64,000 nt of DNA from a bacterium (GTDB lineage: Bacteria > CAIWAD01), in the NCBI GenBank assembly GCA_030685015.1, contig JAUXWS010000046.1, positions 11,683 to 75,682 on the forward strand, read 5' to 3'. This document shows, one piece after another, positions 1 to 64,000 of the stretch (positions are counted from its first letter, which is position 1; the number at the start of each line of letters is the position of its first letter). The notes beneath the pieces are model-generated. The model was not told the DNA's origin and made no database searches. It saw only the letters and a list, made by a program, of their open reading frames with translations. The position numbers and the translations under genes are program-made.

Positions 1-291
1 CGCACGGCCGGCGCCGATGTGGTGGGGATGAGCACCATCCCAGAGGTGATCGTCGCCCGCCACATGGGTCTGCGCGTGGCCGGCTTCTCCATCATCACCG
101 ACGAGGGCTTCCCCGAGGCGTTGAAAGCGGTCGCGCTGGAGGAGATCCTGGCCGCCGCCGCCCAGGTGGAGCCGCACTTGACGGTCCTGGTGCGGGATCT
201 CCTGCGCGAGACCGATCCCCTCCTGCGGGCCGCCGCCGCCCTCCCCTGTGAGCTGTCCTTCCGGCACGAGGCCGGGACCGGCGGTGCCTGA
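1..291 (+). CDS. Purine nucleoside phosphorylase, C-terminal part (5' truncated by window)
   Basis: The last 96 codons of a purine nucleoside phosphorylase, which cleaves purine nucleosides with phosphate to the free base and (deoxy)ribose-1-phosphate in salvage. The visible part opens with GADVVGMSTIPEVIVARHMG, the family signature GADAVGMST(V/I)PE that lines the nucleoside site. It continues with the usual strand-helix ending (LRVAGFSIITD) and a C-terminal helix. The frame is open from base 1, so the start lies outside the window. ileS follows after 16 bases, suggesting co-transcription. The family (trimeric PNP) is clear. Substrate preference cannot be told from this fragment. Confidence 0.9.
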   Translation, partial: RTAGADVVGMSTIPEVIVARHMGLRVAGFSIITDEGFPEALKAVALEEILAAAAQVEPHLTVLVRDLLRETDPLLRAAAALPCELSFRHEAGTGGA

Positions 292-307
292 ACTTCCTGG
301 AGCATCC

Positions 308-3300
308 GTGAGCCGCTACACCCCCGTCCCGTCCAAGGTCGACTTCCCCGCGCTCGAGCACGAGGTGCTGCGCTTCTGGGACGAGGAGCGCGTCTTCGCC
401 CGCAGCATCGAGCAGCGCCGGCACTGCCCCGACTGGGTCTTCTACGACGGCCCGCCCGGCACCAACGGCCGGCCCCACATCGGGCACATGCTGCAGTCCG
501 CCCTCAAGGACCTCTGGCCACGCTACAAGACGATGCGCGGCTTCCGCGTGCTGCGCCGCGCCGGCTGGGACACCCACGGCCTGCCGGTGGAGCTGAAGGC
601 CGAGCGGGAGCTGGGCCTGACCGACAAGAGCCAGATCCCGGCCTTCGGTGTGGAGAAGTTCCAGGACTACTGCCGCTCCACCGTCTTCCGCTTCAAGGAC
701 GAGTGGGAGGACAGCATCCGCCGCATCGGACGCTTCCTGGACCTGGAGGACCACTACGCCACCCTGACGGCGGACTACATCCAGAGCGACTGGTGGGTGA
801 TCAAGCAGATCTGGGACAAGGGCCTGCTCTACCGCGACGTCAAGATCATGCCCTACTGCGCCCGCTGCGGCACCAGCCTCTCCAGCCACGAGGTGGCCCA
901 GGGCTACCAGGACGTGACGGAGCTGACCCTGACGGCGCGATTCCGGCTGAAGGGCGAGGCCTCCACTTATCTCCTGGCCTGGACGACCACGCCCTGGACC
1001 CTCCTGGGCAACGTGGCCCTGGCCCTGGGCCCCGAGGTGGACTATGTCTTCGCCCGGGTGGGGGACGAGACCCTCGTCTTCGCCCGCGACCTGTTGCCCG
1101 CCGTGCTGGGGGAGAGGCCCCACCAGATCCTGCGCACGGTGCCCGGGCGGGAGCTGGGCGGGCTGGACTACGAGCCGCTCTGGGACTTCCAGGCCGGCCC
1201 CGACAGCGAGGGGCGGCAACCCCACCGCACGGTGGTGGACGACTACGTCACCGCGGCGGAGGGCACGGGCATCGTCCACCTGGCCCTCTACGGCGAGGAC
1301 GACTTCCGCCTCATTCGCGCCTACGGGTTGCCCCGCGTCCAGCACGTGGACGACACCGGGCACTTCGTGGCGGGGACCGGCCCCTGGTCCGGTCGCTACT
1401 TCAAGGAGGAGGGCCTCGATGTCGAGATCGTGAAGGACCTGGCCGCCCGCGGCCTCCTGCACGACAAGGCCCGTCATGAGCACAGCTACCCGCACTGCTA
1501 CAAGTGCGAGAACCCGCTCTTGTACCACGCCAAGCCCTCCTGGTTCATCCGCACGACGTCCGTGCGCGAGCGGATGCTGGCCGCCAACCGGGCGATCGGC
1601 TGGGTGCCGGCCGGCATCGGCGAGGGCCGCTTCGGGGCCTGGTTGGAGAACAATGTGGACTGGGCCGTCTCGCGCGACCGCTATTGGGGCAGCCCGCTTC
1701 CCATCTGGAGTTGCGAGGAGGAGGGCGGCTGCGGCCACCGCCTCTGCGTGGAGAGCCTGGCCGAGCTGGAGCGCCTGGCCGGCCGGCCGCTCGGTCCCGA
1801 CTTCGATCCGCACATCCCCTGGATCGACCGCGTGCCGGTGGCCTGCCCCGCCTGCGGCCGGCCCATGCGCCGCGAGCCTTATGTCCTGGACTGCTGGTTC
1901 AACGCCGGACTCATGCCCTGGGGCCAGTTCGGCTACCCGGCCCGCCCCGGTTCGGCGGAACTGTTCGCCTCCCAGTTTCCGGCGGACTTCATCTGCGAGG
2001 GCCTGGACCAGACCCGCGGCTGGTTCTACACCATGCTCGCCGTCTCCACCATCCTGACGGGGGAGAGTTCCTTCCGCCACGTGATCTGCACGGGCCTGGT
2101 GGGGGACAAGGACGGCCGCAAGATGAGCAAGACCCTGGGCAACGTGATCGATCCCATGGCCGTCTTCGAGGAGTTCGGCGCCGACGCCGTGCGCTGGACC
2201 TTCTTCAACAGCCATCCCTGGAACGCCAAGCGCTTCAGCGAGGAGCTCATCCGCGACGCCGTGAAGGAGATCGTCCTCCCCTACTGGAACGTCTACGCCT
2301 TCTTCGCCACCTACGCCGCCATCGACGGCTGGTCGCCCGACCAGGGGCTGGCCGCGCCGGAGGCGGAGCTGGACCGCTGGATCCTGTCCGCCACGGTGCG
2401 GCTCAACGAGCGGGTCTGCGCCGCCCTGGAGGCCTTCGACGTCTTCAGCGCCAGCGAAGCGATCGTCGACCACATGGACGAGCTGTCCAACTGGTACATC
2501 CGCCGCAGCCGCAGCCGCTTCTGGAAAAGCGAGGACGACGCCGACAAGCACCGGGCCTACTCCACGCTCTACCGCTGCCTGCGCGACCTGACCCAGATCC
2601 TCGCCCCCTTCCTGCCCTTCGTGACGGAGGTGGTCCATCAGCGCCTGCTGCGCCCGGCGGAGCCGGCCCTGCCCGTCTCCGTCCACCTCTGCGACTGGCC
2701 GCGGGCGGACGAGGAGGTCCGCGACCCGGTCCTCGAGCGGGAGATGGACCTTGTCTACCACGCCGTCAAGCTGGGGCGGGCCCTGCGCGCCCAGCACCAG
2801 CTCAAGACGCGGCAACCCCTGGCCAAGATGCTGGTGGTGGTGGGGGCCGGCGAGGACGACCACTGCATCCGGCGCATGGCCGGCCTCATCCGCGAAGAGC
2901 TGAACGTGCGCGAGATCGAAATCAGCCGCGACGAGCACGAGCTGGTGGAGATCAGCGTCAAGCCCAACTTCCGCACCCTGGGCAAGCGCTTCGGGCCGCG
3001 CATGAAGGAGGCGGCGGCCCTGATCGAGGGCTGGGGCCTGCGCGAGATCGCCATGCTCGAGCACGGCGAAATGCTGGAGGTGCTGGGCGAGCAGGTGAAG
3101 TGGGAGGATCTGCTCATCCAGCGGAAAGAGCGCGAGGGCCTCAAGGTCATCACCGAGCACGGCTTCACCATCGCCCTTGACACGGAGCTCACGCCGGACC
3201 TGCTGCTTGAGGGACTGGCCCGCGAGCTGATCAACCGCGTCCAGAATTTGCGCAAGGAGAGCGGCCTGGCCGTGAGCGACCGCATCGAGCTGATCGTGCG

Positions 3301-3463
3301 GGACGGACCCGAGCTGCGCGCCGTGCTGGACGCCCACGGCGAGCGGGTGGCGCGCGAGACGCTGGCCTTGACCCTGCGGCTGGCCGATAAGGAGGATCAG
3401 CTGCGGGACATTACCTTGAACGAGGTGCGGACCGCCATCGGCCTGAGGAAGGTGGAGCACTGA
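308..3463 (+). CDS. ileS: Isoleucine--tRNA ligase (IleS, about 1050-residue eukaryote-like type)
   Basis: Charges tRNA-Ile with isoleucine and edits valine; cytoplasmic class Ia synthetase. The nucleotide-binding signature HIGH is at residues 57-60 (GRPHIGH) and KMSKT at 605-609. The large CP1 editing domain lies between them, and an anticodon-binding region with a C-terminal extension follows. The 1051-residue length and the opening FDFP/EHEVLRFW style match the longer IleS type shared with eukaryotes (the IleS2-like lineage) rather than the E. coli type. I chose GTG at 308 because GGAG lies 5 bases upstream and it gives the family's normal N terminus. An ATG at 248 in the same frame would add 20 non-homologous residues overlapping the PNP gene. 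IleS2-type enzymes are often mupirocin-tolerant; whether this one is cannot be judged here. Confidence 0.97.
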   Translation: MSRYTPVPSKVDFPALEHEVLRFWDEERVFARSIEQRRHCPDWVFYDGPPGTNGRPHIGHMLQSALKDLWPRYKTMRGFRVLRRAGWDTHGLPVELKAERELGLTDKSQIPAFGVEKFQDYCRSTVFRFKDEWEDSIRRIGRFLDLEDHYATLTADYIQSDWWVIKQIWDKGLLYRDVKIMPYCARCGTSLSSHEVAQGYQDVTELTLTARFRLKGEASTYLLAWTTTPWTLLGNVALALGPEVDYVFARVGDETLVFARDLLPAVLGERPHQILRTVPGRELGGLDYEPLWDFQAGPDSEGRQPHRTVVDDYVTAAEGTGIVHLALYGEDDFRLIRAYGLPRVQHVDDTGHFVAGTGPWSGRYFKEEGLDVEIVKDLAARGLLHDKARHEHSYPHCYKCENPLLYHAKPSWFIRTTSVRERMLAANRAIGWVPAGIGEGRFGAWLENNVDWAVSRDRYWGSPLPIWSCEEEGGCGHRLCVESLAELERLAGRPLGPDFDPHIPWIDRVPVACPACGRPMRREPYVLDCWFNAGLMPWGQFGYPARPGSAELFASQFPADFICEGLDQTRGWFYTMLAVSTILTGESSFRHVICTGLVGDKDGRKMSKTLGNVIDPMAVFEEFGADAVRWTFFNSHPWNAKRFSEELIRDAVKEIVLPYWNVYAFFATYAAIDGWSPDQGLAAPEAELDRWILSATVRLNERVCAALEAFDVFSASEAIVDHMDELSNWYIRRSRSRFWKSEDDADKHRAYSTLYRCLRDLTQILAPFLPFVTEVVHQRLLRPAEPALPVSVHLCDWPRADEEVRDPVLEREMDLVYHAVKLGRALRAQHQLKTRQPLAKMLVVVGAGEDDHCIRRMAGLIREELNVREIEISRDEHELVEISVKPNFRTLGKRFGPRMKEAAALIEGWGLREIAMLEHGEMLEVLGEQVKWEDLLIQRKEREGLKVITEHGFTIALDTELTPDLLLEGLARELINRVQNLRKESGLAVSDRIELIVRDGPELRAVLDAHGERVARETLALTLRLADKEDQLRDITLNEVRTAIGLRKVEH

Positions 3464-3502
3464 GGAGACCGCGCGGCACGGGGCCGGCGGTGAGGAGGAC
3501 GG

Positions 3503-3880
3503 ATGGCACAGACCTACTACACAGCGGAGCAGCTGGAGGAATTCCGCCGCATCCTGCTGGAGAAGCGGCGGGAAGCGTTGGAGGAGCTGGATTACTGCAA
3601 GAAGGAGCTGGAGGAGGGTCTCTCCCAGGCCTCCGGCGACTCCAGCACCTATTCCTTCCACATGGCGGACCAGGGCACCGACGCCCAGGAGCAGGAGAAG
3701 ACCTTCATGTTCGCCTCGCGCCAGGGCAAGTTCGTCCAGACGGTGGACGCCGCCCTGGAGCGGATCGAGAAGGGGCGCTACGGCATCTGCGTGAAATGCG
3801 GCTGCCTCATCGCCGAGCAGCGCCTGCGCATCGTGCCCACGGCCAAGCTCTGCGTTGACTGCAAGACCCCCGAGGAATAG
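3503..3880 (+). CDS. DksA/TraR-family C4 zinc-finger protein
   Basis: A 125-residue protein of the DksA/TraR family, whose members bind in the RNA polymerase secondary channel or serve as general stress proteins (YocK/YteA type). The N-terminal half is a predicted coiled coil rich in Glu, Lys and Arg (EEFRRILLEKRREALEELD). The C-terminal half has the four-cysteine zinc finger, CVKCGC at about 99-104 and CVDC at about 118-121. The acidic coiled-coil tip residues of true DksA (DxxDxA) are not obvious, so activity like that of E. coli DksA is unproven. A strong GAGGAGG precedes the ATG. It lies between ileS and lspA, as in several other phyla. Confidence 0.88.
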   Translation: MAQTYYTAEQLEEFRRILLEKRREALEELDYCKKELEEGLSQASGDSSTYSFHMADQGTDAQEQEKTFMFASRQGKFVQTVDAALERIEKGRYGICVKCGCLIAEQRLRIVPTAKLCVDCKTPEE

Positions 3881-4454
3881 GAGGCCGGCCATCACACGCG
3901 CCCGCGCCGTCCTGATCATCGCCCTGTGTTTCGCGACGGACCAGCTGCTGAAGCTGGCCGTTCGCGTTTGGCTGGAGCCCGGCCAGTCGCTGCCCCTGCT
4001 GGGGGACTGGGTCCGCCTCACGCTGGTGGAGAACCGCGCCGGGGTGATGGGCATCTCGCTGCTGCCCCTGTGGGCCCTCACCGCGCTCTCGCTGCCGGCC
4101 GTGGTCCTGCTGGGCTGGTGGCTGTGGCGTCAGCTGCCCGGCCGCACCTGGCTGGTCCGCCTGCTGCCCTGGGTGCTGGGCGGGGCCGCGGGCAACCTGT
4201 GGGACCGCGTCCTGCGCGGTCGCGTCACCGACATGATCGACGTGGACATCCCGGACATCCACCTGCCGGCGGCCCGCCTCGCCGGCTTCGACTTCCCGGG
4301 CTTCCACCTGGAGCGCTGGTGGGTCTTCAACCTGGCGGACAGCTTCATTTTCGTCTGCATGATCCTCATCCTCATCCTTGGCCTGAGCGGCCGGCTGGAG
4401 CAGGAGCCCCCCGCCGCGCCGGTGTCCGGCGACGGAGAGGGGACGGCCGGGTGA
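3855..4454 (+). CDS. lspA: Lipoprotein signal peptidase (signal peptidase II)
   Basis: Inner-membrane aspartyl protease that cleaves signal peptides of diacylglyceryl-modified prolipoproteins. Four membrane segments are visible. Family blocks are DQLLKL near the N terminus, VENRAGVMG (family NxGxAFG), GGAAGNLWDRVLRGRVTD and FNLADS. The catalytic aspartates are D126 and D162, counted from the TTG start. The only conventional start is TTG at 3855, overlapping the preceding gene by 26 bases. A perfect AGGAGG at 3879-3884, six bases before an ATC codon at 3891, would instead give a canonical N terminus (ITRARAVLII...), so initiation at ATC 3891 is a real possibility. Substrates are visible in this window: several lipobox proteins. 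Confidence 0.93.
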   Translation: MTARPPRNRRPAITRARAVLIIALCFATDQLLKLAVRVWLEPGQSLPLLGDWVRLTLVENRAGVMGISLLPLWALTALSLPAVVLLGWWLWRQLPGRTWLVRLLPWVLGGAAGNLWDRVLRGRVTDMIDVDIPDIHLPAARLAGFDFPGFHLERWWVFNLADSFIFVCMILILILGLSGRLEQEPPAAPVSGDGEGTAG

Positions 4455-5623
4455 GTCCGCGCGGCCGCCACAGCTTCGTGCGTTACGGCGGCAAGGCCCC
4501 GCACCCGCCGGCGATGGAGCCGGAGGTGGAGGAGATCCGGCTGGAGATCGGTCCCCACCAGAGCCCGGAGCGCATCGACCTGTGGCTGGCGCGCCAGATC
4601 CGCTTCGTCTCCCGCACCTTCATCCAGCACATCATCGAGGAGGGGATGGTCCTGGCCGGCGGGCGCCCGGTCGCCAAGCCCAGCCAGCGCATCGGCCCGG
4701 GCGAGGTGCTGCTCGTGCGCGTCCCGCGGCGGCCGCGGCCGCTCATCACGGCGGAGGAGATCCCCCTGGACATCCTCCACGAGGACGAGCACCTGATGGT
4801 GATCAACAAGGCGGCGGGCATGGTGGTGCATCCGGCCCGGGGCAACTTCAGCGGGACCCTCGTCAACGCCCTCATGAACTATCTGGACGAGCTGCCGGAG
4901 GAGGCGGGGGAGGACTTCCGGCCGGGCATCGTCCACCGCCTGGACCGCGACACGACGGGCCTGATGGTGATCGGCAAGACGCCCGAGGCGGTGCGCGAGC
5001 TGAGCCGCATGTTCCACGACCGGGAGGTGCACCGCATCTACCGGGCGCTGGTGTGGGGCAGCCCGCGCCACTTGCAGGGCACGGTGGAGACGGGAATCGG
5101 GCGGGATCCGCGCGACCGCCTCAAGATGGCCGTCCTCACCCTGCCCCAGGGCCGCCGGGCTGTCACCCACTACCGGACCACGGCGCGCTTCGATTTCCTC
5201 TCGCTGGTGGAGCTTAAGCTGGAGACGGGCCGCACGCACCAGATCCGCGTCCACCTGCAGCACCTGGGGCACCCGGTCTTCGGCGACGCCGACTACGGCG
5301 GCCGGGACGCCCGGCGGGCCGGCTTCACGGGGGACCGCCAGACCCGCGCCCACCGCTATCTGGACCTGGTGGGGCGGCAGGCCCTGCACAGCTGGCGCAT
5401 GGGCTTCCGCCATCCGGTGGAGGATCGGGCCCTGGACTTCGAGGCGCCCCTGCCGCCGGACATGGCCGCCGTCCTGGCCGGCGAGACGGAGCGGGACGGC
5501 CCCCTGCCGCCCTCCACCACCTCGGTCTGGAGCTGGGGTGGCGGCGGAGCGGGCGGCCCCGGCGAGGATGGCCGGCGCCGCGCGCCGCAGCGGGGAGGGA
5601 GCGCCGCCTCCCCCGAGGCCTGA
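4451..5623 (+). CDS. RluD-family 23S rRNA pseudouridine synthase
   Basis: Isomerises uridine to pseudouridine in large-subunit rRNA. An S4 RNA-binding domain occupies roughly residues 35-90 (ERIDLWLARQ ... GGRPV). It is followed by the RluA/RluD catalytic domain with HRLDRDTTGL, whose Asp at about 165 is the nucleophile, and GRTHQIRVHL further on. The GTG start at 4451 overlaps the lspA stop as GTGA and has a purine-rich GGAGAGGGGA upstream. ATG at 4514 is an alternative that still leaves a complete S4 domain. The lspA-rluD pairing is common in bacteria. The C-terminal 40 residues are low-complexity Gly/Ala/Pro. RluD-type is more likely than RluC, but the target uridines are not determined. 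Confidence 0.92.
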   Translation: MSPRGRHSFVRYGGKAPHPPAMEPEVEEIRLEIGPHQSPERIDLWLARQIRFVSRTFIQHIIEEGMVLAGGRPVAKPSQRIGPGEVLLVRVPRRPRPLITAEEIPLDILHEDEHLMVINKAAGMVVHPARGNFSGTLVNALMNYLDELPEEAGEDFRPGIVHRLDRDTTGLMVIGKTPEAVRELSRMFHDREVHRIYRALVWGSPRHLQGTVETGIGRDPRDRLKMAVLTLPQGRRAVTHYRTTARFDFLSLVELKLETGRTHQIRVHLQHLGHPVFGDADYGGRDARRAGFTGDRQTRAHRYLDLVGRQALHSWRMGFRHPVEDRALDFEAPLPPDMAAVLAGETERDGPLPPSTTSVWSWGGGGAGGPGEDGRRRAPQRGGSAASPEA

Positions 5624-5726
5624 CCGCACGAGTTCCCCGCCCGCCGGCCTGATCCGGGGCGGGGAGGACAATCACAAACCCGCGCCGGCCGCGCGATGGC
5701 CGGCGACCCAAGCTGGATCACGAGAC

Positions 5727-6497
5727 ATGAACCTGACCCAACGCAACCTGGCCCTTTATGTGGACTTCGACAACATCGCCATCGGCTTCAAATCCAAGAA
5801 CGGGACCAAGCTGGACATCCGCATGGTCCTCAACCGGCTGCTGGAGAAGGGGCGCATCATCACGAAGCGGGCCTATGCCGACTGGCACTACTACAGCAAG
5901 TACAAGGACGAGCTGCACGCCAACGGCATCGAGCTGATCGAGATCCCCAAGCGCTCCATGACCGGCAAGAACAGCGCCGACATCCGCCTGGTGGTGGACG
6001 CCATCGACCTCTGCCACACCAACCCCCACATCGACACCTTCGTCATCTTCTCCGGCGACAGCGACTTCAGCCCCCTGGTGAGCAAGCTGCGGGAGAACAA
6101 CAAGACGATCATCGGCATCGGCATGCGCGAGAGCAGCTCCAACCTGTTGGTGGAGAACTGCGACGAGTTCCTCTTCTACGAGAACCTGGGGATCGAGGAG
6201 CAGCGCGAGGTGCCGGCCTTGGGCAAGACCATTCCCAAGGACAAGCTGCCCGCCATGAAGCAGCTGGTCTCGGCCATCAACGCGCTGCTGCGCGAGGACT
6301 CCGAGATCCTGCTGGCCAGCCTGATCAAGGACACGATCAAGCGCAAGAACCCCTCCTTCAGCGAAAGCAGCCTGGGCTACTCCAACTTCGGCGAGTTCCT
6401 GGAGGACGCGGCCCGCTTCGACATCCTGGAGGTGACGCGGGACAAGACCCGCGGCGGCACCTGGGTGGTGACCAAACTCAAGGGCTTGACCAAGTAG
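5727..6497 (+). CDS. NYN-domain putative RNase with C-terminal OST-HTH/LOTUS domain
   Basis: 256 residues. The N-terminal NYN (LabA/DUF88, PIN-like) domain has the expected acidic residues: YVDFDN with D13 and D15, NSADIRL in the middle, and FSGDSDF with D111 and D113. Such residues bind metal in NYN ribonucleases. The last 65 residues (QLVSAINALLREDSEILLAS ... GGTWVV) match the OST-HTH/LOTUS fold, an RNA-binding module often fused to NYN. The role is therefore probably RNA processing or decay, though no substrate is known for this architecture in bacteria. The ATG at 5727 gives the canonical domain start; an upstream in-frame extension to 5538 is low-complexity and rejected. A terminator follows at 6551. 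Confidence 0.88.
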   Translation: MNLTQRNLALYVDFDNIAIGFKSKNGTKLDIRMVLNRLLEKGRIITKRAYADWHYYSKYKDELHANGIELIEIPKRSMTGKNSADIRLVVDAIDLCHTNPHIDTFVIFSGDSDFSPLVSKLRENNKTIIGIGMRESSSNLLVENCDEFLFYENLGIEEQREVPALGKTIPKDKLPAMKQLVSAINALLREDSEILLASLIKDTIKRKNPSFSESSLGYSNFGEFLEDAARFDILEVTRDKTRGGTWVVTKLKGLTK

Positions 6498-6550
6498 CCG
6501 CAGGCGCCGGGCGTCGCCGGATGCCCGCACGGGCTGGAGCAAGGAAATGG

Positions 6551-6581
6551 AATGGGCCGCTCCCCTGCGGGGCGGCCCATT
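6551..6581. terminator. GC-rich hairpin between convergent genes
   Basis: An inverted repeat, AATGGGCCGC(T)CCCC against GGGGCGGCCCATT, with a 3-4 base loop. It lies between the stop of the NYN gene (6497) and the stop of the convergent gene on the minus strand (6616). A short TCGTTGTT follows on the plus side and A-rich GGAAATGG precedes, so it could serve both directions. The poor U tract keeps confidence moderate. Confidence 0.6.
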
Positions 6582-6615
6582 CGTTGTTCAAGACGGTTGA
6601 GGTGGGGCGCGAGGC

Positions 6616-8088
6616 TCATCGCAACTGGAAGACGGTTTCCACCAGGAAGGTGCGGTCCTGCTCGGCCTCGCCGCGGATGCGGCCGTCCCCGTTGCGGTCG
6701 GCGTAGGTGGTGCGCCAGTCCAGGCGCAGCAGAGCGCCGGGCGCCAGCTCGTAGCCCACCCGCGTGCCGTGCATTGTGCCCGCTGTGCGCAGTTCGAAAA
6801 GGGATTCGACGCCCACCTGCGAGTAGTAGGCCGCCAGCTCCTTGAGCTTGGGCACCTTGGCCAGGTCGAGGCCGGCCCCCGCCCACAGGCTGTTCCAATC
6901 GTCGTGGCCGCCCTCGTCGGGTTTCATCGTGTTCCAGGCGGCGCTGACCGTCAGGAGGTTGAAGAGGCTGGCCCGGGCGTCGGCGTAGAAACCCTTCATC
7001 GCCGGGGCATGCTTGAGCAGCTCCTCGCGGGTGTAGAGGCTGTCGCCGCGATAGATGGTGCGCTCCACGTCATAGGTGCGGTTGAAGAAGTCGCCGATGA
7101 ACTGCTCGCCCCAGACCCGGTACTCGGCCCCCGCCGACAGCCAGTGGAGAGGCCGCCAGCGCAGGCCGGGCGCCCAGCCGCTGCCGTAGCCGGAGAAGCG
7201 GGCCACCTGGAAGTAGAGGTCCAGGTTGGGCAGCAGCTCGTAGCCCAGGTCCGCGCCCAGCGCCTGGAGGGACTCCTCGGCCTTGGAGTAGTCGGGCAGG
7301 GGGTGGTCCAGCCAGTCGTCGCCGGGGTAGCCGGCCATGCCGCGCAGGCGCTCCCACAGCTCGGAACCCTCGCCCACCTCGCTGCGCAGATCCTGCCAGA
7401 GCTGGTACTCGCGGGCGTCGTTGTGGTCCAGGAAGCGATCCAGCTGGTCCGGCACCCGGTCGCCGTCGGCATCGGCCATGCCGGCATAGAGGTTGCCGTC
7501 CATCACGAAGGAGGCCCCCACCCGCAGCTTGCCCAGCACCGGGTGACTGGCGCGCAGGCCGAAGAGGCCGGGGCCGTCCAGTTCGCGGAAGTTGGCCAGG
7601 AAGCCTTCGATCTGCGGCTGGCCCGGGCGGAGGTCGAACTCGCCGCCCACCCGCCGCACGGAGGGGTACTGCACGGCGTTGGAGTAGTGGCGCACGAGGA
7701 TGCCGTAGCCCAGGTTGACATCATCCAGGGCGCCCGCCTTCAGGTAGACGGGATCGCCTTTGTGGGCCCAGCGCAGGTAGTAGATCTTGTCGATGAGATC
7801 CCGGCCTTCGTCCCAGTCGGACTTGCGCACCTGGCCATCCTGGTCGAAGTAGAGGGTCAGGTCGAGGGCAATGCCCAGCTTGCCGATGGGAATCTCCGGG
7901 CGCAGCGAGATCTGGGTCCAGGTCTGGCCGCCCATGGTCACGGCGCCGATGCCGGCCGAGGCCGTCCAGCCCTGGGCGGCCGGCGCGGCGGGCTCCTCCT
8001 CCTGCGCCGGCAGCGGCAGGACGGCGCAAAGGAGGACGCAGCCAAGCAGGGCGCCGCGTGCAGGCGGGAATGCGGGAGAGTGTGTCAT
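6616..8088 (-). CDS. Exported, probably outer-membrane beta-barrel protein with calcium-loop-like motifs
   Basis: Not recognised as a named family. 490 residues with a clear signal peptide (GALLGCVLLCAVLPLPAQ, then an acidic/Pro-rich linker). The body alternates amphipathic strands rich in Tyr, Trp and Leu (LYLKAGALDDVNLGYG, YELLPNLDLYFQVARF) and ends in an aromatic/hydrophobic strand (FLVETVFQLR), as in outer-membrane barrels. Two acidic loops resemble calcium sites: DADGDRVPDQLD near the middle and DRNGDGRI near the end (thrombospondin-3/dockerin-like). The ATG at 8088 has GAGGAC 5-6 bases upstream; an ATG 14 codons earlier lacks one. A TATCTTG element at 8138-8144 (minus) may be its -10. 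Porin-like or surface anchor are both possible. Confidence 0.7.
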   Translation of the reverse strand: MTHSPAFPPARGALLGCVLLCAVLPLPAQEEEPAAPAAQGWTASAGIGAVTMGGQTWTQISLRPEIPIGKLGIALDLTLYFDQDGQVRKSDWDEGRDLIDKIYYLRWAHKGDPVYLKAGALDDVNLGYGILVRHYSNAVQYPSVRRVGGEFDLRPGQPQIEGFLANFRELDGPGLFGLRASHPVLGKLRVGASFVMDGNLYAGMADADGDRVPDQLDRFLDHNDAREYQLWQDLRSEVGEGSELWERLRGMAGYPGDDWLDHPLPDYSKAEESLQALGADLGYELLPNLDLYFQVARFSGYGSGWAPGLRWRPLHWLSAGAEYRVWGEQFIGDFFNRTYDVERTIYRGDSLYTREELLKHAPAMKGFYADARASLFNLLTVSAAWNTMKPDEGGHDDWNSLWAGAGLDLAKVPKLKELAAYYSQVGVESLFELRTAGTMHGTRVGYELAPGALLRLDWRTTYADRNGDGRIRGEAEQDRTFLVETVFQLR

Positions 8089-8137
8089 GGTGTCCTCGCG
8101 GGATGGATCGGGTTCTGGGTGTCTTGCCACACGCGGC

Positions 8138-8144
8138 CAAGATA
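8138..8144 (-). promoter_or_regulatory. TATCTTG -10-like element upstream of the exported beta-barrel gene
   Basis: TATCTTG on the minus strand, about 50 bases before the ATG at 8088. It fits the TAnnTT(G) pattern that recurs before other genes in this window. No convincing -35 was seen. Confidence 0.35.
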
Positions 8145-8279
8145 CTCAACGCGAGGTGTCGTGGCCGGGACACGCCGGAGGCAAGGAGGGCAGCCTGCCG
8201 CAAGACCGGTTCCGTCCGCGGGCGGCGCCGGTCGTGCGACAGGCTGCGCCTGTCACCTCAGCCAATCAACAAGGTGGGA

Positions 8280-8588
8280 TCAGAAGGTTATGCTCCAGAG
8301 GCGGTCCATCAGCCGCTCGCTGATCTGCTCCGCCAACTCGCGCCGGAAGTACTGGCCCTCGTCCACCTTGGCGAAGATCTCCACCAGGCGGCTGTCCTTC
8401 TCCTCGTCCAGGAGCGGCTGCTGACGGCTGCGCGGGTTGACCGGGATGTTGACGAGGTGGCGCAGGTCGTCACGCTCCTCCCGCACCGCCTTGAGGCGGA
8501 TTTCCAGCGTCCGCTTGTGCATTTTGAAGCGGCGCAGGGTGTCGACCAGGTGGGCGGAGTTGGAAGGAAGGACGGTGCTGTGGGCCAT
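8280..8588 (-). CDS. Small charged coiled-coil protein of unknown function
   Basis: 102 residues, no family recognised. It is strongly helical and charged: a central segment (LRRFKMHKRTLEIRLKAVREERDDLRHL) looks like a coiled coil, and the C-terminal helix contains YFRRELAEQISERLMDRLW. There is no signal peptide or membrane segment, so it is probably cytoplasmic. The ATG at 8588 is fixed by an excellent AGGAGG six bases upstream on the minus strand. The gene stands alone, with a 190-base gap to the exported protein gene downstream and an AT-rich stretch upstream. Confidence 0.75.
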   Translation of the reverse strand: MAHSTVLPSNSAHLVDTLRRFKMHKRTLEIRLKAVREERDDLRHLVNIPVNPRSRQQPLLDEEKDSRLVEIFAKVDEGQYFRRELAEQISERLMDRLWSITF

Positions 8589-8976
8589 TTTTGCCTCCTG
8601 CTGCTTTGGCGAGATCGGATGGGAGCAAGGCTTGTGCCAGCAATTCGAAACTTCGGAAGTAGTAGGACGGAGATAGGACGGATAGTGTTGATAATCATTT
8701 ATATGGCATGAGGAATGAAGTTGGTCGAGAGAGGCCCGGGCGCGGCCCGGCACCCTGGACGGCGGAAGCGGCGCCGCCGGGTGGAACCCTGGCGTAGCAG
8801 GCGGCGGGGCGGGGGAGGAGCATCCTGCCCCTTTGGTTGAAGAGGGCCGCGGCGGTGGTCGATGAAAAGGCGGGTGGAAGGGCTGATGCGGGGAAGGTCC
8901 CGGCGCGGCGCCGGGAGTCCATCGCGGCGCGACCTGTGATGATCCGGGCATGGAGAGGCCAAGGACGGGGGAGGGG
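8589..8976. other. Intergenic region between divergent genes, with an AT-rich island
   Basis: About 390 bases without a supported gene. Bases 8640-8715 are much richer in A+T than the surroundings and contain the near-repeat GGACGGAGATA/GGACGGATAG. This is the likely promoter zone for the minus-strand small gene, but no clear -35/-10 pair could be assigned. The rest (8720-8960) is GC-rich without recognisable elements. Confidence 0.4.
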
Positions 8977-9882
8977 ATGGGCGAGCCGTTCCGCGACTAC
9001 TATCAGCTGCTGGGGGTGGCGCCCTTCGCCTCTGAGGAGGAGATCCGCCGCGCCTGGCGCCGCCTGGCCAAGCAGTTGCATCCGGACCGCAACCCCGAGG
9101 ATCCCCTCTCCGAGCAGCGCTTCAAGCAGGTGCAGGCCGCCTACCGCCTCCTCATGGAGCCCGCGCGGCGGGCCCGCTACGACGATCTCTACGCCCGCCG
9201 CACGCGCCGGGCCAGGCCCACCGGCCCCGCTTCAGCCGCAGCCGCCTCCCCCCGCGCTGCCGATCAACGCGCGACGGCCGATCCAGGTACGGGCGGCGCG
9301 CAGCCGGGGGCGGACGAGGCCCCCTTCCGGCGCCCCCGTCCGGCGCCGGAGGCGCAGGACGGGCCGGACCTGCGCCAGGTCATCCACCTTCCCCTGGACC
9401 GCTTCGAGGGTGGCGGCAGCGTTTCCATCGGGCAGCCCGGACTCGCCGCCCTTGAGGTGACGCTGCCCGCGCTGGTCGTACCCGGCGACGAGCTGGTGCT
9501 GCCCGGCCGTGGCCGGCCCGGGCGCCTGGGCGGCCGGGCCGGCCGCCTCATCCTCGAGCTGCGCCCCGCCCTGCCAGCCGGAGTGCGCCTGGAGGGATCC
9601 GATCTGGTGCAGGAGCTGGAGGTGGACGGCCTGCTGCTCATGACAGGCGGCACGACGACCCTGCGTCACCCCACCGGGCGCAGCCTGGACCTCAGCCTCC
9701 CCGCCGGCGTGCAGCAGGGGCAGCGCCTGCGCCTGCGCGGCCAGGGCTTGCCGGCGAGGCCGGACAAGGGGGACCTCGTGCTGGAGATCCGCGTCCGCAT
9801 CCGGCCGGTCACCGGCTTCCGCGCCCGCCGCCTGGCGGAGAAACTGCGGGATCTCCTCGCCTCCTCCGAACACGGATCCTGA
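8977..9882 (+). CDS. J-domain co-chaperone (CbpA/DnaJ type II, no zinc finger)
   Basis: Stimulates Hsp70 ATPase and delivers substrates; cytoplasmic. The J domain at residues 7-70 carries HPD at 35-37 (KQLHPDRNP). A Pro/Ala-rich linker follows, with no CxxCxGxG zinc-finger repeats. Then come two beta-rich substrate-binding domains typical of DnaJ/CbpA C-terminal parts (VIHLPLDRFEGGG ... ATTTLRHPTG-like, LRLRGQGLPA). At 301 residues it matches CbpA. I chose ATG 8977 because it begins MGEPFRDYYQLLGV, the canonical J-domain opening, with GGGGGAGG just upstream. ATG at 8950 adds nine residues and is less likely. No dnaK or grpE is nearby, so this is probably an accessory co-chaperone. Confidence 0.9.
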   Translation: MGEPFRDYYQLLGVAPFASEEEIRRAWRRLAKQLHPDRNPEDPLSEQRFKQVQAAYRLLMEPARRARYDDLYARRTRRARPTGPASAAAASPRAADQRATADPGTGGAQPGADEAPFRRPRPAPEAQDGPDLRQVIHLPLDRFEGGGSVSIGQPGLAALEVTLPALVVPGDELVLPGRGRPGRLGGRAGRLILELRPALPAGVRLEGSDLVQELEVDGLLLMTGGTTTLRHPTGRSLDLSLPAGVQQGQRLRLRGQGLPARPDKGDLVLEIRVRIRPVTGFRARRLAEKLRDLLASSEHGS

Positions 9883-9993
9883 GCCGTGGGCCAACCTGCG
9901 CTGGGCGTCGACATGAGCCAGCTGCCATTCTTCTTGGTCGCCCTCTCGTCGGCCTCTGCGCGCGCATACTTCCCGCCTTTGCTGCGGCGGTCA

Positions 9994-10098
9994 GTCGCGA
10001 CGCGTGACGAGGCCGAAGAGAGGACCCTGGGGCAAACCCCCATCCCGACCTTCCCCCTGGCAGGGGGAAGGAGTTCGCCCGCGGTGAAGCCGAGGGCT
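9994..10098 (+). repeat. Intergenic direct repeat, copy 1
   Basis: A 105-base unit starting GTCGCGACGCGTGACGAGG, nearly identical to 10272-10376. It contains an inner palindrome CTTCCCCCTG/CAGGGGGAAG that could form a hairpin. It differs from copy 2 by a few substitutions and one extra C in the C run. It lies outside genes, in the 9883-10435 gap, and looks like a dispersed intergenic element. Confidence 0.85.
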
Positions 10099-10206
10099 GA
10101 ACCAATTGCCATTGGCAACCGGCTCACATCATCCGGCCCTCTGTCCGACGCCCGCCGTGAGGCGGGCTCGTCAGGGCCGGTGAGGTCTTGGAGAGCGCTT
10201 CTTTGA

Positions 10207-10238
10207 CCCACCTTTCTTCTCGCCAGAAGAAAGGTGGG
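10207..10238. repeat. Perfect 14-bp inverted repeat (hairpin) between the two direct repeats
   Basis: CCCACCTTTCTTCT and AGAAGAAAGGTGGG separated by CGCC. The stem is perfect and strong, but no U tract follows on either strand, so it is not a standard terminator. It sits between the two copies of the 105-base direct repeat and may belong to the same composite intergenic element. Confidence 0.8.
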
Positions 10239-10271
10239 AAGAGCCGCGGCGCTCGCGCCGCAAGACCCAGC

Positions 10272-10376
10272 GTCGCGACGCGTGACGAGGCCGAAAAGAG
10301 GACCCTGGGGCAAACCCCCATCCCGACCTTCCCCTGGCAGGGGGAAGGAGTTCGCCCGCGGTGAAGCCGAAGGCTG
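10272..10376 (+). repeat. Intergenic direct repeat, copy 2
   Basis: Second copy of the unit at 9994-10098, offset 278 bases. It has the same inner hairpin with one C fewer (CTTCCCC). Its end is 60 bases from the stop of the minus-strand gene ending at 10436. Confidence 0.85.
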
Positions 10377-10435
10377 CGGAAGTCAGGGCCGACAGGGGCG
10401 AAGAAGACCGCGAGGCGGCCAAAGTCGACCGGCTG

Positions 10436-10744
10436 CTAACCGAAGAGCTTGTTGGAGAGCGGGTAGCGCCAGACGATCCACAGGTAGGCCAGGTGGTAGA
10501 AGGGCCAGAGCACGTTGTAGCATAGCAGTTCCACCAGCACGCCCAGGCGATGGCTCCCCGTGCGCAGCTCCACCCATTCGTGGAGGGCCAGGCCGGGCAG
10601 CATCCAGCCGGGGAAGAGGTCGGCGATCCAGATCTCGTCCGCGGCCTCCCCGCCGGCCGCCGCGGCCAGGCCCGGCGCGCCGGAGGCGGGCACGCCGTAG
10701 CAATGGAAGCGGTAGGGGTTCCAGGCGAAGACTTTGACGACCAT
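10436..10744 (-). CDS. Small hypothetical protein with hydrophobic C-terminal segments
   Basis: About 102 residues if started at ATG 10744 (MVVKVFAWNPYRFHCYG). No family recognised. The middle reads EIWIADLFPGWMLPGLALHEW. The C-terminal third is strongly hydrophobic and aromatic (LVELLCYNVLWPFYHLAYLW), consistent with one or two membrane segments. The start is uncertain: AGG lies only 2 bases before this ATG, and a further in-frame ATG near 10800 has no better site. It is divergent from the NtrC-type gene and followed by the repeat region. Compositional bias and a membrane-like pattern support a real gene. Confidence 0.55.
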   Translation of the reverse strand: MVVKVFAWNPYRFHCYGVPASGAPGLAAAAGGEAADEIWIADLFPGWMLPGLALHEWVELRTGSHRLGVLVELLCYNVLWPFYHLAYLWIVWRYPLSNKLFG

Positions 10745-10800
10745 GCCTGCAATGTCGGCAGGGGGCGGGCCCAACTTCAGCCCGGGGGCCGGGAAGCGCA

Positions 10801-10829
10801 TTGCGACGGGAGCGGGCGCTGGGTACATT
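10801..10829 (+). promoter_or_regulatory. Candidate promoter TTGCGA-17-TACATT for the NtrC-type regulator
   Basis: TTGCGA at 10801-10806, a 17-base spacer, then TACATT(G) at 10824-10829, ending 33 bases before the ATG at 10863. The -10 fits the recurrent TAnnTTG pattern of this window. Confidence 0.45.
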
Positions 10830-10862
10830 GATCCGGGCGCCATCCTGGAGGGCACGCGCGGC

Positions 10863-12284
10863 ATGACCGATTCGGGGCTCAGCATCCTGGTCGTGGACGA
10901 TGAGCGCGTGGTGCGCGAAGTGGTCGGCGAGCTGCTGAGTTCGGTGGGACACCGCGTCACCCTGGCCGCCGACGGCCGCGAGGCCCTGCGTCGCCTGGCG
11001 GAGGAGCCCTTCCACCTCGTCCTCTCCGACATCCGCATGCCGCGCCTGGACGGCCTCAAGCTGCTGGACGCCGTCATCCAAGGACATCCCGGCACCCGCA
11101 TGATGCTCTTCACCGGCTACGGGAGCATCCCCGACGCCGTGGCGGCCATGAAACGGGGCGCCATCGGCTACGTGACCAAGCCCATCGATTTTCCGCAGCT
11201 GGTGCGGGAGATCGACCAGCTGGCGGTGGACCTGCGCCTCTCCTCGAGCGGCGGCCAGCTGATGACCGAGATGCTCCGCCGCTTCCAGCTTGGCCTTCCC
11301 GCCAGCCGCAACCGCCGCATGAACAACCTGGTGCAGCTGACCATCAGCCGCATCGCCGACTCCGGGGCCAGCGTCCTGGTGACGGGGGAGTCGGGCACGG
11401 GCAAGGAGCTGATGGCGGCCCTCATCCACCGCTTCTCGCCCCGTCGCGACGGTCCCTTCGTCAAGGTGAGCGCCGCCGCCATTCCCGAGACCCTGCTCGA
11501 GAGCGAGCTCTTCGGCCACGTCAAGGGCGCTTTCACGGGCGCCGACCGCGACCGCCGGGGCCGGGTGGCCGAGGCCGATGGCGGCACTTTCTTCCTGGAC
11601 GAGATCGGGGAGTTGCGGCCCGCCCTGCAGGCCAAGCTGCTGCGCATGCTGCAGGAGAGGGAGTTCGAGCCGGTGGGCAGCGCGCGCAGCTGCCGCGTGG
11701 ACATCCGTCTCATCTCGGCCACCAACCGCGACCTGCCGGCGGCCATCGCGGCCGGGGACTTCCGCCCCGACCTCTTCTACCGGCTCAACGTGCTCGAAAT
11801 CCACCTGCCCCCCCTGCGCGAACGTCGCGAGGACATCCCCGAGCTGGTCGATTTCATCCTCGCCCGGCTTTGCCGCCGCCAAGGTCGCCCCGTGCCCCAG
11901 GCGGAGGGTGCTTTCCTCGCCCATCTGGCGGAACTGGACTGGCCGGGCAACATCCGCGAACTGGAGAACCTGCTTGAGCGCTGCCTGCTGGCCGATCCGG
12001 GGGAGCGGCTCGATCTCGGCCACCTGCCGGACGATTACCGCCATCCGGACCGGCGGCGCGCCGGTCTCGCCCAGGGTGCGGACCTGGCCCGCCTGACGCT
12101 GGATGAGGCCCGCGAGCGCTTTGAGGGGGAGCTGCTGGCCCAAGTGCTGGAGGAGGAGGGGGGCAACGTCTCGGCCACGGCCCGGCGCCTGGACATCGCC
12201 CGCAAGAATCTGCAACTCAAGTTGAAACGGCATGGATTGGACCCCGCCCGCTACCGCGCTTCGAGCCGGGCGCGTCGCCCATGA
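10863..12284 (+). CDS. NtrC-family sigma-54-dependent response regulator
   Basis: Phosphorylation-controlled activator of sigma-54 RNA polymerase. 473 residues: a receiver domain at 1-125 (acidic pocket D12/D13, phospho-acceptor D56 in LSDIRMP, switch Lys in YVTKP), then an AAA+ domain. That domain has Walker A GESGTGKE at 175-182, the GAFTGA sigma-54 contact loop at 222-227 and Walker B FFLDEIGE (D246). A Fis-type helix-turn-helix ends the protein (GGNVSATARRLDIARKNLQ). All key residues are intact. The ATG at 10863 has GGAGG upstream. It is followed closely by the double-receiver and HDOD genes, so this looks like a signalling cluster. The hybrid kinase at 20.4-23.0 kb could be a partner, but nothing here proves it. 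Confidence 0.95.
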   Translation: MTDSGLSILVVDDERVVREVVGELLSSVGHRVTLAADGREALRRLAEEPFHLVLSDIRMPRLDGLKLLDAVIQGHPGTRMMLFTGYGSIPDAVAAMKRGAIGYVTKPIDFPQLVREIDQLAVDLRLSSSGGQLMTEMLRRFQLGLPASRNRRMNNLVQLTISRIADSGASVLVTGESGTGKELMAALIHRFSPRRDGPFVKVSAAAIPETLLESELFGHVKGAFTGADRDRRGRVAEADGGTFFLDEIGELRPALQAKLLRMLQEREFEPVGSARSCRVDIRLISATNRDLPAAIAAGDFRPDLFYRLNVLEIHLPPLRERREDIPELVDFILARLCRRQGRPVPQAEGAFLAHLAELDWPGNIRELENLLERCLLADPGERLDLGHLPDDYRHPDRRRAGLAQGADLARLTLDEARERFEGELLAQVLEEEGGNVSATARRLDIARKNLQLKLKRHGLDPARYRASSRARRP

Positions 12285-12375
12285 TGGACGAAATTCACAA
12301 GTGGACGCAAATCCGGCCCTGTACTAGCCGATAGCAGGGGGAAGGACGGCGGCTGTTCCACACTCCAGCTTTGGG

Positions 12376-13593
12376 ATGCCCGTGAACGAGATGCCAGTCT
12401 ATCTGATCGGCCATGATGCCAGCTGGGCGGCGGCCCTGGAGGGGCTGTTGCGCGGCGAGGGACTGGCCGGCCTCAAATTTTTCCCGGCGGGCAAGGGCGC
12501 CCTGGCCGGCTATCGGCAGGCCCTGCCCGATGTGGTCATCTTCGATCTGCGGGTCGAGCACCACGATGTCAGCGTGGCCATGTCCATGATTCGCGAAGCC
12601 TTTCCCCGCATGGCGGCGGGCGGGGTGATGATGGTGGGCGCGGCCGATCCCGCCGACCGCCAGGCCCTGCGCGAGGAGCGCGAGCAGCTGGCGCGCATCC
12701 AATTGGCCGAGTACCTGCCCCGCAACACGCCGGACGACTTCCTCATCGAGCGCGTCCTGGCCCTGCACCAGCGGGCCCAGGAGTACCGCCGCCAGTCCCG
12801 CGAGGCGACCCCGCCGCAAGCGCGCCGGCCCGAGACGGCGCCCCCGGAAGCGCCGCTGCCGCCCACCGACCCGGCCCCTCCCTGCCGCCTCCACCTGTTG
12901 ATCAGCCAGCCGGAACTTCAGGCGGAGCTGCTGCGGGAGCTGGCCGATCTGGGCGCCGCCGCCCTGCCCGTCGGGCCCCGACCGCCGACCGAGCCCCTGG
13001 AGCACGTGGTGGTGGACAGCACCAGCGCCGAACAGCACGCCGGCTACCTGACCCAACTGCATCGTCGCCAACCCGGCCTGCGCATCCTCCAGGCACCCGA
13101 TCCCGGCGCCGCCACCATGCGCCGCCTGTCGCACGACGTGAGCGCCCTGCTCAAGGCTCCGGGCAACGGCGCCGGCAGCCTGGCCGAGCAGATTCGCGCC
13201 CGTGTGGCCGGGGACGGGCGGCAGGCCGCCCCCATCCTGCTGCTGGTCGAGGATGAGCAGAGCATCCGCGAGCTGGCGGCCCACTACCTGCTGCTGCAGG
13301 GCTTCGAAGTCCATCAGGCCGAGGATGGCAGCGAGGCCCTGGCCATCCTGCAGGTCCGTCGGCCGGATCTCATCATCAGCGACGTCTACATGCCGCGCAT
13401 GAACGGTTTCAAGCTCCTTCTGGAAGTGCGCAACCGGGATCCCGAGCTGCCCGTGCTGATGATGTCGGGCTACAGCTCGGCGACCCAGGTACTCGGTTTC
13501 ACCAACTACCGCAAAGTTGCCTTCCTCAACAAACCCTTCCGTCTGAGCGACCTGGGAGAACGGGTGCGCGGCCTCTTGGAGCTGCAATCGTGA
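12376..13593 (+). CDS. Response regulator with N-terminal receiver-like and C-terminal receiver domains
   Basis: 405 residues. The C-terminal 117 residues are a complete receiver domain: LLVEDEQ acidic pocket, phospho-acceptor D336 in IISDVYMP, SGYSS, and K386 in FLNKPF. The N-terminal about 130 residues have the alternating fold of a receiver (PVYLIGHDASW ... VVIFDLRV with D57), but the Lys region reads YLPRN and the pattern is degenerate, suggesting a pseudo-receiver. A Pro-rich linker at about 140-165 separates them, and a middle region (165-280) is unassigned. There is no output domain, so it probably acts by protein contact. ATG 12376 is used; ATG 12391 is equally possible. Gene order places it with the NtrC-type regulator. 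Confidence 0.8.
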   Translation: MPVNEMPVYLIGHDASWAAALEGLLRGEGLAGLKFFPAGKGALAGYRQALPDVVIFDLRVEHHDVSVAMSMIREAFPRMAAGGVMMVGAADPADRQALREEREQLARIQLAEYLPRNTPDDFLIERVLALHQRAQEYRRQSREATPPQARRPETAPPEAPLPPTDPAPPCRLHLLISQPELQAELLRELADLGAAALPVGPRPPTEPLEHVVVDSTSAEQHAGYLTQLHRRQPGLRILQAPDPGAATMRRLSHDVSALLKAPGNGAGSLAEQIRARVAGDGRQAAPILLLVEDEQSIRELAAHYLLLQGFEVHQAEDGSEALAILQVRRPDLIISDVYMPRMNGFKLLLEVRNRDPELPVLMMSGYSSATQVLGFTNYRKVAFLNKPFRLSDLGERVRGLLELQS

Positions 13594-13618
13594 ACAGGCC
13601 GCCTCAGCGGGATTCCGC

Positions 13619-13870
13619 GTGAAGGGCAGACGCAAGTCCAGCCTCGCCCGGGGTCGACGCATCCTGGAGCGCATCGCCGCCCTGTCGGCAGAGGCGCCCG
13701 GCGTGCTGGAGGTGAAGGACGAGCCGGAGGTGGGCGACGTGGTCGCCGCCTGCCTGCCCGTGGTGATGATGACCGGCTTCAACAGCGCCTCCTCCCTGTG
13801 GGCCTCCTTCCCCTGCCACCAAAGTGTATTCCGCGCAAACGCGTCAGACTGGGCAAGCTGGGGGCGATGA
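13619..13870 (+). CDS. Doubtful short reading frame before the HDOD gene
   Basis: An 83-codon frame starting at GTG with no convincing ribosome site. Its first 35 residues (RRILERIAALS ...) loosely resemble the opening of the HDOD protein 280 bases downstream (QRILDRIATLD), which could mean a decayed partial duplication. The second half has no recognisable pattern. It fills the 302-base gap 13594-13895, in which no promoter was clear. It may be non-coding. Confidence 0.2.
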   Translation: MKGRRKSSLARGRRILERIAALSAEAPGVLEVKDEPEVGDVVAACLPVVMMTGFNSASSLWASFPCHQSVFRANASDWASWGR

Positions 13871-13895
13871 TCCGCTCCATGATGGAGATCCAAGC

Positions 13896-14813
13896 ATGAT
13901 CGAATCCCGCAAGCTGGAGCATGAGCGGCGCCAGCGCATCCTCGACCGCATCGCCACACTGGACACCTTGCCGTCGCTGCCCCGCGTCGTGTCCGAGATG
14001 CTGCGCCTGCTGGCCGAGGATGACTACAGCGTGGACGAATTGATGGCGCTTGTGCAGCAGGATCCGGCCCTGACGGCCCGCGTCCTCAAACTGGCCAATA
14101 GCGCCCTTTTTGGCCGGCCGCGCCAGATCGACAGCCTCCACCAGGCCCTGGTCCTGCTCGGGGCCAAGGAGATCCACCGGCTGGTCACGACCATCTCCGT
14201 CATGCGCTCCTTCAACGACGCCTTTGCCCGCGGGCGCACCCTGGACAAGGAACACTTCTGGGCGCACTCGTTGGGCACGGGTGAAATGGCCGCCCGCATC
14301 GCCGCCCGCTTCCAGCTGCGCTTCAATGGAGTCGACTTCACGGCGGGCCTGCTGCACGATGTGGGCAAGGTCGTGCTCGACCAGCATTTCCACGCGGAGT
14401 TCAGGGATTGCCTGGATCTGTCCCACCGGCGCGGCCTGCCGCAGTTCGAGGCGGAGAACCGGCTGCTGGGATTGGACCACGCCGAAGTGGGCGCCCTGCT
14501 TGCCTCCCGCTGGGAGCTGCCGGACAGCCTGCACGCCGCCATCCTCCACCACCACCGCTTCCAGCCCGACGAGACACACGCCCCCTTGGTCGCCTGTGTG
14601 CGCCTGGCCAACCACCTGGTCAAGGACGGGGCGATGGGCTGCCTGGGCGAGGACAACCATTGGCAGCTCGAGCTGGACCCGGCCTGGGCCGTGCTCGAGG
14701 CGTGCCGCCGCAGCCAGGTCGCCAACCGGGGGGACACCGTGGCCGAGATCAGCACGGAGCTGCACGCCGCGCTGGAGCATGTGCGGGGCCTGATGCTGGA
14801 GATCGGCCGATAG
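13896..14813 (+). CDS. HDOD-domain signalling protein
   Basis: 305 residues. The HDOD domain spans about residues 20-215: LPSLPRVVSEMLRLL, the LKLANSALFG block, and LLHDVGKVVL with H154-D155. HDOD proteins are related to HD phosphohydrolases but usually act as protein-interaction modules in signalling, motility and c-di-GMP networks. Here the LLHDVGK motif is kept, and a later HHHR run is also present, so catalysis cannot be excluded. ATG 13896 has GGAG 8 bases upstream; the frame upstream to 13824 is not needed by the domain. It is the last gene of the cluster with the two response regulators. Confidence 0.9.
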   Translation: MIESRKLEHERRQRILDRIATLDTLPSLPRVVSEMLRLLAEDDYSVDELMALVQQDPALTARVLKLANSALFGRPRQIDSLHQALVLLGAKEIHRLVTTISVMRSFNDAFARGRTLDKEHFWAHSLGTGEMAARIAARFQLRFNGVDFTAGLLHDVGKVVLDQHFHAEFRDCLDLSHRRGLPQFEAENRLLGLDHAEVGALLASRWELPDSLHAAILHHHRFQPDETHAPLVACVRLANHLVKDGAMGCLGEDNHWQLELDPAWAVLEACRRSQVANRGDTVAEISTELHAALEHVRGLMLEIGR

Positions 14814-15104
14814 CGGTCTGTCGGTCCTTCGCTGAACGTGTTCAACATCCAACAGCCTTGCCCGATTCTGCACAATGTGAAACCACGCCTCTCGTCCATG
14901 CCCGAATCTTAGCCAAGACAACGAAAGCCGCCAAGGCTTCGCCTGGCGAAGCTGCGCCCCTGCCCGGCCCCTTGGTCCATCCTTTGCTTGGAATGATCAG
15001 GCATCCCGCCGCGACTCATCCAAGACGGTCGTGCGTCCTTCCACCATAGCCCGAGCCCCAGCCGCGGTCGTCTTGCCCATAGCCTGTCGTTACTGGAGGA
15101 TCCC
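14814..15104. other. Intergenic region without a recognised gene
   Basis: 291 bases between the HDOD gene and the FGE-like pseudogene. A small hairpin (GCTTCGC/GCGAAGC, around 14936-14952) is present. No terminator with a U tract and no clear promoter were seen. Confidence 0.4.
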
Positions 15105-16478
15105 ATGCTTTCCTGCCGAATGATGGCTGGCCTGACGGTTCTGGGTCTGCGCGGCGTCGCAGCCCTGGAGGCGCCGCTGGTGGAGGTCCGGGTCGTCGGC
15201 GTCGGCGACAGCCTTCACGTCCAGTTGAATTGGGATCCTGTGCCCGGAGCCACCTCTTATCGAGTGCTGGGTCGCGCGGATTGGCTGGACGCAGCCGCGC
15301 AGGTGGCCCTGGTGGACAGCTGCGGCGTCGATCTGGTCTGGCCAGGCCCGGTGGGCCTCTTCACGGAGAGGGCGGAATCAGCCCTGCCGGAGATGGTGCA
15401 GGTCCCGGCCGGCACCTTTGTGATGGGCAGCGGGGCCTATGGCAATCTCTTCCACCAGGCGACCCTGACGCACGACTATTGGCTGGCCCGCACGGAAACC
15501 ACCAACGCCGAATTCCTTGATGCGCTGAACTGGGCCTGGGGACAGGGCGGGCTGGCCATCGGCTACGACATTTCCACAGACATGGACTGGGTGCTGCTGG
15601 GCAGCATGCCGCTGCTGCCGGTGGCGCGCGCCGCCACCCATGACGATCTGGTGATCATCTACGACGCGGAGGCCGGCCACTTCATCCTGCACGCCGGCAC
15701 CCTCAACACCAACATCCGAGGCCCCGGCTTCGCCTATCCCGACGGTTACGATCCCGCCCAGCACCCCGTCAAGTATGTCACCTGGATGGGCGCCGCCGCC
15801 TAATGCGACTGGCTCAGCCTGCGCAGCGGGCTGCCCACCCACTACAACAACGAGTTCTACCACGACCCCACCGTGCACAATCCCTACACGGCCCAGGGCT
15901 GGCGCCTGCCCACCGAGGCGGAATGGGAGCGGGCAGCGAGCTTTGGCGATCAGCGCATTTACCCCTGGGGCAACGAGACGCCGAGCTGCGAGCGGGTCAA
16001 CTACCGCCACCTCGGCTACTGCGTCGGATGGACCGAGGCGGTGGGATCGCATCCGCTGGGCACCAGCGCGCTAGCAGCCCGTCGGACTTGGCCACTTGGC
16101 GGTCTTCATCGCCCCAATCGGCCCGGATCTTCCGCAATTTTCTTGAACAGACCACCAGTATGCCCTGCGAAAATTCCGAAAAACCGGCCTCGATTTGGGC
16201 GCGAATCCCATCCAAGGCCCAAGCCCGACAGGCTGCTGGGCTTCCAGGATCTGGGCGGCAATGTGATGGAGTGGTGCAACGATTACGTGGAACTCCTCAG
16301 TTCGGAAGCCCCGGTGACGGATCCCATGGGCCCATCCCGCACGGACTACCGCGCGCTGCGCAATGGCCACTGGTACAGCTTCAGCAACGCCCACATGCGC
16401 GGCTCGTGGCGCGCCCAATCCTCGCCAACCCACGGCTATGACAATGCGGGCTTCCGCGTCTGCCGCACGGTCCAGTAG
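15105..16478 (+). pseudogene. Formylglycine-generating-enzyme-like (SUMF1/FGE-sulfatase domain) exported protein, disrupted
   Basis: One reading frame broken by a TAA at 15801-15803. Before it come an N-terminal export-like segment, a fibronectin-III-like region (VQLNWDPVPGATSYRV) and the first part of the FGE fold (MVQVPAGTFVMGSG, ARTETTNAEFLDAL, HPVKYVTWMGAAA). After it, in the same frame, comes CDWLSLRSGLPTHYN, then GWRLPTEAEWERAA, DLGGNVMEWCND and GFRVCRTVQ. The family has Tyr exactly where the stop is (AAYCDW), so one base change explains it. A 165-base palindromic insertion (16073-16237) sits between TSAL and GFQDLGGN and is itself frame-preserving. Family members modify sulfatases or act as surface proteins. 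Readthrough or a sequencing error are the alternatives to a true pseudogene. Confidence 0.85.
16073..16237. mobile_element. 165-bp palindromic MITE-like insertion inside the FGE-like gene
   Basis: The ends are inverted repeats AGCAGCCCGTCGG (16073-16085) and CCGACAGGCTGCT (16225-16237), matching at 12 of 13 positions. The interior is also imperfectly palindromic: the stretch at about 16107-16143 aligns with the reverse complement of about 16168-16207, leaving a loop near 16144-16167. Removing exactly these 165 bases rejoins GCG-CT with GGGCTTC to read A-L-G-F, the expected FGE sequence, so the boundaries are well fixed. A 2-base CT flank on both sides may be a target duplication. It has no coding capacity for a transposase. 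The length is a multiple of three and the frame stays open. Confidence 0.75.
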
Positions 16479-16556
16479 GGCGTGGCGTAGACAGATACCA
16501 GGCCCCCTGCCAAGCCCTGCCTCCGCCGTGCCCTGTCGAGAACAGGCGGCAGGCCC

Positions 16557-16562
16557 TACCTT
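16557..16562 (+). promoter_or_regulatory. TACCTT -10-like element five bases before the dus ATG
   Basis: TACCTT followed by CCCCC and ATG. No ribosome site is present upstream of the start. The same arrangement (TACCTT, five bases, ATG) occurs before pyrF, so the transcript may be leaderless. Confidence 0.35.
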
Positions 16563-16567
16563 CCCCC

Positions 16568-17551
16568 ATGCCGCTTGTCCTCGCCTCACCTTTTCTCCTG
16601 GCACCCATGGCCGGCCTCAGCACGGCCGGCGTCCGCGCGCTCTGCCTGCGGCTGGGGGCCGGCGCCGCCTCCACCGGCCTGGTGGACGCCGCCGGCTTGG
16701 CCGGCGGATCGGCGGGCAGCCTGCGGCGCGCCCATCGCGGGGAGGACGCGGGACCCCAGATCCTGCAGCTCTTCGCCGCCGAGGCCGGCATCCTGGGCCG
16801 CGCCGTCCGGCGGGCGGGTGAGCTGGGCTTCCAGGGCGTGGAGCTGAACCTGGGGTGTCCGGCCGGACCGGTGGTGGAACGGGGCTGCGGCAGCGCCCTG
16901 CTGGGGCACTGGGACACGGTGCGCTCCCTGCTGGACGCGCTGGCGACGGCGGGGCTGCCCGCCGGCGTCAAATGCCGCAGCGGCCGCCGGCCGGGCGACG
17001 AGGACTTCCTCATCCTGCATGGTCTGGCCGCCGAGCGGGGCCTGGACTGGTATTGCCTGCATCCCCGCAGCCTGGCCGGGGCCTACCATGAGCCACCGGA
17101 CTGGAGCCTGGTCGATCGTCTGCCGCGAACCGGGCCGCGCCTCTGGGCGGTGGGCGACCTGTGCGACGCCCCGGCGGCCCGGGCTGCCCTGGAGCGCCAT
17201 CCCGCCCTGGAAGCCGTCCTCATCGGGCGCGCCGCCCTCTCCGCCCCCTGGATCTTCGCGCTTTGCCAGGGCCGGCCCGCGCCAGAGCCCGCGGAGCAAG
17301 CCGCGCATCTGACGGAGCTGCTGACCGCCCTGGCCTCCGACCTGGACTGGCAGGAGGGCCGCCGCATCCTGCCCGGCCTGCTGCGCCACTTCGGCCTCCC
17401 CGCCGGGGAGGATGCCCAGTTCCGCCTGGCCGACCGCCGGCGGAGTGGCCAGTGGCAGGCGCTCCTGCTCGAGCGGCTGCAGGCCGGGCCGCTGCCGGTC
17501 ATGCGGGACAACCCCTTCCTGAAACAAGGCGCCAGCCCTTCGCCCCGATGA
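16568..17551 (+). CDS. tRNA-dihydrouridine synthase family protein
   Basis: Flavin enzyme that reduces uridine to dihydrouridine in tRNA. 327 residues. FMN-barrel signatures are LAPMAGLST at about 11-19 (family APMAGVTD), QLFAAEAG, and LNLGCPAG with the catalytic cysteine at about 97, followed by RGCGSALL, VKCRSG, CLHPRS and IGRAAL. The sequence is divergent: the usual NxGCPxxKV reads LGCPAGPVV, and the TD of APMAGVTD is replaced, so the subfamily (DusA/B/C) is not assigned. ATG 16568 has no Shine-Dalgarno and a -10-like TACCTT just upstream. hsp20 and lon follow on the same strand after a 76-base gap. Confidence 0.82.
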   Translation: MPLVLASPFLLAPMAGLSTAGVRALCLRLGAGAASTGLVDAAGLAGGSAGSLRRAHRGEDAGPQILQLFAAEAGILGRAVRRAGELGFQGVELNLGCPAGPVVERGCGSALLGHWDTVRSLLDALATAGLPAGVKCRSGRRPGDEDFLILHGLAAERGLDWYCLHPRSLAGAYHEPPDWSLVDRLPRTGPRLWAVGDLCDAPAARAALERHPALEAVLIGRAALSAPWIFALCQGRPAPEPAEQAAHLTELLTALASDLDWQEGRRILPGLLRHFGLPAGEDAQFRLADRRRSGQWQALLLERLQAGPLPVMRDNPFLKQGASPSPR

Positions 17552-17627
17552 AGTTGACCGGCCGTCCAGCCGATCATGAGAGGGCGGGCCGGCGTGCCGG
17601 TCCGCGCCAAACGTCTCCGGAGGCCCC

Positions 17628-18065
17628 ATGCACGTTTTCGACCGGCGTCAACTGGACCAGATCCGCGGCGTGGATCCCGACCTGGAGCGCCGCTTCCTTC
17701 AATTGCTGGGCGACCGGCCGGAGCTGCCGGCCACGGGGGCTTTCCGGCCTCCCGCCGACGTGCTGGTGGGACCGGGCGAAGTGGTGGTGGTGATGGAGCT
17801 GGCCGGCATCCGGCGGGAGGACATCCGCCTGGCCACCGGCGAGGACGAGCTGGTGGTGCAGGGATGCCGGCGGGAACCCGTGGAACTGGAGCGGGAGGAG
17901 GTCCTGGCCCTGGAGATCGCCACCGGCGAGTTCGAGCGCCGCGTCGCCCTCCCCCTCGGTCTCAGGCTGGAGCAGGTGTCGGCCGCCTATCGCGACGGCT
18001 TCCTGGTGGTGCGCATCCCCCGGGGCGGCGGACCCGCCTCCGGCAACGGGGAGGAGACAAACTGA
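17628..18065 (+). CDS. Small heat shock protein (Hsp20/alpha-crystallin family)
   Basis: 145-residue holdase that binds unfolding proteins. The alpha-crystallin domain covers about residues 40-133 (PADVLVGPGEVVVVMELAGI, EDELVVQGCR, FERRVALPLG, YRDGFLVVRIP). The C-terminal IxI-like motif is reduced to VVRIP. GGAGG precedes the ATG. Its stop overlaps the lon start by one base (TGATG), so chaperone and protease are translationally coupled. This is a sensible protein-quality operon. Confidence 0.93.
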   Translation: MHVFDRRQLDQIRGVDPDLERRFLQLLGDRPELPATGAFRPPADVLVGPGEVVVVMELAGIRREDIRLATGEDELVVQGCRREPVELEREEVLALEIATGEFERRVALPLGLRLEQVSAAYRDGFLVVRIPRGGGPASGNGEETN

Positions 18066-20404
18066 TGAGAACCGATCTGGACGACGATCTCGACCTGGTG
18101 CTGCCCGCCGCCGTGCCCGGCGTGCTCAACCTGCTGCCCGTCACCGACGTGGTGGTCTTTCCCGGCGTCATCCTGCCCTATGTGGTGAGCGATCCACGGC
18201 TGATCCGCTCCATCCAGGCCGTGCTGCGGGGCGAGCGCTTGCTCGCCGTCTTCCTCAAGCAGGAGAGCGAGGAGAACGGACGCCTCGCCGCCGTGGGCAC
18301 GGCCGTGCAGATCGTCAAGATGTTCAGTGTGCCCGACGGCTCCATGGGCCTGCTCCTGCGCGGCGTGGAGCGCCTGCGCTTCGTCGGGATGGCGGGCCGC
18401 ACGCCCCATCTGCAGGTGCATGTGGAGCGGCACGCGGACGACATGCGCGTCAGTGTGCGGTCGGAGAGCTACCGCAAGGCGCTGATGAAGTCCTTCGACG
18501 AGTACTGCCAGCACAACAGCTGGGTGAACGATGACCTGCGCCAGAACCTGCGCCAGGTGCAGGAGCTGGGCCATCTGGCCGACCTGATCAGCGCCAACCT
18601 GAGCTTCAGCGTGGAGGACCGCCAGCTGGTGCTGGGCGAGCTGTCCGTCACGGAACGGGCGCGGGCGGCCCTCAAGCTGTTGCGCCGCGAGGTGGAGGTG
18701 GCCGAGCTGACGCGCAAGATCCAGGAGGATCTGGCCGGCGCCATGGACCGCAACCAGAAGGAGTACTACCTCCGCGAGCAGATCAAGGTCATCCGGCACG
18801 AGCTGGGCGAGGATGACGACGCCCAGGCCGAGCTGGAGGAGCTGCGGCGGCGCTTCGAGCAGCCGGGCGTCCCCGAGACGGTGCGCGAGGCCGGCCAGCG
18901 CGAGTTGCGGCGCCTGCAGCGCATGAACCAGTCCTCGGGCGAGTACAGCGTGGCGCGCAGTTATGTCGACTGGCTGGTGCAGTTCCCCTGGACCGTCCAT
19001 GACCGGGACCGCCTCGACGTGGGGCGCGCCCGGCGCATCCTGGACCGCGACCACTTCGGCCTGGAGGAGGTCAAGGAGCGCATCCTCGAGTTCATCGCCG
19101 TGCGCAAGCTGACGGGCGACGGCCGCAAGAGCCCCATTCTCTGCTTCACGGGACCGCCCGGCGTGGGCAAGACCAGTCTGGGCAAATCCATCGCCGAGGC
19201 CCTGGGCCGGCGCTTCGTCCGCCTGGCCCTGGGCGGCGTCCACGATGAAAGCGAGATCCGCGGCCACCGGCGCACCTACGTGGGCGCCATGCCCGGCCGC
19301 ATCGTGCAGAAACTGCGCGAGACGGGGCGCCTCAACCCGGTCTTCATGCTGGACGAGATCGACAAGCTGGGGGCGGACGTGAAGGGCGACCCCGCCGCCG
19401 CGCTGCTGGAGGTGCTGGATCCCGCCCAGAACCACACCTTCGCCGACCACTACCTGGAAGTGTCAGTCGACCTGGGCCAGGTGATGTTCATCGCCACCGC
19501 CAACCAGCTGGAGCGGATCCCCGCCCCGCTGCGGGACCGCATGGAGGTCATCCAACTGCCCGGCTACCTGCCCACCGAGAAGCTCGAGATCGCCCGCCGC
19601 TTCCTGGTGCCCCGCCAGCTGGAGGCTTGCGGCCTGTCGCGCGGCCAGCTCTCCTTCCAGGCGGAGGGCCTGCGCACCATCATCGAGGAGTACACGCGCG
19701 AGGCCGGCGTCCGACAATTGGAGCAACGGATCGGTTCCGTGGCGCGCAAAGTGGCGCGCCGGGTGGCGGAGGGCGAGACGCCGGCCCTGAAGGCGGGGCG
19801 GTCTCTGATCCGGTCGCTGCTGGGCAACCGCCGTGTCCAGCCCGAGACGGCCAACCGGTCGCCCGAGGTGGGAGTGGCCACCGGCATGGCCTGGACGCCC
19901 TACGGCGGCGCCCTCATGTTCATCGAGGCGGGGGCGATGCCGGGTTCCGGCTCCCTGCGCCTGACCGGCAGCCTGGGCGAGGTGATGCGCGAATCCGGGG
20001 AGATCGCCCTCAGCTACATCCGCAGCCACGCCGTCCAGCTGGGCGTCCCCGCGGATTTCCACCGCGGCCTGGATTTGCACCTGCACTTCCCGGAAGGCGC
20101 CACGCCCAAGGACGGCCCCTCGGCGGGGGTGGCCATCGCCGCCTGCCTCGTCTCGCTGCTGGCCGGACGGCCGCTGCGGCACGACGTGGCGATGACCGGG
20201 GAGCTCAGCCTGCGCGGACGCGTGCTGGCCGTGGGCGGCCTGCGCGAGAAAGTGATGGCTGCCCACCGGGCGGGCATCCGCACCATCCTGGCGCCCCGCG
20301 ACAACCTGAAGGACCTGGAGGAGATCCCGCGCGAGATCCGGGACGATCTCGAGATCATCGGCGTGTCAAGGCTGGAGGAGGCCCTCGCCCGCGTCCTTAG
20401 TTGA
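18065..20404 (+). CDS. lon: ATP-dependent protease Lon
   Basis: Cytoplasmic AAA+ serine protease degrading misfolded and regulatory proteins. 779 residues: N-terminal substrate domain (LLPVTDVVVFPGVILPYV), a coiled coil, then AAA+ with Walker A GPPGVGKTS at 363-371 and FMLDEIDK. The protease domain has the catalytic dyad S686 (DGPSAGVA) and K729 (LREKVMA), 43 residues apart as in E. coli Lon. ATG at 18065 overlaps the hsp20 stop. Its 3' end overlaps the convergent histidine-kinase gene by 8 bases. Full length; no anomalies. Confidence 0.97.
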   Translation: MRTDLDDDLDLVLPAAVPGVLNLLPVTDVVVFPGVILPYVVSDPRLIRSIQAVLRGERLLAVFLKQESEENGRLAAVGTAVQIVKMFSVPDGSMGLLLRGVERLRFVGMAGRTPHLQVHVERHADDMRVSVRSESYRKALMKSFDEYCQHNSWVNDDLRQNLRQVQELGHLADLISANLSFSVEDRQLVLGELSVTERARAALKLLRREVEVAELTRKIQEDLAGAMDRNQKEYYLREQIKVIRHELGEDDDAQAELEELRRRFEQPGVPETVREAGQRELRRLQRMNQSSGEYSVARSYVDWLVQFPWTVHDRDRLDVGRARRILDRDHFGLEEVKERILEFIAVRKLTGDGRKSPILCFTGPPGVGKTSLGKSIAEALGRRFVRLALGGVHDESEIRGHRRTYVGAMPGRIVQKLRETGRLNPVFMLDEIDKLGADVKGDPAAALLEVLDPAQNHTFADHYLEVSVDLGQVMFIATANQLERIPAPLRDRMEVIQLPGYLPTEKLEIARRFLVPRQLEACGLSRGQLSFQAEGLRTIIEEYTREAGVRQLEQRIGSVARKVARRVAEGETPALKAGRSLIRSLLGNRRVQPETANRSPEVGVATGMAWTPYGGALMFIEAGAMPGSGSLRLTGSLGEVMRESGEIALSYIRSHAVQLGVPADFHRGLDLHLHFPEGATPKDGPSAGVAIAACLVSLLAGRPLRHDVAMTGELSLRGRVLAVGGLREKVMAAHRAGIRTILAPRDNLKDLEEIPREIRDDLEIIGVSRLEEALARVLS

Positions 20405-23024
20405 GCGCCTGGCGGACGAGGGATCCCATCGACGAGATGGTGAAGGGCTTGGCGATGAAGCCCCGCACGCCGGGCAGCTCCAGCAGCTCGCCCCGCTGAC
20501 ACTGGGTGTAGCCCGAGCAGAGGATGACGCGCAGATCGGGGCGCAGGCCGGCCAGTTCGTGGCAGAGTTCCAACCCGTTCATCCCCGGCATGAGAACGTC
20601 CAGCACGAAGAGGTCGGGCGCCCCCGGCTCCTCGCGCAGTGCCTCCAGCATGGCCGGGCCACCGTCGAAGGCGCGCACCTGATAGTGCTGGCTCTCCAGG
20701 ATGCGGCGCAGCATGTCCCGCATCACCGTGTCGTCGTCGGCGATCCAAACCTGGGTCGTGTCCTGGGGCGCGGCGGCCGAGGAGGACTCGCGGACGGCCG
20801 CCACCGGGAAGAGCAGGCGCACGCGCGTGCCGTAGCCGACGCGGGACTGGATCTCGGCCCGACCCCCATGGCGCTCCATGATGGTGAAGACCATGGCCAG
20901 GCCCAGGCCGCTGCCCTGCCCCTTCTCCTTGGTCGTGAAGAAGGGGTCGAAGATTTTGGGCAGCAGCACCTCCGGGATGCCGCAACCGGTGTCCTGCACC
21001 TCCACCTCCACCCAGGCGGCCCTGTCGGTGGAGCCCGCCTCCGCCGCCCGCAACCGGCTGCGCAGAGTGATGGTGCCCTGTTCCCCGATGGCATCGGCCG
21101 CATTGAGCAGCAGGTTGAGCACGGCCTGCTCCACCTGGACCGTGTCCGCCTTGACGCTGGACAGGCCGGAGCCCAGCTCCTCCTCCAGCCGGACATCCGG
21201 TTTCAGCCCGCGCCGGAAGAGGTCCAGGCAGTGGCCCAGCGTGGTGTTGATGTCCTGGGCCTCCATCGACTCCTCGCCCAGGCGGGCGAAACCAAGCAGC
21301 TGGCGGGTCAACTGGGCGGCGCTGCCCACCGCCCGCTCGATCGTGTCGAGGGGACCGCAGGCGCCGGCCATCTCCCCGGTCAGCCGCCGCAGGTGGCCCG
21401 TGTTGCCCAGGATGCCGGCCAGGATGTTGTTGAAGCCATGGGCGAGGCCGCCGGCCAGGCTGCCCACCGAGTCCATCTTCTGGCTCTGGATGAGCTGGGT
21501 GCGCAGGGCGCGGCGCTCGCTCACATCCTCCAAGAGGAAGACCACGTCCGTCAGCACGCCCGACTGGTTGCTGACCGGCACCGTGGCCACCGAGATGTGA
21601 CGCAGGCCGCCGTCGCCACAGCAGTCGGGGGGCATCGCCAGTTCCTCGACGCGGGCCGCCTCGCGGCGCAGGGCCCGTTGCCACAGGGCCTCCACCTCGG
21701 GCATCTGGCGGCGCAGGCGCAAGAAGGCGTGCTCCTCCCCGGTCCGGTCATCGCCGCCGGTCAGGCGGGCGAAGGCGGGATTGTGCTGGCGCACCTGTCC
21801 GCCCGGGTCCAGGATGACCATCCCCAATTGCAGCTGCGCCAGCAAATTGTCCAGGAAGCCCAGGCGGGCCACGCTCTCCAGCGCCAGCCGGCGACGCTCC
21901 GTGTCGTCCCGCAGGCTGCCTTCGATCTCCCTCTGGCCGGGCACGCGCCGAGCCGAGATGAGCAGCTCCACCAGGCGGCCGTCGGAGCGCATGGTGGTGA
22001 CGGGGGCGTCGGTGACCGATCCCTCGGAGTTCAGCCGCTCGAGGAAGGCCAGGTGTTCGCGCTCGCTGCCCCAAACCCGGCGCGGCGAGACATCGACCCC
22101 GCTGGCCAGGCCCAGCACGCGGCAGATGTAGGGGTTGACCCCGATGAGGGCGCCTTCGGCGGTCATGCGGAAGAGGCCGATGTCGGCGTTCTCGACCAGG
22201 GAGCGGAACTGACGCTCGGATTCGGCGATGAGGCGGACCAGCTCCGCCTGGGCCAGCAGGGCGGAGGCCTGACCAGCCAGGATGCTGATGATCTCGAGGT
22301 CGCCGGTGCTGAAGGGCCGCGTGATGGGCCGCGTGATCGTCACCGCCCCCAGCGCCCGCTCGCCGGTCATGAGCGGCACGCTCATGAGCACCTCGTCGAT
22401 CTCGTCGGGCGTGCCGGGGACCTGCACCACGATCCCGCTGGTGGCCGGATCGTTGACGATGGCGGCCCGGCCCGTCTGCACCACGTGACCGGTGAGGCCG
22501 GTGCCGACGGGGATCTCGAAGTTCATTGTCAGATCGGCGTAGTGGGGGTCGTCCGTGTAGAGGGGAACCAGGCGGTCGCCCTCCGGGTGGAGGCCGTAGA
22601 TCGTCGTGTTGTTGGCCTCCACCAGATGGTGGCAGGCCCGCGTGATCTGCTGCATCAGCTCGTTCATGTCCACGGCGCCAGCCATGCGCCGGGAGATGTC
22701 GAGGATGGCCTGCAGCCGTTCAGCCAGCTGGGCGCTGTCCGGCCGGGCCGGATCCTGGACGATCAGAAGAAGCAGGGAGTCCTCGGTCAGGCATTCGCCC
22801 TCCACCGGCAGGGTGCTGTCGGGCGTGCGCAGGGCCAGCTTCCGCCGCTCCCCCGGAGCGGGCAAGGCGTCCACCACGCTGTGCGCTTCCCGGCCCGCCA
22901 GGTCTGCCAGGCTGCAACCGCAGAGGTCGAGAAAGGCCTGGTTGGCCAGCACGATGCGCTGTTCGAGGAGGAGGCAGCCGTCTCGGCTGCGCTGGAGAAG
23001 CTGCTGGAGGAGGGGGCTGATCAT
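20397..23024 (-). CDS. Hybrid sensor histidine kinase (PAS-GAF-PAS-PAS-HisKA-HATPase-REC)
   Basis: 875 residues, no membrane segment, so a cytoplasmic sensor. Order: an N-terminal PAS-like domain, a GAF domain at about 110-255 (ACHHLVEANNTTIYGL), two PAS domains, HisKA with phospho-acceptor H529 (GLAHGFNNILAGILGN), and HATPase (NAADAIGEQGT, DTGCGIPEVL, GSGLGLAMV). A C-terminal receiver carries D809 (FVLDVLMPGMNG). The GLAHxFNN form is that of the HisKA group seen in NtrB-like and PAS hybrid kinases. ATG 23024 has AGGA five bases upstream, inside the extra codons that ATG 23036 would add. Its partner could be the NtrC-type regulator at 10.9 kb or the internal receiver; unproven. Confidence 0.93.
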   Translation of the reverse strand: MISPLLQQLLQRSRDGCLLLEQRIVLANQAFLDLCGCSLADLAGREAHSVVDALPAPGERRKLALRTPDSTLPVEGECLTEDSLLLLIVQDPARPDSAQLAERLQAILDISRRMAGAVDMNELMQQITRACHHLVEANNTTIYGLHPEGDRLVPLYTDDPHYADLTMNFEIPVGTGLTGHVVQTGRAAIVNDPATSGIVVQVPGTPDEIDEVLMSVPLMTGERALGAVTITRPITRPFSTGDLEIISILAGQASALLAQAELVRLIAESERQFRSLVENADIGLFRMTAEGALIGVNPYICRVLGLASGVDVSPRRVWGSEREHLAFLERLNSEGSVTDAPVTTMRSDGRLVELLISARRVPGQREIEGSLRDDTERRRLALESVARLGFLDNLLAQLQLGMVILDPGGQVRQHNPAFARLTGGDDRTGEEHAFLRLRRQMPEVEALWQRALRREAARVEELAMPPDCCGDGGLRHISVATVPVSNQSGVLTDVVFLLEDVSERRALRTQLIQSQKMDSVGSLAGGLAHGFNNILAGILGNTGHLRRLTGEMAGACGPLDTIERAVGSAAQLTRQLLGFARLGEESMEAQDINTTLGHCLDLFRRGLKPDVRLEEELGSGLSSVKADTVQVEQAVLNLLLNAADAIGEQGTITLRSRLRAAEAGSTDRAAWVEVEVQDTGCGIPEVLLPKIFDPFFTTKEKGQGSGLGLAMVFTIMERHGGRAEIQSRVGYGTRVRLLFPVAAVRESSSAAAPQDTTQVWIADDDTVMRDMLRRILESQHYQVRAFDGGPAMLEALREEPGAPDLFVLDVLMPGMNGLELCHELAGLRPDLRVILCSGYTQCQRGELLELPGVRGFIAKPFTISSMGSLVRQALN

Positions 23025-23157
23025 TTCGGTCCTCATGGCGGCGCGCTCCCGGCTTCAAGGTGAAGGGCGGTCATCCACCGCTTTATCGGCATCCGGGAGG
23101 GGGAAATGGGGCCGGGCGGCAGCGGGAAGGGTCTTAGGGCCAGTAGCATGGAGAAGT

Positions 23158-23204
23158 GGCCGGGTCGGGCGGGATCAACCGATGGGCGTCCCCGGCGGCA
23201 CGGG
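23158..23204 (+). repeat. Partial duplicate of the metG 3' end, downstream copy
   Basis: 47 bases identical to 23231-23277, offset 73 bases. The second copy contains the last codons and stop of metG (minus strand); this one lies just beyond the gene, in the metG-histidine kinase gap, and is not translated as part of metG. Confidence 0.9.
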
Positions 23205-23230
23205 TCCGTGCCGCAAGCTGCCGGCCATGG

Positions 23231-23277
23231 GGCCGGGTCGGGCGGGATCAACCGATGGGCGTCCCCGGCGGCACGGG
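23231..23277 (+). repeat. Repeat copy covering the metG stop codon
   Basis: The copy of the 47-base repeat that overlaps the last 30 bases of metG, including its TGA (23248-23250 on the minus strand), plus 17 bases downstream. Pairs with 23158-23204. Confidence 0.9.
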
Positions 23278-25185
23278 GCCAGGATCCAGCAGGCAGAGCC
23301 CGGTGGGACCCTTGGCCGCCAGCAGCATGCCCTGGCTGGCCACGCCGCGGATGCGGGCCGGTTCCAGGTTGGCCACCACGCAGATCATGCGCCCAAGCAG
23401 CGTCCCGGGGGCATGGTCGGCCGCGATGCCCGCCACGATGGTGCGGGGGCTCGCCTCCCCGCAATCGATCTCCAGCGTGAGCAGGCGGTCGGCGCCGGGG
23501 ACGCGCTGGGCCGTCAGGATGCGCGCCGCCACCAGCCGGGCGCGCCCGAACTCGGCGAAGGAGATGAGGGCGTCCCCGCCTGGAGTCGTCCCGGCCGGCG
23601 CCGCCGCGGGTGCGGGCGGGACCGGGTCCGCGGATGGGGCCGGGGCAGGTCTCGCCAGGTTGGCGAGAAAGGCCTCCTCGTCGATGCGCGGCACCAGCGG
23701 CTCGCCATGCACGATCAGGCCGACGCCCTCCTCGCGCCAGGCCAGCTGGTCCGGACCGGCCTGTTCTGTCACCCCCAGGCGTCGCAGCAGGGCCGGGCTC
23801 AAGCCGGGCATGACCGGCGCAAGCAGGCAGGCGGCCAGGCGCAGGGTCTCCGCCACATCGGCCAGGACGGCCCCCGCGGCGGCGGGATCGGTCTTCACCA
23901 GCTTCCAGGGCGCCGTCTGTTCCATCAACTGGTTGCCCAGGCGCAGCAGGCCGAAGACCTGGTCGACGATGCCGTGCAGGTCCAGCCCGTCGAGCTTCGG
24001 CGGAAGGGCCGAGAGCAGCGCCTCGGCCGCGTGCCTGAGCTGGCCGTCGCCGGTCTTGCCCCGCGCCGGCGGCAGACTTCCCGCGAAATGCCGTCCGGCC
24101 AGGTTGGTCACGCGGCTGAGCAGGTTGCCCAGGTCGTTGGCCAGGTCCGTGTTGATCCGCTTGACCAGCAGGTCCGGGCCGAAGGAGGAGTCGTTCCAGG
24201 GCACCATTTCGCGGATGAGGAAGAAGCGGAAGGCATCCACTCCCACCCGCTCGATGAGATCCAGGGGCTTGACCACGTTGCCGACGCTCTTGGACATCTT
24301 CTGCTCGCCGATCAGCCACCAGCCGTGGATGAGGAAGCTGCGCGGCGGCTCGATGTCCAGGGCCTTGAGCAGGGTGGGCCAGTAGACGCAGTGCGTGGTG
24401 AGGATGTCCTTGCCGATGAGATGGACGCTGGCCGGCCAGAGGCGGGCGAAGCGCTCCGGGTCATGGCCCAGGCCCGCCCCCGTCAAGTAGTTGATCAGGG
24501 CGTCCACCCACACGTAGCAGACGAAGTCGCGATCGAAGGGCAGCTCGATGCCCCAGCTCATGCGCTCCTTGTTGCGGCTGATGCAGAGGTCGCGCAGGGG
24601 CTGCCGCAGGAAGCCCAGCACCTCGTTGCGGCGGCTGTGGGGCAGGATGAAGTCCGGGTTGGCCTCGATGTGGCCCACCAGCCAGTCCTGGAAGGCCGAC
24701 ATGCGGAAGTACCAGTTCCGCTCCGTGAGCAGCTGGACGGGCCGCCCGCATTCGGGACAATTGCCCGCCGCCAGGTCCTTTTCGGTGAAGTAGCGCTCGC
24801 AGGGAACGCAGTACTGCCCCTCGTAATCGGCGGCGTAGAGGTGCCCCCGGTCGTGCAGGCGCTGGAGGAGGGTCTGCACCAGCGCCACATGCCCGGGGTC
24901 GGTGGTGCGGATGTAGTGGTCGAAGCGGATCTCGAGGCGCCGCCACAAGTCGCGGAAGCGGAGGGACATGCGGTCGCACAGTTCCTGGGGGCCGATCCCC
25001 TCCCGCTGGGCGGCCTCGAGCACCTTCTGGCCATGCTCGTCGTCGCCCGTCAGGAAAAAGGCCTCCCGCCCCAGCAGCCGGTGGTAGCGGGTGAACACGT
25101 CGGCCAGCACGGTGGTATAGGCATGCCCCAGATGCAGGTCCGAGTTGACGTAGTAGATGGGAGTGGTGATGTAGAACGGCTTCAT
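23248..25185 (-). CDS. metG: Methionine--tRNA ligase with C-terminal tRNA-binding (OB) domain
   Basis: Charges initiator and elongator tRNA-Met. 645 residues. HIGH is HLGH at 18-21, and a CxxC...CxxC zinc knuckle sits at C126/C129/C143/C146. KMSKS is at 296-300, the anticodon-binding helical domain follows, and the last about 105 residues form the EMAP/Arc1p-like OB fold (FAEFGRARLVAARI, GRMICVVANL, SQGMLLAA), as in Bacillus MetG. ATG 25185 has GAGGA five bases upstream and gives MKPFYITTPIYYVN, the canonical start. The frame stays open 37 codons further upstream through a hexanucleotide repeat that would encode an Asp-Ser/Asp-Thr tract. The 3' end is covered by a short direct repeat. Confidence 0.96.
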   Translation of the reverse strand: MKPFYITTPIYYVNSDLHLGHAYTTVLADVFTRYHRLLGREAFFLTGDDEHGQKVLEAAQREGIGPQELCDRMSLRFRDLWRRLEIRFDHYIRTTDPGHVALVQTLLQRLHDRGHLYAADYEGQYCVPCERYFTEKDLAAGNCPECGRPVQLLTERNWYFRMSAFQDWLVGHIEANPDFILPHSRRNEVLGFLRQPLRDLCISRNKERMSWGIELPFDRDFVCYVWVDALINYLTGAGLGHDPERFARLWPASVHLIGKDILTTHCVYWPTLLKALDIEPPRSFLIHGWWLIGEQKMSKSVGNVVKPLDLIERVGVDAFRFFLIREMVPWNDSSFGPDLLVKRINTDLANDLGNLLSRVTNLAGRHFAGSLPPARGKTGDGQLRHAAEALLSALPPKLDGLDLHGIVDQVFGLLRLGNQLMEQTAPWKLVKTDPAAAGAVLADVAETLRLAACLLAPVMPGLSPALLRRLGVTEQAGPDQLAWREEGVGLIVHGEPLVPRIDEEAFLANLARPAPAPSADPVPPAPAAAPAGTTPGGDALISFAEFGRARLVAARILTAQRVPGADRLLTLEIDCGEASPRTIVAGIAADHAPGTLLGRMICVVANLEPARIRGVASQGMLLAAKGPTGLCLLDPGPVPPGTPIG

Positions 25186-25207
25186 CAGATCCTCATCTTC
25201 GCTTTTC

Positions 25208-25285
25208 CTATCGCTATCGCTATCGCTATCGCTATCGGTATCGCTATCGGTATCGGTATCGCTATCGGTATCGGTATCGCTATCG
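25208..25285 (+). repeat. Hexanucleotide microsatellite, 13 units of (C/G)TATCG
   Basis: Thirteen uninterrupted 6-base units alternating CTATCG and GTATCG, 22 bases upstream of the metG start codon. Read on the minus strand in the metG frame it encodes a (Asp-Ser/Asp-Thr) tract without stops. Related but decayed hexamer runs occur at 25331-25359 and 25478-25523, each just before a copy of the ricT 3' repeat. Confidence 0.95.
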
Positions 25286-25350
25286 AAACCCCCCATCAGG
25301 CTCCCGCAACCCCTCCCGCGGTGGGCCTCCGATCCCGATCCCGATAGCTA

Positions 25351-25461
25351 TCCCGATGGCGGGTTGGGCGATCCACCCGATCCGGCGGACCATACCCCTG
25401 TGATGCCGGACTTCCGCCCTCCCCGGGCCTCCGGTTGCGCCGCCCGCCGCGCCGCCCGCGC
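25351..25461 (+). repeat. Partial duplicate of the ricT 3' end, downstream copy
   Basis: About 111 bases nearly identical to 25518-25629, offset 167 bases. It differs by two substitutions and a one-base deletion that falls exactly at the ricT stop codon, so the duplicate has lost the TGA. It is preceded by a short decayed ATCCCG-type hexamer run. Confidence 0.88.
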
Positions 25462-25477
25462 GGACAGACCAGCGGCA

Positions 25478-25523
25478 TCGATATCGATATCGATACCGAT
25501 ACCGATAGCGATAGTGATCCCGA
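25478..25523 (+). repeat. Second hexanucleotide run (ATNNCG)
   Basis: About seven degenerate 6-base units (ATATCG, ATACCG, ATAGCG, ATCCCG) between the two copies of the ricT 3' repeat. Together with the copies it makes a composite [hexamers + 3' end] unit repeated about twice. Confidence 0.8.
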
Positions 25524-25629
25524 TGGCGGGTGGGGCGATCCACCCGATCCGGCGGACCATCACCCCTGTGATGCCGGACTTCCGCCCTCCCCGGGCCTCC
25601 GATTGCGCCGCCCGCCGCGCCGCCCGCGC
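25518..25629 (+). repeat. Repeat copy covering the ricT 3' end
   Basis: The copy that contains the last about 22 codons and stop of ricT (stop at 25560-25562, minus strand) and 42 bases beyond it. Pairs with 25351-25461. Confidence 0.88.
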
Positions 25630-26696
25630 CGACGGCGCTGGCCCTCCGCCCCGGCCGCATTCGACCCGGTCTCGTCCGAGGGCGCCGCGGAGGACGCGTC
25701 CACCAACCCATCCTCTTCCTCCGGTCCGTCGGCGATGGCATCAGCCTCCGGCCCATCGGGCGCGGTCCCGGGCGATTCCGCCGGAGGATGGGCGCTGGCG
25801 ACGAGGACACCGGGCACGGCGGGACGCTCGTGGTCCGGCCCCAGGCCCTCACGGCCACAGGCGCCCTCGCAGTGGTTCTCGGCCGGATCGAAGCTCATCA
25901 GGCGCTCCAGCTCCTGCCGCGTGACGGATTCCAGGTCCCCGCTCACGTAGCGGATGAGCACCTCCTCGTTGAAGATGTCGATCTTCTCGATGAAGGCGGC
26001 GCCGCGCAGGGTCTCCACCGCCCGCTCCAGCGGCGGGTAGCGCTTCAGCTCGGCCCGGTAGAAGTCCAGCTCGTAACGCAGGCAGCACTTGAGCCGCCCG
26101 CAGTTGCCGGAGAGCTTGACCGGGTTGAGGGGCAGGTTCTGCTCCTTGGCCATGGAGGTGGTGACAGGATCAAAGCGGGAGAGCCAACCGCTGCAGCACT
26201 GGCGCTGGCCGCAGGGACCGAAGCCGCCGAACTTGCGCGCCTCGTCGCGGGCGCCGATCTGGCGCAGCTCGATGCGCGTGCGCAACTCCCCGGCCAGGTC
26301 CCGCACCAGGGTGCGGAAGTCGACCCGTCCCTCCGCCGTGAAGAAGAAGGTCACCTTCTTGCCGTCCAGCTGGAACTCGACGTTGATCACCTTCATGGGC
26401 AGGCGGTGTTCCAGCACGAAGCGGCGGCAGACCTCCTCGGCGCGGTTCTCCCGCTGCAGGTTGCGCCGCTTGCGTTGGAAGTCGTGGGGATTGGCCTTGC
26501 GCACGATGGTGCGCACCTCGTCCCGCTCGCCCTCCTGGGAGATGCGGTCCTCCCCGCTGATCTGGACCACGCGGCCCAGATCCTCCCCCTTCTCGGCGTT
26601 GACGATGACATGGTCGCCCAGCTTGACCGGGAAGCCCATGGGGTTGGTGAAGGAGGCGCGGCGGTTGCCCTTGAACTGGATCTCGAAATAGTTCAT
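25560..26696 (-). CDS. ricT: PSP1-domain protein, RicT (YaaT) family
   Basis: 378 residues; residues 1-275 match RicT/YaaT. In Bacillus, RicT works with RicA and RicF in the Y-complex, which controls RNase Y mRNA processing and binds [4Fe-4S] clusters. Conserved blocks are VIVNAEKGEDLGRVV, GRVDFRTLVRDLA and RIELRQIGARDEA. The cysteine region follows (FGPCGQRQCC and GNCGRLKCCL), and its Cys residues are the likely cluster ligands. The C-terminal 100 residues are an acidic then Arg/Gly-rich low-complexity tail, and its last codons lie in a duplicated repeat. The start overlaps the holB stop as ATGA. No RicA or RicF homologue is visible here, so the role may differ from Bacillus. Confidence 0.9.
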   Translation of the reverse strand: MNYFEIQFKGNRRASFTNPMGFPVKLGDHVIVNAEKGEDLGRVVQISGEDRISQEGERDEVRTIVRKANPHDFQRKRRNLQRENRAEEVCRRFVLEHRLPMKVINVEFQLDGKKVTFFFTAEGRVDFRTLVRDLAGELRTRIELRQIGARDEARKFGGFGPCGQRQCCSGWLSRFDPVTTSMAKEQNLPLNPVKLSGNCGRLKCCLRYELDFYRAELKRYPPLERAVETLRGAAFIEKIDIFNEEVLIRYVSGDLESVTRQELERLMSFDPAENHCEGACGREGLGPDHERPAVPGVLVASAHPPAESPGTAPDGPEADAIADGPEEEDGLVDASSAAPSDETGSNAAGAEGQRRRRGRRGGRRNRRPGEGGSPASQG

Positions 26697-27904
26697 GCCG
26701 GTTGCTTTCGTGGAATCGGTTCCGCCGCCCGGCGCATGGACTGCGCCAGCGTGACGAGCAGAACGAAGATGTTGACGTTGCGGTCCAGGCGCCGCGCCGC
26801 CTCGGCCAGCGTCTCCAGGACCTGGTCCAGGCGGGGGAAGCGCCAGCGGGCCGAGAAGAGCTCCAGGTTCTCGAGCTGGCGGGCCTGGACCACCCGGTCC
26901 CCCGCCTCCTTGCCCAGCAGGCGGACCAGTTCGGCGTCCAGCAGCCAGATCTGCAGGTCCTCGACCAGGGCCTTGATCCGCTCGCGGTCGCGCGACTCGT
27001 CCATGGCCATGATGCGATGGTAGAGGGCGTCGCTGTCCCGGGCCAGGAGATCACGGATGAAGCCCTCCGGCCGCCAGACGGGATCCGCTGCCCGGCCCGC
27101 CGCCTCTTCGGCCAGTTGCAGGGCTTGGCCGGGGTTGCCGCCGGCCAGCTGGGCCAGCTCGCGGGCGGCCATGCCGGCCTGGCGGTCCAAACCCTGCGCC
27201 GAGACCCAGGAGGCCAGCTGCTCGCTGGGCACGGGGCGCAGGGCCAGGCTTTGGCAGCGGCTGAGGATGGTGGGCAGGAGGGCCTCCGGCTGCCGGCTGC
27301 AAAGAATGATGACCAGGTCGTCGGGCGGTTCCTCCAGCAGCTTCAGCAGCGCGTTCTGCGCCTGGACGCCCAGCCGCTCGGCCTCGATGATGATGGCGAC
27401 CCGCCGTCCACCCTCAAAGCTCCGCATGCCGGCCCACTTCTTGAGGAGCCGCACCTGGGCCACCTGGATCTGGCGGGCCTTGTCCACCCGTGGCGGCAGG
27501 AAGGGCCGCTCGCGCCAATCGCGCAGCGCCTCGACCTGGCGGTCGGCGGTCTCCCGCACCACGGCGTCCACCGCCTCTGCCGCGCCGCCTCCGGAATCGC
27601 CGCCCTCGCCGGCGGCCGCCGCGCCGGCGCTGAGCGAGGGCATGGGCAGCACGAACTCCAGGTCGGGGTGGTCCATCTCCCGCGTCTTGGCACAGGCGGG
27701 GCAGGCCTCGCAGGGATCCTCCCCCCCCGCGCGGCAGAGCAGGACCCGGGCCAGGACCCAGGCGGCCAGCTCCATCCCAAGCCCGCGCTCGCCATGGATG
27801 AGCAGGGCATGGGCCACTTGCCCGCGCCGGACGGCGCGCCGCAGGATGCGGGCCGGCAGCTCCTGGCCGACCAGGCTGTCGTAGTCTGGCATTTCCATCC
27901 CCAT
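26693..27904 (-). CDS. holB: DNA polymerase III delta' subunit
   Basis: Clamp-loader subunit that helps load the beta sliding clamp. 403 residues: AAA+ fold beginning SLVGQELPARILRRAVRRGQ. The P-loop is degenerate (HGERGLGM, no Lys), as is normal for delta'. A four-cysteine zinc module follows (CRAGGEDPCEACPAC), then NALLKLLEEPP (the conserved sensor-1 region), LSRCQSLALRPV and a C-terminal helical domain. The start is one of three nearby ATGs (27904, 27898, 27892); I chose the first. A TACCTT -10-like element lies 19 bases upstream. It overlaps ricT by 4 bases, giving holB-ricT-metG in the Bacillus order. Confidence 0.9.
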   Translation of the reverse strand: MGMEMPDYDSLVGQELPARILRRAVRRGQVAHALLIHGERGLGMELAAWVLARVLLCRAGGEDPCEACPACAKTREMDHPDLEFVLPMPSLSAGAAAAGEGGDSGGGAAEAVDAVVRETADRQVEALRDWRERPFLPPRVDKARQIQVAQVRLLKKWAGMRSFEGGRRVAIIIEAERLGVQAQNALLKLLEEPPDDLVIILCSRQPEALLPTILSRCQSLALRPVPSEQLASWVSAQGLDRQAGMAARELAQLAGGNPGQALQLAEEAAGRAADPVWRPEGFIRDLLARDSDALYHRIMAMDESRDRERIKALVEDLQIWLLDAELVRLLGKEAGDRVVQARQLENLELFSARWRFPRLDQVLETLAEAARRLDRNVNIFVLLVTLAQSMRRAAEPIPRKQPA

Positions 27905-27923
27905 GCCCGGAATCGAAGGCGGA

Positions 27924-27929
27924 AAGGTA
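27924..27929 (-). promoter_or_regulatory. TACCTT -10-like element upstream of holB
   Basis: Minus-strand CGCTACCTTTCC, 19 bases before the holB ATG at 27904. Same TAnnTT pattern as before other genes in the window. No strong -35 identified. Confidence 0.35.
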
Positions 27930-27957
27930 GCGAATGGTCCGGGGAGGCCGGCTCCGC

Positions 27958-29355
27958 TCAGGGGGCCAGCCATTGGCGGGGATCGCGCGCTTGGCGATCC
28001 TGCCACAGCTCGAAGTGAAGGGAACCCTGCCCGGGCGCCTCGAAACGACCGGCCCGGCCCAGGATCTCCCCGGCCGCCACGGTCTGGCCCTCGCGCACGG
28101 CCACTTCCCCCAGTTTGGCGTAGACCGTCCAGCAATCCTCGCCATGGGCGAGGAGGACGGTCTCGCCGAAGCCGGCCACCCAGGTCAGCTTCTCCACCCG
28201 GCCGGCATGCACGGCCTGCACCGGACTGCCCGGCGCGCAGGCGAAGTCCACCCCCGGATTGTCCAGGACGGTGCCAAGGAGCGGATCCTGGCGCTCGCCG
28301 AAGGGGCGCGCCACCCAGCCCTTGACCGGTAATGGCAGGCGGCCGCGGCGGGCGGCGAGGCCTCCCGTGGGCGCCCGATCGAGACGCGGCAGGGCTGAAG
28401 GGGGCCGCTCGGGCACCACCACCGGTTCCACCTCAAGGACGGATCCAGCCAAGCGTCCGCTGATGGTGGTCTGGCGCCGCTCCTCCTGCTCGCGCCGGCT
28501 GGCCCGCTCGTCCCAGCGGCGCTGCAGGTCCGCCAGCTGGCGGGCCACCTCCTCGCCCGCGTGGCGCAGTCGATCAGCCTGGCGGGCCGCCAACTCGCGG
28601 TCCTCGCGCAGGCTGCGCAGCAGGCGATCCTGCTCCTCGCGCTCCCCGGCAAGGCGGGCCAGTTCGCGGTCGGCCTCCGTCCGGGCTCTCCCGGCGCGGC
28701 GCTGGTCGCGCTCCAGCTGGGCCAGCAGTCCCTGGCGCCGTTCCCGCTCCGCTCCCTCGCGGTCGACCAGTCCGGCCACCGCGCTGCGGGTCGCGGACAG
28801 TCGCGCCAGGCTCTCCTGCAGGCCCCGGGCCAGCCAGGGCAGACGACGCATGCTGCGGGTGGCCTCCTCCCGGTTGCGGGACTGCAGCCAGAGCCCCACC
28901 ACGTCCAGCCGACGCAATGGAAACAGGCGACGGGCGAGGGCGGCCGTCTCGCTCCGCAGGCGGGCCGTCTCCGTTTCCAGCCGGACGCGCTCCACATCCA
29001 GGCTGTCCAGGCGCCGGGTCCCGGCGGCCAATTCCGCCAGCTGCAGCGTCTCGCTGCTTCGCAGCAGCTCCAGCTCCCCTTCGAGTGAACGGCAGAGCCG
29101 CCACCGTGCCCGCTCCTGTTCCTCAAGCTGGTCAAGGCGTTTGACTCCGCCCTCCTCCCGGCGGGCCAGATCGCCCAGGCGCGTCCGCTCGCGCTCCTGG
29201 GCGGCGGCCAGGCTGTCCAGCTGGCGGAGGGATTCATCCAGACGAGTGGCGGCGGGTGTGCCTCCCTGCGGCGCCAGCAACAGGGCAAGCAGCGCCAGGG
29301 CCGCGCCCGCGACCCGGATGATCTTGCCTGATGGACCTGTCTGCCGCTTCGCCAT
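27958..29355 (-). CDS. EnvC-like murein hydrolase activator (coiled coil plus degenerate LytM/M23 domain)
   Basis: 465 residues, exported (basic start, then AGAALALLALLLAPQGG). Residues about 40-310 are heptad-rich coiled coil, full of Arg, Glu and Leu. The C-terminal 110 residues are a LytM/M23 fold. Two of the zinc-site residues of active enzymes are changed: the first His is Asn (N366 in DNPGVDFA), and the His of the YxHL block is Lys (K414 in VYAKLGE). The LHFEL His (H447) is retained. This is the EnvC pattern, where an inactive LytM domain activates AmiA/AmiB/AmiC-type amidases at the septum, and such an amidase is encoded at 48.2 kb. It sits 53 bases upstream of the holB start on the same strand. 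Start ATG 29355 fixes the signal peptide. Confidence 0.88.
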   Translation of the reverse strand: MAKRQTGPSGKIIRVAGAALALLALLLAPQGGTPAATRLDESLRQLDSLAAAQERERTRLGDLARREEGGVKRLDQLEEQERARWRLCRSLEGELELLRSSETLQLAELAAGTRRLDSLDVERVRLETETARLRSETAALARRLFPLRRLDVVGLWLQSRNREEATRSMRRLPWLARGLQESLARLSATRSAVAGLVDREGAERERRQGLLAQLERDQRRAGRARTEADRELARLAGEREEQDRLLRSLREDRELAARQADRLRHAGEEVARQLADLQRRWDERASRREQEERRQTTISGRLAGSVLEVEPVVVPERPPSALPRLDRAPTGGLAARRGRLPLPVKGWVARPFGERQDPLLGTVLDNPGVDFACAPGSPVQAVHAGRVEKLTWVAGFGETVLLAHGEDCWTVYAKLGEVAVREGQTVAAGEILGRAGRFEAPGQGSLHFELWQDRQARDPRQWLAP

Positions 29356-29423
29356 GGCCGCAATATGGCATGGCGCCGGCGCCAGCCCCCGCGCTCCCTT
29401 CCGCCGGACTCGCACTGGTTGGC

Positions 29424-29429
29424 TACATT
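29424..29429 (+). promoter_or_regulatory. TACATT -10-like element upstream of gcvT
   Basis: GGCTACATTG, 37 bases before the ATG at 29467, in the gap between divergent genes. Same pattern as before the NtrC-type gene. A -35 was not clear. Confidence 0.4.
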
Positions 29430-29466
29430 GTCCGCACGCGATCCACTCTATTCATGAGGCCGATAC

Positions 29467-30570
29467 ATGAGCGCCAGACCCACCGCTCTCAATGACCGCC
29501 ACTTGGCCTGCGGCGCCAAAATGGTCGATTTCGCCGGCTACCGCATGCCCATCCAATACGGATCCATGATCGAGGAGCACCTCCTCGTGCGCCGCCTGGG
29601 CGGCGTCTTCGATGTTTCGCACATGGGCGAGTTCTTCGTCGAGGGGCCGCAGGCGGAGGCCTTCCTTGACCTGGTCACCGTCAACAACGTGGCCGCCCTG
29701 GCCCACGGCCAGGTCCAGTACTCGGCCTTCATGACGCCGGAGGGCGGCATCGTGGACGATCTGCTGGTCCACCGGATGGACGATACCCGCTTCATGCTGG
29801 TCGTCAACGCGTCCAACCGGCACAAGGACTGGGCCTGGTTGCAGGGCCACGCGGGGGAGGACGTCCACCTGACCGACCGCTCCGACGACTACAGCCTGCT
29901 TGCCCTGCAGGGCCGCGCCGCCTACCAGCTCGTCCTCGAGCTGGCCGACGAGGATCTGGCGGAGATGCCCTATTACTGGTTCCGCCCGGGCAGCCTGCGC
30001 GGCATTCCGCTCATCGTCGCCCGCACCGGCTACACGGGCGAGCGCGGCTTCGAGCTGTACGTGGAGAACGACAAGGCCGCCGCCCTGTGGGACGTCCTCT
30101 TTCCGGCCCTGCAGGAGCGCGGGATGGGCCCCATCGGCCTGGGGGCCCGCGACAGCCTGCGCCTGGAGATGAAGTATGCCTTGTATGGCAACGACATCGA
30201 CGACACGACCAGCACGCTGGAGGCGGATCTGGGCTGGATCACCAAGCTGAAGAAGGGCCGGCCCTTCCTGGGCCTGGAGGTCCTCCGCCGGCAGAAGGCG
30301 GAGGGTCTGCGCCGCCGCCTGATGGGTTTCGAGGTGACGGGGCGCGGCATCGCCCGCCATGGCCAGGCCTGCTGGCTGGACGGTCAGCGTATCGGGACGG
30401 TCAGCTCGGGCGGGCACAGCCCGGTTCTGGGAAAGGCGATCGGCATGGCCTACCTGGACCTGCCCCATGACCGGATCGGCCTCGAGTTCGAGGTGGAGAT
30501 GGGGGCTCGCCGCGTCGTGGCGCTGGTGGTGCCCACCCCTTTCGTGCAGCCGGAAGTGCCTTGCCGGTGA
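29467..30570 (+). CDS. gcvT: Aminomethyltransferase (glycine cleavage T protein)
   Basis: Transfers the aminomethyl carbon from the lipoyl H protein to tetrahydrofolate, releasing ammonia. 367 residues, full length. Blocks: VDFAGYRMPIQYGSM, VFDVSHMGEF, QYSAFMTPEGGIVDDLLV (with the folate-binding DD region), RTGYTGERGFELY, GLGARDSLRLEMKYALYGND, and GTVSSGGHSPVLGKAIGMAY. All these are standard. The other glycine-cleavage genes are not in the window. It starts the long overlapping run gcvT-comB-ftsK-lolA. The next gene starts within its stop codon. Confidence 0.96.
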   Translation: MSARPTALNDRHLACGAKMVDFAGYRMPIQYGSMIEEHLLVRRLGGVFDVSHMGEFFVEGPQAEAFLDLVTVNNVAALAHGQVQYSAFMTPEGGIVDDLLVHRMDDTRFMLVVNASNRHKDWAWLQGHAGEDVHLTDRSDDYSLLALQGRAAYQLVLELADEDLAEMPYYWFRPGSLRGIPLIVARTGYTGERGFELYVENDKAAALWDVLFPALQERGMGPIGLGARDSLRLEMKYALYGNDIDDTTSTLEADLGWITKLKKGRPFLGLEVLRRQKAEGLRRRLMGFEVTGRGIARHGQACWLDGQRIGTVSSGGHSPVLGKAIGMAYLDLPHDRIGLEFEVEMGARRVVALVVPTPFVQPEVPCR

Positions 30571-31370
30571 TCCTGGACCTGCATTTCACGCCACCGCGGG
30601 AGGAGGACGCGGTGGGGTCGGGCACCAACCTGCGCGACGGGGCCGTCGTGTTGATCGATGTCCTGCGCTCCACCACGTCCATTTGCCACGCCATGGCGGC
30701 GGGCTGCCAGCGGATCATCCCCGTCGCCGACCTGGGGGAGGCCACCCAGCGGATCGAGACCCTCGGTCGCGCCAGCCTGCTGCTGGGCGGCGAGCGGGAC
30801 TCGCGCCGCATCGCCGGCTTCGATCTGGGCAACAGTCCGGGCGAGTATGACGACCCCCGTTTGCGCGGCGCCAACCTGGTCATGCTGACCAGCAACGGCA
30901 CGGCCGCCCTGGCGCGGCTGCGCCATCTGCGCGCCGTGGCCGTCGCCGCTTTCGTCAATCTGGAGCGGGCCGCCCGATGGCTGGCGGGGGGCGGCGGGCG
31001 GGCCACCATCGTCTGCGCCGGCCATCACGGCCGCTTTTGCCTGGAGGATGCCGTCTGCGCCGGCCTGCTGGTCCAGCGCATCCAGGATCTCCGCAGGGGG
31101 GAACCCATGCAGCTTAGCGACGCCGCCCGCGTGGGACTGGTCCTGGCGGCGCAGTGGGGCGGGGATCTGCCCGCCTGCCTGGCGGAGGCCGCCCACGGGC
31201 GGGCCCTGGCCGAGGCCGGCTTCGCCGCCGACCTGGAACTCTGCGCCCGGCGCGACGCCTTCGACATCCTGCCCATCCAGGCCGGGGAGCAGATCACCCT
31301 GCGCGATCCGACCGCCCCGGCGGGACCGACCGGCGGCGGGACGGGCCGGAAACGGCGGGAAAGCACCTGA
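30567..31370 (+). CDS. ComB-family 2-phosphosulfolactate phosphatase-like protein
   Basis: 267 residues. ComB hydrolyses 2-phosphosulfolactate in methanogen coenzyme M synthesis, but bacterial homologues are common and often lack that pathway, so the physiological substrate here is unknown. Family blocks: VVLIDVLRSTTSICHAMAAG (the core DVxRxTT motif), LGGERDSRRIAGFDLGNSP, LTSNGTAAL, and CAGHHGRFCLEDAVCAG. GTG 30567 overlaps the gcvT stop as GTGA; TTG 30561, with GGAAG better spaced, is an alternative. The stop overlaps the ftsK start (TGATG). Confidence 0.85.
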   Translation: MILDLHFTPPREEDAVGSGTNLRDGAVVLIDVLRSTTSICHAMAAGCQRIIPVADLGEATQRIETLGRASLLLGGERDSRRIAGFDLGNSPGEYDDPRLRGANLVMLTSNGTAALARLRHLRAVAVAAFVNLERAARWLAGGGGRATIVCAGHHGRFCLEDAVCAGLLVQRIQDLRRGEPMQLSDAARVGLVLAAQWGGDLPACLAEAAHGRALAEAGFAADLELCARRDAFDILPIQAGEQITLRDPTAPAGPTGGGTGRKRREST

Positions 31371-33724
31371 TGCCGCGCGGCGCCAAGAACTCCCCGCGCA
31401 AGAGGACCCTGGCCGGCCTGGCTCTGTTGGGGCTAAGCCTGCTTCTGCTGGTCTCCCTCCTGTTCGCCCGGCGCGACCTGGGTGCCGGCGAGGCGGCCCA
31501 GCACCTGCTCTCCCATGCCGGATGGTGGACCTCCCATCTGCTGATCGATTTCGGACTGGGCCGCATCTGGTCGCTGGCGTTGCCTGTCATCCTGGCGCTG
31601 GTGGCCTGGAACATGGTCGGCGGCGGCGTTTGGGGACCAGTCCTCAAGCGCGGCCTGCGCCTCTTCCTGTTGGCCATGGCCGGGGCGCTCAGCCACGGCG
31701 CGGTGGCCCAGGTGAGCGGTCTGCACAGCGTGGACGCCGGCGGCGGCTGGGTGAGCGGAGTCTGGCTTTATGCCCTCATCAGGCAGATGGTGGAGTGGAC
31801 GGGCGCCGTGGGGCTCTTCATCAGCCTTCTCACCTTCGATCTCCTCGTGCTGGCCGTCGTCTTCCGCTGGAATCCCGCCCCCGCACTGGAGAGGGCGCTG
31901 GCTCTCACCGGCGGCCTGGGACCCCGTCTGCTGGCCGCCTGGCGCGAGCGACGACGTGCCCGGGCCGAGGCCGCCGCGCGCCGATCGGCCAGGCCCCGGC
32001 CGGCGGAGGATCCGCCCGCCCCCACCCGCCTCCAGCAGGACGATCCGCCGCCCCGTTCCGCCCCGCCCGACTTCGTGCCGCCCCTTTCTCCCATCAAGGC
32101 CAGGGACGAAAGCCGGACCGAGGAGGAGCCGTCCGCCGGGGAGTTCGAGATCACCCAGGAGGTGGTGGAGGAGGAGCAGCGTTTCCGGGCCGACCACCGC
32201 CGCGCCGAGTTCCGCTACAAGCCACCCCCGGTCGACCTGCTGGCCGACCCCCCCGCCGACGAGTACCATGTCACGGAGGAGGACCTGCGCGCCAACTCGG
32301 AGGCGCTCATCGCCTGTCTGCGCGACTTCAACGTGGAAGCCCGGGTCGTCCACGTCCACCCCGGTCCGGTCATCACCCGCTACGACCTGGAGCCGGCGGC
32401 CGGCGTCAAGGTCAGCCGCATCGTCGCCCTGGCCGATGACCTGGCCATGAAGCTGAAGGCCGAGCGCATCCGCATCATCGCGCCCGTGCCCGGCAAGGGC
32501 GCCGTCGGCATCGAGCTGCCCAACCGCGTGCGCAACACGGTCTTCATGAAGTCCATCGTCAACACGGAGAAGTTCACGCGCGCCGCCAGCCCGCTCACCG
32601 TCGTGCTGGGGAAGACCTCGAGCGGCGAGGCGGCGGTGGCCGACCTGCGCGCCATGCCCCACGTGCTGGTGGCGGGGCAGACCGGCTCGGGAAAGAGCGT
32701 CTGCGTGAACGGCATCATCTGCAGCATCCTCCTGCGCGCCCTGCCCACCGAGGTGCAGTTCGTCATGGTGGATCCCAAGATGATCGAGCTGTCCGACTAC
32801 CGCCGCATCGCCGACCACTTCATCGCAGGGATGGACGGCCAGGAGGGCGACGTGGTGACCGATCCCCAGGAAGCCGTGCGCGTGCTAGCCTCCCTCGAGT
32901 TGGAGATGGACCGGCGCTACCGCTACCTGAGCCAGACCGGTTACCGCTCCATCCAGGAGTTCAACGAGGCGCTGGCGGCGGGGGAGGTGGGACGCCGCCT
33001 CGAGGCGGGGGATCTGACCCTGCCCGGCCGCCAGGACCAGCTGCCGGAGAAGATGGTCTACCTGGTGGTCATCATCGACGAACTGGCCGATCTGATGATG
33101 ACGGCGGGCAAGGAGATCGAGATCTCCATCGCCCGGCTGGCCCAGAAGGCGCGGGCGGTGGGCATCCACCTGGTGGTGGCCACCCAGCGTCCCAGCGTGG
33201 ACGTCCTCACCGGCCTGATCAAGGCCAACTTTCCCGCCCGCATCGCCTTCGCCGTCCGCCAGAAGGTGGACAGCAAGACGATCATTGATTGCATGGGCGC
33301 CGATCAGTTGCTGGGGCGGGGGGACATGCTCTACCTGGCCTCGGGCAGCCCCGAACCCGTCCGCATGCACAACAGTCTGATCACGGGCAAGGAGATCCGC
33401 GCCCTGCTCGATCACATCCGCAAGCAGAGCCGGGATTTCCCCAAGTTCCGCCTGCCCGTCGCCGTCGAAAGCGAAGGGGCGCGGGGACAGGTGGCGGAAC
33501 CGGCGGCGCGGGACGAGCTGTTCTGGGAGGCGGCCGAGCAGGTCATCCTTTCCCAGCAGGGATCCGTCTCCGTCCTGCAACGCCGGCTGCGCATCGGGCA
33601 CAGCCGGGCCAGCCGCCTCATCGACGAACTGGAGCTGGCCGGCGTGGTGGGGCCCTTCGACGGTTCCAAGGCGCGCCAGGTCCTGGTGGACCTGAGCTGG
33701 ATCGAGGAGCATCGCGGCACATGA
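31370..33724 (+). CDS. ftsK: DNA translocase FtsK/SpoIIIE
   Basis: Septal DNA pump that clears chromosome termini during division. 784 residues. The N-terminal membrane domain has four hydrophobic segments within residues 10-170. A Pro/Glu-rich linker follows (about 190-280), then the alpha/beta motor with Walker A GQTGSGKS at 436-443, VMVDPKMIELSDY and the Walker B region VVIIDELADLMM. The C-terminal gamma winged helix (ELFWEAAEQVILSQQGS ... ELELAGVVGPFDGSKARQVL) normally reads KOPS-type sites. Full length and intact. Starts inside the comB stop and ends inside the lolA start (ATGA). Confidence 0.96.
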   Translation: MPRGAKNSPRKRTLAGLALLGLSLLLLVSLLFARRDLGAGEAAQHLLSHAGWWTSHLLIDFGLGRIWSLALPVILALVAWNMVGGGVWGPVLKRGLRLFLLAMAGALSHGAVAQVSGLHSVDAGGGWVSGVWLYALIRQMVEWTGAVGLFISLLTFDLLVLAVVFRWNPAPALERALALTGGLGPRLLAAWRERRRARAEAAARRSARPRPAEDPPAPTRLQQDDPPPRSAPPDFVPPLSPIKARDESRTEEEPSAGEFEITQEVVEEEQRFRADHRRAEFRYKPPPVDLLADPPADEYHVTEEDLRANSEALIACLRDFNVEARVVHVHPGPVITRYDLEPAAGVKVSRIVALADDLAMKLKAERIRIIAPVPGKGAVGIELPNRVRNTVFMKSIVNTEKFTRAASPLTVVLGKTSSGEAAVADLRAMPHVLVAGQTGSGKSVCVNGIICSILLRALPTEVQFVMVDPKMIELSDYRRIADHFIAGMDGQEGDVVTDPQEAVRVLASLELEMDRRYRYLSQTGYRSIQEFNEALAAGEVGRRLEAGDLTLPGRQDQLPEKMVYLVVIIDELADLMMTAGKEIEISIARLAQKARAVGIHLVVATQRPSVDVLTGLIKANFPARIAFAVRQKVDSKTIIDCMGADQLLGRGDMLYLASGSPEPVRMHNSLITGKEIRALLDHIRKQSRDFPKFRLPVAVESEGARGQVAEPAARDELFWEAAEQVILSQQGSVSVLQRRLRIGHSRASRLIDELELAGVVGPFDGSKARQVLVDLSWIEEHRGT

Positions 33725-34371
33725 GAGCATTTCTCCTGATCATCCTGCTGCTGGCGCCGGCCGCCCGGGCCGGCGAGGCGGAGAATCTGCTGCGGCAGGC
33801 GCGCCGGCAGTTCGAGGGCCGTGGCCTGTGGGAGATCTTCTTCGAGCAGCAGGTGCTGCCCGGGGCGGGCGGCGACACGCTGCGCAGCGGTGGACGCCTG
33901 CTGGCCTGTCCCGACGGAGCCTTCCGCGTGGACATGGAGGGCCTGCACCTGCTCAGCGACGGCCGCGACCTCTGGCGCTGGGAGGACGGCGGTTCCCAGG
34001 TGCTGATGGAGCGGGTGGGCCAGAGCGAGGACGTCCTGCTGCCCCATCAGATGCTCATTCTGGTCGAGGAGCGCTTCCGTCCCACCGGCATCCGCTCCCA
34101 GGGGGCGGAGCGCCGCATCATCCGCCTGCAGCCGCGCAGCGGATCCGAGTTCCTCCGCGACGTGACCCTGATCATGACGCGGGAGAAGGGCCAGTGGTGG
34201 CCGCGGGAGATCTCCTTCACGGATTTCGCCGACGCCCGCGTGCGCTTCCTTGTCCAGCGACGCGAATCCTGGCCGGACCGCGGCCCCCGCCGGGAGCAGC
34301 TGGTCTTCAAGCTGCCCGGGGGCATGGAAGTGGTGGACCTGCGCAGCGGGGACCCCGATGCGACGCGGTAG
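33721..34371 (+). CDS. LolA-like outer-membrane lipoprotein carrier
   Basis: 216-residue periplasmic protein with signal peptide (MRAFLLIILLLAPAARA). LolA ferries lipoproteins from the LolCDE transporter to the outer membrane through the periplasm. Family features: GRGLWEIFFEQQ, GRLLACPDGAFRVDM, DGRDLWRWEDG, DVTLIMTREKGQWWPREISFTD. The sequence is divergent but length and strand order fit. ftsK-lolA adjacency is seen in many diderms, which strengthens the call. Its 3' end overlaps the next gene by 14 bases. Confidence 0.85.
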   Translation: MRAFLLIILLLAPAARAGEAENLLRQARRQFEGRGLWEIFFEQQVLPGAGGDTLRSGGRLLACPDGAFRVDMEGLHLLSDGRDLWRWEDGGSQVLMERVGQSEDVLLPHQMLILVEERFRPTGIRSQGAERRIIRLQPRSGSEFLRDVTLIMTREKGQWWPREISFTDFADARVRFLVQRRESWPDRGPRREQLVFKLPGGMEVVDLRSGDPDATR

Positions 34372-35476
34372 CGCCCTGTCCCTCGGCATCTCCCTCTTCT
34401 TCCTCTACCTCTTCGCCTTCAACCCCGCGCCGGCCGCCTGGCTGGCCGGCCAGGCGGCCTGGCGGGAGGCCTTTTTCACCAGCCGGGTGGATTGGCCGGA
34501 GGTGTGGCGCCTGCTCATCGACCTGCGCGGCCTGCCCTTTGCCGGGGCGGCGGGCTGCCTGCTCCTCTCGCTGGTGGTGCGCGCCTGGCGTTGGCGGGTG
34601 ATCGCCGGCCCACTTGACCGCGTTCCCCTGACGCGCATGTTCCACCTGACCAATCTGGGCTACCTGGCCAACAACCTGCTGCCCATGCGCCTGGGGGAGG
34701 TGCTGCGGGCCGGGGCCCTGGCCGGGCGCAGCGCAATCCCCTTGCCCGGGGCGATGGCCACCGTCGTCCTGGAGCGCCTGCTGGATGTCATTGGCGCCCT
34801 GGCGGCGCTGCTGGCCATGCTGCTCCTGCAAGGTTCCCTGGTGGCGGCCGCCGAGGCCTCGGCCAACGGCGAAGCCCTGGACGTGCTCGCCCGCTTCCGG
34901 GCTCTGGCTCCCCTGCTGGGTCTGGCCGCGGGAGCGGGCCTCGCCCTCCTGCTCTCGCTCGTGATCTGGCGCAAGGGCTTCCTGGACATGGGCGAACGCG
35001 TGCTGGACCGCCTCCTCCCCGCCCCGGCGGCCGCGCGCCTGCACCGCCTGGCTGTTTCCTTCGCCGCCGGCCTGGAGATCCTGCGCTCCCCCTGGGAGGC
35101 GCTGCTGCTACTGGGCCAGACGGCCTTCATGCTGGCGTGCTATCTTGGATCGCTGGCATGCATGATCCACGCCTACGGCATGGCTGATGATCTGGTCCTG
35201 CTCCAGCAGGCGCCAATGGCCTCCCTTTTGCTGTTGCTGGTCTTCGTCAGCCTGGGCTACATGATCCCGGCGGCGCCGGGCGCCTTCGGCACGGTGCAGT
35301 ACTTCACGGCCCTGGCCATGTCGCTGATCGGCGCCGGCACGGAGGAGGCCATGAGTTACGCGCTGGGCAACCATCTAATCACCTGGCTGCTGCTCACCCT
35401 GATGGGCCTGGTGGCGCTCCCCCTCCTGGGGCTGCGCTTCGGCGACGTGATGAAGTGGAAGGAGGATAGGGCGTGA
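34358..35476 (+). CDS. Lysylphosphatidylglycerol synthase TM-region family protein (UPF0104/YbhN-like)
   Basis: 372-residue polytopic membrane protein with about eight hydrophobic segments. Motifs of the AglD2/MprF flippase-like membrane domain: LVVRAWRWRVIAGP, LGYLANNLLPMRLGEVLRAG, VVLERLLDVIGALAAL, and near the end IPAAPGAFGTVQYF. There is no soluble lysyl-transferase domain, so lipid flipping or a cell-envelope transport role is more likely than lipid aminoacylation. ATG 34358 has GGGGA upstream and overlaps lolA. Its stop overlaps the GTG of the following BY-kinase gene, so it may serve exopolysaccharide or envelope assembly. Confidence 0.85.
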   Translation: MRRGSALSLGISLFFLYLFAFNPAPAAWLAGQAAWREAFFTSRVDWPEVWRLLIDLRGLPFAGAAGCLLLSLVVRAWRWRVIAGPLDRVPLTRMFHLTNLGYLANNLLPMRLGEVLRAGALAGRSAIPLPGAMATVVLERLLDVIGALAALLAMLLLQGSLVAAAEASANGEALDVLARFRALAPLLGLAAGAGLALLLSLVIWRKGFLDMGERVLDRLLPAPAAARLHRLAVSFAAGLEILRSPWEALLLLGQTAFMLACYLGSLACMIHAYGMADDLVLLQQAPMASLLLLLVFVSLGYMIPAAPGAFGTVQYFTALAMSLIGAGTEEAMSYALGNHLITWLLLTLMGLVALPLLGLRFGDVMKWKEDRA

Positions 35477-37806
35477 CCAACTCCCGCGAGCGGACGGACC
35501 ACGGCCAAATGGAGCAGGACTCCTTCCAACTGGATCCGGGCGAGATCTACCGCGTCATCTACGCCGGGCGCTGGTTCGTCCTGGCGGCCATGGCGGCGGG
35601 GCTGGCCCTGGCCCTCCTCATCAATTCGCAAATGACCTTCGTCTTCCGCGCCACGGCCACGGCCATGGTCGTGACCAACAGCCCGTGGGAGGCCGGTCTC
35701 TCGCTGGACGGGAAGGGTTCCGTCGCCTCCTACAGCGTGGTGGACCAACTGCGCATCCTGGAGAGCCGGCGGCTGGCCAAGGACGTGGTGACCACTGTGC
35801 GCGACGGCGCCTACGCCGACCGCCTGGCCGTGCTGGGCCATCCCGACCGGCCCAAGGGCTTTTCCGAGGAGGAGGCCGTCTCCTGGCTGCTCAGCCGGCT
35901 GGTTGTCCGCCAGGTGCAGAACTCCAACGTGCTGTCCATCAGCGTCGAGGCGCCTTCGGGCTTCGAGGCCGCCTACCTGGCCAACCAGGTGGCCGAGCGC
36001 TTCTACCGCCAGAACCAGGAGTTCAGCCGGGCGGAGTACACGGAACTGGCCAGCTTCCTCAAGGAGCAGCTGGACCAGGTCACCCTCCGCCTGCAAGGCG
36101 CGGAGATGACGCTGACGACCTTCAAGGAGGGCTCCCGCCTGGCCGCCCTCGACGTGGAGACGGCCACCATCATCCAGCAGAGCGCCAACGCCCAGACTGA
36201 ACTCAGCCGCATCAACCTCGAGCTGCAGTCCAACGAGGTCAGCCTGGAGAACCTGCGCCGGAATTACAGCCAGGGCCAGAGCAGCCTGGTCGATGATGTG
36301 GAGAACCTCTCCACCGGCACGATCGAGAGGCTGTCCAAGGAGATCGCCGACAAACAGACCCAGATCGCCAACGTGCGGGCCAAGGCCGAGCCGGGGTGGG
36401 AGAGCTACGTCCAACGGCTGGAGGATGAGCTGCGCAAGGTCAAATCCTCCCTCAAGGAGGAGACCAACAAGCTGTCCGCCAGCGAGATGCGCAGCGCCGA
36501 TCCGCTGGGCACCATGCAGCGGATCTTCGAGCGGATCATTGATCTGGACGTGGAGGGCCGTGCCCTGCGCGCCGCCCGCGAGGCCCAGTCGCGGGTCGTG
36601 GCCGAGTTCGAGGCCCGCCTGCGCCAGTTGCCGGAGGCCGGCCGCGAGTACGTGCGCTTCACCCGCGACGTGGAGATCAACGAGAAGCTCTACCGCCTGC
36701 TCATGGAGAAGTACCAGGAGAACCAGGCGGTGGCGGCGGGCATGATCGGCAATGTGCGCCTGCTGGACACGGCGGAGGTGCCGGCGCAGGCCGTGCGCCC
36801 CAACAAGCGGCTCAACCTGGCGCTGGGACTTCTGCTGGGGCTGCTGCTGGGGGTGGGCGCCTCCTTCATCTACCATCTTTTCGACACCCGCATCGTCACG
36901 CCGGAGGATCTGCGCAAGTCCGGCCTGCAACTGCTGGGGGCCGTGCCCACCATCAATGTGCGCCGCCTGGAGCGGGCCTTGCGCGTGAAGAGCGGGCAGG
37001 CCATGCGGGAAGAGGATGTATGGAAGATCAAGCGCAAGCTGATCACCCACTTCAGTCCCAAGTCGCCCATCAGCGAAGCCTACCGCGCCCTGCGCACGGC
37101 CCTGCTCATGCGCCTGGAGCAGGAGCGGCGGGGACCGCAGCCGGGCAGCGGCCTGGCGCCGGCCGTGATTGTCACCTCCAGCACCACGCAGGAGGGCAAG
37201 AGCCTGACCAGCGCCAACCTGGCCGTCACCCTGGCCCAGACTGGCCGGCGCACCCTGGTGATCGACGCGGACATGCGCCGTCCCACCGCCCACAAGAATT
37301 TCGGCCTGGAGCGCAATGTGGGCCTCTCCGGACTGCTCTCGGGCAGCCAGACCGCGGCGGCGACCGTCTCGGACACGGACATCGAGAACCTCTATGTGCT
37401 CAGCGCCGGCCCCATTCCCCCCAATCCCGCCGAACTGCTGGCCAGCCAGGCCATGGCGGATGTGGTGGCATGGGCCCGCCGCGAGTACGATTTCATCATC
37501 ATCGACACGCCGCCCGTCGTCCCCGTCACCGATCCGACCATCCTGACGCGGCTGGTGGACACCGTCATCCTGGTTGTGCGCAGCAATGCCAGCCATCGCC
37601 GGGAACTGACCGAGGCCATGTCACGCCTGGAGCACAGCGAATGCTGGGTGCTGGGGGCGGTGTTGAATGATTATGACTTGAAACGAGTTTATGGTAGTTA
37701 CTATTATTACTACCATTATTACAACAGGTATTATTATTATGGTGATCAGAAGCGGGGTGCCCGTCGTTCCTCCAAGCAGCGGCGCAAGAAGAAAGCCATT
37801 GTATGA
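35473..37806 (+). CDS. Polysaccharide chain-length/BY-kinase fusion (Wzz domain plus tyrosine autokinase)
   Basis: 777 residues, inner membrane. An N-terminal Wzz domain has TM1 at about 33-52; a long periplasmic coiled-coil region runs at about 180-430; TM2 is at about 447-468; the cytoplasmic BY-kinase follows. The kinase has Walker A TSSTTQEGKSLTSANLA (K576), Walker A' LVIDADMRRP and Walker B FIIIDTPP. The C terminus has an extreme tyrosine cluster (eleven Tyr in seventeen residues, from VYGSYYYYY) followed by a basic tail (KRGARRSSKQRRKKK), the usual autophosphorylation zone. It controls polysaccharide chain length and export. The surrounding DNA turns AT-rich at the tail, because of the Tyr codons. 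GTG start overlaps the previous stop. Confidence 0.93.
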   Translation: MTNSRERTDHGQMEQDSFQLDPGEIYRVIYAGRWFVLAAMAAGLALALLINSQMTFVFRATATAMVVTNSPWEAGLSLDGKGSVASYSVVDQLRILESRRLAKDVVTTVRDGAYADRLAVLGHPDRPKGFSEEEAVSWLLSRLVVRQVQNSNVLSISVEAPSGFEAAYLANQVAERFYRQNQEFSRAEYTELASFLKEQLDQVTLRLQGAEMTLTTFKEGSRLAALDVETATIIQQSANAQTELSRINLELQSNEVSLENLRRNYSQGQSSLVDDVENLSTGTIERLSKEIADKQTQIANVRAKAEPGWESYVQRLEDELRKVKSSLKEETNKLSASEMRSADPLGTMQRIFERIIDLDVEGRALRAAREAQSRVVAEFEARLRQLPEAGREYVRFTRDVEINEKLYRLLMEKYQENQAVAAGMIGNVRLLDTAEVPAQAVRPNKRLNLALGLLLGLLLGVGASFIYHLFDTRIVTPEDLRKSGLQLLGAVPTINVRRLERALRVKSGQAMREEDVWKIKRKLITHFSPKSPISEAYRALRTALLMRLEQERRGPQPGSGLAPAVIVTSSTTQEGKSLTSANLAVTLAQTGRRTLVIDADMRRPTAHKNFGLERNVGLSGLLSGSQTAAATVSDTDIENLYVLSAGPIPPNPAELLASQAMADVVAWARREYDFIIIDTPPVVPVTDPTILTRLVDTVILVVRSNASHRRELTEAMSRLEHSECWVLGAVLNDYDLKRVYGSYYYYYHYYNRYYYYGDQKRGARRSSKQRRKKKAIV

Positions 37807-37812
37807 TGATCA

Positions 37813-37841
37813 TTGAAAGAGTATTTAATGAGACGTAGATA
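37813..37841 (+). promoter_or_regulatory. Candidate promoter TTGAAA-17-TAGATA before ispE
   Basis: TTGAAA at 37813-37818 and TAGATA at 37836-37841 with a 17-base spacer, in the only AT-rich gap of this region, about 105 bases before ispE. The same DNA also contains an inverted repeat (ATCATTGAA ... TTCAATGAT, then TTTTTG at 37860) that could instead end the BY-kinase transcript with a long loop. Confidence 0.45.
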
Positions 37842-37888
37842 TTAATCATAGTTCAATGATTTTTGATAATCCATTTAACACATCTCTG

Positions 37889-37914
37889 GAAAGATCCTCG
37901 TGAAAGATCCTCGT
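37889..37914 (+). repeat. Tandem 13-base repeat in the ispE leader
   Basis: GAAAGATCCTCGT occurs twice in tandem, 32 bases before the ispE ATG. It may be incidental or part of a leader structure. Confidence 0.7.
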
Positions 37915-37945
37915 AAGAGGCAAGCAGCTTAGTTGAGAGTGCGTC

Positions 37946-38899
37946 ATGCCCATCGAGTCTCCCTGGTTGACCGCTGAGGCTCCCGCCAAGTTGAACCTTG
38001 GCCTGCGCATCCTCGGACGCCGGCCCGACGGCTTCCATGAGTTGGAATCCGTCTTCGTGCCGCTGGAATGGCACGACCTGCTCCGCGGCCGGCCTGCGCG
38101 CGCGGATCTCTTCACCTGTTCGGATCCCTCCCTCCCCACCAACGAGGGCAACCTGGTGCGGCGGGCCCTTGCCGTCTGGCGCGGGGCGGCGCGGGAGGCG
38201 GGCCACGACGGGTGGAGCCGGCCGGTGGAGCTGGAGCTGGTGAAAAGGATCCCGGCCGGGGCCGGCCTGGGCGGCGGCAGCAGTGACGCCGCGGCCTGTC
38301 TGCGGCTGTTGGGGCGGCTTTTTCCGCCCGCCCTGCCGGATTTTGTGCTGGCCAGTCTTTCCTTGACCCTGGGAAGCGATGTTCCTTTCTTTCTGCAGCC
38401 TGACTGGGCGCACGTCACGGGTCGCGGGGAGATCATCACGCCCATCGCGCCCTTTTTCTCCGATGACGTGGTTCTGGTATGGCCGGGCCTCCATGTTCCG
38501 ACGACATGGGCCTATGCCCGCCTGTCCGATTCGTTGACAAAGCAGGGTCGCTACGCTAGCTTCCAGGGCTTCAGCGGATTCGTGAACGGGCAGGTAGATC
38601 CCGCTTCGTGGCCCGGCAATGATTTCGAGCCGGTCGTGTTCGCCGAGCATCCCGTCCTGGGGGAGCTCAAGCAGACACTGCTGGATGCCGGGGCCCGCCA
38701 TGCGGCCATGTCCGGAAGCGGATCCGCCGTCTACGGCCTCTTTGACAGCGCTCAGTCGGCTTCGCGTGTGACACAGCAACTCCGCTCCCGCCATCCGGTC
38801 GTCCAGCTGACCCGGCCGCGGGGTGCAGCCTTCGCCCGGGAGGAAGGCGGAAAGGGACGCCATGAGAATCACCGAAGTCAATGTGAACCTCCGGAATGA
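37946..38899 (+). CDS. ispE: 4-diphosphocytidyl-2-C-methyl-D-erythritol kinase
   Basis: GHMP-family kinase of the non-mevalonate isoprenoid pathway; phosphorylates CDP-ME. 317 residues. Blocks: APAKLNLGLRILGRRPDGFHELES, the ATP loop PAGAGLGGGSSDAA, TLGSDVPFF, and the C-terminal MSGSGSAVYGLF. Its last 38 bases overlap spoVG in another frame, so the C-terminal about 12 residues (RHENHRSQCEPPE) are dictated partly by that overlap. It heads the ispE-spoVG-prs-rplY-pth run, the order known from Bacillus. Confidence 0.95.
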   Translation: MPIESPWLTAEAPAKLNLGLRILGRRPDGFHELESVFVPLEWHDLLRGRPARADLFTCSDPSLPTNEGNLVRRALAVWRGAAREAGHDGWSRPVELELVKRIPAGAGLGGGSSDAAACLRLLGRLFPPALPDFVLASLSLTLGSDVPFFLQPDWAHVTGRGEIITPIAPFFSDDVVLVWPGLHVPTTWAYARLSDSLTKQGRYASFQGFSGFVNGQVDPASWPGNDFEPVVFAEHPVLGELKQTLLDAGARHAAMSGSGSAVYGLFDSAQSASRVTQQLRSRHPVVQLTRPRGAAFAREEGGKGRHENHRSQCEPPE

Positions 38900-39167
38900 G
38901 GAACGGCTCAAGGCCTTCGTCAACATCACCTTTGATGACGTCTTCGTCATCCGGGGCTTGAAGGTGATCGAGGGCCAGCGCGGCCTGTTTGTCTGCATGC
39001 CCAGCCGCCGCCTGGAGGATGGAAGCCACCGCGACATCGCCCACCCCATCACCAACGAGTTCCGGCAGGAGATCGAGGACGAGGTCCTGGCAGCCTACGA
39101 TCGGCTGAGGACTGGTCAAGCACCGGCGGAGGGCCGGGCGGAGGAGGAGAGCGACTCCTTACGCTGA
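38862..39167 (+). CDS. spoVG: SpoVG-family RNA/DNA-binding regulator
   Basis: 101 residues. The family core is intact: MRITEVNVNLRNEERLKAFV, TFDDVFVIRGLKVIEG, LFVCMPSRRLEDGSHRDIAHPI and EFRQEIEDEVL. SpoVG binds nucleic acids and modulates gene expression in Firmicutes and spirochetes; outside them its targets are unknown. It has a short acidic tail. Start ATG 38862 (GGGA upstream) lies inside ispE; the neighbouring order supports the call. No sporulation genes are seen. Confidence 0.93.
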   Translation: MRITEVNVNLRNEERLKAFVNITFDDVFVIRGLKVIEGQRGLFVCMPSRRLEDGSHRDIAHPITNEFRQEIEDEVLAAYDRLRTGQAPAEGRAEEESDSLR

Positions 39168-39240
39168 ACCGCCGCGCAGCAGCACCCGATGGCCGCCCGA
39201 GGGGACGGCCTGCTCGATCGTGCAGACGAGGATTCCCCGC

Positions 39241-40173
39241 GTGACGGATCTGCGCATTTTTGCCGGCGAGATCAGCCGTCGTCTGGCGGCCCGCATCGCC
39301 GAAGGACTTCACATCCCGCTGGGCGACGTGGACCTGCGCCGCTTCGCCGATGGCGAACTCTACGTCAAGTACCAGGAGAACATCCGCGGCACGGACGTCT
39401 TCCTGGTGCAGTCCACCCTGGCGCCAGCCGACAATCTGATGCAGCTGCTGCTGATGCTGGACGCCGCCAAGCGGGCCAGCGCCCGCCGCATCACCTGCGT
39501 CATCCCCTACTTCGGCTACGCGCGGCAGGACCGCAAGGACCAGCCCCGCGTCTCCATCGCCGCCAAGCTGGTGGCGGACCTGCTGACCAGCGCCGGAGCG
39601 GACCGGGTCTTGACCATGGACCTGCATGCGGAGCAGATCCAGGGCTTCTTCAACATCCCCTTCGACCACCTCTATGGGCGGGCGGTCTTGTTGCCCTACC
39701 TGGAGTCGCTGCAGCTGGAGAATCCCACCGTGCTGGCGCCCGACATCGGCTCCGTCAAGATGGCGCGGGCCTATGCCAAGCGCCTGGACGCCGACCTGGC
39801 CATTGTCGACAAGCGCCGCCCCGCCGCCAATGTGGCGGAGGTGATGAACCTGATCGGCGACGTGCGGAACCGCAACGTGATCATCGTGGACGACATGGCG
39901 GACACCGCCGGCACGATGACCCAGAGTGTGCGGGTGGCCATGGACCTGGGCGCCCTCAGCGTCACTTGCGCCTGCACGCACGCCCTGCTCTCGGGGCAGG
40001 CCGTGGAGCGCCTCAACGCCGCGCCCATGCGGGAATTGATCGTCACGGACACCATCCCCTTCCGGGAGGACATGGGGGTCGAGCGGCTGCGCGTGCTGAG
40101 CGTGGCGCCCATATTCGCCGAGGCCGTGCGCATGATCCATGACGAACGGTCCATCGCGACCTTGTTCGGCTGA
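39241..40173 (+). CDS. prs: Ribose-phosphate pyrophosphokinase (PRPP synthetase)
   Basis: Makes PRPP from ribose-5-phosphate and ATP for nucleotide, His and Trp synthesis. 310 residues, class I. Blocks: RRFADGELYVKYQENIRG, the flexible ATP loop CVIPYFGYARQDRKDQPR, TMDLHAEQIQGFF, the PRPP loop VIIVDDMADTAGTM, and VAPIFAEAVRMIH. I chose GTG 39241 (MTDLRIFAGE) because GAGGA lies 8 bases upstream and it matches the family start; GTG 39220 would add seven residues. It is between spoVG and rplY as in Bacillus, and two pyrimidine genes (pyrF, pyrE) lie farther along. Confidence 0.96.
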   Translation: MTDLRIFAGEISRRLAARIAEGLHIPLGDVDLRRFADGELYVKYQENIRGTDVFLVQSTLAPADNLMQLLLMLDAAKRASARRITCVIPYFGYARQDRKDQPRVSIAAKLVADLLTSAGADRVLTMDLHAEQIQGFFNIPFDHLYGRAVLLPYLESLQLENPTVLAPDIGSVKMARAYAKRLDADLAIVDKRRPAANVAEVMNLIGDVRNRNVIIVDDMADTAGTMTQSVRVAMDLGALSVTCACTHALLSGQAVERLNAAPMRELIVTDTIPFREDMGVERLRVLSVAPIFAEAVRMIHDERSIATLFG

Positions 40174-40206
40174 GTTGGCACATCAACAAATTCGGGAGAT
40201 CGATCC

Positions 40207-40755
40207 ATGGGTGCTGAAACCCTTGAAGCCCTCAACCGCGAGCGCCTGGGCAAAGGCGGCGCCCGCCAGACGCGCCGCCAGAAACTGGTGCCGGTCGTTG
40301 TCTACGGCCACAACCAGGAGACCCGCCACCTGGCGGTGCCGGCCCACGATCTGGAGATGATCCTGACCCGCAACGCCCGCCTGGTGGATCTCAAGGCCGA
40401 GGGCCAGGTCCTGCCCTGCCTGGTGCGCGACATCCAGCGCCATCCGGTCAACGAGCAGGTGGTGCATGTGGACTTCATGGTCGTCCAGCCGGACCAGAAG
40501 GTGACCACCGAGCTGCCCGTCCGCCTGAACGGCAACCCCATCGGCGTCAAGCAGGGTGGCCAGGTGCGCCGGCTGCTGGGCCGCGTCAAGGTGAATTGCG
40601 CCGTGGCGGACCTGCCCAGCTTCTTCGACATCGACATCACCAACCTGGAGGCGGGGCGCAACCTGCTGGTCAAGGATCTGGGCAGCGAGAAGATCCGCCT
40701 GCTCAATCCCGACCACGTGGCCGTGGTCCAGATCACCAAGGCGCGGCCCAAGTAA
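40207..40755 (+). CDS. rplY: 50S ribosomal protein bL25 (CTC form)
   Basis: 182-residue long form of bL25 (Ctc). The N-terminal 5S-rRNA-binding domain runs to about residue 95 (NRERLGKGGARQTRRQKLVPVVVYG, LVRDIQRHPVNEQVVHVDF). The C-terminal TL5 domain follows (VRLNGNPIGVKQGGQV, FFDIDITNLEAG). Ctc is a general stress protein in Bacillus, where it sits beside prs and pth exactly as here. No anomalies. Confidence 0.95.
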   Translation: MGAETLEALNRERLGKGGARQTRRQKLVPVVVYGHNQETRHLAVPAHDLEMILTRNARLVDLKAEGQVLPCLVRDIQRHPVNEQVVHVDFMVVQPDQKVTTELPVRLNGNPIGVKQGGQVRRLLGRVKVNCAVADLPSFFDIDITNLEAGRNLLVKDLGSEKIRLLNPDHVAVVQITKARPK

Positions 40756-40773
40756 TCCGCGCTGGAGCCTGAG

Positions 40774-41376
40774 GTGAAGATCGTCTGCGGGCTGGGCAAT
40801 CCCGGGGAGCGCTACCGCCGGACGTGGCACAACCTGGGCTTCATGCTGCTCGATCGGCTGGCCGCTCCGGCGGCCAGTTTCCGCAGCGGGCGCGGCTCTT
40901 TCCTGGAAGCGCGCCTCCAGCTTGAGGGGCGGGACACCCTGCTCGTCAAGCCCACCACCTTCATGAACCTCTCCGGCCAGGCCCTGGCCGAGGCCTGCCA
41001 TTTCTACAAGGTCGATGAGGCCGATGTCCTGGTCGTGTTCGACGACATCGACCTGCCCCTGGGCGAGATCCGCTTCCGTGAAAGCGGCAGCGGGGGCAAC
41101 CACAACGGCATGAGCCACGTGGTGCTCCACCTGGGGCCGCAGCTGCACCGGCTGCGCCTGGGCTTCCGGCCACTCCATCCGGTGCCCGCCGCCCAGCTCA
41201 AAAGCTTTGTCCTGGCCCCCATCCCCGCGGCCCTCCATGAGGAGGTGGACGCCATGCTGGAACGGGCGGAGGCCGGCGTGCGGGCCTGGCTGGGCGAAGG
41301 CATCCGCCGGGCCATGAACGGCTGGAACCGTTCGGCCTCCGCCGGACCGGCCACCAAGGGCGATCCGGTTGATTGA
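40774..41376 (+). CDS. pth: Peptidyl-tRNA hydrolase
   Basis: Recycles peptidyl-tRNAs released during translation. 200 residues from GTG 40774. Blocks: GLGNPGERYRRTWHNLGF with the catalytic His (family RHNxG, here WHNLG), KPTTFMNLSGQAL, the DDIDLPLGEIRFRESG loop with the second catalytic Asp, and GGNHNGMSHVVLHLG (family GGHNGL). The extra Asn in GGNHNG is a small variation. GAGG sits just before the GTG. End of the ispE-pth run. Confidence 0.94.
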   Translation: MKIVCGLGNPGERYRRTWHNLGFMLLDRLAAPAASFRSGRGSFLEARLQLEGRDTLLVKPTTFMNLSGQALAEACHFYKVDEADVLVVFDDIDLPLGEIRFRESGSGGNHNGMSHVVLHLGPQLHRLRLGFRPLHPVPAAQLKSFVLAPIPAALHEEVDAMLERAEAGVRAWLGEGIRRAMNGWNRSASAGPATKGDPVD

Positions 41377-41492
41377 TCGGCGAAAGGATGGCATTTTCGC
41401 CGTGGGTCTTCAGGGATCCAGGCCGAGCTTCATCTGGTGTCATGGCTGAAGAATCGGTGGCGGAGCGCATGACACAAGCAGGGGAAGCAGGC

Positions 41493-41786
41493 ATGAACCT
41501 CTACGTGGGCAATCTTTCGTACTCCACGCAGGATGACGATCTGCGCCAGCTTTTCGAGCAGTACGGCGAGGTTGGCGCGGCGCGGGTGGTGATGGATCGG
41601 GAAACGGGGCGCAGCCGGGGGTTCGGCTTCGTGGAGATGCCGGACGGCGCGGCGGGCGCCAAGGCCATCGAGCAGACCAATGGACTGGACTTCATGGGTC
41701 GTGTCTTGAAGGTCAACGAATCGCAACCCCGTCCGGGCGGGGATGACGGCGGCCGCCGGGGCGGGGGCGGCGGGCGTCGCTGGTAG
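41493..41786 (+). CDS. Single-RRM RNA-binding protein, glycine-rich tail
   Basis: 97 residues. An RRM at 1-80 with RNP2 LYVGNL and RNP1 RGFGFVEM, followed by a Gly/Arg tail (GGRRGGGGGRR). This is the RbpA/Rbp type of bacterial RNA-binding protein known from cyanobacteria and many FCB and delta-proteobacterial genomes, often cold-induced; a cold role here is inference. ATG 41493 gives MNLYVGN. The frame runs open upstream to 41373 but is unlike the family. A terminator follows at 41814. Confidence 0.92.
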   Translation: MNLYVGNLSYSTQDDDLRQLFEQYGEVGAARVVMDRETGRSRGFGFVEMPDGAAGAKAIEQTNGLDFMGRVLKVNESQPRPGGDDGGRRGGGGGRRW

Positions 41787-41813
41787 CCCCGGCCGAAACC
41801 AGACATGATGTGG

Positions 41814-41840
41814 AAGCCCGTCGCAATGGCGGGCTTTCTC
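41814..41840 (+). terminator. Intrinsic terminator after the RRM gene
   Basis: AAGCCCG(TC) pairing with (GG)CGGGCTT, loop GCAAT, then TTTCTC. It is 28 bases after the stop at 41786. The U tract is short but the stem is strong. Confidence 0.7.
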
Positions 41841-41928
41841 ATGGCCTGACCACGCCGGGCAGCCCGCTGGACCATTCCTTGCCGCCGCGGGAGACAGTTC
41901 GCAGCAGCTGCCTTCCCGGCTGAATCCC

Positions 41929-41934
41929 TATATT
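41929..41934 (+). promoter_or_regulatory. TATATT -10-like element upstream of nuoA
   Basis: CCCTATATTCGCC about 93 bases before nuoA, in the 241-base gap after the RRM gene's terminator. A -35 with TTG was not found, so only the -10 is proposed. Confidence 0.35.
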
Positions 41935-42027
41935 CGCCTGTGGGCCGTGCCAATCGTTGAACACCCGCCTGCGGAGCCTGATCCGCGGCGAGCGAAGGCC
42001 GGCTGAGTTCAGACGAGGCGAGGTCCA

Positions 42028-42396
42028 ATGACCGCTCTGAATCCCAACGTTGTGGCCCTGGCCGTGCTCTTCTCCGTGGCCCTGGTCCTGGTGGCGATCA
42101 TGTACCTGGCCGCCACCTACCTGGGGCCCAAGCGATTCAACGCCACCAAGCTGCAGCCCTTCGAATGCGGCATGACACCGGTGGGCAGCCCCCGCGAGGG
42201 AGGCCTGCGGCTGCGCTTCTACGTGGTGGCCATCCTCTTCGTCGTGTTCGACATCGAGGTCATTTTCCTCTTCCCCTGGGCCGTCAGCTACGCGGAGCTG
42301 GGCCTCTTCGGCCTGGTCGAGATCCTCGTGTTCGTGGGGGCTCTGGGCATCGGCCTCTTCTACGTGCTTCGGAAAGGAGTCGTGGCATGGAGTTGA
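42028..42396 (+). CDS. nuoA: NADH-quinone oxidoreductase subunit A
   Basis: 122-residue membrane subunit of respiratory complex I, next to the quinone channel. Three hydrophobic helices. Family motifs: the FECG loop (LQPFECGMTPVGSPREGG), RFYVVAILFVVFDIEVIFLFPWA. The loop Cys and the DxE in helix 2 are as expected. First gene of the nuo run; it overlaps nuoB by 10 bases. Confidence 0.96.
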   Translation: MTALNPNVVALAVLFSVALVLVAIMYLAATYLGPKRFNATKLQPFECGMTPVGSPREGGLRLRFYVVAILFVVFDIEVIFLFPWAVSYAELGLFGLVEILVFVGALGIGLFYVLRKGVVAWS

Positions 42397-42875
42397 GTCC
42401 CGTCCAGCGGGGCATGGGTTTGTCCGAGCCCTTCGTCACCACCAAGCTGGACAAGGTGCTGGGCTGGGGCCGCAAGTACTCGATCTTCAACTACCTCTTC
42501 GTCACGGCCTGCTGCGGCATGGAGTACATGTCCGCCGCCTGCAGCCGCTACGACCTGGACCGCTTCGGGGCCGGCCTGCCCCGCTTCAGCCCGCGCCAAA
42601 GCGACGTGCTCCTGGTGGTGGGCACCATCAACCAGAAGATGGCCCCCGTGCTCAAGCAGGTCTACGACCAGATGTGCGAACCCAAGTGGGTGATCGCCTT
42701 CGGCGCCTGCACCATCTCGGGCGGACCCTACAACAACTACGCCGTGCTGCAGGGCATCGATCTGGTCATTCCCGTCGACATCTACATCCCGGGTTGCCCA
42801 CCGCATCCGGAGATCGTCCTGGACGGGCTGGTCAAGCTGCAGGCCAAGATCCAGCACCAGAAGCACGAGGTCTGA
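42387..42875 (+). CDS. nuoB: NADH-quinone oxidoreductase subunit B
   Basis: 162 residues, carries the terminal Fe-S cluster N2. The cluster ligands are visible: tandem Cys in TACCGMEYM, then FGACTISGG and PGCPPHPE. KLDKVLGWGRKYS and FNYLFVTACCG are standard. ATG 42387 with GGAAAGGAG upstream gives the family's N terminus. Followed by nuoC after one base. Confidence 0.96.
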   Translation: MELSPVQRGMGLSEPFVTTKLDKVLGWGRKYSIFNYLFVTACCGMEYMSAACSRYDLDRFGAGLPRFSPRQSDVLLVVGTINQKMAPVLKQVYDQMCEPKWVIAFGACTISGGPYNNYAVLQGIDLVIPVDIYIPGCPPHPEIVLDGLVKLQAKIQHQKHEV

Positions 42876-42876
42876 G

Positions 42877-43434
42877 ATGAGCGACACGCCGCGGGCGGGA
42901 GCTTTCAGCGCCACGGGGAGCTGGGCGGGGCCGGAACTGGGCGAGGAGCTGCGCCGCCGCTTCGGGGAGTCCATCCTGGAGGAGTCCGACGCCTTGGGCG
43001 AGCGCGAGCTGGCCATCCGCCGCGAGATCCTGCCGGCCCTGGCCCGCGCCCTGCGCGATGAGCTGGGCTTCGAATACCTCATGGACCTCTGCGGCGTGGA
43101 CTATCTGGGTCGCCGCGAGCCCCGCTTCGAGGTGGTCTGCCACTTCTACAGCCTGCAGGGCAACCGGCGCCTGCGCGTCCGCATTCCCCTGGCCGGGGAT
43201 CAGCCCGAACTGCCCAGCCTGACCGGATTGTGGAAGGCCGCCGACTGGTTCGAACGGGAGGCCTGGGATCTCTACGGCATCCGCTTCGCCGGCCACCCCG
43301 ACCTGCGCCGCCTGCTGCTCTACGACCAGTTCAAGGGCCATCCCCTGCGCAAGGACTACAAGATGAAGGCCCGCCAGCCGCTGATCGGGCCGGGCAGCCC
43401 GGGCCACGGGGCCACGGAGGACGCCCATGCCTGA
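42877..43434 (+). CDS. nuoC: NADH-quinone oxidoreductase subunit C
   Basis: 185-residue peripheral-arm subunit. Signatures: YLMDLCGVDYLG, FEVVCHFYSL, VTGLWKAADWFEREAWDLYGIRF (here LTGLWKAADW...), LRRLLLYDQFKGHPLRKDY. It is encoded separately from nuoD, unlike the fused form of some gammaproteobacteria, and overlaps nuoD by 8 bases. Confidence 0.96.
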   Translation: MSDTPRAGAFSATGSWAGPELGEELRRRFGESILEESDALGERELAIRREILPALARALRDELGFEYLMDLCGVDYLGRREPRFEVVCHFYSLQGNRRLRVRIPLAGDQPELPSLTGLWKAADWFEREAWDLYGIRFAGHPDLRRLLLYDQFKGHPLRKDYKMKARQPLIGPGSPGHGATEDAHA

Positions 43435-44641
43435 GCTTCGTGGCGTGCCCGCCGCGCCGGGACCCCTGCCCGCCGAGATGACGCTCAACATGGGACCCAG
43501 CCATCCCACCACCCACGGCATCGTCCGCCTCAAGGTGCAGGTGCAGGGGGAGGAGATCGTCGACTGCGAGGTGGAGATCGGCTACCTGCACCGCGGCTTC
43601 GAGAAGATGTGCGAGAACCATCCCTGGAACCAGGCGGTGGTCTACGTGGATCGGCTCAACTACGTCTCGCCCATCATCAACGACGTGGGCTACCACATGG
43701 CCGTGGAGAAGCTGCTCGGCCTCGAGGTGCCGGAGCGCGGCCAGTGGATGCGCATGCTGACCAGCGAGCTGATGCGCGTGTGCGACCACCAGACCTGCAT
43801 CGCCGCGCATCACATGGAACTGGGGGCCTTCACCGCCTTCCTTTACCTGATGAAGGGGCGCGAGCTGATCTGGGAGGTGCTGGAGAAGATCTGCGGCGCC
43901 CGCGTCACCACCAGCTACACGCGCATCGGCGGACTGGCCTACGAGCCCTACGAGGGCATGGTCGCGGAGATCCGCGCCATCCTGCCGGACCTGCGGGACG
44001 TCAACCGCGAGATCCACAAGTTGATGACGGACAACCGCATTTTCATCGACCGGACCAAGGGCATCGGCGTGCTGGACCGCGCCGGTTGTCTGAGCTACGG
44101 CTTCACCGGGCCGGTGGCGCGCGCCGCCGGCATCGAGTACGACGTGCGTGTCCAGCACCCCTACCTGTACTACGACCGGCTGGATTTCGAGGTGCCGGTG
44201 GGCGTGAATGGCGACGTCTACGACCGCTACCTGGTCCGCATGCACGAGATGGAGCAGAGCCTGCGCATCGTCGAGCAGTGCCTCGAGCGGCTGCCCGCCA
44301 GCGGTCCCGTCAGTGTGGAGGACGGCCGTTACACGCTGCCGCCCAAGGAGAAGGTCTACACGCGCATCGAGCCGCTCATGAACCATTTCAAGCACCACAT
44401 GTGGGGCCACATGATCGCGCCGCCGCCCGGCGCCGTCTACCACGCCGTGGAGGGCGGCAACGGGGAGCTGGGCTTCTACCTCATCTCGATGGGGGAGGAG
44501 CAGCCCTGGAAGGTGCGCTGCCGGCCGCCCTGCTTCGGGCTGACCCAGGCCCTGCGGGAGATGATCATCGGGCACACCATCGCCGACGTGGTGCCCATTT
44601 TCGGCTCGATCAACATGATCGGCGGGGAACTCGATCGCTAG
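43427..44641 (+). CDS. nuoD: NADH-quinone oxidoreductase subunit D
   Basis: 404 residues, homologous to NiFe-hydrogenase large subunit; forms the quinone pocket with NuoB. Blocks: MGPSHPTTHGIVRL (the HPTTHG quinone-site motif), IGYLHRGFEK, DYLSPIINDVG-type (YVSPIINDVG), YEPYEGMV, the C-terminal FGSINMIGGELDR. Its last codons (44619-44638) are repeated 27 bases downstream. It is followed by a 158-base gap where nuoE and nuoF usually lie. Confidence 0.96.
   Translation: MPELRGVPAAPGPLPAEMTLNMGPSHPTTHGIVRLKVQVQGEEIVDCEVEIGYLHRGFEKMCENHPWNQAVVYVDRLNYVSPIINDVGYHMAVEKLLGLEVPERGQWMRMLTSELMRVCDHQTCIAAHHMELGAFTAFLYLMKGRELIWEVLEKICGARVTTSYTRIGGLAYEPYEGMVAEIRAILPDLRDVNREIHKLMTDNRIFIDRTKGIGVLDRAGCLSYGFTGPVARAAGIEYDVRVQHPYLYYDRLDFEVPVGVNGDVYDRYLVRMHEMEQSLRIVEQCLERLPASGPVSVEDGRYTLPPKEKVYTRIEPLMNHFKHHMWGHMIAPPPGAVYHAVEGGNGELGFYLISMGEEQPWKVRCRPPCFGLTQALREMIIGHTIADVVPIFGSINMIGGELDR
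44619..44638 (+). repeat. nuoD 3' end, repeat copy 1
   Basis: 20 bases covering the last codons of nuoD, repeated exactly at 44646-44665. The stop (TAG 44639-44641) follows the copy. Confidence 0.9.
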
Positions 44642-44645
44642 GATG

Positions 44646-44665
44646 TCGGCGGGGAACTCGATCGC
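44646..44665 (+). repeat. nuoD 3' end, repeat copy 2
   Basis: Exact 20-base repeat of the nuoD end, just past its stop codon; untranslated. Third example in this window of a gene's 3' end duplicated downstream of itself (see metG and ricT). Confidence 0.9.
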
Positions 44666-44799
44666 CAGGTCGGATCGGGCTTGGGCGAATGGTGGTGGCG
44701 GTGAAGGGAAGCCGGGCCTGAGCGCGGAAGGGCTTTCCGCCTGGTCGAGCGGATCATGCCGCCCGGGGCAGACACAACGCTTGCATAAGGAGTGAGCGG

Positions 44800-46419
44800 A
44801 TGCCGAGACTGATCGTCGACGGCCGTCCGGTGGAGGTGCCGACCGGCACGCGCGTGATCGAGGCCTGCAAGCAGGCCGGCGTGGTGGTGCCCCACTTCTG
44901 CTACCACCCCGGCCTCTCCGTCGCCGGCAACTGCCGCATGTGCATGGTCGAGATCGAAATGGGCGGCCGCTCGCGCGTGGCCGTCTCCTGCGTGGAACCG
45001 GCCATGGAGGGCATGGTCGTCCGCACCGAGAGCGAAGAGGTGCGCGATGCCCGCCTGGGCGTGATGGAATTTCTCCTGCTCAACCATCCCATCGATTGCC
45101 CCTACTGCGATTGCGCCGGCGAGTGCAAGCTGCAGGACTATTACATGGACTGGGGGGCGGTGGACACCGGCAGCCGCCGGCTGACCGAGGCCATCCACAA
45201 GCCCAAGCGCCAGGAGATCGGCCCTCACGTCATGCTGGACTCCGAGCGCTGCGTGCTCTGCACCCGCTGCGTGCGCTTCTGCCAGGAGGTGACCGGCACG
45301 CACGAGCTGGGCATCGAGGAGCGCGGCGCGCACAGCACCCTGCACCTGGCCGAGGGCAAACGCTTGGACAACGCCTACTCGGGCAATGTGGTGGACATCT
45401 GTCCGGTGGGCGCCCTCACCGACCGCAGCTTCCGCTTCCAGCGCCGTGTCTGGTTCATGAGGAAGGCGGACAGCATCTGTCCAGGTTGCAGCCGCGGCTG
45501 CAACATCGAGATCCAATACGATCTGAAGCGCGACTACAAGAACACGGAGAACGGGCGGCGCGTCATCCGCCTCAAGCCGCGCTACAACGAGGAGGTCAAC
45601 CAGTGGTGGCTCTGCGACCGTGGCCGCTATGGTTTCAGCGGGATCGACCAGGGCCGCCTGCGGCAACCCCTGGTCGCCCGGGGCGGGCAGGTCTCGGCCA
45701 CCGACTGGAACGACGCGCTGGGCGAGGCGGCCCGCCGACTGGACGACATGGTGCGCCGCCATCCTGAGCAGGTGGCCGTCCTCTTCAGCCCCGACATGAC
45801 CTGCGAGGCCCTGCTGGCGGCCCGCTCGCTCTTCCTGGACCAGCTCAAGGTCCCGCGGGCTGATTTCCAGCTGGCCGAGGACCCCCGCGGCGAGGAGGAC
45901 GACCTGCTCATGAAGGCCGACCTCCATCCCAACCGCCTGGGCTGCGAGCTGCTCAAGCTGAAGCGCGGCGCCTTCCCCGACGGTGGCCTGGCCGAGGAGA
46001 TCCGGGCCGACCGCGTCAAGGGCCTGGTCTGCTTCCATTGGGCTCTGCCGGCCCTGCTGGCGGATGGCCGCGAGCTGCTGTCGAAACTGCGGTTGCTGAT
46101 CGTGATCGGGACCCACGAGCAGGACTGGGGCGCCCTCGCCGCCCTGCAGTTGCCGGCGGCTGTCCATGCCGAGCAGACCGGCACCTTCGTCAACTTCCAG
46201 GGGCGGGTCCAGCGCCTGCAGGCCGCCTTCCCGCCGGCCGGCGAGGCCCGCGACGAGGTGGAGCTCCTGCTGGACCTGGGCCAGCGCCTGGGACGCAAGC
46301 CCGTCCAGGCCACCCGGGAGGCGGTCGCCCGCCGGCTGGAGACCGAGCTGCCCGGCTACGGTGCCGGGGCGCCGCCCGCCGCCAGTTCCCGCGTGTCCAA
46401 GGAAGCCGCCCCGCGCTAG
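44800..46419 (+). CDS. nuoG: NADH-quinone oxidoreductase subunit G (short form)
   Basis: 539 residues, shorter than the usual 680-900. The N-terminal [2Fe-2S] ferredoxin has Cys in CKQAGVVVPHFCYHP and CRMCMVE. The [4Fe-4S] HxxxCxxC cluster follows (NHPIDCPYCDCAGEC), then RCVLCTRCVRFC and CPVGAL. A further cluster-like block is CPGCSRGCNIE, the N7-type position. The remaining molybdopterin-like part is cut down to about 300 residues with no cofactor residues visible. AAGGAG precedes the ATG. The 158-base gap after nuoD holds only the nuoD-end repeat and no nuoE/nuoF. Confidence 0.93.
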   Translation: MPRLIVDGRPVEVPTGTRVIEACKQAGVVVPHFCYHPGLSVAGNCRMCMVEIEMGGRSRVAVSCVEPAMEGMVVRTESEEVRDARLGVMEFLLLNHPIDCPYCDCAGECKLQDYYMDWGAVDTGSRRLTEAIHKPKRQEIGPHVMLDSERCVLCTRCVRFCQEVTGTHELGIEERGAHSTLHLAEGKRLDNAYSGNVVDICPVGALTDRSFRFQRRVWFMRKADSICPGCSRGCNIEIQYDLKRDYKNTENGRRVIRLKPRYNEEVNQWWLCDRGRYGFSGIDQGRLRQPLVARGGQVSATDWNDALGEAARRLDDMVRRHPEQVAVLFSPDMTCEALLAARSLFLDQLKVPRADFQLAEDPRGEEDDLLMKADLHPNRLGCELLKLKRGAFPDGGLAEEIRADRVKGLVCFHWALPALLADGRELLSKLRLLIVIGTHEQDWGALAALQLPAAVHAEQTGTFVNFQGRVQRLQAAFPPAGEARDEVELLLDLGQRLGRKPVQATREAVARRLETELPGYGAGAPPAASSRVSKEAAPR

Positions 46420-46443
46420 GCGGCGCGCAAGTCAGGGAGTGCC

Positions 46444-47523
46444 ATGCTGATCGAGATCCTGCTGGCCCTGGCCAAAGTGGTCGTGCTGCTGCTGGTGGTC
46501 ATCATCCCGCTGGCGGCCGTGCTCACCTGGGTGGAGCGCAAGCAAAGCGCCGTCATGCAGGACCGCCTCGGCGCCAACCGCGCCGACATCCTTGGCCTGC
46601 GCCTGTGGGGCCTCTTCAACATCCTGGCCGACGGGATCAAGTCCTTCTCCAAGGAGGACTGGGTGCCCCCCTTCGCCAACCGCTTCCTCTTCAACATCGC
46701 GCCCTTCGTCGGCCTCTTCGCCGCCATGGTCACCTTCGCCGTCATTCCCTTCGGGCCGCCCGTGGTGATCGGCGGACGCGAGATCGCCCTCCAGGTGGCG
46801 GACCTCAACGTGGGCCTGCTCTACATTCTGGCCTTCGGCTCCATGGGGATCTACAGCGTGGTCCTGGCGGGCTGGGCCTCCAACAACAAGTACACCCAGC
46901 TGGGCGCCATGCGCGGCATCAGCCAGATGATCAGCTACGAGGTGGTGCTGGGCCTGGCCATCGTCGGCGTGGTGCTGGTGACGGGCAGCGTGCGCCTGCC
47001 CGTCATCGTGGCCGCCCAGGGCGAGCACTGGTTCGGTTGGATTCCCAAGTGGGGCGTGCTCACCCAGCCCCTTGCCTTCCTGCTCTTCCTGCCCGCCGCC
47101 ATCGCCGAGACGAAGCGCGTGCCCTTCGACATCCCGGAGGGCGAGAGCGAGATCATCGGTTACAACCTGGAATACTCGGGGGCCAAGTTCACCCTCTTCC
47201 TCCTGGGCGAGTTCATCGAGATCGTCGTTCTCGCGGCGCTCATCTCCACGCTCTTCTTCGGAGGCTGGCAGCTGCCCTGGCTGGCCGACACGGGCTTTGT
47301 CTTCGGCAACCTGGCCACCTTGGACCTGCCCCCCGTTCTCGTGACGATCCTCCGCGTGGCGGGCTTCCTGCTCAAGGTGGTCTTCTTCTGCTGGCTCCAG
47401 CTGCTCATCCGCTGGACCCTGCCCCGCTTCCGCTTCGACCACCTGCTGCGCCTGGGCTGGCGTGAGATGCTGCCCCTGGCGCTGCTCAACATCGTCATCA
47501 CCGCCATCGTCATGCTGAGGTAG
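46444..47523 (+). CDS. nuoH: NADH-quinone oxidoreductase subunit H
   Basis: 359-residue membrane subunit with eight to nine hydrophobic segments, forming much of the quinone chamber and contacting the peripheral arm. Blocks: VERKQSAVMQDRLGANRADI, LADGIKSFSKED, GSMGIYSVVLAGWASNNKY, FDIPEGESEIIGYNLEYSG (family PFDLPEAE), and RWTLPRFRFDHLLRLGWR. Full length. Between nuoG and nuoI. Confidence 0.96.
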   Translation: MLIEILLALAKVVVLLLVVIIPLAAVLTWVERKQSAVMQDRLGANRADILGLRLWGLFNILADGIKSFSKEDWVPPFANRFLFNIAPFVGLFAAMVTFAVIPFGPPVVIGGREIALQVADLNVGLLYILAFGSMGIYSVVLAGWASNNKYTQLGAMRGISQMISYEVVLGLAIVGVVLVTGSVRLPVIVAAQGEHWFGWIPKWGVLTQPLAFLLFLPAAIAETKRVPFDIPEGESEIIGYNLEYSGAKFTLFLLGEFIEIVVLAALISTLFFGGWQLPWLADTGFVFGNLATLDLPPVLVTILRVAGFLLKVVFFCWLQLLIRWTLPRFRFDHLLRLGWREMLPLALLNIVITAIVMLR

Positions 47524-47535
47524 AAGGGAGAATCC

Positions 47536-48225
47536 ATGGCGCGCTTCGTCCGCGTCGACCGGCAGGCGACTTTCATCACCGCGCTCTACTACCCGGCCGT
47601 GCTGGCCGGCCTGTGGGTCACCAGCCGCCACTTCTTCGTCAACATGTGGCGCCACTTCCTTTATGCGGTGGGCATCCGCTCAGGCCAACCGGGCGCCTAC
47701 ACCCTCCAGTACCCGGAGGTGATGCGCCCCCTGCCCCGCGTCCTGCGCAGCAAGCACCGCATCAAGGTGCACGAGGACGGACGGCCCAAGTGCACGGCCT
47801 GCATGCTCTGCGAGACGGCCTGCCCCGACTTCTGCATTTCGATCACGCCCATGGAGCACGACGGCAGCCCCGAGGAGAAGGCCCCGGCCGAGTTCCGCAT
47901 CGACCTGGACCGCTGCTGCTTCTGCGGCTTCTGCGTGGAGGCCTGTCCCAAGGACGCCATCTACATGGACACGCAGATCATGGAGCTGTCCAGCGACCGC
48001 CGGGAGAACTTCGTGCTGCTCCTGCCCGACCTGCTGGACCCCAAGCCCATTCCCTGCACGGGGTCCGAGTTCCAGGGCAAGGACCTGGGCCAGGTGCTGC
48101 CCCACCTGGGCTGGCGGAGGCTGGACCACGTGCGCCCCGTCCGCGTGGATCTCTCCTACCGCGAGGGGCAGCTGGCACGCCTGCAGGAAGGCAATCCGGA
48201 CGCCCACAAGGGCCAACACGCCTGA
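47536..48225 (+). CDS. nuoI: NADH-quinone oxidoreductase subunit I
   Basis: 229-residue ferredoxin-like subunit carrying clusters N6a and N6b: CTACMLCETACP and CCFCGFCVEACPKDAI, both complete CxxCxxCxxxCP sets. Somewhat longer than the usual 160-180 because of an extended C-terminal tail. It is the last nuo gene here; nuoJ-N do not follow, so the membrane arm must be encoded elsewhere if the complex is complete. Confidence 0.95.
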   Translation: MARFVRVDRQATFITALYYPAVLAGLWVTSRHFFVNMWRHFLYAVGIRSGQPGAYTLQYPEVMRPLPRVLRSKHRIKVHEDGRPKCTACMLCETACPDFCISITPMEHDGSPEEKAPAEFRIDLDRCCFCGFCVEACPKDAIYMDTQIMELSSDRRENFVLLLPDLLDPKPIPCTGSEFQGKDLGQVLPHLGWRRLDHVRPVRVDLSYREGQLARLQEGNPDAHKGQHA

Positions 48226-48243
48226 GTCCGCCCGGGAGACGCG

Positions 48244-49800
48244 ATGATCGGTCCCAGCCTGCGACGAGCGTCGCTCCTCTTCCGCCTTGCCTGTCTTCTC
48301 ATCCCGTTCCTGCTGGCGACCAGGTCCGCCGCCCTGGCGGGCGACGGCCTGCCCGCCGATCGCGAGCTGCTGGTGCGGCTGGGGGACGGCCGGGAGGCGA
48401 TCCTGCCCACCTGGCGCGCCGGCGCCGCGCGCCTCTTCTGCCTGGATGACCTGCTCCGCCTGGAAGGCAGCCTGGCCGACCTCGACGGTCCGCGGGCGAC
48501 GCTGTGGGCCCGCGGCCACGAGCTGCGCCTGGTGACGGGCATGCGCTTCGCCCGCCTGGACGGCCGTGCCCTGCCCCTGGCCGGCCCCGTGCGGCGCAGC
48601 GCGGATGGCCTGCTGGTCGACGAGCGCGTGCTGACGGCCCTGCTGGCGGTGGGCCTTCTGCGCGGGAGCTTCGACCTGGCGGCGGGCGAACTGGAGCTGG
48701 AGGTCACTGCCGCCGCCCTGGAGCGCGAGGTGGTGACGGGCGGCGAGCTGCTGCGGCTACGTCTGCCCGCCATCCCCGTCTTCGAAAGCCTGTCGCGCCC
48801 CGGCCGCCTCGAATTGCGCCTGCCCGCCCTCCCCGAGTTGGCGGCGCTGGAGGATCCCGCCCGCCTGAAGCCGGCCTCCGGCGCCCTCATCCGGACCCTG
48901 AAAGCCACGCGCACGGCCGAGGACTGGGTGCTGCGCCTCGATCTGGCGCCGGAAGCCGAGCTGCTCGATGTGGAGGAGGTGGAGTCCCTGGGCGAAATCC
49001 AGATCCTGCTGCGCCGCCGGGGTGCCACCGTGCTAGCTCCCGCCCTGGAGGAACCCGCCGCCGAGGCGGCCGCCCAGGCCCTGGCCAGCCTGCCGGTGCG
49101 CGGACTGCGCGAGGAGCTGCGCCGGGTGGTGATCGACGCCGGGCACGGCGGCCACGATCCGGGCGCCGTCTCGCGCTGGGGCCGCAGCGAGAAGGACATG
49201 ACCCTGGCCATCGCCCTCGAGCTGCGCGACCAGCTTCGTCGGGAGCTGCCCGGGCTGGAGGTGCTGCTCACCCGCGACAAGGACGAGTACCTTCCGCTGG
49301 GCGAGCGCACGCGGCGCGCCAACGAGGCCCGGGGCCAGCTCTTCCTCTCCATCCACATCAACGCGGCCAAGAACCGCCAGGCGCGCGGCCACGAGGTCTT
49401 CCTGCTGCGGCCGGGCAAGAACGAGCACGCCCGCCAGGTGGCCCTGCGCGAGAACCGCGTGCTGGAGTTCGACGGCGGCGTCGAAGGGCGGGCGCCCACC
49501 GACTGGATCCTGGCCTCCATGGCGCAGTCCGCCTGGGCCGAGGAGAGCATGGGCGTGGCTGCCCTCATCTCCCGCCGGCTGGCCGCGGTGACGGAGCCGC
49601 GCCGGCGGCCTATCCAGCAGGCGGGCTTCCAGGTCCTGGTGGGGGCCAGCATGCCTTCCGTCCTGGTGGAATGCGGCTTCATCACCAACGTGGACGACCA
49701 CCGGCTGCTGGATTCGGCCGAGGGTCGCCGCCGCATCGCCGGGGCGCTGGCCGCCGCCCTGCGCGACCTGCATGACCTCAGCCTGGCCGGCCAGCCGTGA
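48244..49800 (+). CDS. N-acetylmuramoyl-L-alanine amidase (AmiC/Amidase_3 type)
   Basis: 518 residues, exported (basic start, LFRLACLLIPFLLATRSAALA). It splits the amide bond between MurNAc and the stem peptide during septum cleavage. The N-terminal 270 residues are a beta-rich AMIN-like region. The C-terminal catalytic domain has zinc ligands H301 (DAGHGGHD), E316 (SEKD) and H371 (FLSIHINA), and catalytic E476 (LVECGFITN). Amidases of this type need LytM activators, and an EnvC-like one with a degenerate zinc site is encoded at 28-29.4 kb. It overlaps folC by 4 bases (GTGA). Confidence 0.94.
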   Translation: MIGPSLRRASLLFRLACLLIPFLLATRSAALAGDGLPADRELLVRLGDGREAILPTWRAGAARLFCLDDLLRLEGSLADLDGPRATLWARGHELRLVTGMRFARLDGRALPLAGPVRRSADGLLVDERVLTALLAVGLLRGSFDLAAGELELEVTAAALEREVVTGGELLRLRLPAIPVFESLSRPGRLELRLPALPELAALEDPARLKPASGALIRTLKATRTAEDWVLRLDLAPEAELLDVEEVESLGEIQILLRRRGATVLAPALEEPAAEAAAQALASLPVRGLREELRRVVIDAGHGGHDPGAVSRWGRSEKDMTLAIALELRDQLRRELPGLEVLLTRDKDEYLPLGERTRRANEARGQLFLSIHINAAKNRQARGHEVFLLRPGKNEHARQVALRENRVLEFDGGVEGRAPTDWILASMAQSAWAEESMGVAALISRRLAAVTEPRRRPIQQAGFQVLVGASMPSVLVECGFITNVDDHRLLDSAEGRRRIAGALAAALRDLHDLSLAGQP

Positions 49801-51086
49801 CCAGCAGCGGCTGGGACGCCATCTGGCGCGCCGTGGACGCCCGGGCGCGCTTCGGCATGAAGCCCGGACTGGAGCGGATGGCGGGTCTGCTGGAGGCCCT
49901 GGGCCACCCGGAGCGCGGATTGTCCTGCATCCAGGTGGCGGGCACCAACGGCAAGGGGAGCACGGCCTACGCCCTGGCCTCCTTGCTGCGGGCGGCCGGC
50001 CATCGCACCGGCCTCTTCGTCTCGCCACACCTGCTCCATCCATCGGAGCGGATCCGGCTGGACGGCGTCCCGCTGGACGAAAAGATCGCGCTCGATGCCT
50101 GGCACGAGCTGGAACCCCATCTGGAAGCCCTCCAGCCCACCTATTTCGAGCTGCTCACGGCGCTGGCCCTTACCTCCTTCCGGCGGGCCGGCCTCGGCTG
50201 GGCCGTCCTCGAGTGCGGCCTGGGCGGCCGCTGGGACGCCACCAGCGCCGTGACGCCCCGGCTCGCCCTCCTCACCAACGTGGGGGCGGACCATCTGGGC
50301 GTCCTGGGTCCGACCCTGGCCGATGTGGCGCGCGACAAGGCCCACGTGGCCCCGCCGGGCGGCATCCTGCTCTGCGCCGAGACCGACCCCGCCCTGCGTG
50401 AGGTGGTCAGGCGGACGGTGGAGGCGCGCGGCGCCCGCCTGGTGCTTCATGACCCGTCGATGGGGACCTGTCCACCCGCCCCGCGGGAGAAGCTCCGCCT
50501 GGTGGATCCCCGCGGTGGAGCCTGGCTGGAGCCGCCCGTGGACACGGCGGGCTGGCGCTCCGCGGCCGGACTGGCCCTGGCGGCCTTCCGGCTGCTGTCG
50601 GCGGGAGAAGCGGGCGCCGGCTGTCGGCTCGCGGAGGACGAGTGGCGGGGCCGCTTCCAGGTGGTCAGCCGCGACCCCCCGCGTGTCCTGGACGTGGCGC
50701 ACAATCCGCCCGCCCTGGCCCATCTTGCCGCCGAGCTGGCGCGCCACTGGCCGGACCGGCGCTTCAACGCCCTGCTGGCCGGCATGCGCGACAAGGACCT
50801 GGCCGGCAACCTGGCCGCCCTGCGCCCCGTGCTGGCGGAGGTCCGCATCCTGCTGGTGGACGGGCACCCGCGCGCCGCCGATCGTCCCGAGTGGGAGGAG
50901 GCCGCCCGCCGCGCGGGAGTCACCGCCACCTTCTGCCGGCGGGCCCAGCTGGACCTGCTGCGGAACGGGATTGAGAGCGGCCGGCCGACGGACGATCCCT
51001 GGATGCGGGAGGCGCTGCTGGTGGGCGGTTCCTTCCTCTCGGTGGCCGCCTGGTTGGGGGGGACTGAGCTACCCCCCGGTCTTTGA
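49797..51086 (+). CDS. folC: Folylpolyglutamate/dihydrofolate synthase
   Basis: Adds glutamates to folates (and may form dihydrofolate from dihydropteroate). 429 residues, Mur-ligase fold. Motifs: IQVAGTNGKGSTAYAL (P-loop), FVSPHLLHPSERIRLDG, LECGLGGRWDATSAV, NVGADHLGVLG, and DVAHNPPALAHL. All core residues are there. GTG start overlaps the amidase stop; mntP begins 2 bases after its stop, so the three are one transcript. Confidence 0.94.
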   Translation: MTSSGWDAIWRAVDARARFGMKPGLERMAGLLEALGHPERGLSCIQVAGTNGKGSTAYALASLLRAAGHRTGLFVSPHLLHPSERIRLDGVPLDEKIALDAWHELEPHLEALQPTYFELLTALALTSFRRAGLGWAVLECGLGGRWDATSAVTPRLALLTNVGADHLGVLGPTLADVARDKAHVAPPGGILLCAETDPALREVVRRTVEARGARLVLHDPSMGTCPPAPREKLRLVDPRGGAWLEPPVDTAGWRSAAGLALAAFRLLSAGEAGAGCRLAEDEWRGRFQVVSRDPPRVLDVAHNPPALAHLAAELARHWPDRRFNALLAGMRDKDLAGNLAALRPVLAEVRILLVDGHPRAADRPEWEEAARRAGVTATFCRRAQLDLLRNGIESGRPTDDPWMREALLVGGSFLSVAAWLGGTELPPGL

Positions 51087-51088
51087 TC

Positions 51089-51655
51089 ATGGGTGCCAAT
51101 CTGGACCTCATCCAGACGATCCTCCTGGCCCTGGCCCTGGCCATGGACGCCTTCGCCGTCTCCCTGGCCTGCTCCGCCGTCCTGCCCGCCGGCCGCCGGC
51201 CGGCCTTTCGCCTCGCTTTCCATTTCGGCCTCTTCCAGGCCCTGATGCCCGTGCTGGGCTGGCTGGCTGGCCTCAGCCTGGCCGGGCTGCTGTACGCCGT
51301 CGACCACTGGCTGGCCTTCGGCCTGCTTGCCTGGATTGGCTTGCGCATGTTGCGTGCCCGTGAAAAGGAGGTGGACGAGGATCGCCCCGATCCCACGCGG
51401 GGCTGGACCTTGCTGGCCCTGTCGGTGGCGGTCAGCCTGGACGCCCTGGCCGTGGGCCTGAGCCTGGCCTTCCTGGGCGTGGAGATCTGGCAACCCGTCC
51501 TCGTCATCGGCGTGGTGACAGGCCTGCTCTCCTGGGCAGGCGTGCGACTGGGGAGGCGGTTGGGGTCCGCCTGGGGCCCGCGCATGGAGCGGGCGGGCGG
51601 CATCATCCTCATCCTCATCGGTCTGCGCATCCTGGCCACCCACCTGCGGTGGTGA
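51089..51655 (+). CDS. mntP: Putative manganese efflux pump MntP
   Basis: 188-residue inner-membrane protein with six hydrophobic segments. The two internal repeats each carry the family Asp: LAMDAFAVSLACS and VSLDALAVGLSLAF. These acidic residues are important for manganese export in E. coli MntP. ATG 51089 is preferred; TTG 51083 adds two residues. In E. coli an mntP riboswitch precedes the gene, but here there is no leader, because folC ends two bases earlier. Confidence 0.9.
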   Translation: MGANLDLIQTILLALALAMDAFAVSLACSAVLPAGRRPAFRLAFHFGLFQALMPVLGWLAGLSLAGLLYAVDHWLAFGLLAWIGLRMLRAREKEVDEDRPDPTRGWTLLALSVAVSLDALAVGLSLAFLGVEIWQPVLVIGVVTGLLSWAGVRLGRRLGSAWGPRMERAGGIILILIGLRILATHLRW

Positions 51656-51715
51656 AAGGAGGCGGCGAAGCCCTGGTTCCGCGGCCGGGTGGCCCATGGG
51701 ACTCCCGATCCTTGC

Positions 51716-51721
51716 TACCTT
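51716..51721 (+). promoter_or_regulatory. TACCTT -10-like element five bases before the pyrF ATG
   Basis: GCTACCTTGATCC then ATG. It mirrors the dus arrangement (TACCTT, five bases, ATG), and no Shine-Dalgarno precedes pyrF, so a leaderless transcript is possible. Confidence 0.4.
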
Positions 51722-51726
51722 GATCC

Positions 51727-52548
51727 ATGCGCACACTGATCGATCACATCAATAAACGGGGCAACCGCCTCTGCCTGGGCCTTGACCTGGATCCGGAGCG
51801 GATGCCGACCCGCTACCTGAGCCTGCCCAATCCGCTGGCTGCCCTGGGATGCGACCTGGTGGAAGCCACGCATGATCTGGTGGCCGCCTTCAAGCCCAAC
51901 GCCGCCTTCTTCGAACAGCAGGGCGCGCCGGGCTGGGCCGCGCTGGAGGCCGTCTGCCATTGTGTCGGCGAGCGCGCCTTCCTGATCGTCGACGCCAAGC
52001 GCGGCGACATCGGCAACACCAGCGCGCGCTATGCCCGCGCCCTCTTCAACGGGCTGGGCGCCCGGGCCGTCACCCTGGCGCCCTACATGGGTCGCGACAG
52101 CCTGGAGCCCTTCCTGGGCGCCACCGGCGCGGATGACCCGCGCCCGGAGAGGGGGGCCTTCGTCCTGGCGCTCACCTCCAACCCCGGCGCGGCGGATTTC
52201 CAGTTGTTGCCCGTCGAGGGACGGCCGCTCTACTGGCGTGTGCTGGAGAAACTGGCCGCCTGGAACGCCGACTGGGCGGCCGGACGCCTGGGCGCGGTGG
52301 TGGGAGCGACGAGGACCGCGGACCTGGCTGAGATCCGCGCCGCCTTCCCCGGACTGCCCCTGCTCATACCCGGTGTGGGCGCCCAGGGGGGAAGCCTGGA
52401 GGAGGTGCAGGCGATCCTGGAAATGGGTGGGGGGCCGGCCCTCATCAATGTCTCGCGGGACATCCTCTACGGCCCGGATGCGGTGGCCGAGCCGGAGGCC
52501 GTGCGGCGGCGCGCCCTGGACTACGCCCGGCGCTTGGGGTGCGCCTGA
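51727..52548 (+). CDS. pyrF: Orotidine-5'-phosphate decarboxylase, type 2
   Basis: Last step of UMP synthesis. 273 residues of the PyrF type 2 family, opening LCLGLDLDPERMP. The catalytic block is IVDAKRGDIGNTSARYA, with the Lys and two Asp of the active site. FVLALTSNPGA and LIPGVGAQGG (phosphate gripper) follow. It lies close to pyrE (53.3 kb) with a PilZ gene between. Stop overlaps the next ATG (TGATG). Confidence 0.94.
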   Translation: MRTLIDHINKRGNRLCLGLDLDPERMPTRYLSLPNPLAALGCDLVEATHDLVAAFKPNAAFFEQQGAPGWAALEAVCHCVGERAFLIVDAKRGDIGNTSARYARALFNGLGARAVTLAPYMGRDSLEPFLGATGADDPRPERGAFVLALTSNPGAADFQLLPVEGRPLYWRVLEKLAAWNADWAAGRLGAVVGATRTADLAEIRAAFPGLPLLIPGVGAQGGSLEEVQAILEMGGGPALINVSRDILYGPDAVAEPEAVRRRALDYARRLGCA

Positions 52549-53219
52549 TGGACGAGATGCCCCGTCCCGGCACTCCCATCCAGTTGACGCTGGGACCGAT
52601 GACTTGGCGCACCGAGCTGCTGCAGGCCGACGAGGAGATCCTGCTGCTCTCCCTGGGCGAGATCCTTCCCCCCGACCTGCGCCGCCTGGAGGGCGGCTCC
52701 CGCATCCAGTGCCGCTTCCACGAGGGATCCCAGCTGGGGAGCTTCGAGGCGCAGGTCCAGGGACTGGTCACCTTGGACGGCCGCGAGCGGCTGGCGCTCC
52801 GGCGGCCCGCCCATGTCACGCGCAACACCAGACGCAAGCATGTCCGAGTGGCCTGCCGGGTGGCCATGCAACTGCGCCTGCCCTTGCGCAACGAGGCACT
52901 TACCCGGTCGCGGGGGCGGGAGTTCATCCAGATGTGCTGGGTGTCCGCCACCACCCTCAACATCAGCGCCGGCGGCTTCCGCGCCGTCTTGACCCTGCCG
53001 CGGCATCATGTGGTGGCCAATCATCGCGAGGCCCATGTCCGCTTCGAGCTGGCGGGCGAGCGCTTCCGCGACCGACGCCTCACCTTCATCCGACGCGAGA
53101 GCGCCTATGACGAGCCCGTGCTGGCCTATTCCTTCGCCGATCTGAGCCCGGAGGAGGTGGGACGGATCGAGGACTTCAACCTGGGCCGGCTGTCCTCAGG
53201 CCGGGAGACGGAGGCCTGA
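52548..53219 (+). CDS. PilZ-domain protein (YcgR-like, c-di-GMP receptor candidate)
   Basis: 223 residues. The N-terminal half resembles the YcgR-N fold (IQLTLGPMTWRTELLQADEEI, GGSRIQCRF). The PilZ domain has the two c-di-GMP motifs: RxxxR in TRRKHVR at about 99-105 and (D/N)xSxxG as NISAGG at about 140. So it probably binds c-di-GMP and relays it to motility or envelope functions. Start ATG 52548 inside the pyrF stop (TGATG); ATG 52557 is possible. It is inserted between pyrF and pyrE. Confidence 0.85.
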   Translation: MDEMPRPGTPIQLTLGPMTWRTELLQADEEILLLSLGEILPPDLRRLEGGSRIQCRFHEGSQLGSFEAQVQGLVTLDGRERLALRRPAHVTRNTRRKHVRVACRVAMQLRLPLRNEALTRSRGREFIQMCWVSATTLNISAGGFRAVLTLPRHHVVANHREAHVRFELAGERFRDRRLTFIRRESAYDEPVLAYSFADLSPEEVGRIEDFNLGRLSSGRETEA

Positions 53220-53303
53220 GGGGGAGTTCCGCTGCGGCCGGGGGCAGGGCCGGGCTGGCCGGTCCGCCCGGCGAGGGTGGGAGATGTACATCAGGAGGTC
53301 CCC

Positions 53304-53885
53304 ATGACAGCCCTGGACATGCTGAAGGAGAGCGGCGCCCTGCTGGAAGGCCATTTCCTCCTGACCAGTGGACGCCACAGCCCCCACTACTTCCAATGCG
53401 CCCTGGTGCTGCAACACCCGCGCTTCGCCGAAGCGCTCTGCGCCACGATCGCCGACGCCTTTCGTGGGGCCGCGCCGCAGAGCGTGATCGCGCCGGCGGT
53501 GGGCGGCATCGTGGTGGCGGTGGAGACGGCCCGCCTGCTGGGAGTGCCCGCCCGTTTCGCCGAGCGGCAGGAGGGGCGCATGACCCTGCGTCGGGGCTTC
53601 ACCCTGAGGCCGGGCGAGCAGGTGTTGGTGGTGGAGGACGTGGTCACCACGGGGGGCAGCGTCCAGGAGGTGATCGAGCTGGTCGCCGCCGCCGGCGCCG
53701 TGCCGATGGGGGTAGGCGTCATCGTCGACCGCAGCGCCGGGCAGCTGCGTTTTGAACATGGGTCCGGTGCGCTACATTTGGTGGCCTGTCACACCCAGGA
53801 CGTTGTTTCATACACTGCCGCCGACTGTCCGCTTTGCCGCGGCGGATCGTCGCCCATCAAGCCAGGAAGCCGGGGCTTGTCGTGA
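53304..53885 (+). CDS. pyrE: Orotate phosphoribosyltransferase
   Basis: Converts orotate and PRPP to OMP. 193 residues. Features: LLTSGRHSPHYFQCA, VGGIVVAVETAR, the RxxK region, and the PRPP loop VLVVEDVVTTGGSV. Strong AGGAGG at 53293-53298 fixes ATG 53304. The C terminus has CPLCRGG, a small Cys pair seen in some PyrE proteins. With pyrF it forms a split pyrimidine pair. GTGA overlap with the next gene. Confidence 0.94.
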   Translation: MTALDMLKESGALLEGHFLLTSGRHSPHYFQCALVLQHPRFAEALCATIADAFRGAAPQSVIAPAVGGIVVAVETARLLGVPARFAERQEGRMTLRRGFTLRPGEQVLVVEDVVTTGGSVQEVIELVAAAGAVPMGVGVIVDRSAGQLRFEHGSGALHLVACHTQDVVSYTAADCPLCRGGSSPIKPGSRGLS

Positions 53886-54679
53886 GCCTGCGCGTTTGTG
53901 TGCTGGGCTCCTCCTCCTCCGGCAACGCGGCCGTGGTGCGGGGCCCCCAGGGCGCCCTGCTCGTGGACGCCGGCCTGGGCGCCCGCGAGTTGGGGCGGCG
54001 CTTGGCCGCGGTGGAGTGCGACGTGGATGAGCTGGTCGGAGTGGTGCTGACCCACTCCCACGCCGACCACGTGCGTGGCGCCGGGGTGGTGGCGCGTCGC
54101 CTGGGCTTGCCGGTCTGGCTGAGCCGGGGCACGGCCCGGGAGACGCTGCGCATCTGGCGGGGCGGCGAGCGGCTGGTCGCCATCCGGGCCGGGGAGCGCT
54201 TCCAGGCGGCGGGCATTGACATCGACTGCTGGGCCTGTCCCCACGACACGGCGGAGCCTCTCCAGTTCGGCTTCCAGGCGGGCGGGGCCTCGGTCGCTTT
54301 CTGCACGGACCTGGGCCATGTCACGCCGGAAGTGCTGGAGGAGCTGGCGGGTCGGCAGGTGCTGATCGTGGAGGCCAATCACGATCGCGAACGGTTGCTG
54401 GCAGGCGCCTACCCGGCCTTCCTCAAGCGAAGGATCACGGGGGGGCGGGGACACTTGTCCAATGAGCAGTGCGCCGACCTGCTGGCCCAGGTGGCCGGGC
54501 CGCATGTCAAACACGTGGTGCTGGCCCACTTGAGCCGGGACAACAACCGGCCGGACTTGGCCCGGGCCGCCGTGGGGAAGGCACTGGCGGAAACGGAGGG
54601 GGAAGCCACCCGCTTGTCGGTGGCGGACCCCGATCGTCCCGGACCTTGGCTTGACGTGCATTCGGGCAACACTTGCTAA
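53882..54679 (+). CDS. Metallo-beta-lactamase-fold hydrolase (YycJ/WalJ-like)
   Basis: 265 residues. Zinc-site motif LTHSHADHVRG and following ligands near CPHDTAEPL, FCTDLGHV, IVEANHDRE and the terminal LAHLSRDNN. The pattern, opening LGSSSSGNAAVV, is that of YycJ (WalJ)-type hydrolases, related to nuclease-like MBL proteins and linked to cell-wall/DNA maintenance in Firmicutes. Substrate unknown. GTG start shares bases with the pyrE stop. Confidence 0.88.
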   Translation: MSLRVCVLGSSSSGNAAVVRGPQGALLVDAGLGARELGRRLAAVECDVDELVGVVLTHSHADHVRGAGVVARRLGLPVWLSRGTARETLRIWRGGERLVAIRAGERFQAAGIDIDCWACPHDTAEPLQFGFQAGGASVAFCTDLGHVTPEVLEELAGRQVLIVEANHDRERLLAGAYPAFLKRRITGGRGHLSNEQCADLLAQVAGPHVKHVVLAHLSRDNNRPDLARAAVGKALAETEGEATRLSVADPDRPGPWLDVHSGNTC

Positions 54680-54682
54680 GTT
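54651..54682 (+). promoter_or_regulatory. Candidate promoter for the small lipoprotein gene
   Basis: TTGACG at 54651-54656 and TAAGTT(G) at 54677-54682, spacer 20. The spacing suits a Bacteroidota-like -33/-7 promoter better than a classical 17-base one. It overlaps the end of the MBL gene and leaves a leader of about 55 bases. Confidence 0.4.
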
Positions 54683-54743
54683 GCGGGTGCCTTTTTGACC
54701 TGGACTCGTTGGAAAGGCTGTTCAAACAAAAGGAGAACTTCCA

Positions 54744-54923
54744 ATGCGGAAGATGGTGAGCGGTGTGATGCTGGTGGTGGCGATGCTGGCGATCGGTTGC
54801 GGTTCCAAGCCCGCCGAGGAGCCGGTCGTGACTCCGGAGCCGGTTGTGACCCCTGAGCCGGTGGCGGTCGATTCGATTGCTGCCCCGGTTGATTCGGTCG
54901 CAGCGTCGACGGTCACCCAGTAG
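54744..54923 (+). CDS. Small lipoprotein, 59 residues
   Basis: Short gene [20 protein letters not shown] with a clean lipobox (LAIGC), so the mature protein would be about 41 residues, lipid-anchored. The mature part is Pro/Val/Glu-rich with a small repeat ([16 protein letters not shown]) and ends [15 protein letters not shown] sits eight bases before the ATG. A strong hairpin follows. No family recognised; it resembles small envelope lipoproteins. Own promoter candidate upstream and terminator downstream, so it is a single-gene unit. LspA in this window would process it. Confidence 0.8.
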
Positions 54924-54967
54924 CTGCCGTAACGGAGCCAGGCGCTCCGTCACGTTCCTGATACTGA

Positions 54968-54997
54968 AACGGCGGTTGGCAGTCGCCAGCCGCCGTT
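54968..54997 (+). terminator. Strong hairpin between the small lipoprotein and cyclophilin genes
   Basis: AACGGCGGTTGGC and GCCAGCCGCCGTT with a 4-base loop; one G-T pair. Only a weak pyrimidine tail follows, so termination is likely but not certain. Confidence 0.65.
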
Positions 54998-55032
54998 CCC
55001 ATGTCGGGAGGAAGCACGGATCAAGGAGGACG

Positions 55033-55695
55033 ATGATGAATCGTGTTTGGCAAGCCATGCTGCTCGTGCTGGCGCTGGGCTGGTTGGGCTGCGGCGCGGC
55101 GCCCGGCGGTGGGGACGTGGCCCCGGCCCTGACCACGGACCAGACAACGGAAGCGCCCGCGGCCGCGACCCCCCCGGAGAAAGGCGACACTGTGTCCAAG
55201 CAGTTCCTGATGAAGACCAGCCTCGGCGAGATCGTGCTCGAGCTGGACTATGGGAAAGCCCCCAAAACCTGCGCCAATTTCGAGGCCTATGTGGGCAAGG
55301 GGCATTATGACGGCACCATCTTCCACCGCGTGATCTCGAGCTTCATGATCCAGGGTGGCGGGATGGACTCGCTCATGGCCGAGCGGGAGACGATGGCCCC
55401 CATCGAGAACGAGGCCGGCAACGGCTTGCGCAACAACCGCGGTACCATCGCCATGGCCCGCACCAACGCCGTTCACAGCGCCACCAGCCAGTTCTTCATC
55501 AATGTCGTGGACAACGACTTCCTCAACCATCGCAGCCCAGATCCCCAGGGCTTCGGCTATTGTGTCTTCGGCCGGGTGGTCAAGGGCATGGAGACGGTGG
55601 ACGCCATTCGCGCCGTGCCCACCGGCTCCCGCGGCATGCACCAGAACGTGCCGTCCAGCCCGGTGGTGATCTTGTCGGTCGCGCCGGTGCAGTAG
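55033..55695 (+). CDS. Exported cyclophilin-type peptidyl-prolyl isomerase (lipoprotein-like)
   Basis: 220 residues. N-terminal signal with a Cys ([12 protein letters not shown]); the lipobox is imperfect (WLGC), so lipid anchoring is likely but unproven. After a Thr/Ala/Pro linker comes the cyclophilin domain: [73 protein letters not shown]. The FHRV, MIQGG and SQFFI residues are the catalytic set. AAGGAGG precedes the start; ATG 55036 is equally good. Probably assists folding of exported proteins. Confidence 0.93.
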
Positions 55696-55745
55696 GCAGC
55701 CAGCCGCGACATGGCGGCAGGCCTTACATCCGTTTGGAAATCCGT

Positions 55746-55789
55746 CCGCCCATTCGTTCCCGGAAGCCATTGGCAGGACGAATGGGCGG
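55746..55789 (+). terminator. 12-bp inverted repeat after the cyclophilin gene
   Basis: CCGCCCATTCGT and ACGAATGGGCGG separated by 20 bases, then GCACATTTATT. 50 bases past the stop at 55695. Terminator-like but with a long loop. Confidence 0.5.
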
Positions 55790-55838
55790 GCACATTTATT
55801 GCACGTGGCTCCGGGATTCAGAAGCACGGGAGGACCTC

Positions 55839-58214
55839 ATGCAGAACACCAGGCAGGAGTTGGTCAGGATCTGGACAGCCCTGCTGTTGTCGGCCTGCTG
55901 TCTTCCCCTGGCGGCGGAGGCCGCCCTGGATGATTTCTATTACACCTACGACGAGATCCACGCCGAGCTGACCGATCTTGCGGCCCAATATCCGGCCTGG
56001 ATCCGCCTGGACTCCCTGGGCTATTCCTTTGCCACCCAGACGCCCATCTGGGGGGTCAAGATCAGCGACAACGTCCACCTCGAAGAGGACGAACCCGCCC
56101 TCTGGGTGGCGGGCCAGTGCCACGCCGAGGAGATCCTGGGCATCAACATCTCCATGGAGTTCATCCGCCGCCTGGTGACCCTGGGCAGCCTGGGCCACCC
56201 CCAGTGGGGACCCATCGTCGAGTCCATGGAGATCCACGTGGTGCCCAGCTACAATCCCGACGGACTGGGCATCGTCATGAGCGAGCTGGACGTCACCTAT
56301 CGCAAGAACACGCACCCCTTCCTGCCCGGCGGCAGTTGCCACATCCAGCCCGGAATCGGCGCCGACAGCTGCGGAGTGGATCTCAACCGCAACTTCCCCT
56401 TCTGGTGGAATCACGGCGACACCCTGTGGGCGCAAAACTCCGACGCCGAGCAGTTCGACTATTTCCGCGGCCCGGCCCCCCTCTCCGAGACCGAGGTCCA
56501 GGCCATCGTCCGCCAGGCGGAGTGGGAGCGCTTCGTCGCCTCCGTGGCCTATCACAGCGCCCGCACCTCCACCAACCATGAGATCGTCATCCATCCCTGG
56601 AATTGGGATGGCGCCTACACCTGCCCCAGCCTTGACTTCACGATGATGACGAACCTGACGGGCGACATGGCCTCCCGCATCGACGGGATCAACTGGCATC
56701 CCTATCGCAACGTGGCCGGTGATGGACGCAAGGGCAGCCAGCACAACTGGATCTACGGCGCCTATGGCACCGCGGGTCTGCTCATCGAAGTGGGCACCCA
56801 GGGCTCGGCCGGCATGCAACCGCAGAACCAGACCACGATCGATTTCATCGTCAACGAGAACCTGGACGGCCTCAACTGGCTCTGCCGCCGCATCATCGGC
56901 TACGAGGTGGCCGCCCCCGGCCTGGTGGCCCGCGTGCGCGACGCCACCAGCCTGTCGCCCCTGGCGGCCCGCCTGCGCATCGAGGAGGTGATGCATCCCG
57001 ACTGCGCTCCCTGGTACCGCACCGACCCGCTCCATGGCGCCTACTACCGGCTGCTGCATCCACAGACCTACACGGTCACGGTGCGCAAGCACGGCTACGC
57101 GGGGCAGGCCTCCCAGGTGGTAGTCGGCCCCTCGCTGCCGACCCAGGCCACCTGGAATCTGCAGGCCCTGCCCCGCCACGAGCTGACCCTCGACTTCCTG
57201 CCCCTTGAGGGCGGCGCGCCCTTGTCGGCCGAGCGCATCCAGTTGGCCGACCTCGCCGCCGACACGGTGTTGACCTGGACCAACCCCGGCGCCTTCAGCG
57301 CCAACCTGCCCCAGGGCGTCTACCGGCTGACCGCCTGGCTGCCCAGCCGCATTCCCGTCCACCAGGAATTCGTCCACAACGCCACCACCACGCGCTCCAT
57401 TCCCGTGGCCTTGCGCGGCGACGGGGAGCCCGGTCTTTTCAGCCAGGAGTTCCCCACCCTTGACTTCTTCACCCAGAGCGGCCAGACCTGCGGCTGGACC
57501 GTGGCCTGGAATGACTCCATGGCCACCCATTTCGAGGACACACCGGGACTTTACAGCGCTGCCAACATGGACTGCCGCCTGGCCACCGCCCAGTCCTGGT
57601 ACCTGGATGTGCCGGTGCGCAGCGCCACCCCGGGCGCCCTCGAATTCGTCGCCTACCATCAACTGGAGGGAGGCCGCGACAGCGCTTTCGTGGAGTTCTC
57701 CGGCGACGACGGCGCCACCTGGACGACCATGCTGGCCATGACGGGGAGGGGCGAGCGGATCACCCGTCACAGCGTGCCCGTGGGACCGGAGTGGGCAAGC
57801 TCGGCCTTCCGCTTCGCCTTCCGCGTCAAGACCAACGGCATCCTGCAGGACAGCGGTTTCCACGTGAAGGACATCCGCCTGAGCTGGAACGGCAGCGCGG
57901 TGGGTCTGCGCCAACCGGAGCGCCCGGAGGAGCCCAACCTGGCCGTCTGGCCCAATCCCTTCAACCCCTCCGCCACCCTGCGCCTGGCCTTGCCGGCCCG
58001 GGCCGCGGGGGCGCGGGCCGAAATCGCCCTGTTCGACCTGCTCGGCCGCCGGGTCCTGGCCCTTCCCCCGCGGGAGGCCCTCGCCACCGGCCAGCACGAG
58101 TTCCGCCTCGAGGCCGGCCATCTGCCCGCCGGACTCTACTTCGCGCAGATCCGCCTCGAGCAGGGCGGCCGCGAGATTTGGCAGGGCGTGCAGGGCCTGA
58201 CCCTGGTCAAGTGA
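55839..58214 (+). CDS. Secreted M14-family zinc carboxypeptidase with C-terminal sorting-like domain
   Basis: 791 residues, signal peptide at the start. M14 catalytic domain: zinc ligands in QCHAEE (H95, E98) and H239 (AYHSAR), and catalytic Glu E317 (LLIEVGT). GVDLNRNFPF is the substrate-groove Asn-Arg block. A carboxypeptidase-regulatory-like beta domain follows at about 365-460, then a jelly-roll-like region. The C-terminal about 90 residues open NLAVWPNPFNPSATL, the NPFNP sequence of FlgD-like/T9SS sorting domains. So it is exported and probably attached or released by such a system. GGGAGGA precedes the ATG. It is followed by the giant peptidase, so the two probably form a secreted-protease pair. 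Confidence 0.93.
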   Translation: MQNTRQELVRIWTALLLSACCLPLAAEAALDDFYYTYDEIHAELTDLAAQYPAWIRLDSLGYSFATQTPIWGVKISDNVHLEEDEPALWVAGQCHAEEILGINISMEFIRRLVTLGSLGHPQWGPIVESMEIHVVPSYNPDGLGIVMSELDVTYRKNTHPFLPGGSCHIQPGIGADSCGVDLNRNFPFWWNHGDTLWAQNSDAEQFDYFRGPAPLSETEVQAIVRQAEWERFVASVAYHSARTSTNHEIVIHPWNWDGAYTCPSLDFTMMTNLTGDMASRIDGINWHPYRNVAGDGRKGSQHNWIYGAYGTAGLLIEVGTQGSAGMQPQNQTTIDFIVNENLDGLNWLCRRIIGYEVAAPGLVARVRDATSLSPLAARLRIEEVMHPDCAPWYRTDPLHGAYYRLLHPQTYTVTVRKHGYAGQASQVVVGPSLPTQATWNLQALPRHELTLDFLPLEGGAPLSAERIQLADLAADTVLTWTNPGAFSANLPQGVYRLTAWLPSRIPVHQEFVHNATTTRSIPVALRGDGEPGLFSQEFPTLDFFTQSGQTCGWTVAWNDSMATHFEDTPGLYSAANMDCRLATAQSWYLDVPVRSATPGALEFVAYHQLEGGRDSAFVEFSGDDGATWTTMLAMTGRGERITRHSVPVGPEWASSAFRFAFRVKTNGILQDSGFHVKDIRLSWNGSAVGLRQPERPEEPNLAVWPNPFNPSATLRLALPARAAGARAEIALFDLLGRRVLALPPREALATGQHEFRLEAGHLPAGLYFAQIRLEQGGREIWQGVQGLTLVK

Positions 58215-58243
58215 ACCGACAACGAGCCGCATGGGAGTCATGC

Positions 58244-61200
58244 ATGATGATTCGTCGCCCCCTCTTCACCCTGGCGCTCCTGGGCCTCTTCGCCGCGCCG
58301 TCCCGGGCACTGCCCCCCTTGCCGGAGAACCTCGACCCGGCCCGCGTGGCGGAGTGGACGCTGGTCCGCGCGGCGGAGCCCGGCCTGGACTGGTCGGCCG
58401 CGAACAGCGCCACCACCGTGGCGTGGACCCCCGGCTCCCTCTGGCGCGTGGAGCTGCGCGACGGCAGCACGCGCTTCCTCACGGAAGGCGGCGCCCGGGA
58501 GACCGAGGCCGAGGGGCAACTGCTCCTGCCCCGGGAATCCCGCTGGCTGGAAGTGCCGCCCACCGGCGCCATCCGCCTGGTGGTGGAGGAGCTGCGCTTG
58601 CGCCCCCTTGACGGCGTGAAGCTGGGGCTGGGCCGGGCGGAGGATGCCCTGGTCGGCCAGGCGGACGGGGATCGCGAGCTGCTGGACGCGGACCACAGCG
58701 CCACCGTCGAACTGGCGCGGGCGGGCGGCTTCGACCGGCCCGTCCTCCTGGGCCAGCCCGTCGTCTTCCGCGACCTGCGCATGGTCTCCCTCTCGCTGCA
58801 GCCGGTCATCCACCACGAGGGCCGCCTGCAGGCGGTGGAGTCCCTGCGCCTGCGCCTGGACTACGGTGCCGTGGAGTCGAGCGCATCAAGGCCGTTGGCC
58901 GGCCTGGCCGAGGAGCCGGTCGTCGCCGGCAACGAGCTGGGGGCCACCCATGCCTGGTCGTCCAACTGGGAGCGCGTCTACCAGGCCCTGGTGCCCAACC
59001 ATGGCCAGTTCTACAACCAAGTGGACGACAGCGTCTTCCCGGTCTACGTCATCGTCGGCTCCCCCAACTACCTGAACATCGTCAACCCCGGCATGGAGGA
59101 GTTCATCAAGTGGAAGCGCGAGAAGGGCTTCGACGTGCGCATCGTGACCTTCGACCAGATGCCCGGGGGAGCCGCCACCATCAGTTTTGACAACCTGCGC
59201 GCCTGGACGCGCACCATGTGGGAGCAGATGCGTCCCGAGTTCCTTCTCCTCATCGGCGACGTGGACGGCCCCGCCGCCTGCCCCACCAGCGTGGTGCAGG
59301 CCCACACCGGCGACTGGGACGTGAGCGACCATTTCTATGCCTTGCAGGAGGGGACCGATTTCTTCCCCGAGCTTTTCGTGGGGCGTTACAGTGTGGACAG
59401 CGCCTCCCAGCTCTACGTCATGGCCCAGAAACCGGTCTTCCACGAGAAGATGCCCACCCTCTCCGGCGGCGGCTGGCTCACCCGCGGCCTGGTGGTGAGC
59501 TGCAACTACGCCGATTCCGGCACGCCGCCCATCTCGCCCAACCTGACCAGCCGCTGGGTGATCGACAAGCTGCGCGCCAACGGCTTCACCATCACGGCCC
59601 AGGACAGCCTCTTCTACCCGCCCCTCACCAACGGGGCCACGCCCATCATCAACGCCCTCAACCAGGGGCGCGGCATCGTCAGCTACCGCGGCTGGGCCAA
59701 TTCCAACGGCTGGATCTACCCCGCTTTCGACCGCAGCCACATGGACCTGCTCGTCAACGATCTGCGCATGCCGGTGGTGGGGAGCTTCGTCTGCCAGACG
59801 GGCGCCTTCGGCCAGGGTTCGGGGGACGTCATCGTGGAGGACCCTTGCTTCGGGGAGAAGTTCGTGCGCCTGGGCGGCCCCGGCGCCCCCAAGGGAGCCG
59901 TGGCCTTCGTCGGCCCCAGCGACCTCCACACCCGCACCCAGTACAACAACCCCGTGTGCAGCGGCTTCTTCACGGCCATTTTCGACCTGAACATGACGGG
60001 CATCGGCGCCGCCCTGCTCAACGGCAAGATGGAACTCTACAACGGCTACCCACTGGAGCGGGACGACCCCTACAGCTCCTACTTCTATTTCCACATCTAC
60101 AACGTGCTGGGCGACCCCGACCTCAACATCTGGCGCGGCGAACCTCTGCCCATGGTCCTGACCGCCCCCGACCAGCTGGCCCCTGGGCAAAGCGTGTTGG
60201 AGGTGCTGGTGCGCGACCAGGCGGGCGATCCGGTGGATGGAGCGGTGGTCACCCTCATCGCCGGCGCCGACGGCAGCCAGATGTTGGCCCGCGGCGTCAC
60301 GCGCAACGGACAGGTCCTCCTGGCCGTGGATCCCGCCCAACTGCCGGTGGGTCTCACGACCGCCCTCACCGCCAACCACATCGACCACTTGCCCGCCCAG
60401 CACTACCTGCCCGTCACGGCCCAAGCCGTGGCCCTCGAGTTGACCGGACTGCAGATCGTGGAGGAGACGGCGGACGGCCAATACCGGGCGGGGGAGGAGC
60501 TGGAGGTGCGGCTCACCCTGCGCGCCAGCGGCACATCCGCCGTGCCGGAGGGCACGGCCGTGCTGCGGGACCCGGCCCAGTGGGAGATCCTGCCCGACTG
60601 GTTCACCATTGAAACGGGAACGGTGGCCACCCCGGCCATCCCGGCCGGCGCCTCCACGGTGACGGAGGAGGCCTTCCGCATCCGCCTGGCGGCGGACGCC
60701 CCCAACCACGGACTTCTGCACCTGGTGGCGGACCTCGCGGCCGGTCCTTACCAGGGTGTGGTGGACGGGCGCCTGACCCTCTCCAACCTGGCCCTGGGCC
60801 TGGTCTCGGCGGCGTGGCGCTCGGGCGAGGCGCAGCTCTTGTCGGACCGGGCCGACACGCTGGACCTGGTGCTGGAGAACATCGGCGCTTTCGACCTGGG
60901 CGGGGCCCAGCTCACCCTCGGCAGCCTGGACCCGCGCATCGAGGTGGAGGAGGGGGGAGCCTGGCTGCCGACCCTGGCCCAGGGCGCCACCGCCAGCGCC
61001 TCCTTCGTGCTGGAGGGCGGCGCCGGCCTCTTCACCGGACAGGCCCTCCACGTCCTGCTGCAGGTCGAGGCGGAGGGCCGCTCCGCCGCGCTGCCCGTGC
61101 CGCTGCCGGTGGGCGGGATCCTGCCCGAGGATCCCATGGGCCCGGACGACCATGGCTACTATGCCATCGAGAGCGAGGACTACGACGTCAGCACCCACCC

Positions 61201-63061
61201 CACCTTCGACTGGGTGGAGCTGGATCCCTTCTACGGCGGCAGCGGCGCCACGCGCCTCTTGCTCACCGACGACGCCGTCACCACCATCGACCTGCCCTTC
61301 CCGCTCACCCACTACGGGCGCACGGGCAGCCGGCTCAGCATCTGCTCCAACGGCTGGGTCTCCCTGGGCGACACCTGGATCGACGACTTCCGCAACTGGA
61401 ACCTGCCCAGCAGCCTGGGGCCGCCCAATCTCATCGCCGCCTTCTGGGACGACCTCAAGCCCCGCTACCCGGATTCCCTTTACGTGCCCGTCTACTGGCG
61501 CCATGATCCGGCCGAGGGCCGGGTGGTGGTCTCCTGGAGCCGCACCTACAACCGCTATGCCTGGGAGAACCCCGGCCAGCCCGTGCAGGAGTTTCAGCTC
61601 ATCCTCTACGACCAGGAGACGAGACCCACCCCCACGGGGGACACCGAGATCCTGGTGCAGTGGAAGGACGTGACGGACCTGGACCAGAACAACAACTTCG
61701 CCACCTGTGGCATGGAGAACTACGGCCACAACATCGGCATCCAGGTAAGCTACGCCAACATGCCCTCGCCAGGATGCCGGGGCTTCGGATCGGGCCGCGG
61801 CGTGCTCTTCACCACCCGTCCGCCCCTGCACGACAGCTCCTACCGGGTGCGCGTGCTGGTGCCCCTGCCCCAGCAGTGGCTCACCAACACCAGCCCCGTG
61901 CTGCGCTGGGACCACGAGAGCTTCGCCCAGGTGCTGCAGCGCAACGATCTGGTCTACACCGTGAGCGTGTCCACCGCCGCCGAGCTGCTCTTCAGCCGCG
62001 AGGTGAACGCCGCCGGCGAGCTGGACCTGGCCGGCCAGGGCCTGACCCTGCCGGAGAACACAACCCTCTTCCTTGATCTGAGCGCACGTGCCGACACGAC
62101 GGACTATCCCGCCCTGCAGGGCCGCGTCACATTCTTCATCGACGCCACGGCGCCCGGCCTGACGCCGGCCCTGCTGGCCAGCACCCTTTATCCCGGCCAT
62201 CTGGAGCTGGGCCTTCTCGCCAGCGAGCCACTATCACAGCTTAGCGCCCGCGTCCTGGACGCCCAAGGCAACCTGGTCACGGAGCTGGTGCAGGATCCGG
62301 GGCGGACCCTCCTGGGCTCCGGCCAGGAACTGCGCTACCTGCGCGCCCAGCTGGGCACGGGTTTCCACCTCCTGCACGTGTCCGCCACGGACCTGCATGG
62401 CCTGGACGCGGTGGAGGAGCTGCCCCTGGTGGCCGCTCCCGTCACGGCGGGCGCGCTGTTCCTGCCCGGTGCGGCGGAGGCGGAGCTGGCCTGGCGCGGC
62501 GGCGCGGGGTGGAGCCTCATGATGGGTCGGCGGGAGGCCGGTGATGCCCGCCTGCACACACTGGGCAACGACCTGTGCGCCGTGGACCTGCGGCTGCCCG
62601 AGGGCACGCAGCAGGCCTGGCTGCAACTGGCGGCGCCGGAGGGCCTGGTCCTGGTTGGCAAAGAGGGCGCCACCTGGCGCCGGCTGGAGCAGGAGCGGGC
62701 GGGCGGCCGGCTGTCGGCCCGCCTGGATCGGTCCATGACGGTGGGTCTCATGCCCGCCGACGCGGTGGCGGACGTGGCACCCCTCGCCTTCCACCTGGAG
62801 GGCAACCATCCCAATCCCTTCAATCCGGAGACCTGGATCCGCTTCCAGCTGCCCGATGAAGGCGAGACGCGTCTGGTCATCTACAACCTGGCCGGCGAGC
62901 AGGTGCGCCGGATCGCCGCGGGGCGGCTGGCGGCCGGTACCCACCAGGTGCGCTGGGACGGTCGCTCGGACACGGGCCGGCCCGTGGCCAGCGGCCACTA
63001 TCTGGCCCGCCTGGAATGGCAGGGTCAGGCGCGCACCCAACGCATGCTGCTGATTCGCTAA
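58244..63061 (+). CDS. Giant C25 (gingipain-like) peptidase-family exported protein
   Basis: 1605 residues. Signal peptide (LFTLALLGLFAAPSRA), a propeptide-like region, then a C25 domain at about 250-640. Its hallmarks are FPVYVIVGSPNYL, FLLLIGDVDGPAA, the catalytic-Cys region VGSFVCQTGAFG (C517), DPCFGEKFVRLGGPGAPKGAVAFVGPSD, and NVLGDPDLNIW. The canonical GHG with the catalytic His reads GWAN (W484), so protease activity is uncertain. A long array of beta-sandwich modules follows, and the last 90 residues start NHPNPFNPETWIRF, a FlgD-like C-terminal domain ending SGHYLARLEW ... MLLIR. GGGAG precedes the start. Probable T9SS-like cargo or adhesin. Confidence 0.9.
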   Translation: MMIRRPLFTLALLGLFAAPSRALPPLPENLDPARVAEWTLVRAAEPGLDWSAANSATTVAWTPGSLWRVELRDGSTRFLTEGGARETEAEGQLLLPRESRWLEVPPTGAIRLVVEELRLRPLDGVKLGLGRAEDALVGQADGDRELLDADHSATVELARAGGFDRPVLLGQPVVFRDLRMVSLSLQPVIHHEGRLQAVESLRLRLDYGAVESSASRPLAGLAEEPVVAGNELGATHAWSSNWERVYQALVPNHGQFYNQVDDSVFPVYVIVGSPNYLNIVNPGMEEFIKWKREKGFDVRIVTFDQMPGGAATISFDNLRAWTRTMWEQMRPEFLLLIGDVDGPAACPTSVVQAHTGDWDVSDHFYALQEGTDFFPELFVGRYSVDSASQLYVMAQKPVFHEKMPTLSGGGWLTRGLVVSCNYADSGTPPISPNLTSRWVIDKLRANGFTITAQDSLFYPPLTNGATPIINALNQGRGIVSYRGWANSNGWIYPAFDRSHMDLLVNDLRMPVVGSFVCQTGAFGQGSGDVIVEDPCFGEKFVRLGGPGAPKGAVAFVGPSDLHTRTQYNNPVCSGFFTAIFDLNMTGIGAALLNGKMELYNGYPLERDDPYSSYFYFHIYNVLGDPDLNIWRGEPLPMVLTAPDQLAPGQSVLEVLVRDQAGDPVDGAVVTLIAGADGSQMLARGVTRNGQVLLAVDPAQLPVGLTTALTANHIDHLPAQHYLPVTAQAVALELTGLQIVEETADGQYRAGEELEVRLTLRASGTSAVPEGTAVLRDPAQWEILPDWFTIETGTVATPAIPAGASTVTEEAFRIRLAADAPNHGLLHLVADLAAGPYQGVVDGRLTLSNLALGLVSAAWRSGEAQLLSDRADTLDLVLENIGAFDLGGAQLTLGSLDPRIEVEEGGAWLPTLAQGATASASFVLEGGAGLFTGQALHVLLQVEAEGRSAALPVPLPVGGILPEDPMGPDDHGYYAIESEDYDVSTHPTFDWVELDPFYGGSGATRLLLTDDAVTTIDLPFPLTHYGRTGSRLSICSNGWVSLGDTWIDDFRNWNLPSSLGPPNLIAAFWDDLKPRYPDSLYVPVYWRHDPAEGRVVVSWSRTYNRYAWENPGQPVQEFQLILYDQETRPTPTGDTEILVQWKDVTDLDQNNNFATCGMENYGHNIGIQVSYANMPSPGCRGFGSGRGVLFTTRPPLHDSSYRVRVLVPLPQQWLTNTSPVLRWDHESFAQVLQRNDLVYTVSVSTAAELLFSREVNAAGELDLAGQGLTLPENTTLFLDLSARADTTDYPALQGRVTFFIDATAPGLTPALLASTLYPGHLELGLLASEPLSQLSARVLDAQGNLVTELVQDPGRTLLGSGQELRYLRAQLGTGFHLLHVSATDLHGLDAVEELPLVAAPVTAGALFLPGAAEAELAWRGGAGWSLMMGRREAGDARLHTLGNDLCAVDLRLPEGTQQAWLQLAAPEGLVLVGKEGATWRRLEQERAGGRLSARLDRSMTVGLMPADAVADVAPLAFHLEGNHPNPFNPETWIRFQLPDEGETRLVIYNLAGEQVRRIAAGRLAAGTHQVRWDGRSDTGRPVASGHYLARLEWQGQARTQRMLLIR

Positions 63062-63071
63062 GGAGGGCACG

Positions 63072-63668
63072 ATGAACATGGGACGCAACCGAGGCCTCCT
63101 CGTCTGGCCGCTGCTGGCCCTGCTGGCGGGTTGTTCCGACCATTCCGGCGGGGACGGGCCCTCCCTGGGCGCCGCCTGGGACGAGTTTCGCAGCGGGGAT
63201 TGGTCGGCCGCCAGCGAGGCCTTCCTGAGCGCGGTGGAGAGCCATCCCGCTTCGGCCGAGGCCTGGTGCGGGCTGGGCTGGAGCCGGGCCGCCCTCCACG
63301 CCTCGGGCGGGCAGCCGGGCGACCTGCGCGAGGGGGTGCTGCTCGCCTTCCGCCAGGCCGATCACCTGCAGGCGGGCTACGTGGACGCCTGGGCGGGCCT
63401 GGCCGGCTTCCACAGCGCCCTGGGGGACACAATGCTGGCCTTGAACTGGGCCATGGACGCGGCGGAGTCGGGCGGCGCCGCCTACGTCTTCCCGCACCGG
63501 GCCTCGGTGAACCACCGCTCCCTGCGCAAGATCGCCGCCTGGAACCTGTTCAAGCTGGGCCGCTACGGCGAAGCCGGCGGCCAGGTGCGCCATGTGCTGC
63601 CGACCTTCCAGTACGCGGATCGGCCGGATTCATTGGAGGTTCTGCTGGAGGGCATCGGCAGCCTGTGA
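63072..63668 (+). CDS. TPR-like lipoprotein
   Basis: 198 residues with a good lipobox (LLALLAGCS, Cys near 21). The mature part has helical repeats resembling TPRs (SAEAWCGLGWSRAAL, GYVDAWAGLAGFHSALGD, AAWNLFKLGRYGEA), a protein-interaction scaffold. No specific family. AAGGAGGG precedes the ATG; a second ATG two codons later is possible. It lies 10 bases after the giant peptidase, so it may assist secretion or anchoring of that protein. Confidence 0.82.
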   Translation: MNMGRNRGLLVWPLLALLAGCSDHSGGDGPSLGAAWDEFRSGDWSAASEAFLSAVESHPASAEAWCGLGWSRAALHASGGQPGDLREGVLLAFRQADHLQAGYVDAWAGLAGFHSALGDTMLALNWAMDAAESGGAAYVFPHRASVNHRSLRKIAAWNLFKLGRYGEAGGQVRHVLPTFQYADRPDSLEVLLEGIGSL

Positions 63669-63700
63669 CGGCAGGGAATTTCTGCATCCGCATTTTTTCC

Positions 63701-63729
63701 TTGGCCGGGCTAAAGAGATGACCTATTCT
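63701..63729 (+). promoter_or_regulatory. Candidate promoter TTGGCC-17-TATTCT
   Basis: TTGGCC at 63701-63706 and TATTCT at 63724-63729 with a 17-base spacer, in the AT-richer gap after the TPR-like gene. It would drive the short unit that ends at the terminator 63868-63898. Confidence 0.5.
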
Positions 63730-63771
63730 TGCCGATGGGTTTGGCAACATCGTCAATCAGGAGGGCTGCCG

Positions 63772-63834
63772 ATGACCGATGAACACCGTACCCACAGCAT
63801 CCAGCCCTGCACGGAGGCCCCATCGGCTCCGTGA
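63772..63834 (+). CDS. Possible 20-residue peptide (mini-gene)
   Basis: MTDEHRTHSIQPCTEAPSAP, with AGGAGGG nine bases before the ATG. It sits between a promoter candidate and an intrinsic terminator, so it forms a complete small unit. It has no run of one amino acid that would mark a classic attenuator leader. A small hairpin (GAATC/GATTC) lies between it and the terminator. Real translation is unproven; the RNA itself could be the product. Confidence 0.4.
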   Translation: MTDEHRTHSIQPCTEAPSAP

Positions 63835-63867
63835 CCTGAATCGCAAGATTCACGATTCGCTGAAGGC

Positions 63868-63898
63868 AAGGCCCCGCCCCACCGGCGGGGCCTTCTTT
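63868..63898 (+). terminator. Intrinsic terminator
   Basis: Stem AAGGCCCCGCC / GGCGGGGCCTT (11 bp, perfect), 5-base loop, then CTTT. It ends the short unit beginning near 63730. The group II intron-like sequence begins two bases after this element. Confidence 0.88.
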
Positions 63899-63900
63899 AA

Positions 63901-64000
63901 GTGCGCCCAGCATGGGCGCCGTCCTGGAGGTGCAAGTCCTCCCGTGAGCAGACCATCGTGAACGAAGTGAAGCGCAACTGCGGAAGGGCAACCGACCGTG
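63901..64000 (+). mobile_element. 5' end of a group II intron (truncated by window)
   Basis: Begins GTGCGCCCAGCATGGGCGCC. Group II introns start GUGYG, and bacterial ones such as the IIC intron of Oceanobacillus begin GUGUGCCCGGCAUGGGUGC, so the first 19 bases match the 5' domain I stem pattern. GGTGCAAGTCC at about 63929-63939 corresponds to the following GGUGNNAGUCC stretch. It lies directly after the terminator hairpin and T tract, the favoured site of IIC (bacterial C) introns. The ribozyme core, the reverse-transcriptase ORF and domain V would lie beyond the window. Class is inferred from context only. Confidence 0.7.

Follow-up and report, generated by a model that had tools for sequence, protein, structure and literature searches.

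A frame-neutral palindromic insertion in an FGE-like gene is very probably an IS1182-type MITE

What is the palindromic segment that lies in frame within an FGE-like gene of the 64,000-nucleotide stretch of bacterial DNA analysed here (the window), and how did it come to be there? A preliminary description had reported a 165-bp segment with inverted ends, a self-complementary interior and an open frame, all of which are present, and had likened it to the palindromic elements of Rickettsia (RPEs) or to a MITE. Our sequence comparisons suggest that the segment is very probably an IS1182-type MITE mobilised in trans by a CTAG-targeting IS1182 transposase. The features of the locus are as follows.

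15105–16478, + strand: FGE-sulfatase-domain host gene (PF03781), interrupted by a TAA at 15801–15803 and by the putative MITE.
16075–16235, + strand: putative 161-bp IS1182-type MITE, an imperfect full-length palindrome, recognised from copies sharing boundaries, fold and covariation.
16075–16091, + strand: left terminal inverted repeat CAGCCCGTCGGACTTGG, matching the right end and IS1182-family ends.
16219–16235, − strand: right terminal inverted repeat, CAGCCTGTCGGGCTTGG on the − strand, identified by comparison of the ends.
16071–16074, no strand: left 4-bp target duplication, CTAG, which borders most copies.
16236–16239, no strand: right 4-bp target duplication, CTGG, with one mismatch to the left; removal of 165 bp restores the family reading.

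As the preliminary description had predicted, removal of 165 bp gives A-L-G-F in the host gene. The FGE homologues of related genomes read SYLGFQDMAGN, TAQGLQDMGGN and SSLGLFDIAGN at this site, with no insert, and FGE-domain homologues in three genomes (G001, G003 and G004) align through the insertion point without the 55 residues; the segment is thus not conserved in related FGE genes. The insert is in frame, but the gene is not the intact coding gene first supposed: a separate in-frame TAA at 15801–15803 replaces a Tyr that all the homologues share, reflecting either a pseudogene or an error in the draft sequence. Because this TAA is independent of the insertion, preservation of the frame in this gene is uninformative on function.

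The mobile unit common to the copies described below runs from CAGCC to GGCTG over 161 bp and has terminal repeats of ~17 bp (CAGCCYGTCGGRCTTGG), which refines the 13-base inverted ends originally noted. We read the flanking tetranucleotides, CTAG on the left and CTGG on the right, as a target duplication outside the element; the 161-bp unit and one 4-bp copy together make up the net insertion of 165 bp (55 codons). We also considered CTAG as part of the element; this was rejected because 165 bp, and not 169 bp, must be removed to restore the frames of the FGE gene and of two further ORFs, in L010 and L016.

A 4-bp duplication was likewise detected across the copies. Identical 4-mers stood on both sides of 17 of 47 copies, compared with 10.5 when the sides were shuffled (p = 0.005); three of these 17 pairs were non-CTAG, a subset that is not significant alone (p = 0.21). 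CTAG is scarce in the window, with seen and expected counts of 7 and 182 (from base composition), yet it borders most copies. The 4-mers differ between the two sides in many copies, including that in the window; the variants then common, CCAG and CTGG, differ from CTAG by a single transition. Very-short-patch repair makes changes of the CTAG to CCAG/CTGG type, and two homologues of Vsr are encoded in the genome (L183 and L186). Decay of CTAG after insertion is therefore a plausible cause of the CTAG/CTGG mismatch in the window. A 4-bp palindromic target, GGCC, has been reported for ISPsy36, an IS1182 element (PMC8027508).

The segment is far from unique, and the possibility that it has no other copies is refuted. 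The same genome holds dozens of copies altogether, ~20 of them 95–99% identical and others down to ~70% identical or partial, and the terminal motif gave 118 matches compared with 6 in a reversed control. Two congeners had 14 and 3 copies listed, and the element was absent from 57 more distant genomes. No exact match to its 21-base end was found in viral contigs, and a blastn search of plasmids with a 169-bp query found no match. Among the searched genomes the interior sequence appears specific to the genus, where the copies would constitute a new IS1182-type MITE family.

Several copies have unusual surroundings. Four contigs of the draft assembly (C28, C29, C32 and C35) end within element copies, and the window contains a degenerate fragment (10375–10437, − strand) that is 81% identical to element positions 1–64. 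Three copies (L011 2057–2221, L014 2068–2232 and L079 34–198) adjoin a further CTAGCAGCCTGTCGG end, as though the CTAG of a pre-existing element end had served as their target. At L032 (2016–3731), an IS1380-family IS splits a copy and is accompanied by a short (5–6 bp) duplication of element sequence. A pair of ends 1.7 kb apart on C28 was considered as an autonomous element and rejected, as it is an IS1380-family IS within a copy.

The window copy folds into a long hairpin with an energy of −77.7 kcal/mol, compared with −60.0 ± 4.1 kcal/mol for shuffled sequences (z = −4.3; 0 of 200 as low). The identity of its arms beyond the terminal repeat is 0.50 (shuffled mean 0.31, maximum 0.43). Across 40 distinct copies, 91.5% of the stem cells pair. 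Double-change cells in the stem numbered 101, whereas shuffles gave 35 ± 5 and slid controls never exceeded 28; kinship of the copies inflates the comparison with shuffles but is retained in the slid controls, and the structure was itself derived from one of the sequences compared. The aligned copies, a set chosen by length, measure 159–164 bp even if strongly diverged, and variants of 182–224 bp are also present.

Co-varying stem pairs would also fit a domesticated RNA or DNA element (a terminator, processing site or small RNA) that the host retains for the sake of its hairpin, and so would the many copies at gene ends, 11 of 40 coinciding exactly with the TAG stop of a probable gene. However, this placement fits CTAG targeting, from which it would follow, because 2 of the 7 CTAGs in the window are themselves at likely stop codons. 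Compensatory change also fits selection for transposition or self-correction of the palindrome, Rfam gave no match within the window, and copy number differs sharply between congeners. We consider domestication very unlikely, and the IS1182-type MITE the better reading of the hairpin.

Does the element persist because it encodes a tolerated peptide? Five copies, in more than one orientation, form in-frame open insertions: the window copy and those in a 1010-aa beta-helix ORF (L010), a 462-aa ORF (L016), a 554-aa ORF in genome G002 (L121) and a 190-aa ORF (L024). Young copies are mostly open in ~4 of the 6 frames, a level reached by 33 of 5000 mononucleotide shuffles. Both observations suit a protein-coding palindrome of the RPE type, under selection as a 55-residue peptide insert that proteins tolerate. 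However, 161 plus 4 makes 165, which is divisible by three, so length alone makes every insert frame-neutral and five open cases out of five are not improbable; selection for coding is therefore not established. Furthermore, the window gene contains a nonsense codon that is independent of the insert, and the majority of copies lie between genes or at stop codons. The likeness to RPEs drawn in the preliminary description thus holds for the in-frame, open state of the in-gene copies but not for location, and the preferential in-frame position within ORFs that marks RPEs is not seen here. Selection as a peptide insert is, in our estimate, highly improbable, and the IS1182-type MITE again remains the preferred explanation.

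The ends of the element point to its likely mobiliser. Ends of the form (CTAG)CAGCCTGTCGGRCTT flank IS1182 transposase genes in ~14 elements from several phyla, and an exact scan for AGCAGCCTGTCGGACTTGGCC returned 58 loci in Marinobacterium, Burkholderiales, Nitrospinae, Opitutae and others. In L057, an IS1182-family transposase (NF033551, 317 bits) lies between two matching ends that are 1.6 kb apart; here and in L078 the IS1182 transposase genes have these ends, with CTAG outside, at either side, and so do those in L156, L159 and L161. Tepidiphilus, an Opitutae MAG and Marinobacterium harbour complete elements with these ends. Among 13 plasmid relatives of the L057 transposase, the motif was present at both ends in 10 (including ISAzo2), at one end in 2 and at neither in 1; CTAGGAG replaces CTAGCAG in the Methylobacter and Persicobacter plasmid elements. 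In four complete IS1182 elements that were tested, the arms were not complementary past the terminal repeat, and the MITE interior resembled no IS found.

An autonomous transposase with the same ends, as envisaged at the outset, is thus found in other genomes but not in the element's own. The sole IS1182-family transposase of the window genome (C43) is 26% identical to the L057 protein and has no such ends, and the draft assembly contains no IS1182 element with ends CTAGCAGCCTGTCGGRCTTGG. MITE status does not require an autonomous partner, and partners can be lost. L113 (589–1989) carries an intact 466-aa IS1182-family transposase ORF without CTAGCAGCC ends, next to flagellar-looking genes.

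The genome also has five RAYT-like Y1_Tnp genes (L050–L054), and the element forms a hairpin over its full length, as would suit a REP/REPIN-like palindrome spread by RAYT, a Y1-type transposase acting on hairpin DNA without target duplication. Against this, the end motif does not flank the Y1_Tnp genes, bar one match with 4 mismatches; the element ends match IS1182, a DDE family; a 4-bp duplication is present; and the outer motif is CTAG rather than the GTAG/CGTC tags of REPs. With none of the five genes flanked by element ends, a RAYT/REPIN origin was rejected and seems to us scarcely credible.

The segment is short, lacks a transposase gene and has terminal inverted repeats and many copies, as a MITE does. 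Its assignment to the IS1182 type, which bears out the MITE alternative raised initially, is directly supported by dispersed copies, insert-free homologues, the 4-bp duplication and target preference, and ends identical to those of IS1182 elements elsewhere. In the mechanism that we propose, an IS1182-family (DDE) transposase supplied from elsewhere would recognise the ~17-bp ends (CAGCCYGTCGGRCTT) and move the element, which has no gene of its own; mobilisation in trans and the cut-and-join chemistry are thus inferred steps. Insertion at palindromic targets resembling CTAG, with a stagger of 4 bp, would leave a 4-bp duplication and add 165 bp (55 codons) net. We infer the mobilising partner rather than see it, because C43, the only IS1182-family gene in the genome, lacks the ends; the partner IS would have been lost from the genome or lie outside the draft assembly. 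Read in this manner, the element represents a further high-copy family of IS1182-type MITEs, from a lineage that has been sparsely sampled; the comparison shows one and the same IS1182 end with a CTAG border in several phyla and provides clean examples of an insert of 55 codons that leaves the frame unchanged.

How does the element compare with known systems? IS1182-family IS such as ISAzo2 (L141) have the same CAGCCTGTCGGRCTT ends bordered by CTAG, but they are ~1.6 kb long and carry a transposase gene, which the MITE does not. REPs and REPINs with RAYT are likewise dispersed palindromes, whereas the window element is longer, has another end tag and a 4-bp duplication, and shows no RAYT linkage. 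RPEs, compared by description, are likewise ~150-bp palindromes able to sit in frame within ORFs; they are reported mostly in ORFs, in Rickettsia, whereas the window element lies mostly outside genes (PMC10969869). The resemblance would be one of effect, and the element does not appear to be an RPE.

The closest published counterpart discussed here is MITEPye1 of Paracoccus yeei, an IS1182-type MITE of 159 bp with 4-bp direct repeats and IS1182-type terminal inverted repeats (PMC11578231). Compared by description, both are non-autonomous, ~160 bp long, with IS1182-type repeats, 4-bp direct repeats and a long stem-loop; MITEPye1 has a low copy number (1–3 per chromosome) and is intergenic, whereas the window element has dozens of copies, some in genes. 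The suggestion of an undescribed element of this lineage accordingly holds for the interior, found only in the genus, but not for its kind, which MITEPye1 had already exemplified.

A separate family in Marinobacterium and Oceanisphaera (L060, L067, L083 and other loci) has the same ends, a length of 161 bp and a full hairpin with a weak covariation signal. Its interior, like that of other carriers of the ends, showed no detectable homology to the window family by identity against shuffles or by nhmmer. Burkholderiales forms with the same ends are ~212 bp long and are not full hairpins. The shared 160–161-bp form may reflect either convergence or old common descent. It is conceivable, though on balance rather unlikely, that IS1182-type MITEs in unrelated hosts independently reached a self-complementary hairpin of ~160–161 bp kept by compensatory changes, with hairpin and length being part of movement and the 165-bp net insert frame-neutral. 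The occurrence of this hairpin in unrelated hosts would make any role that it has in IS1182 transposition directly testable.
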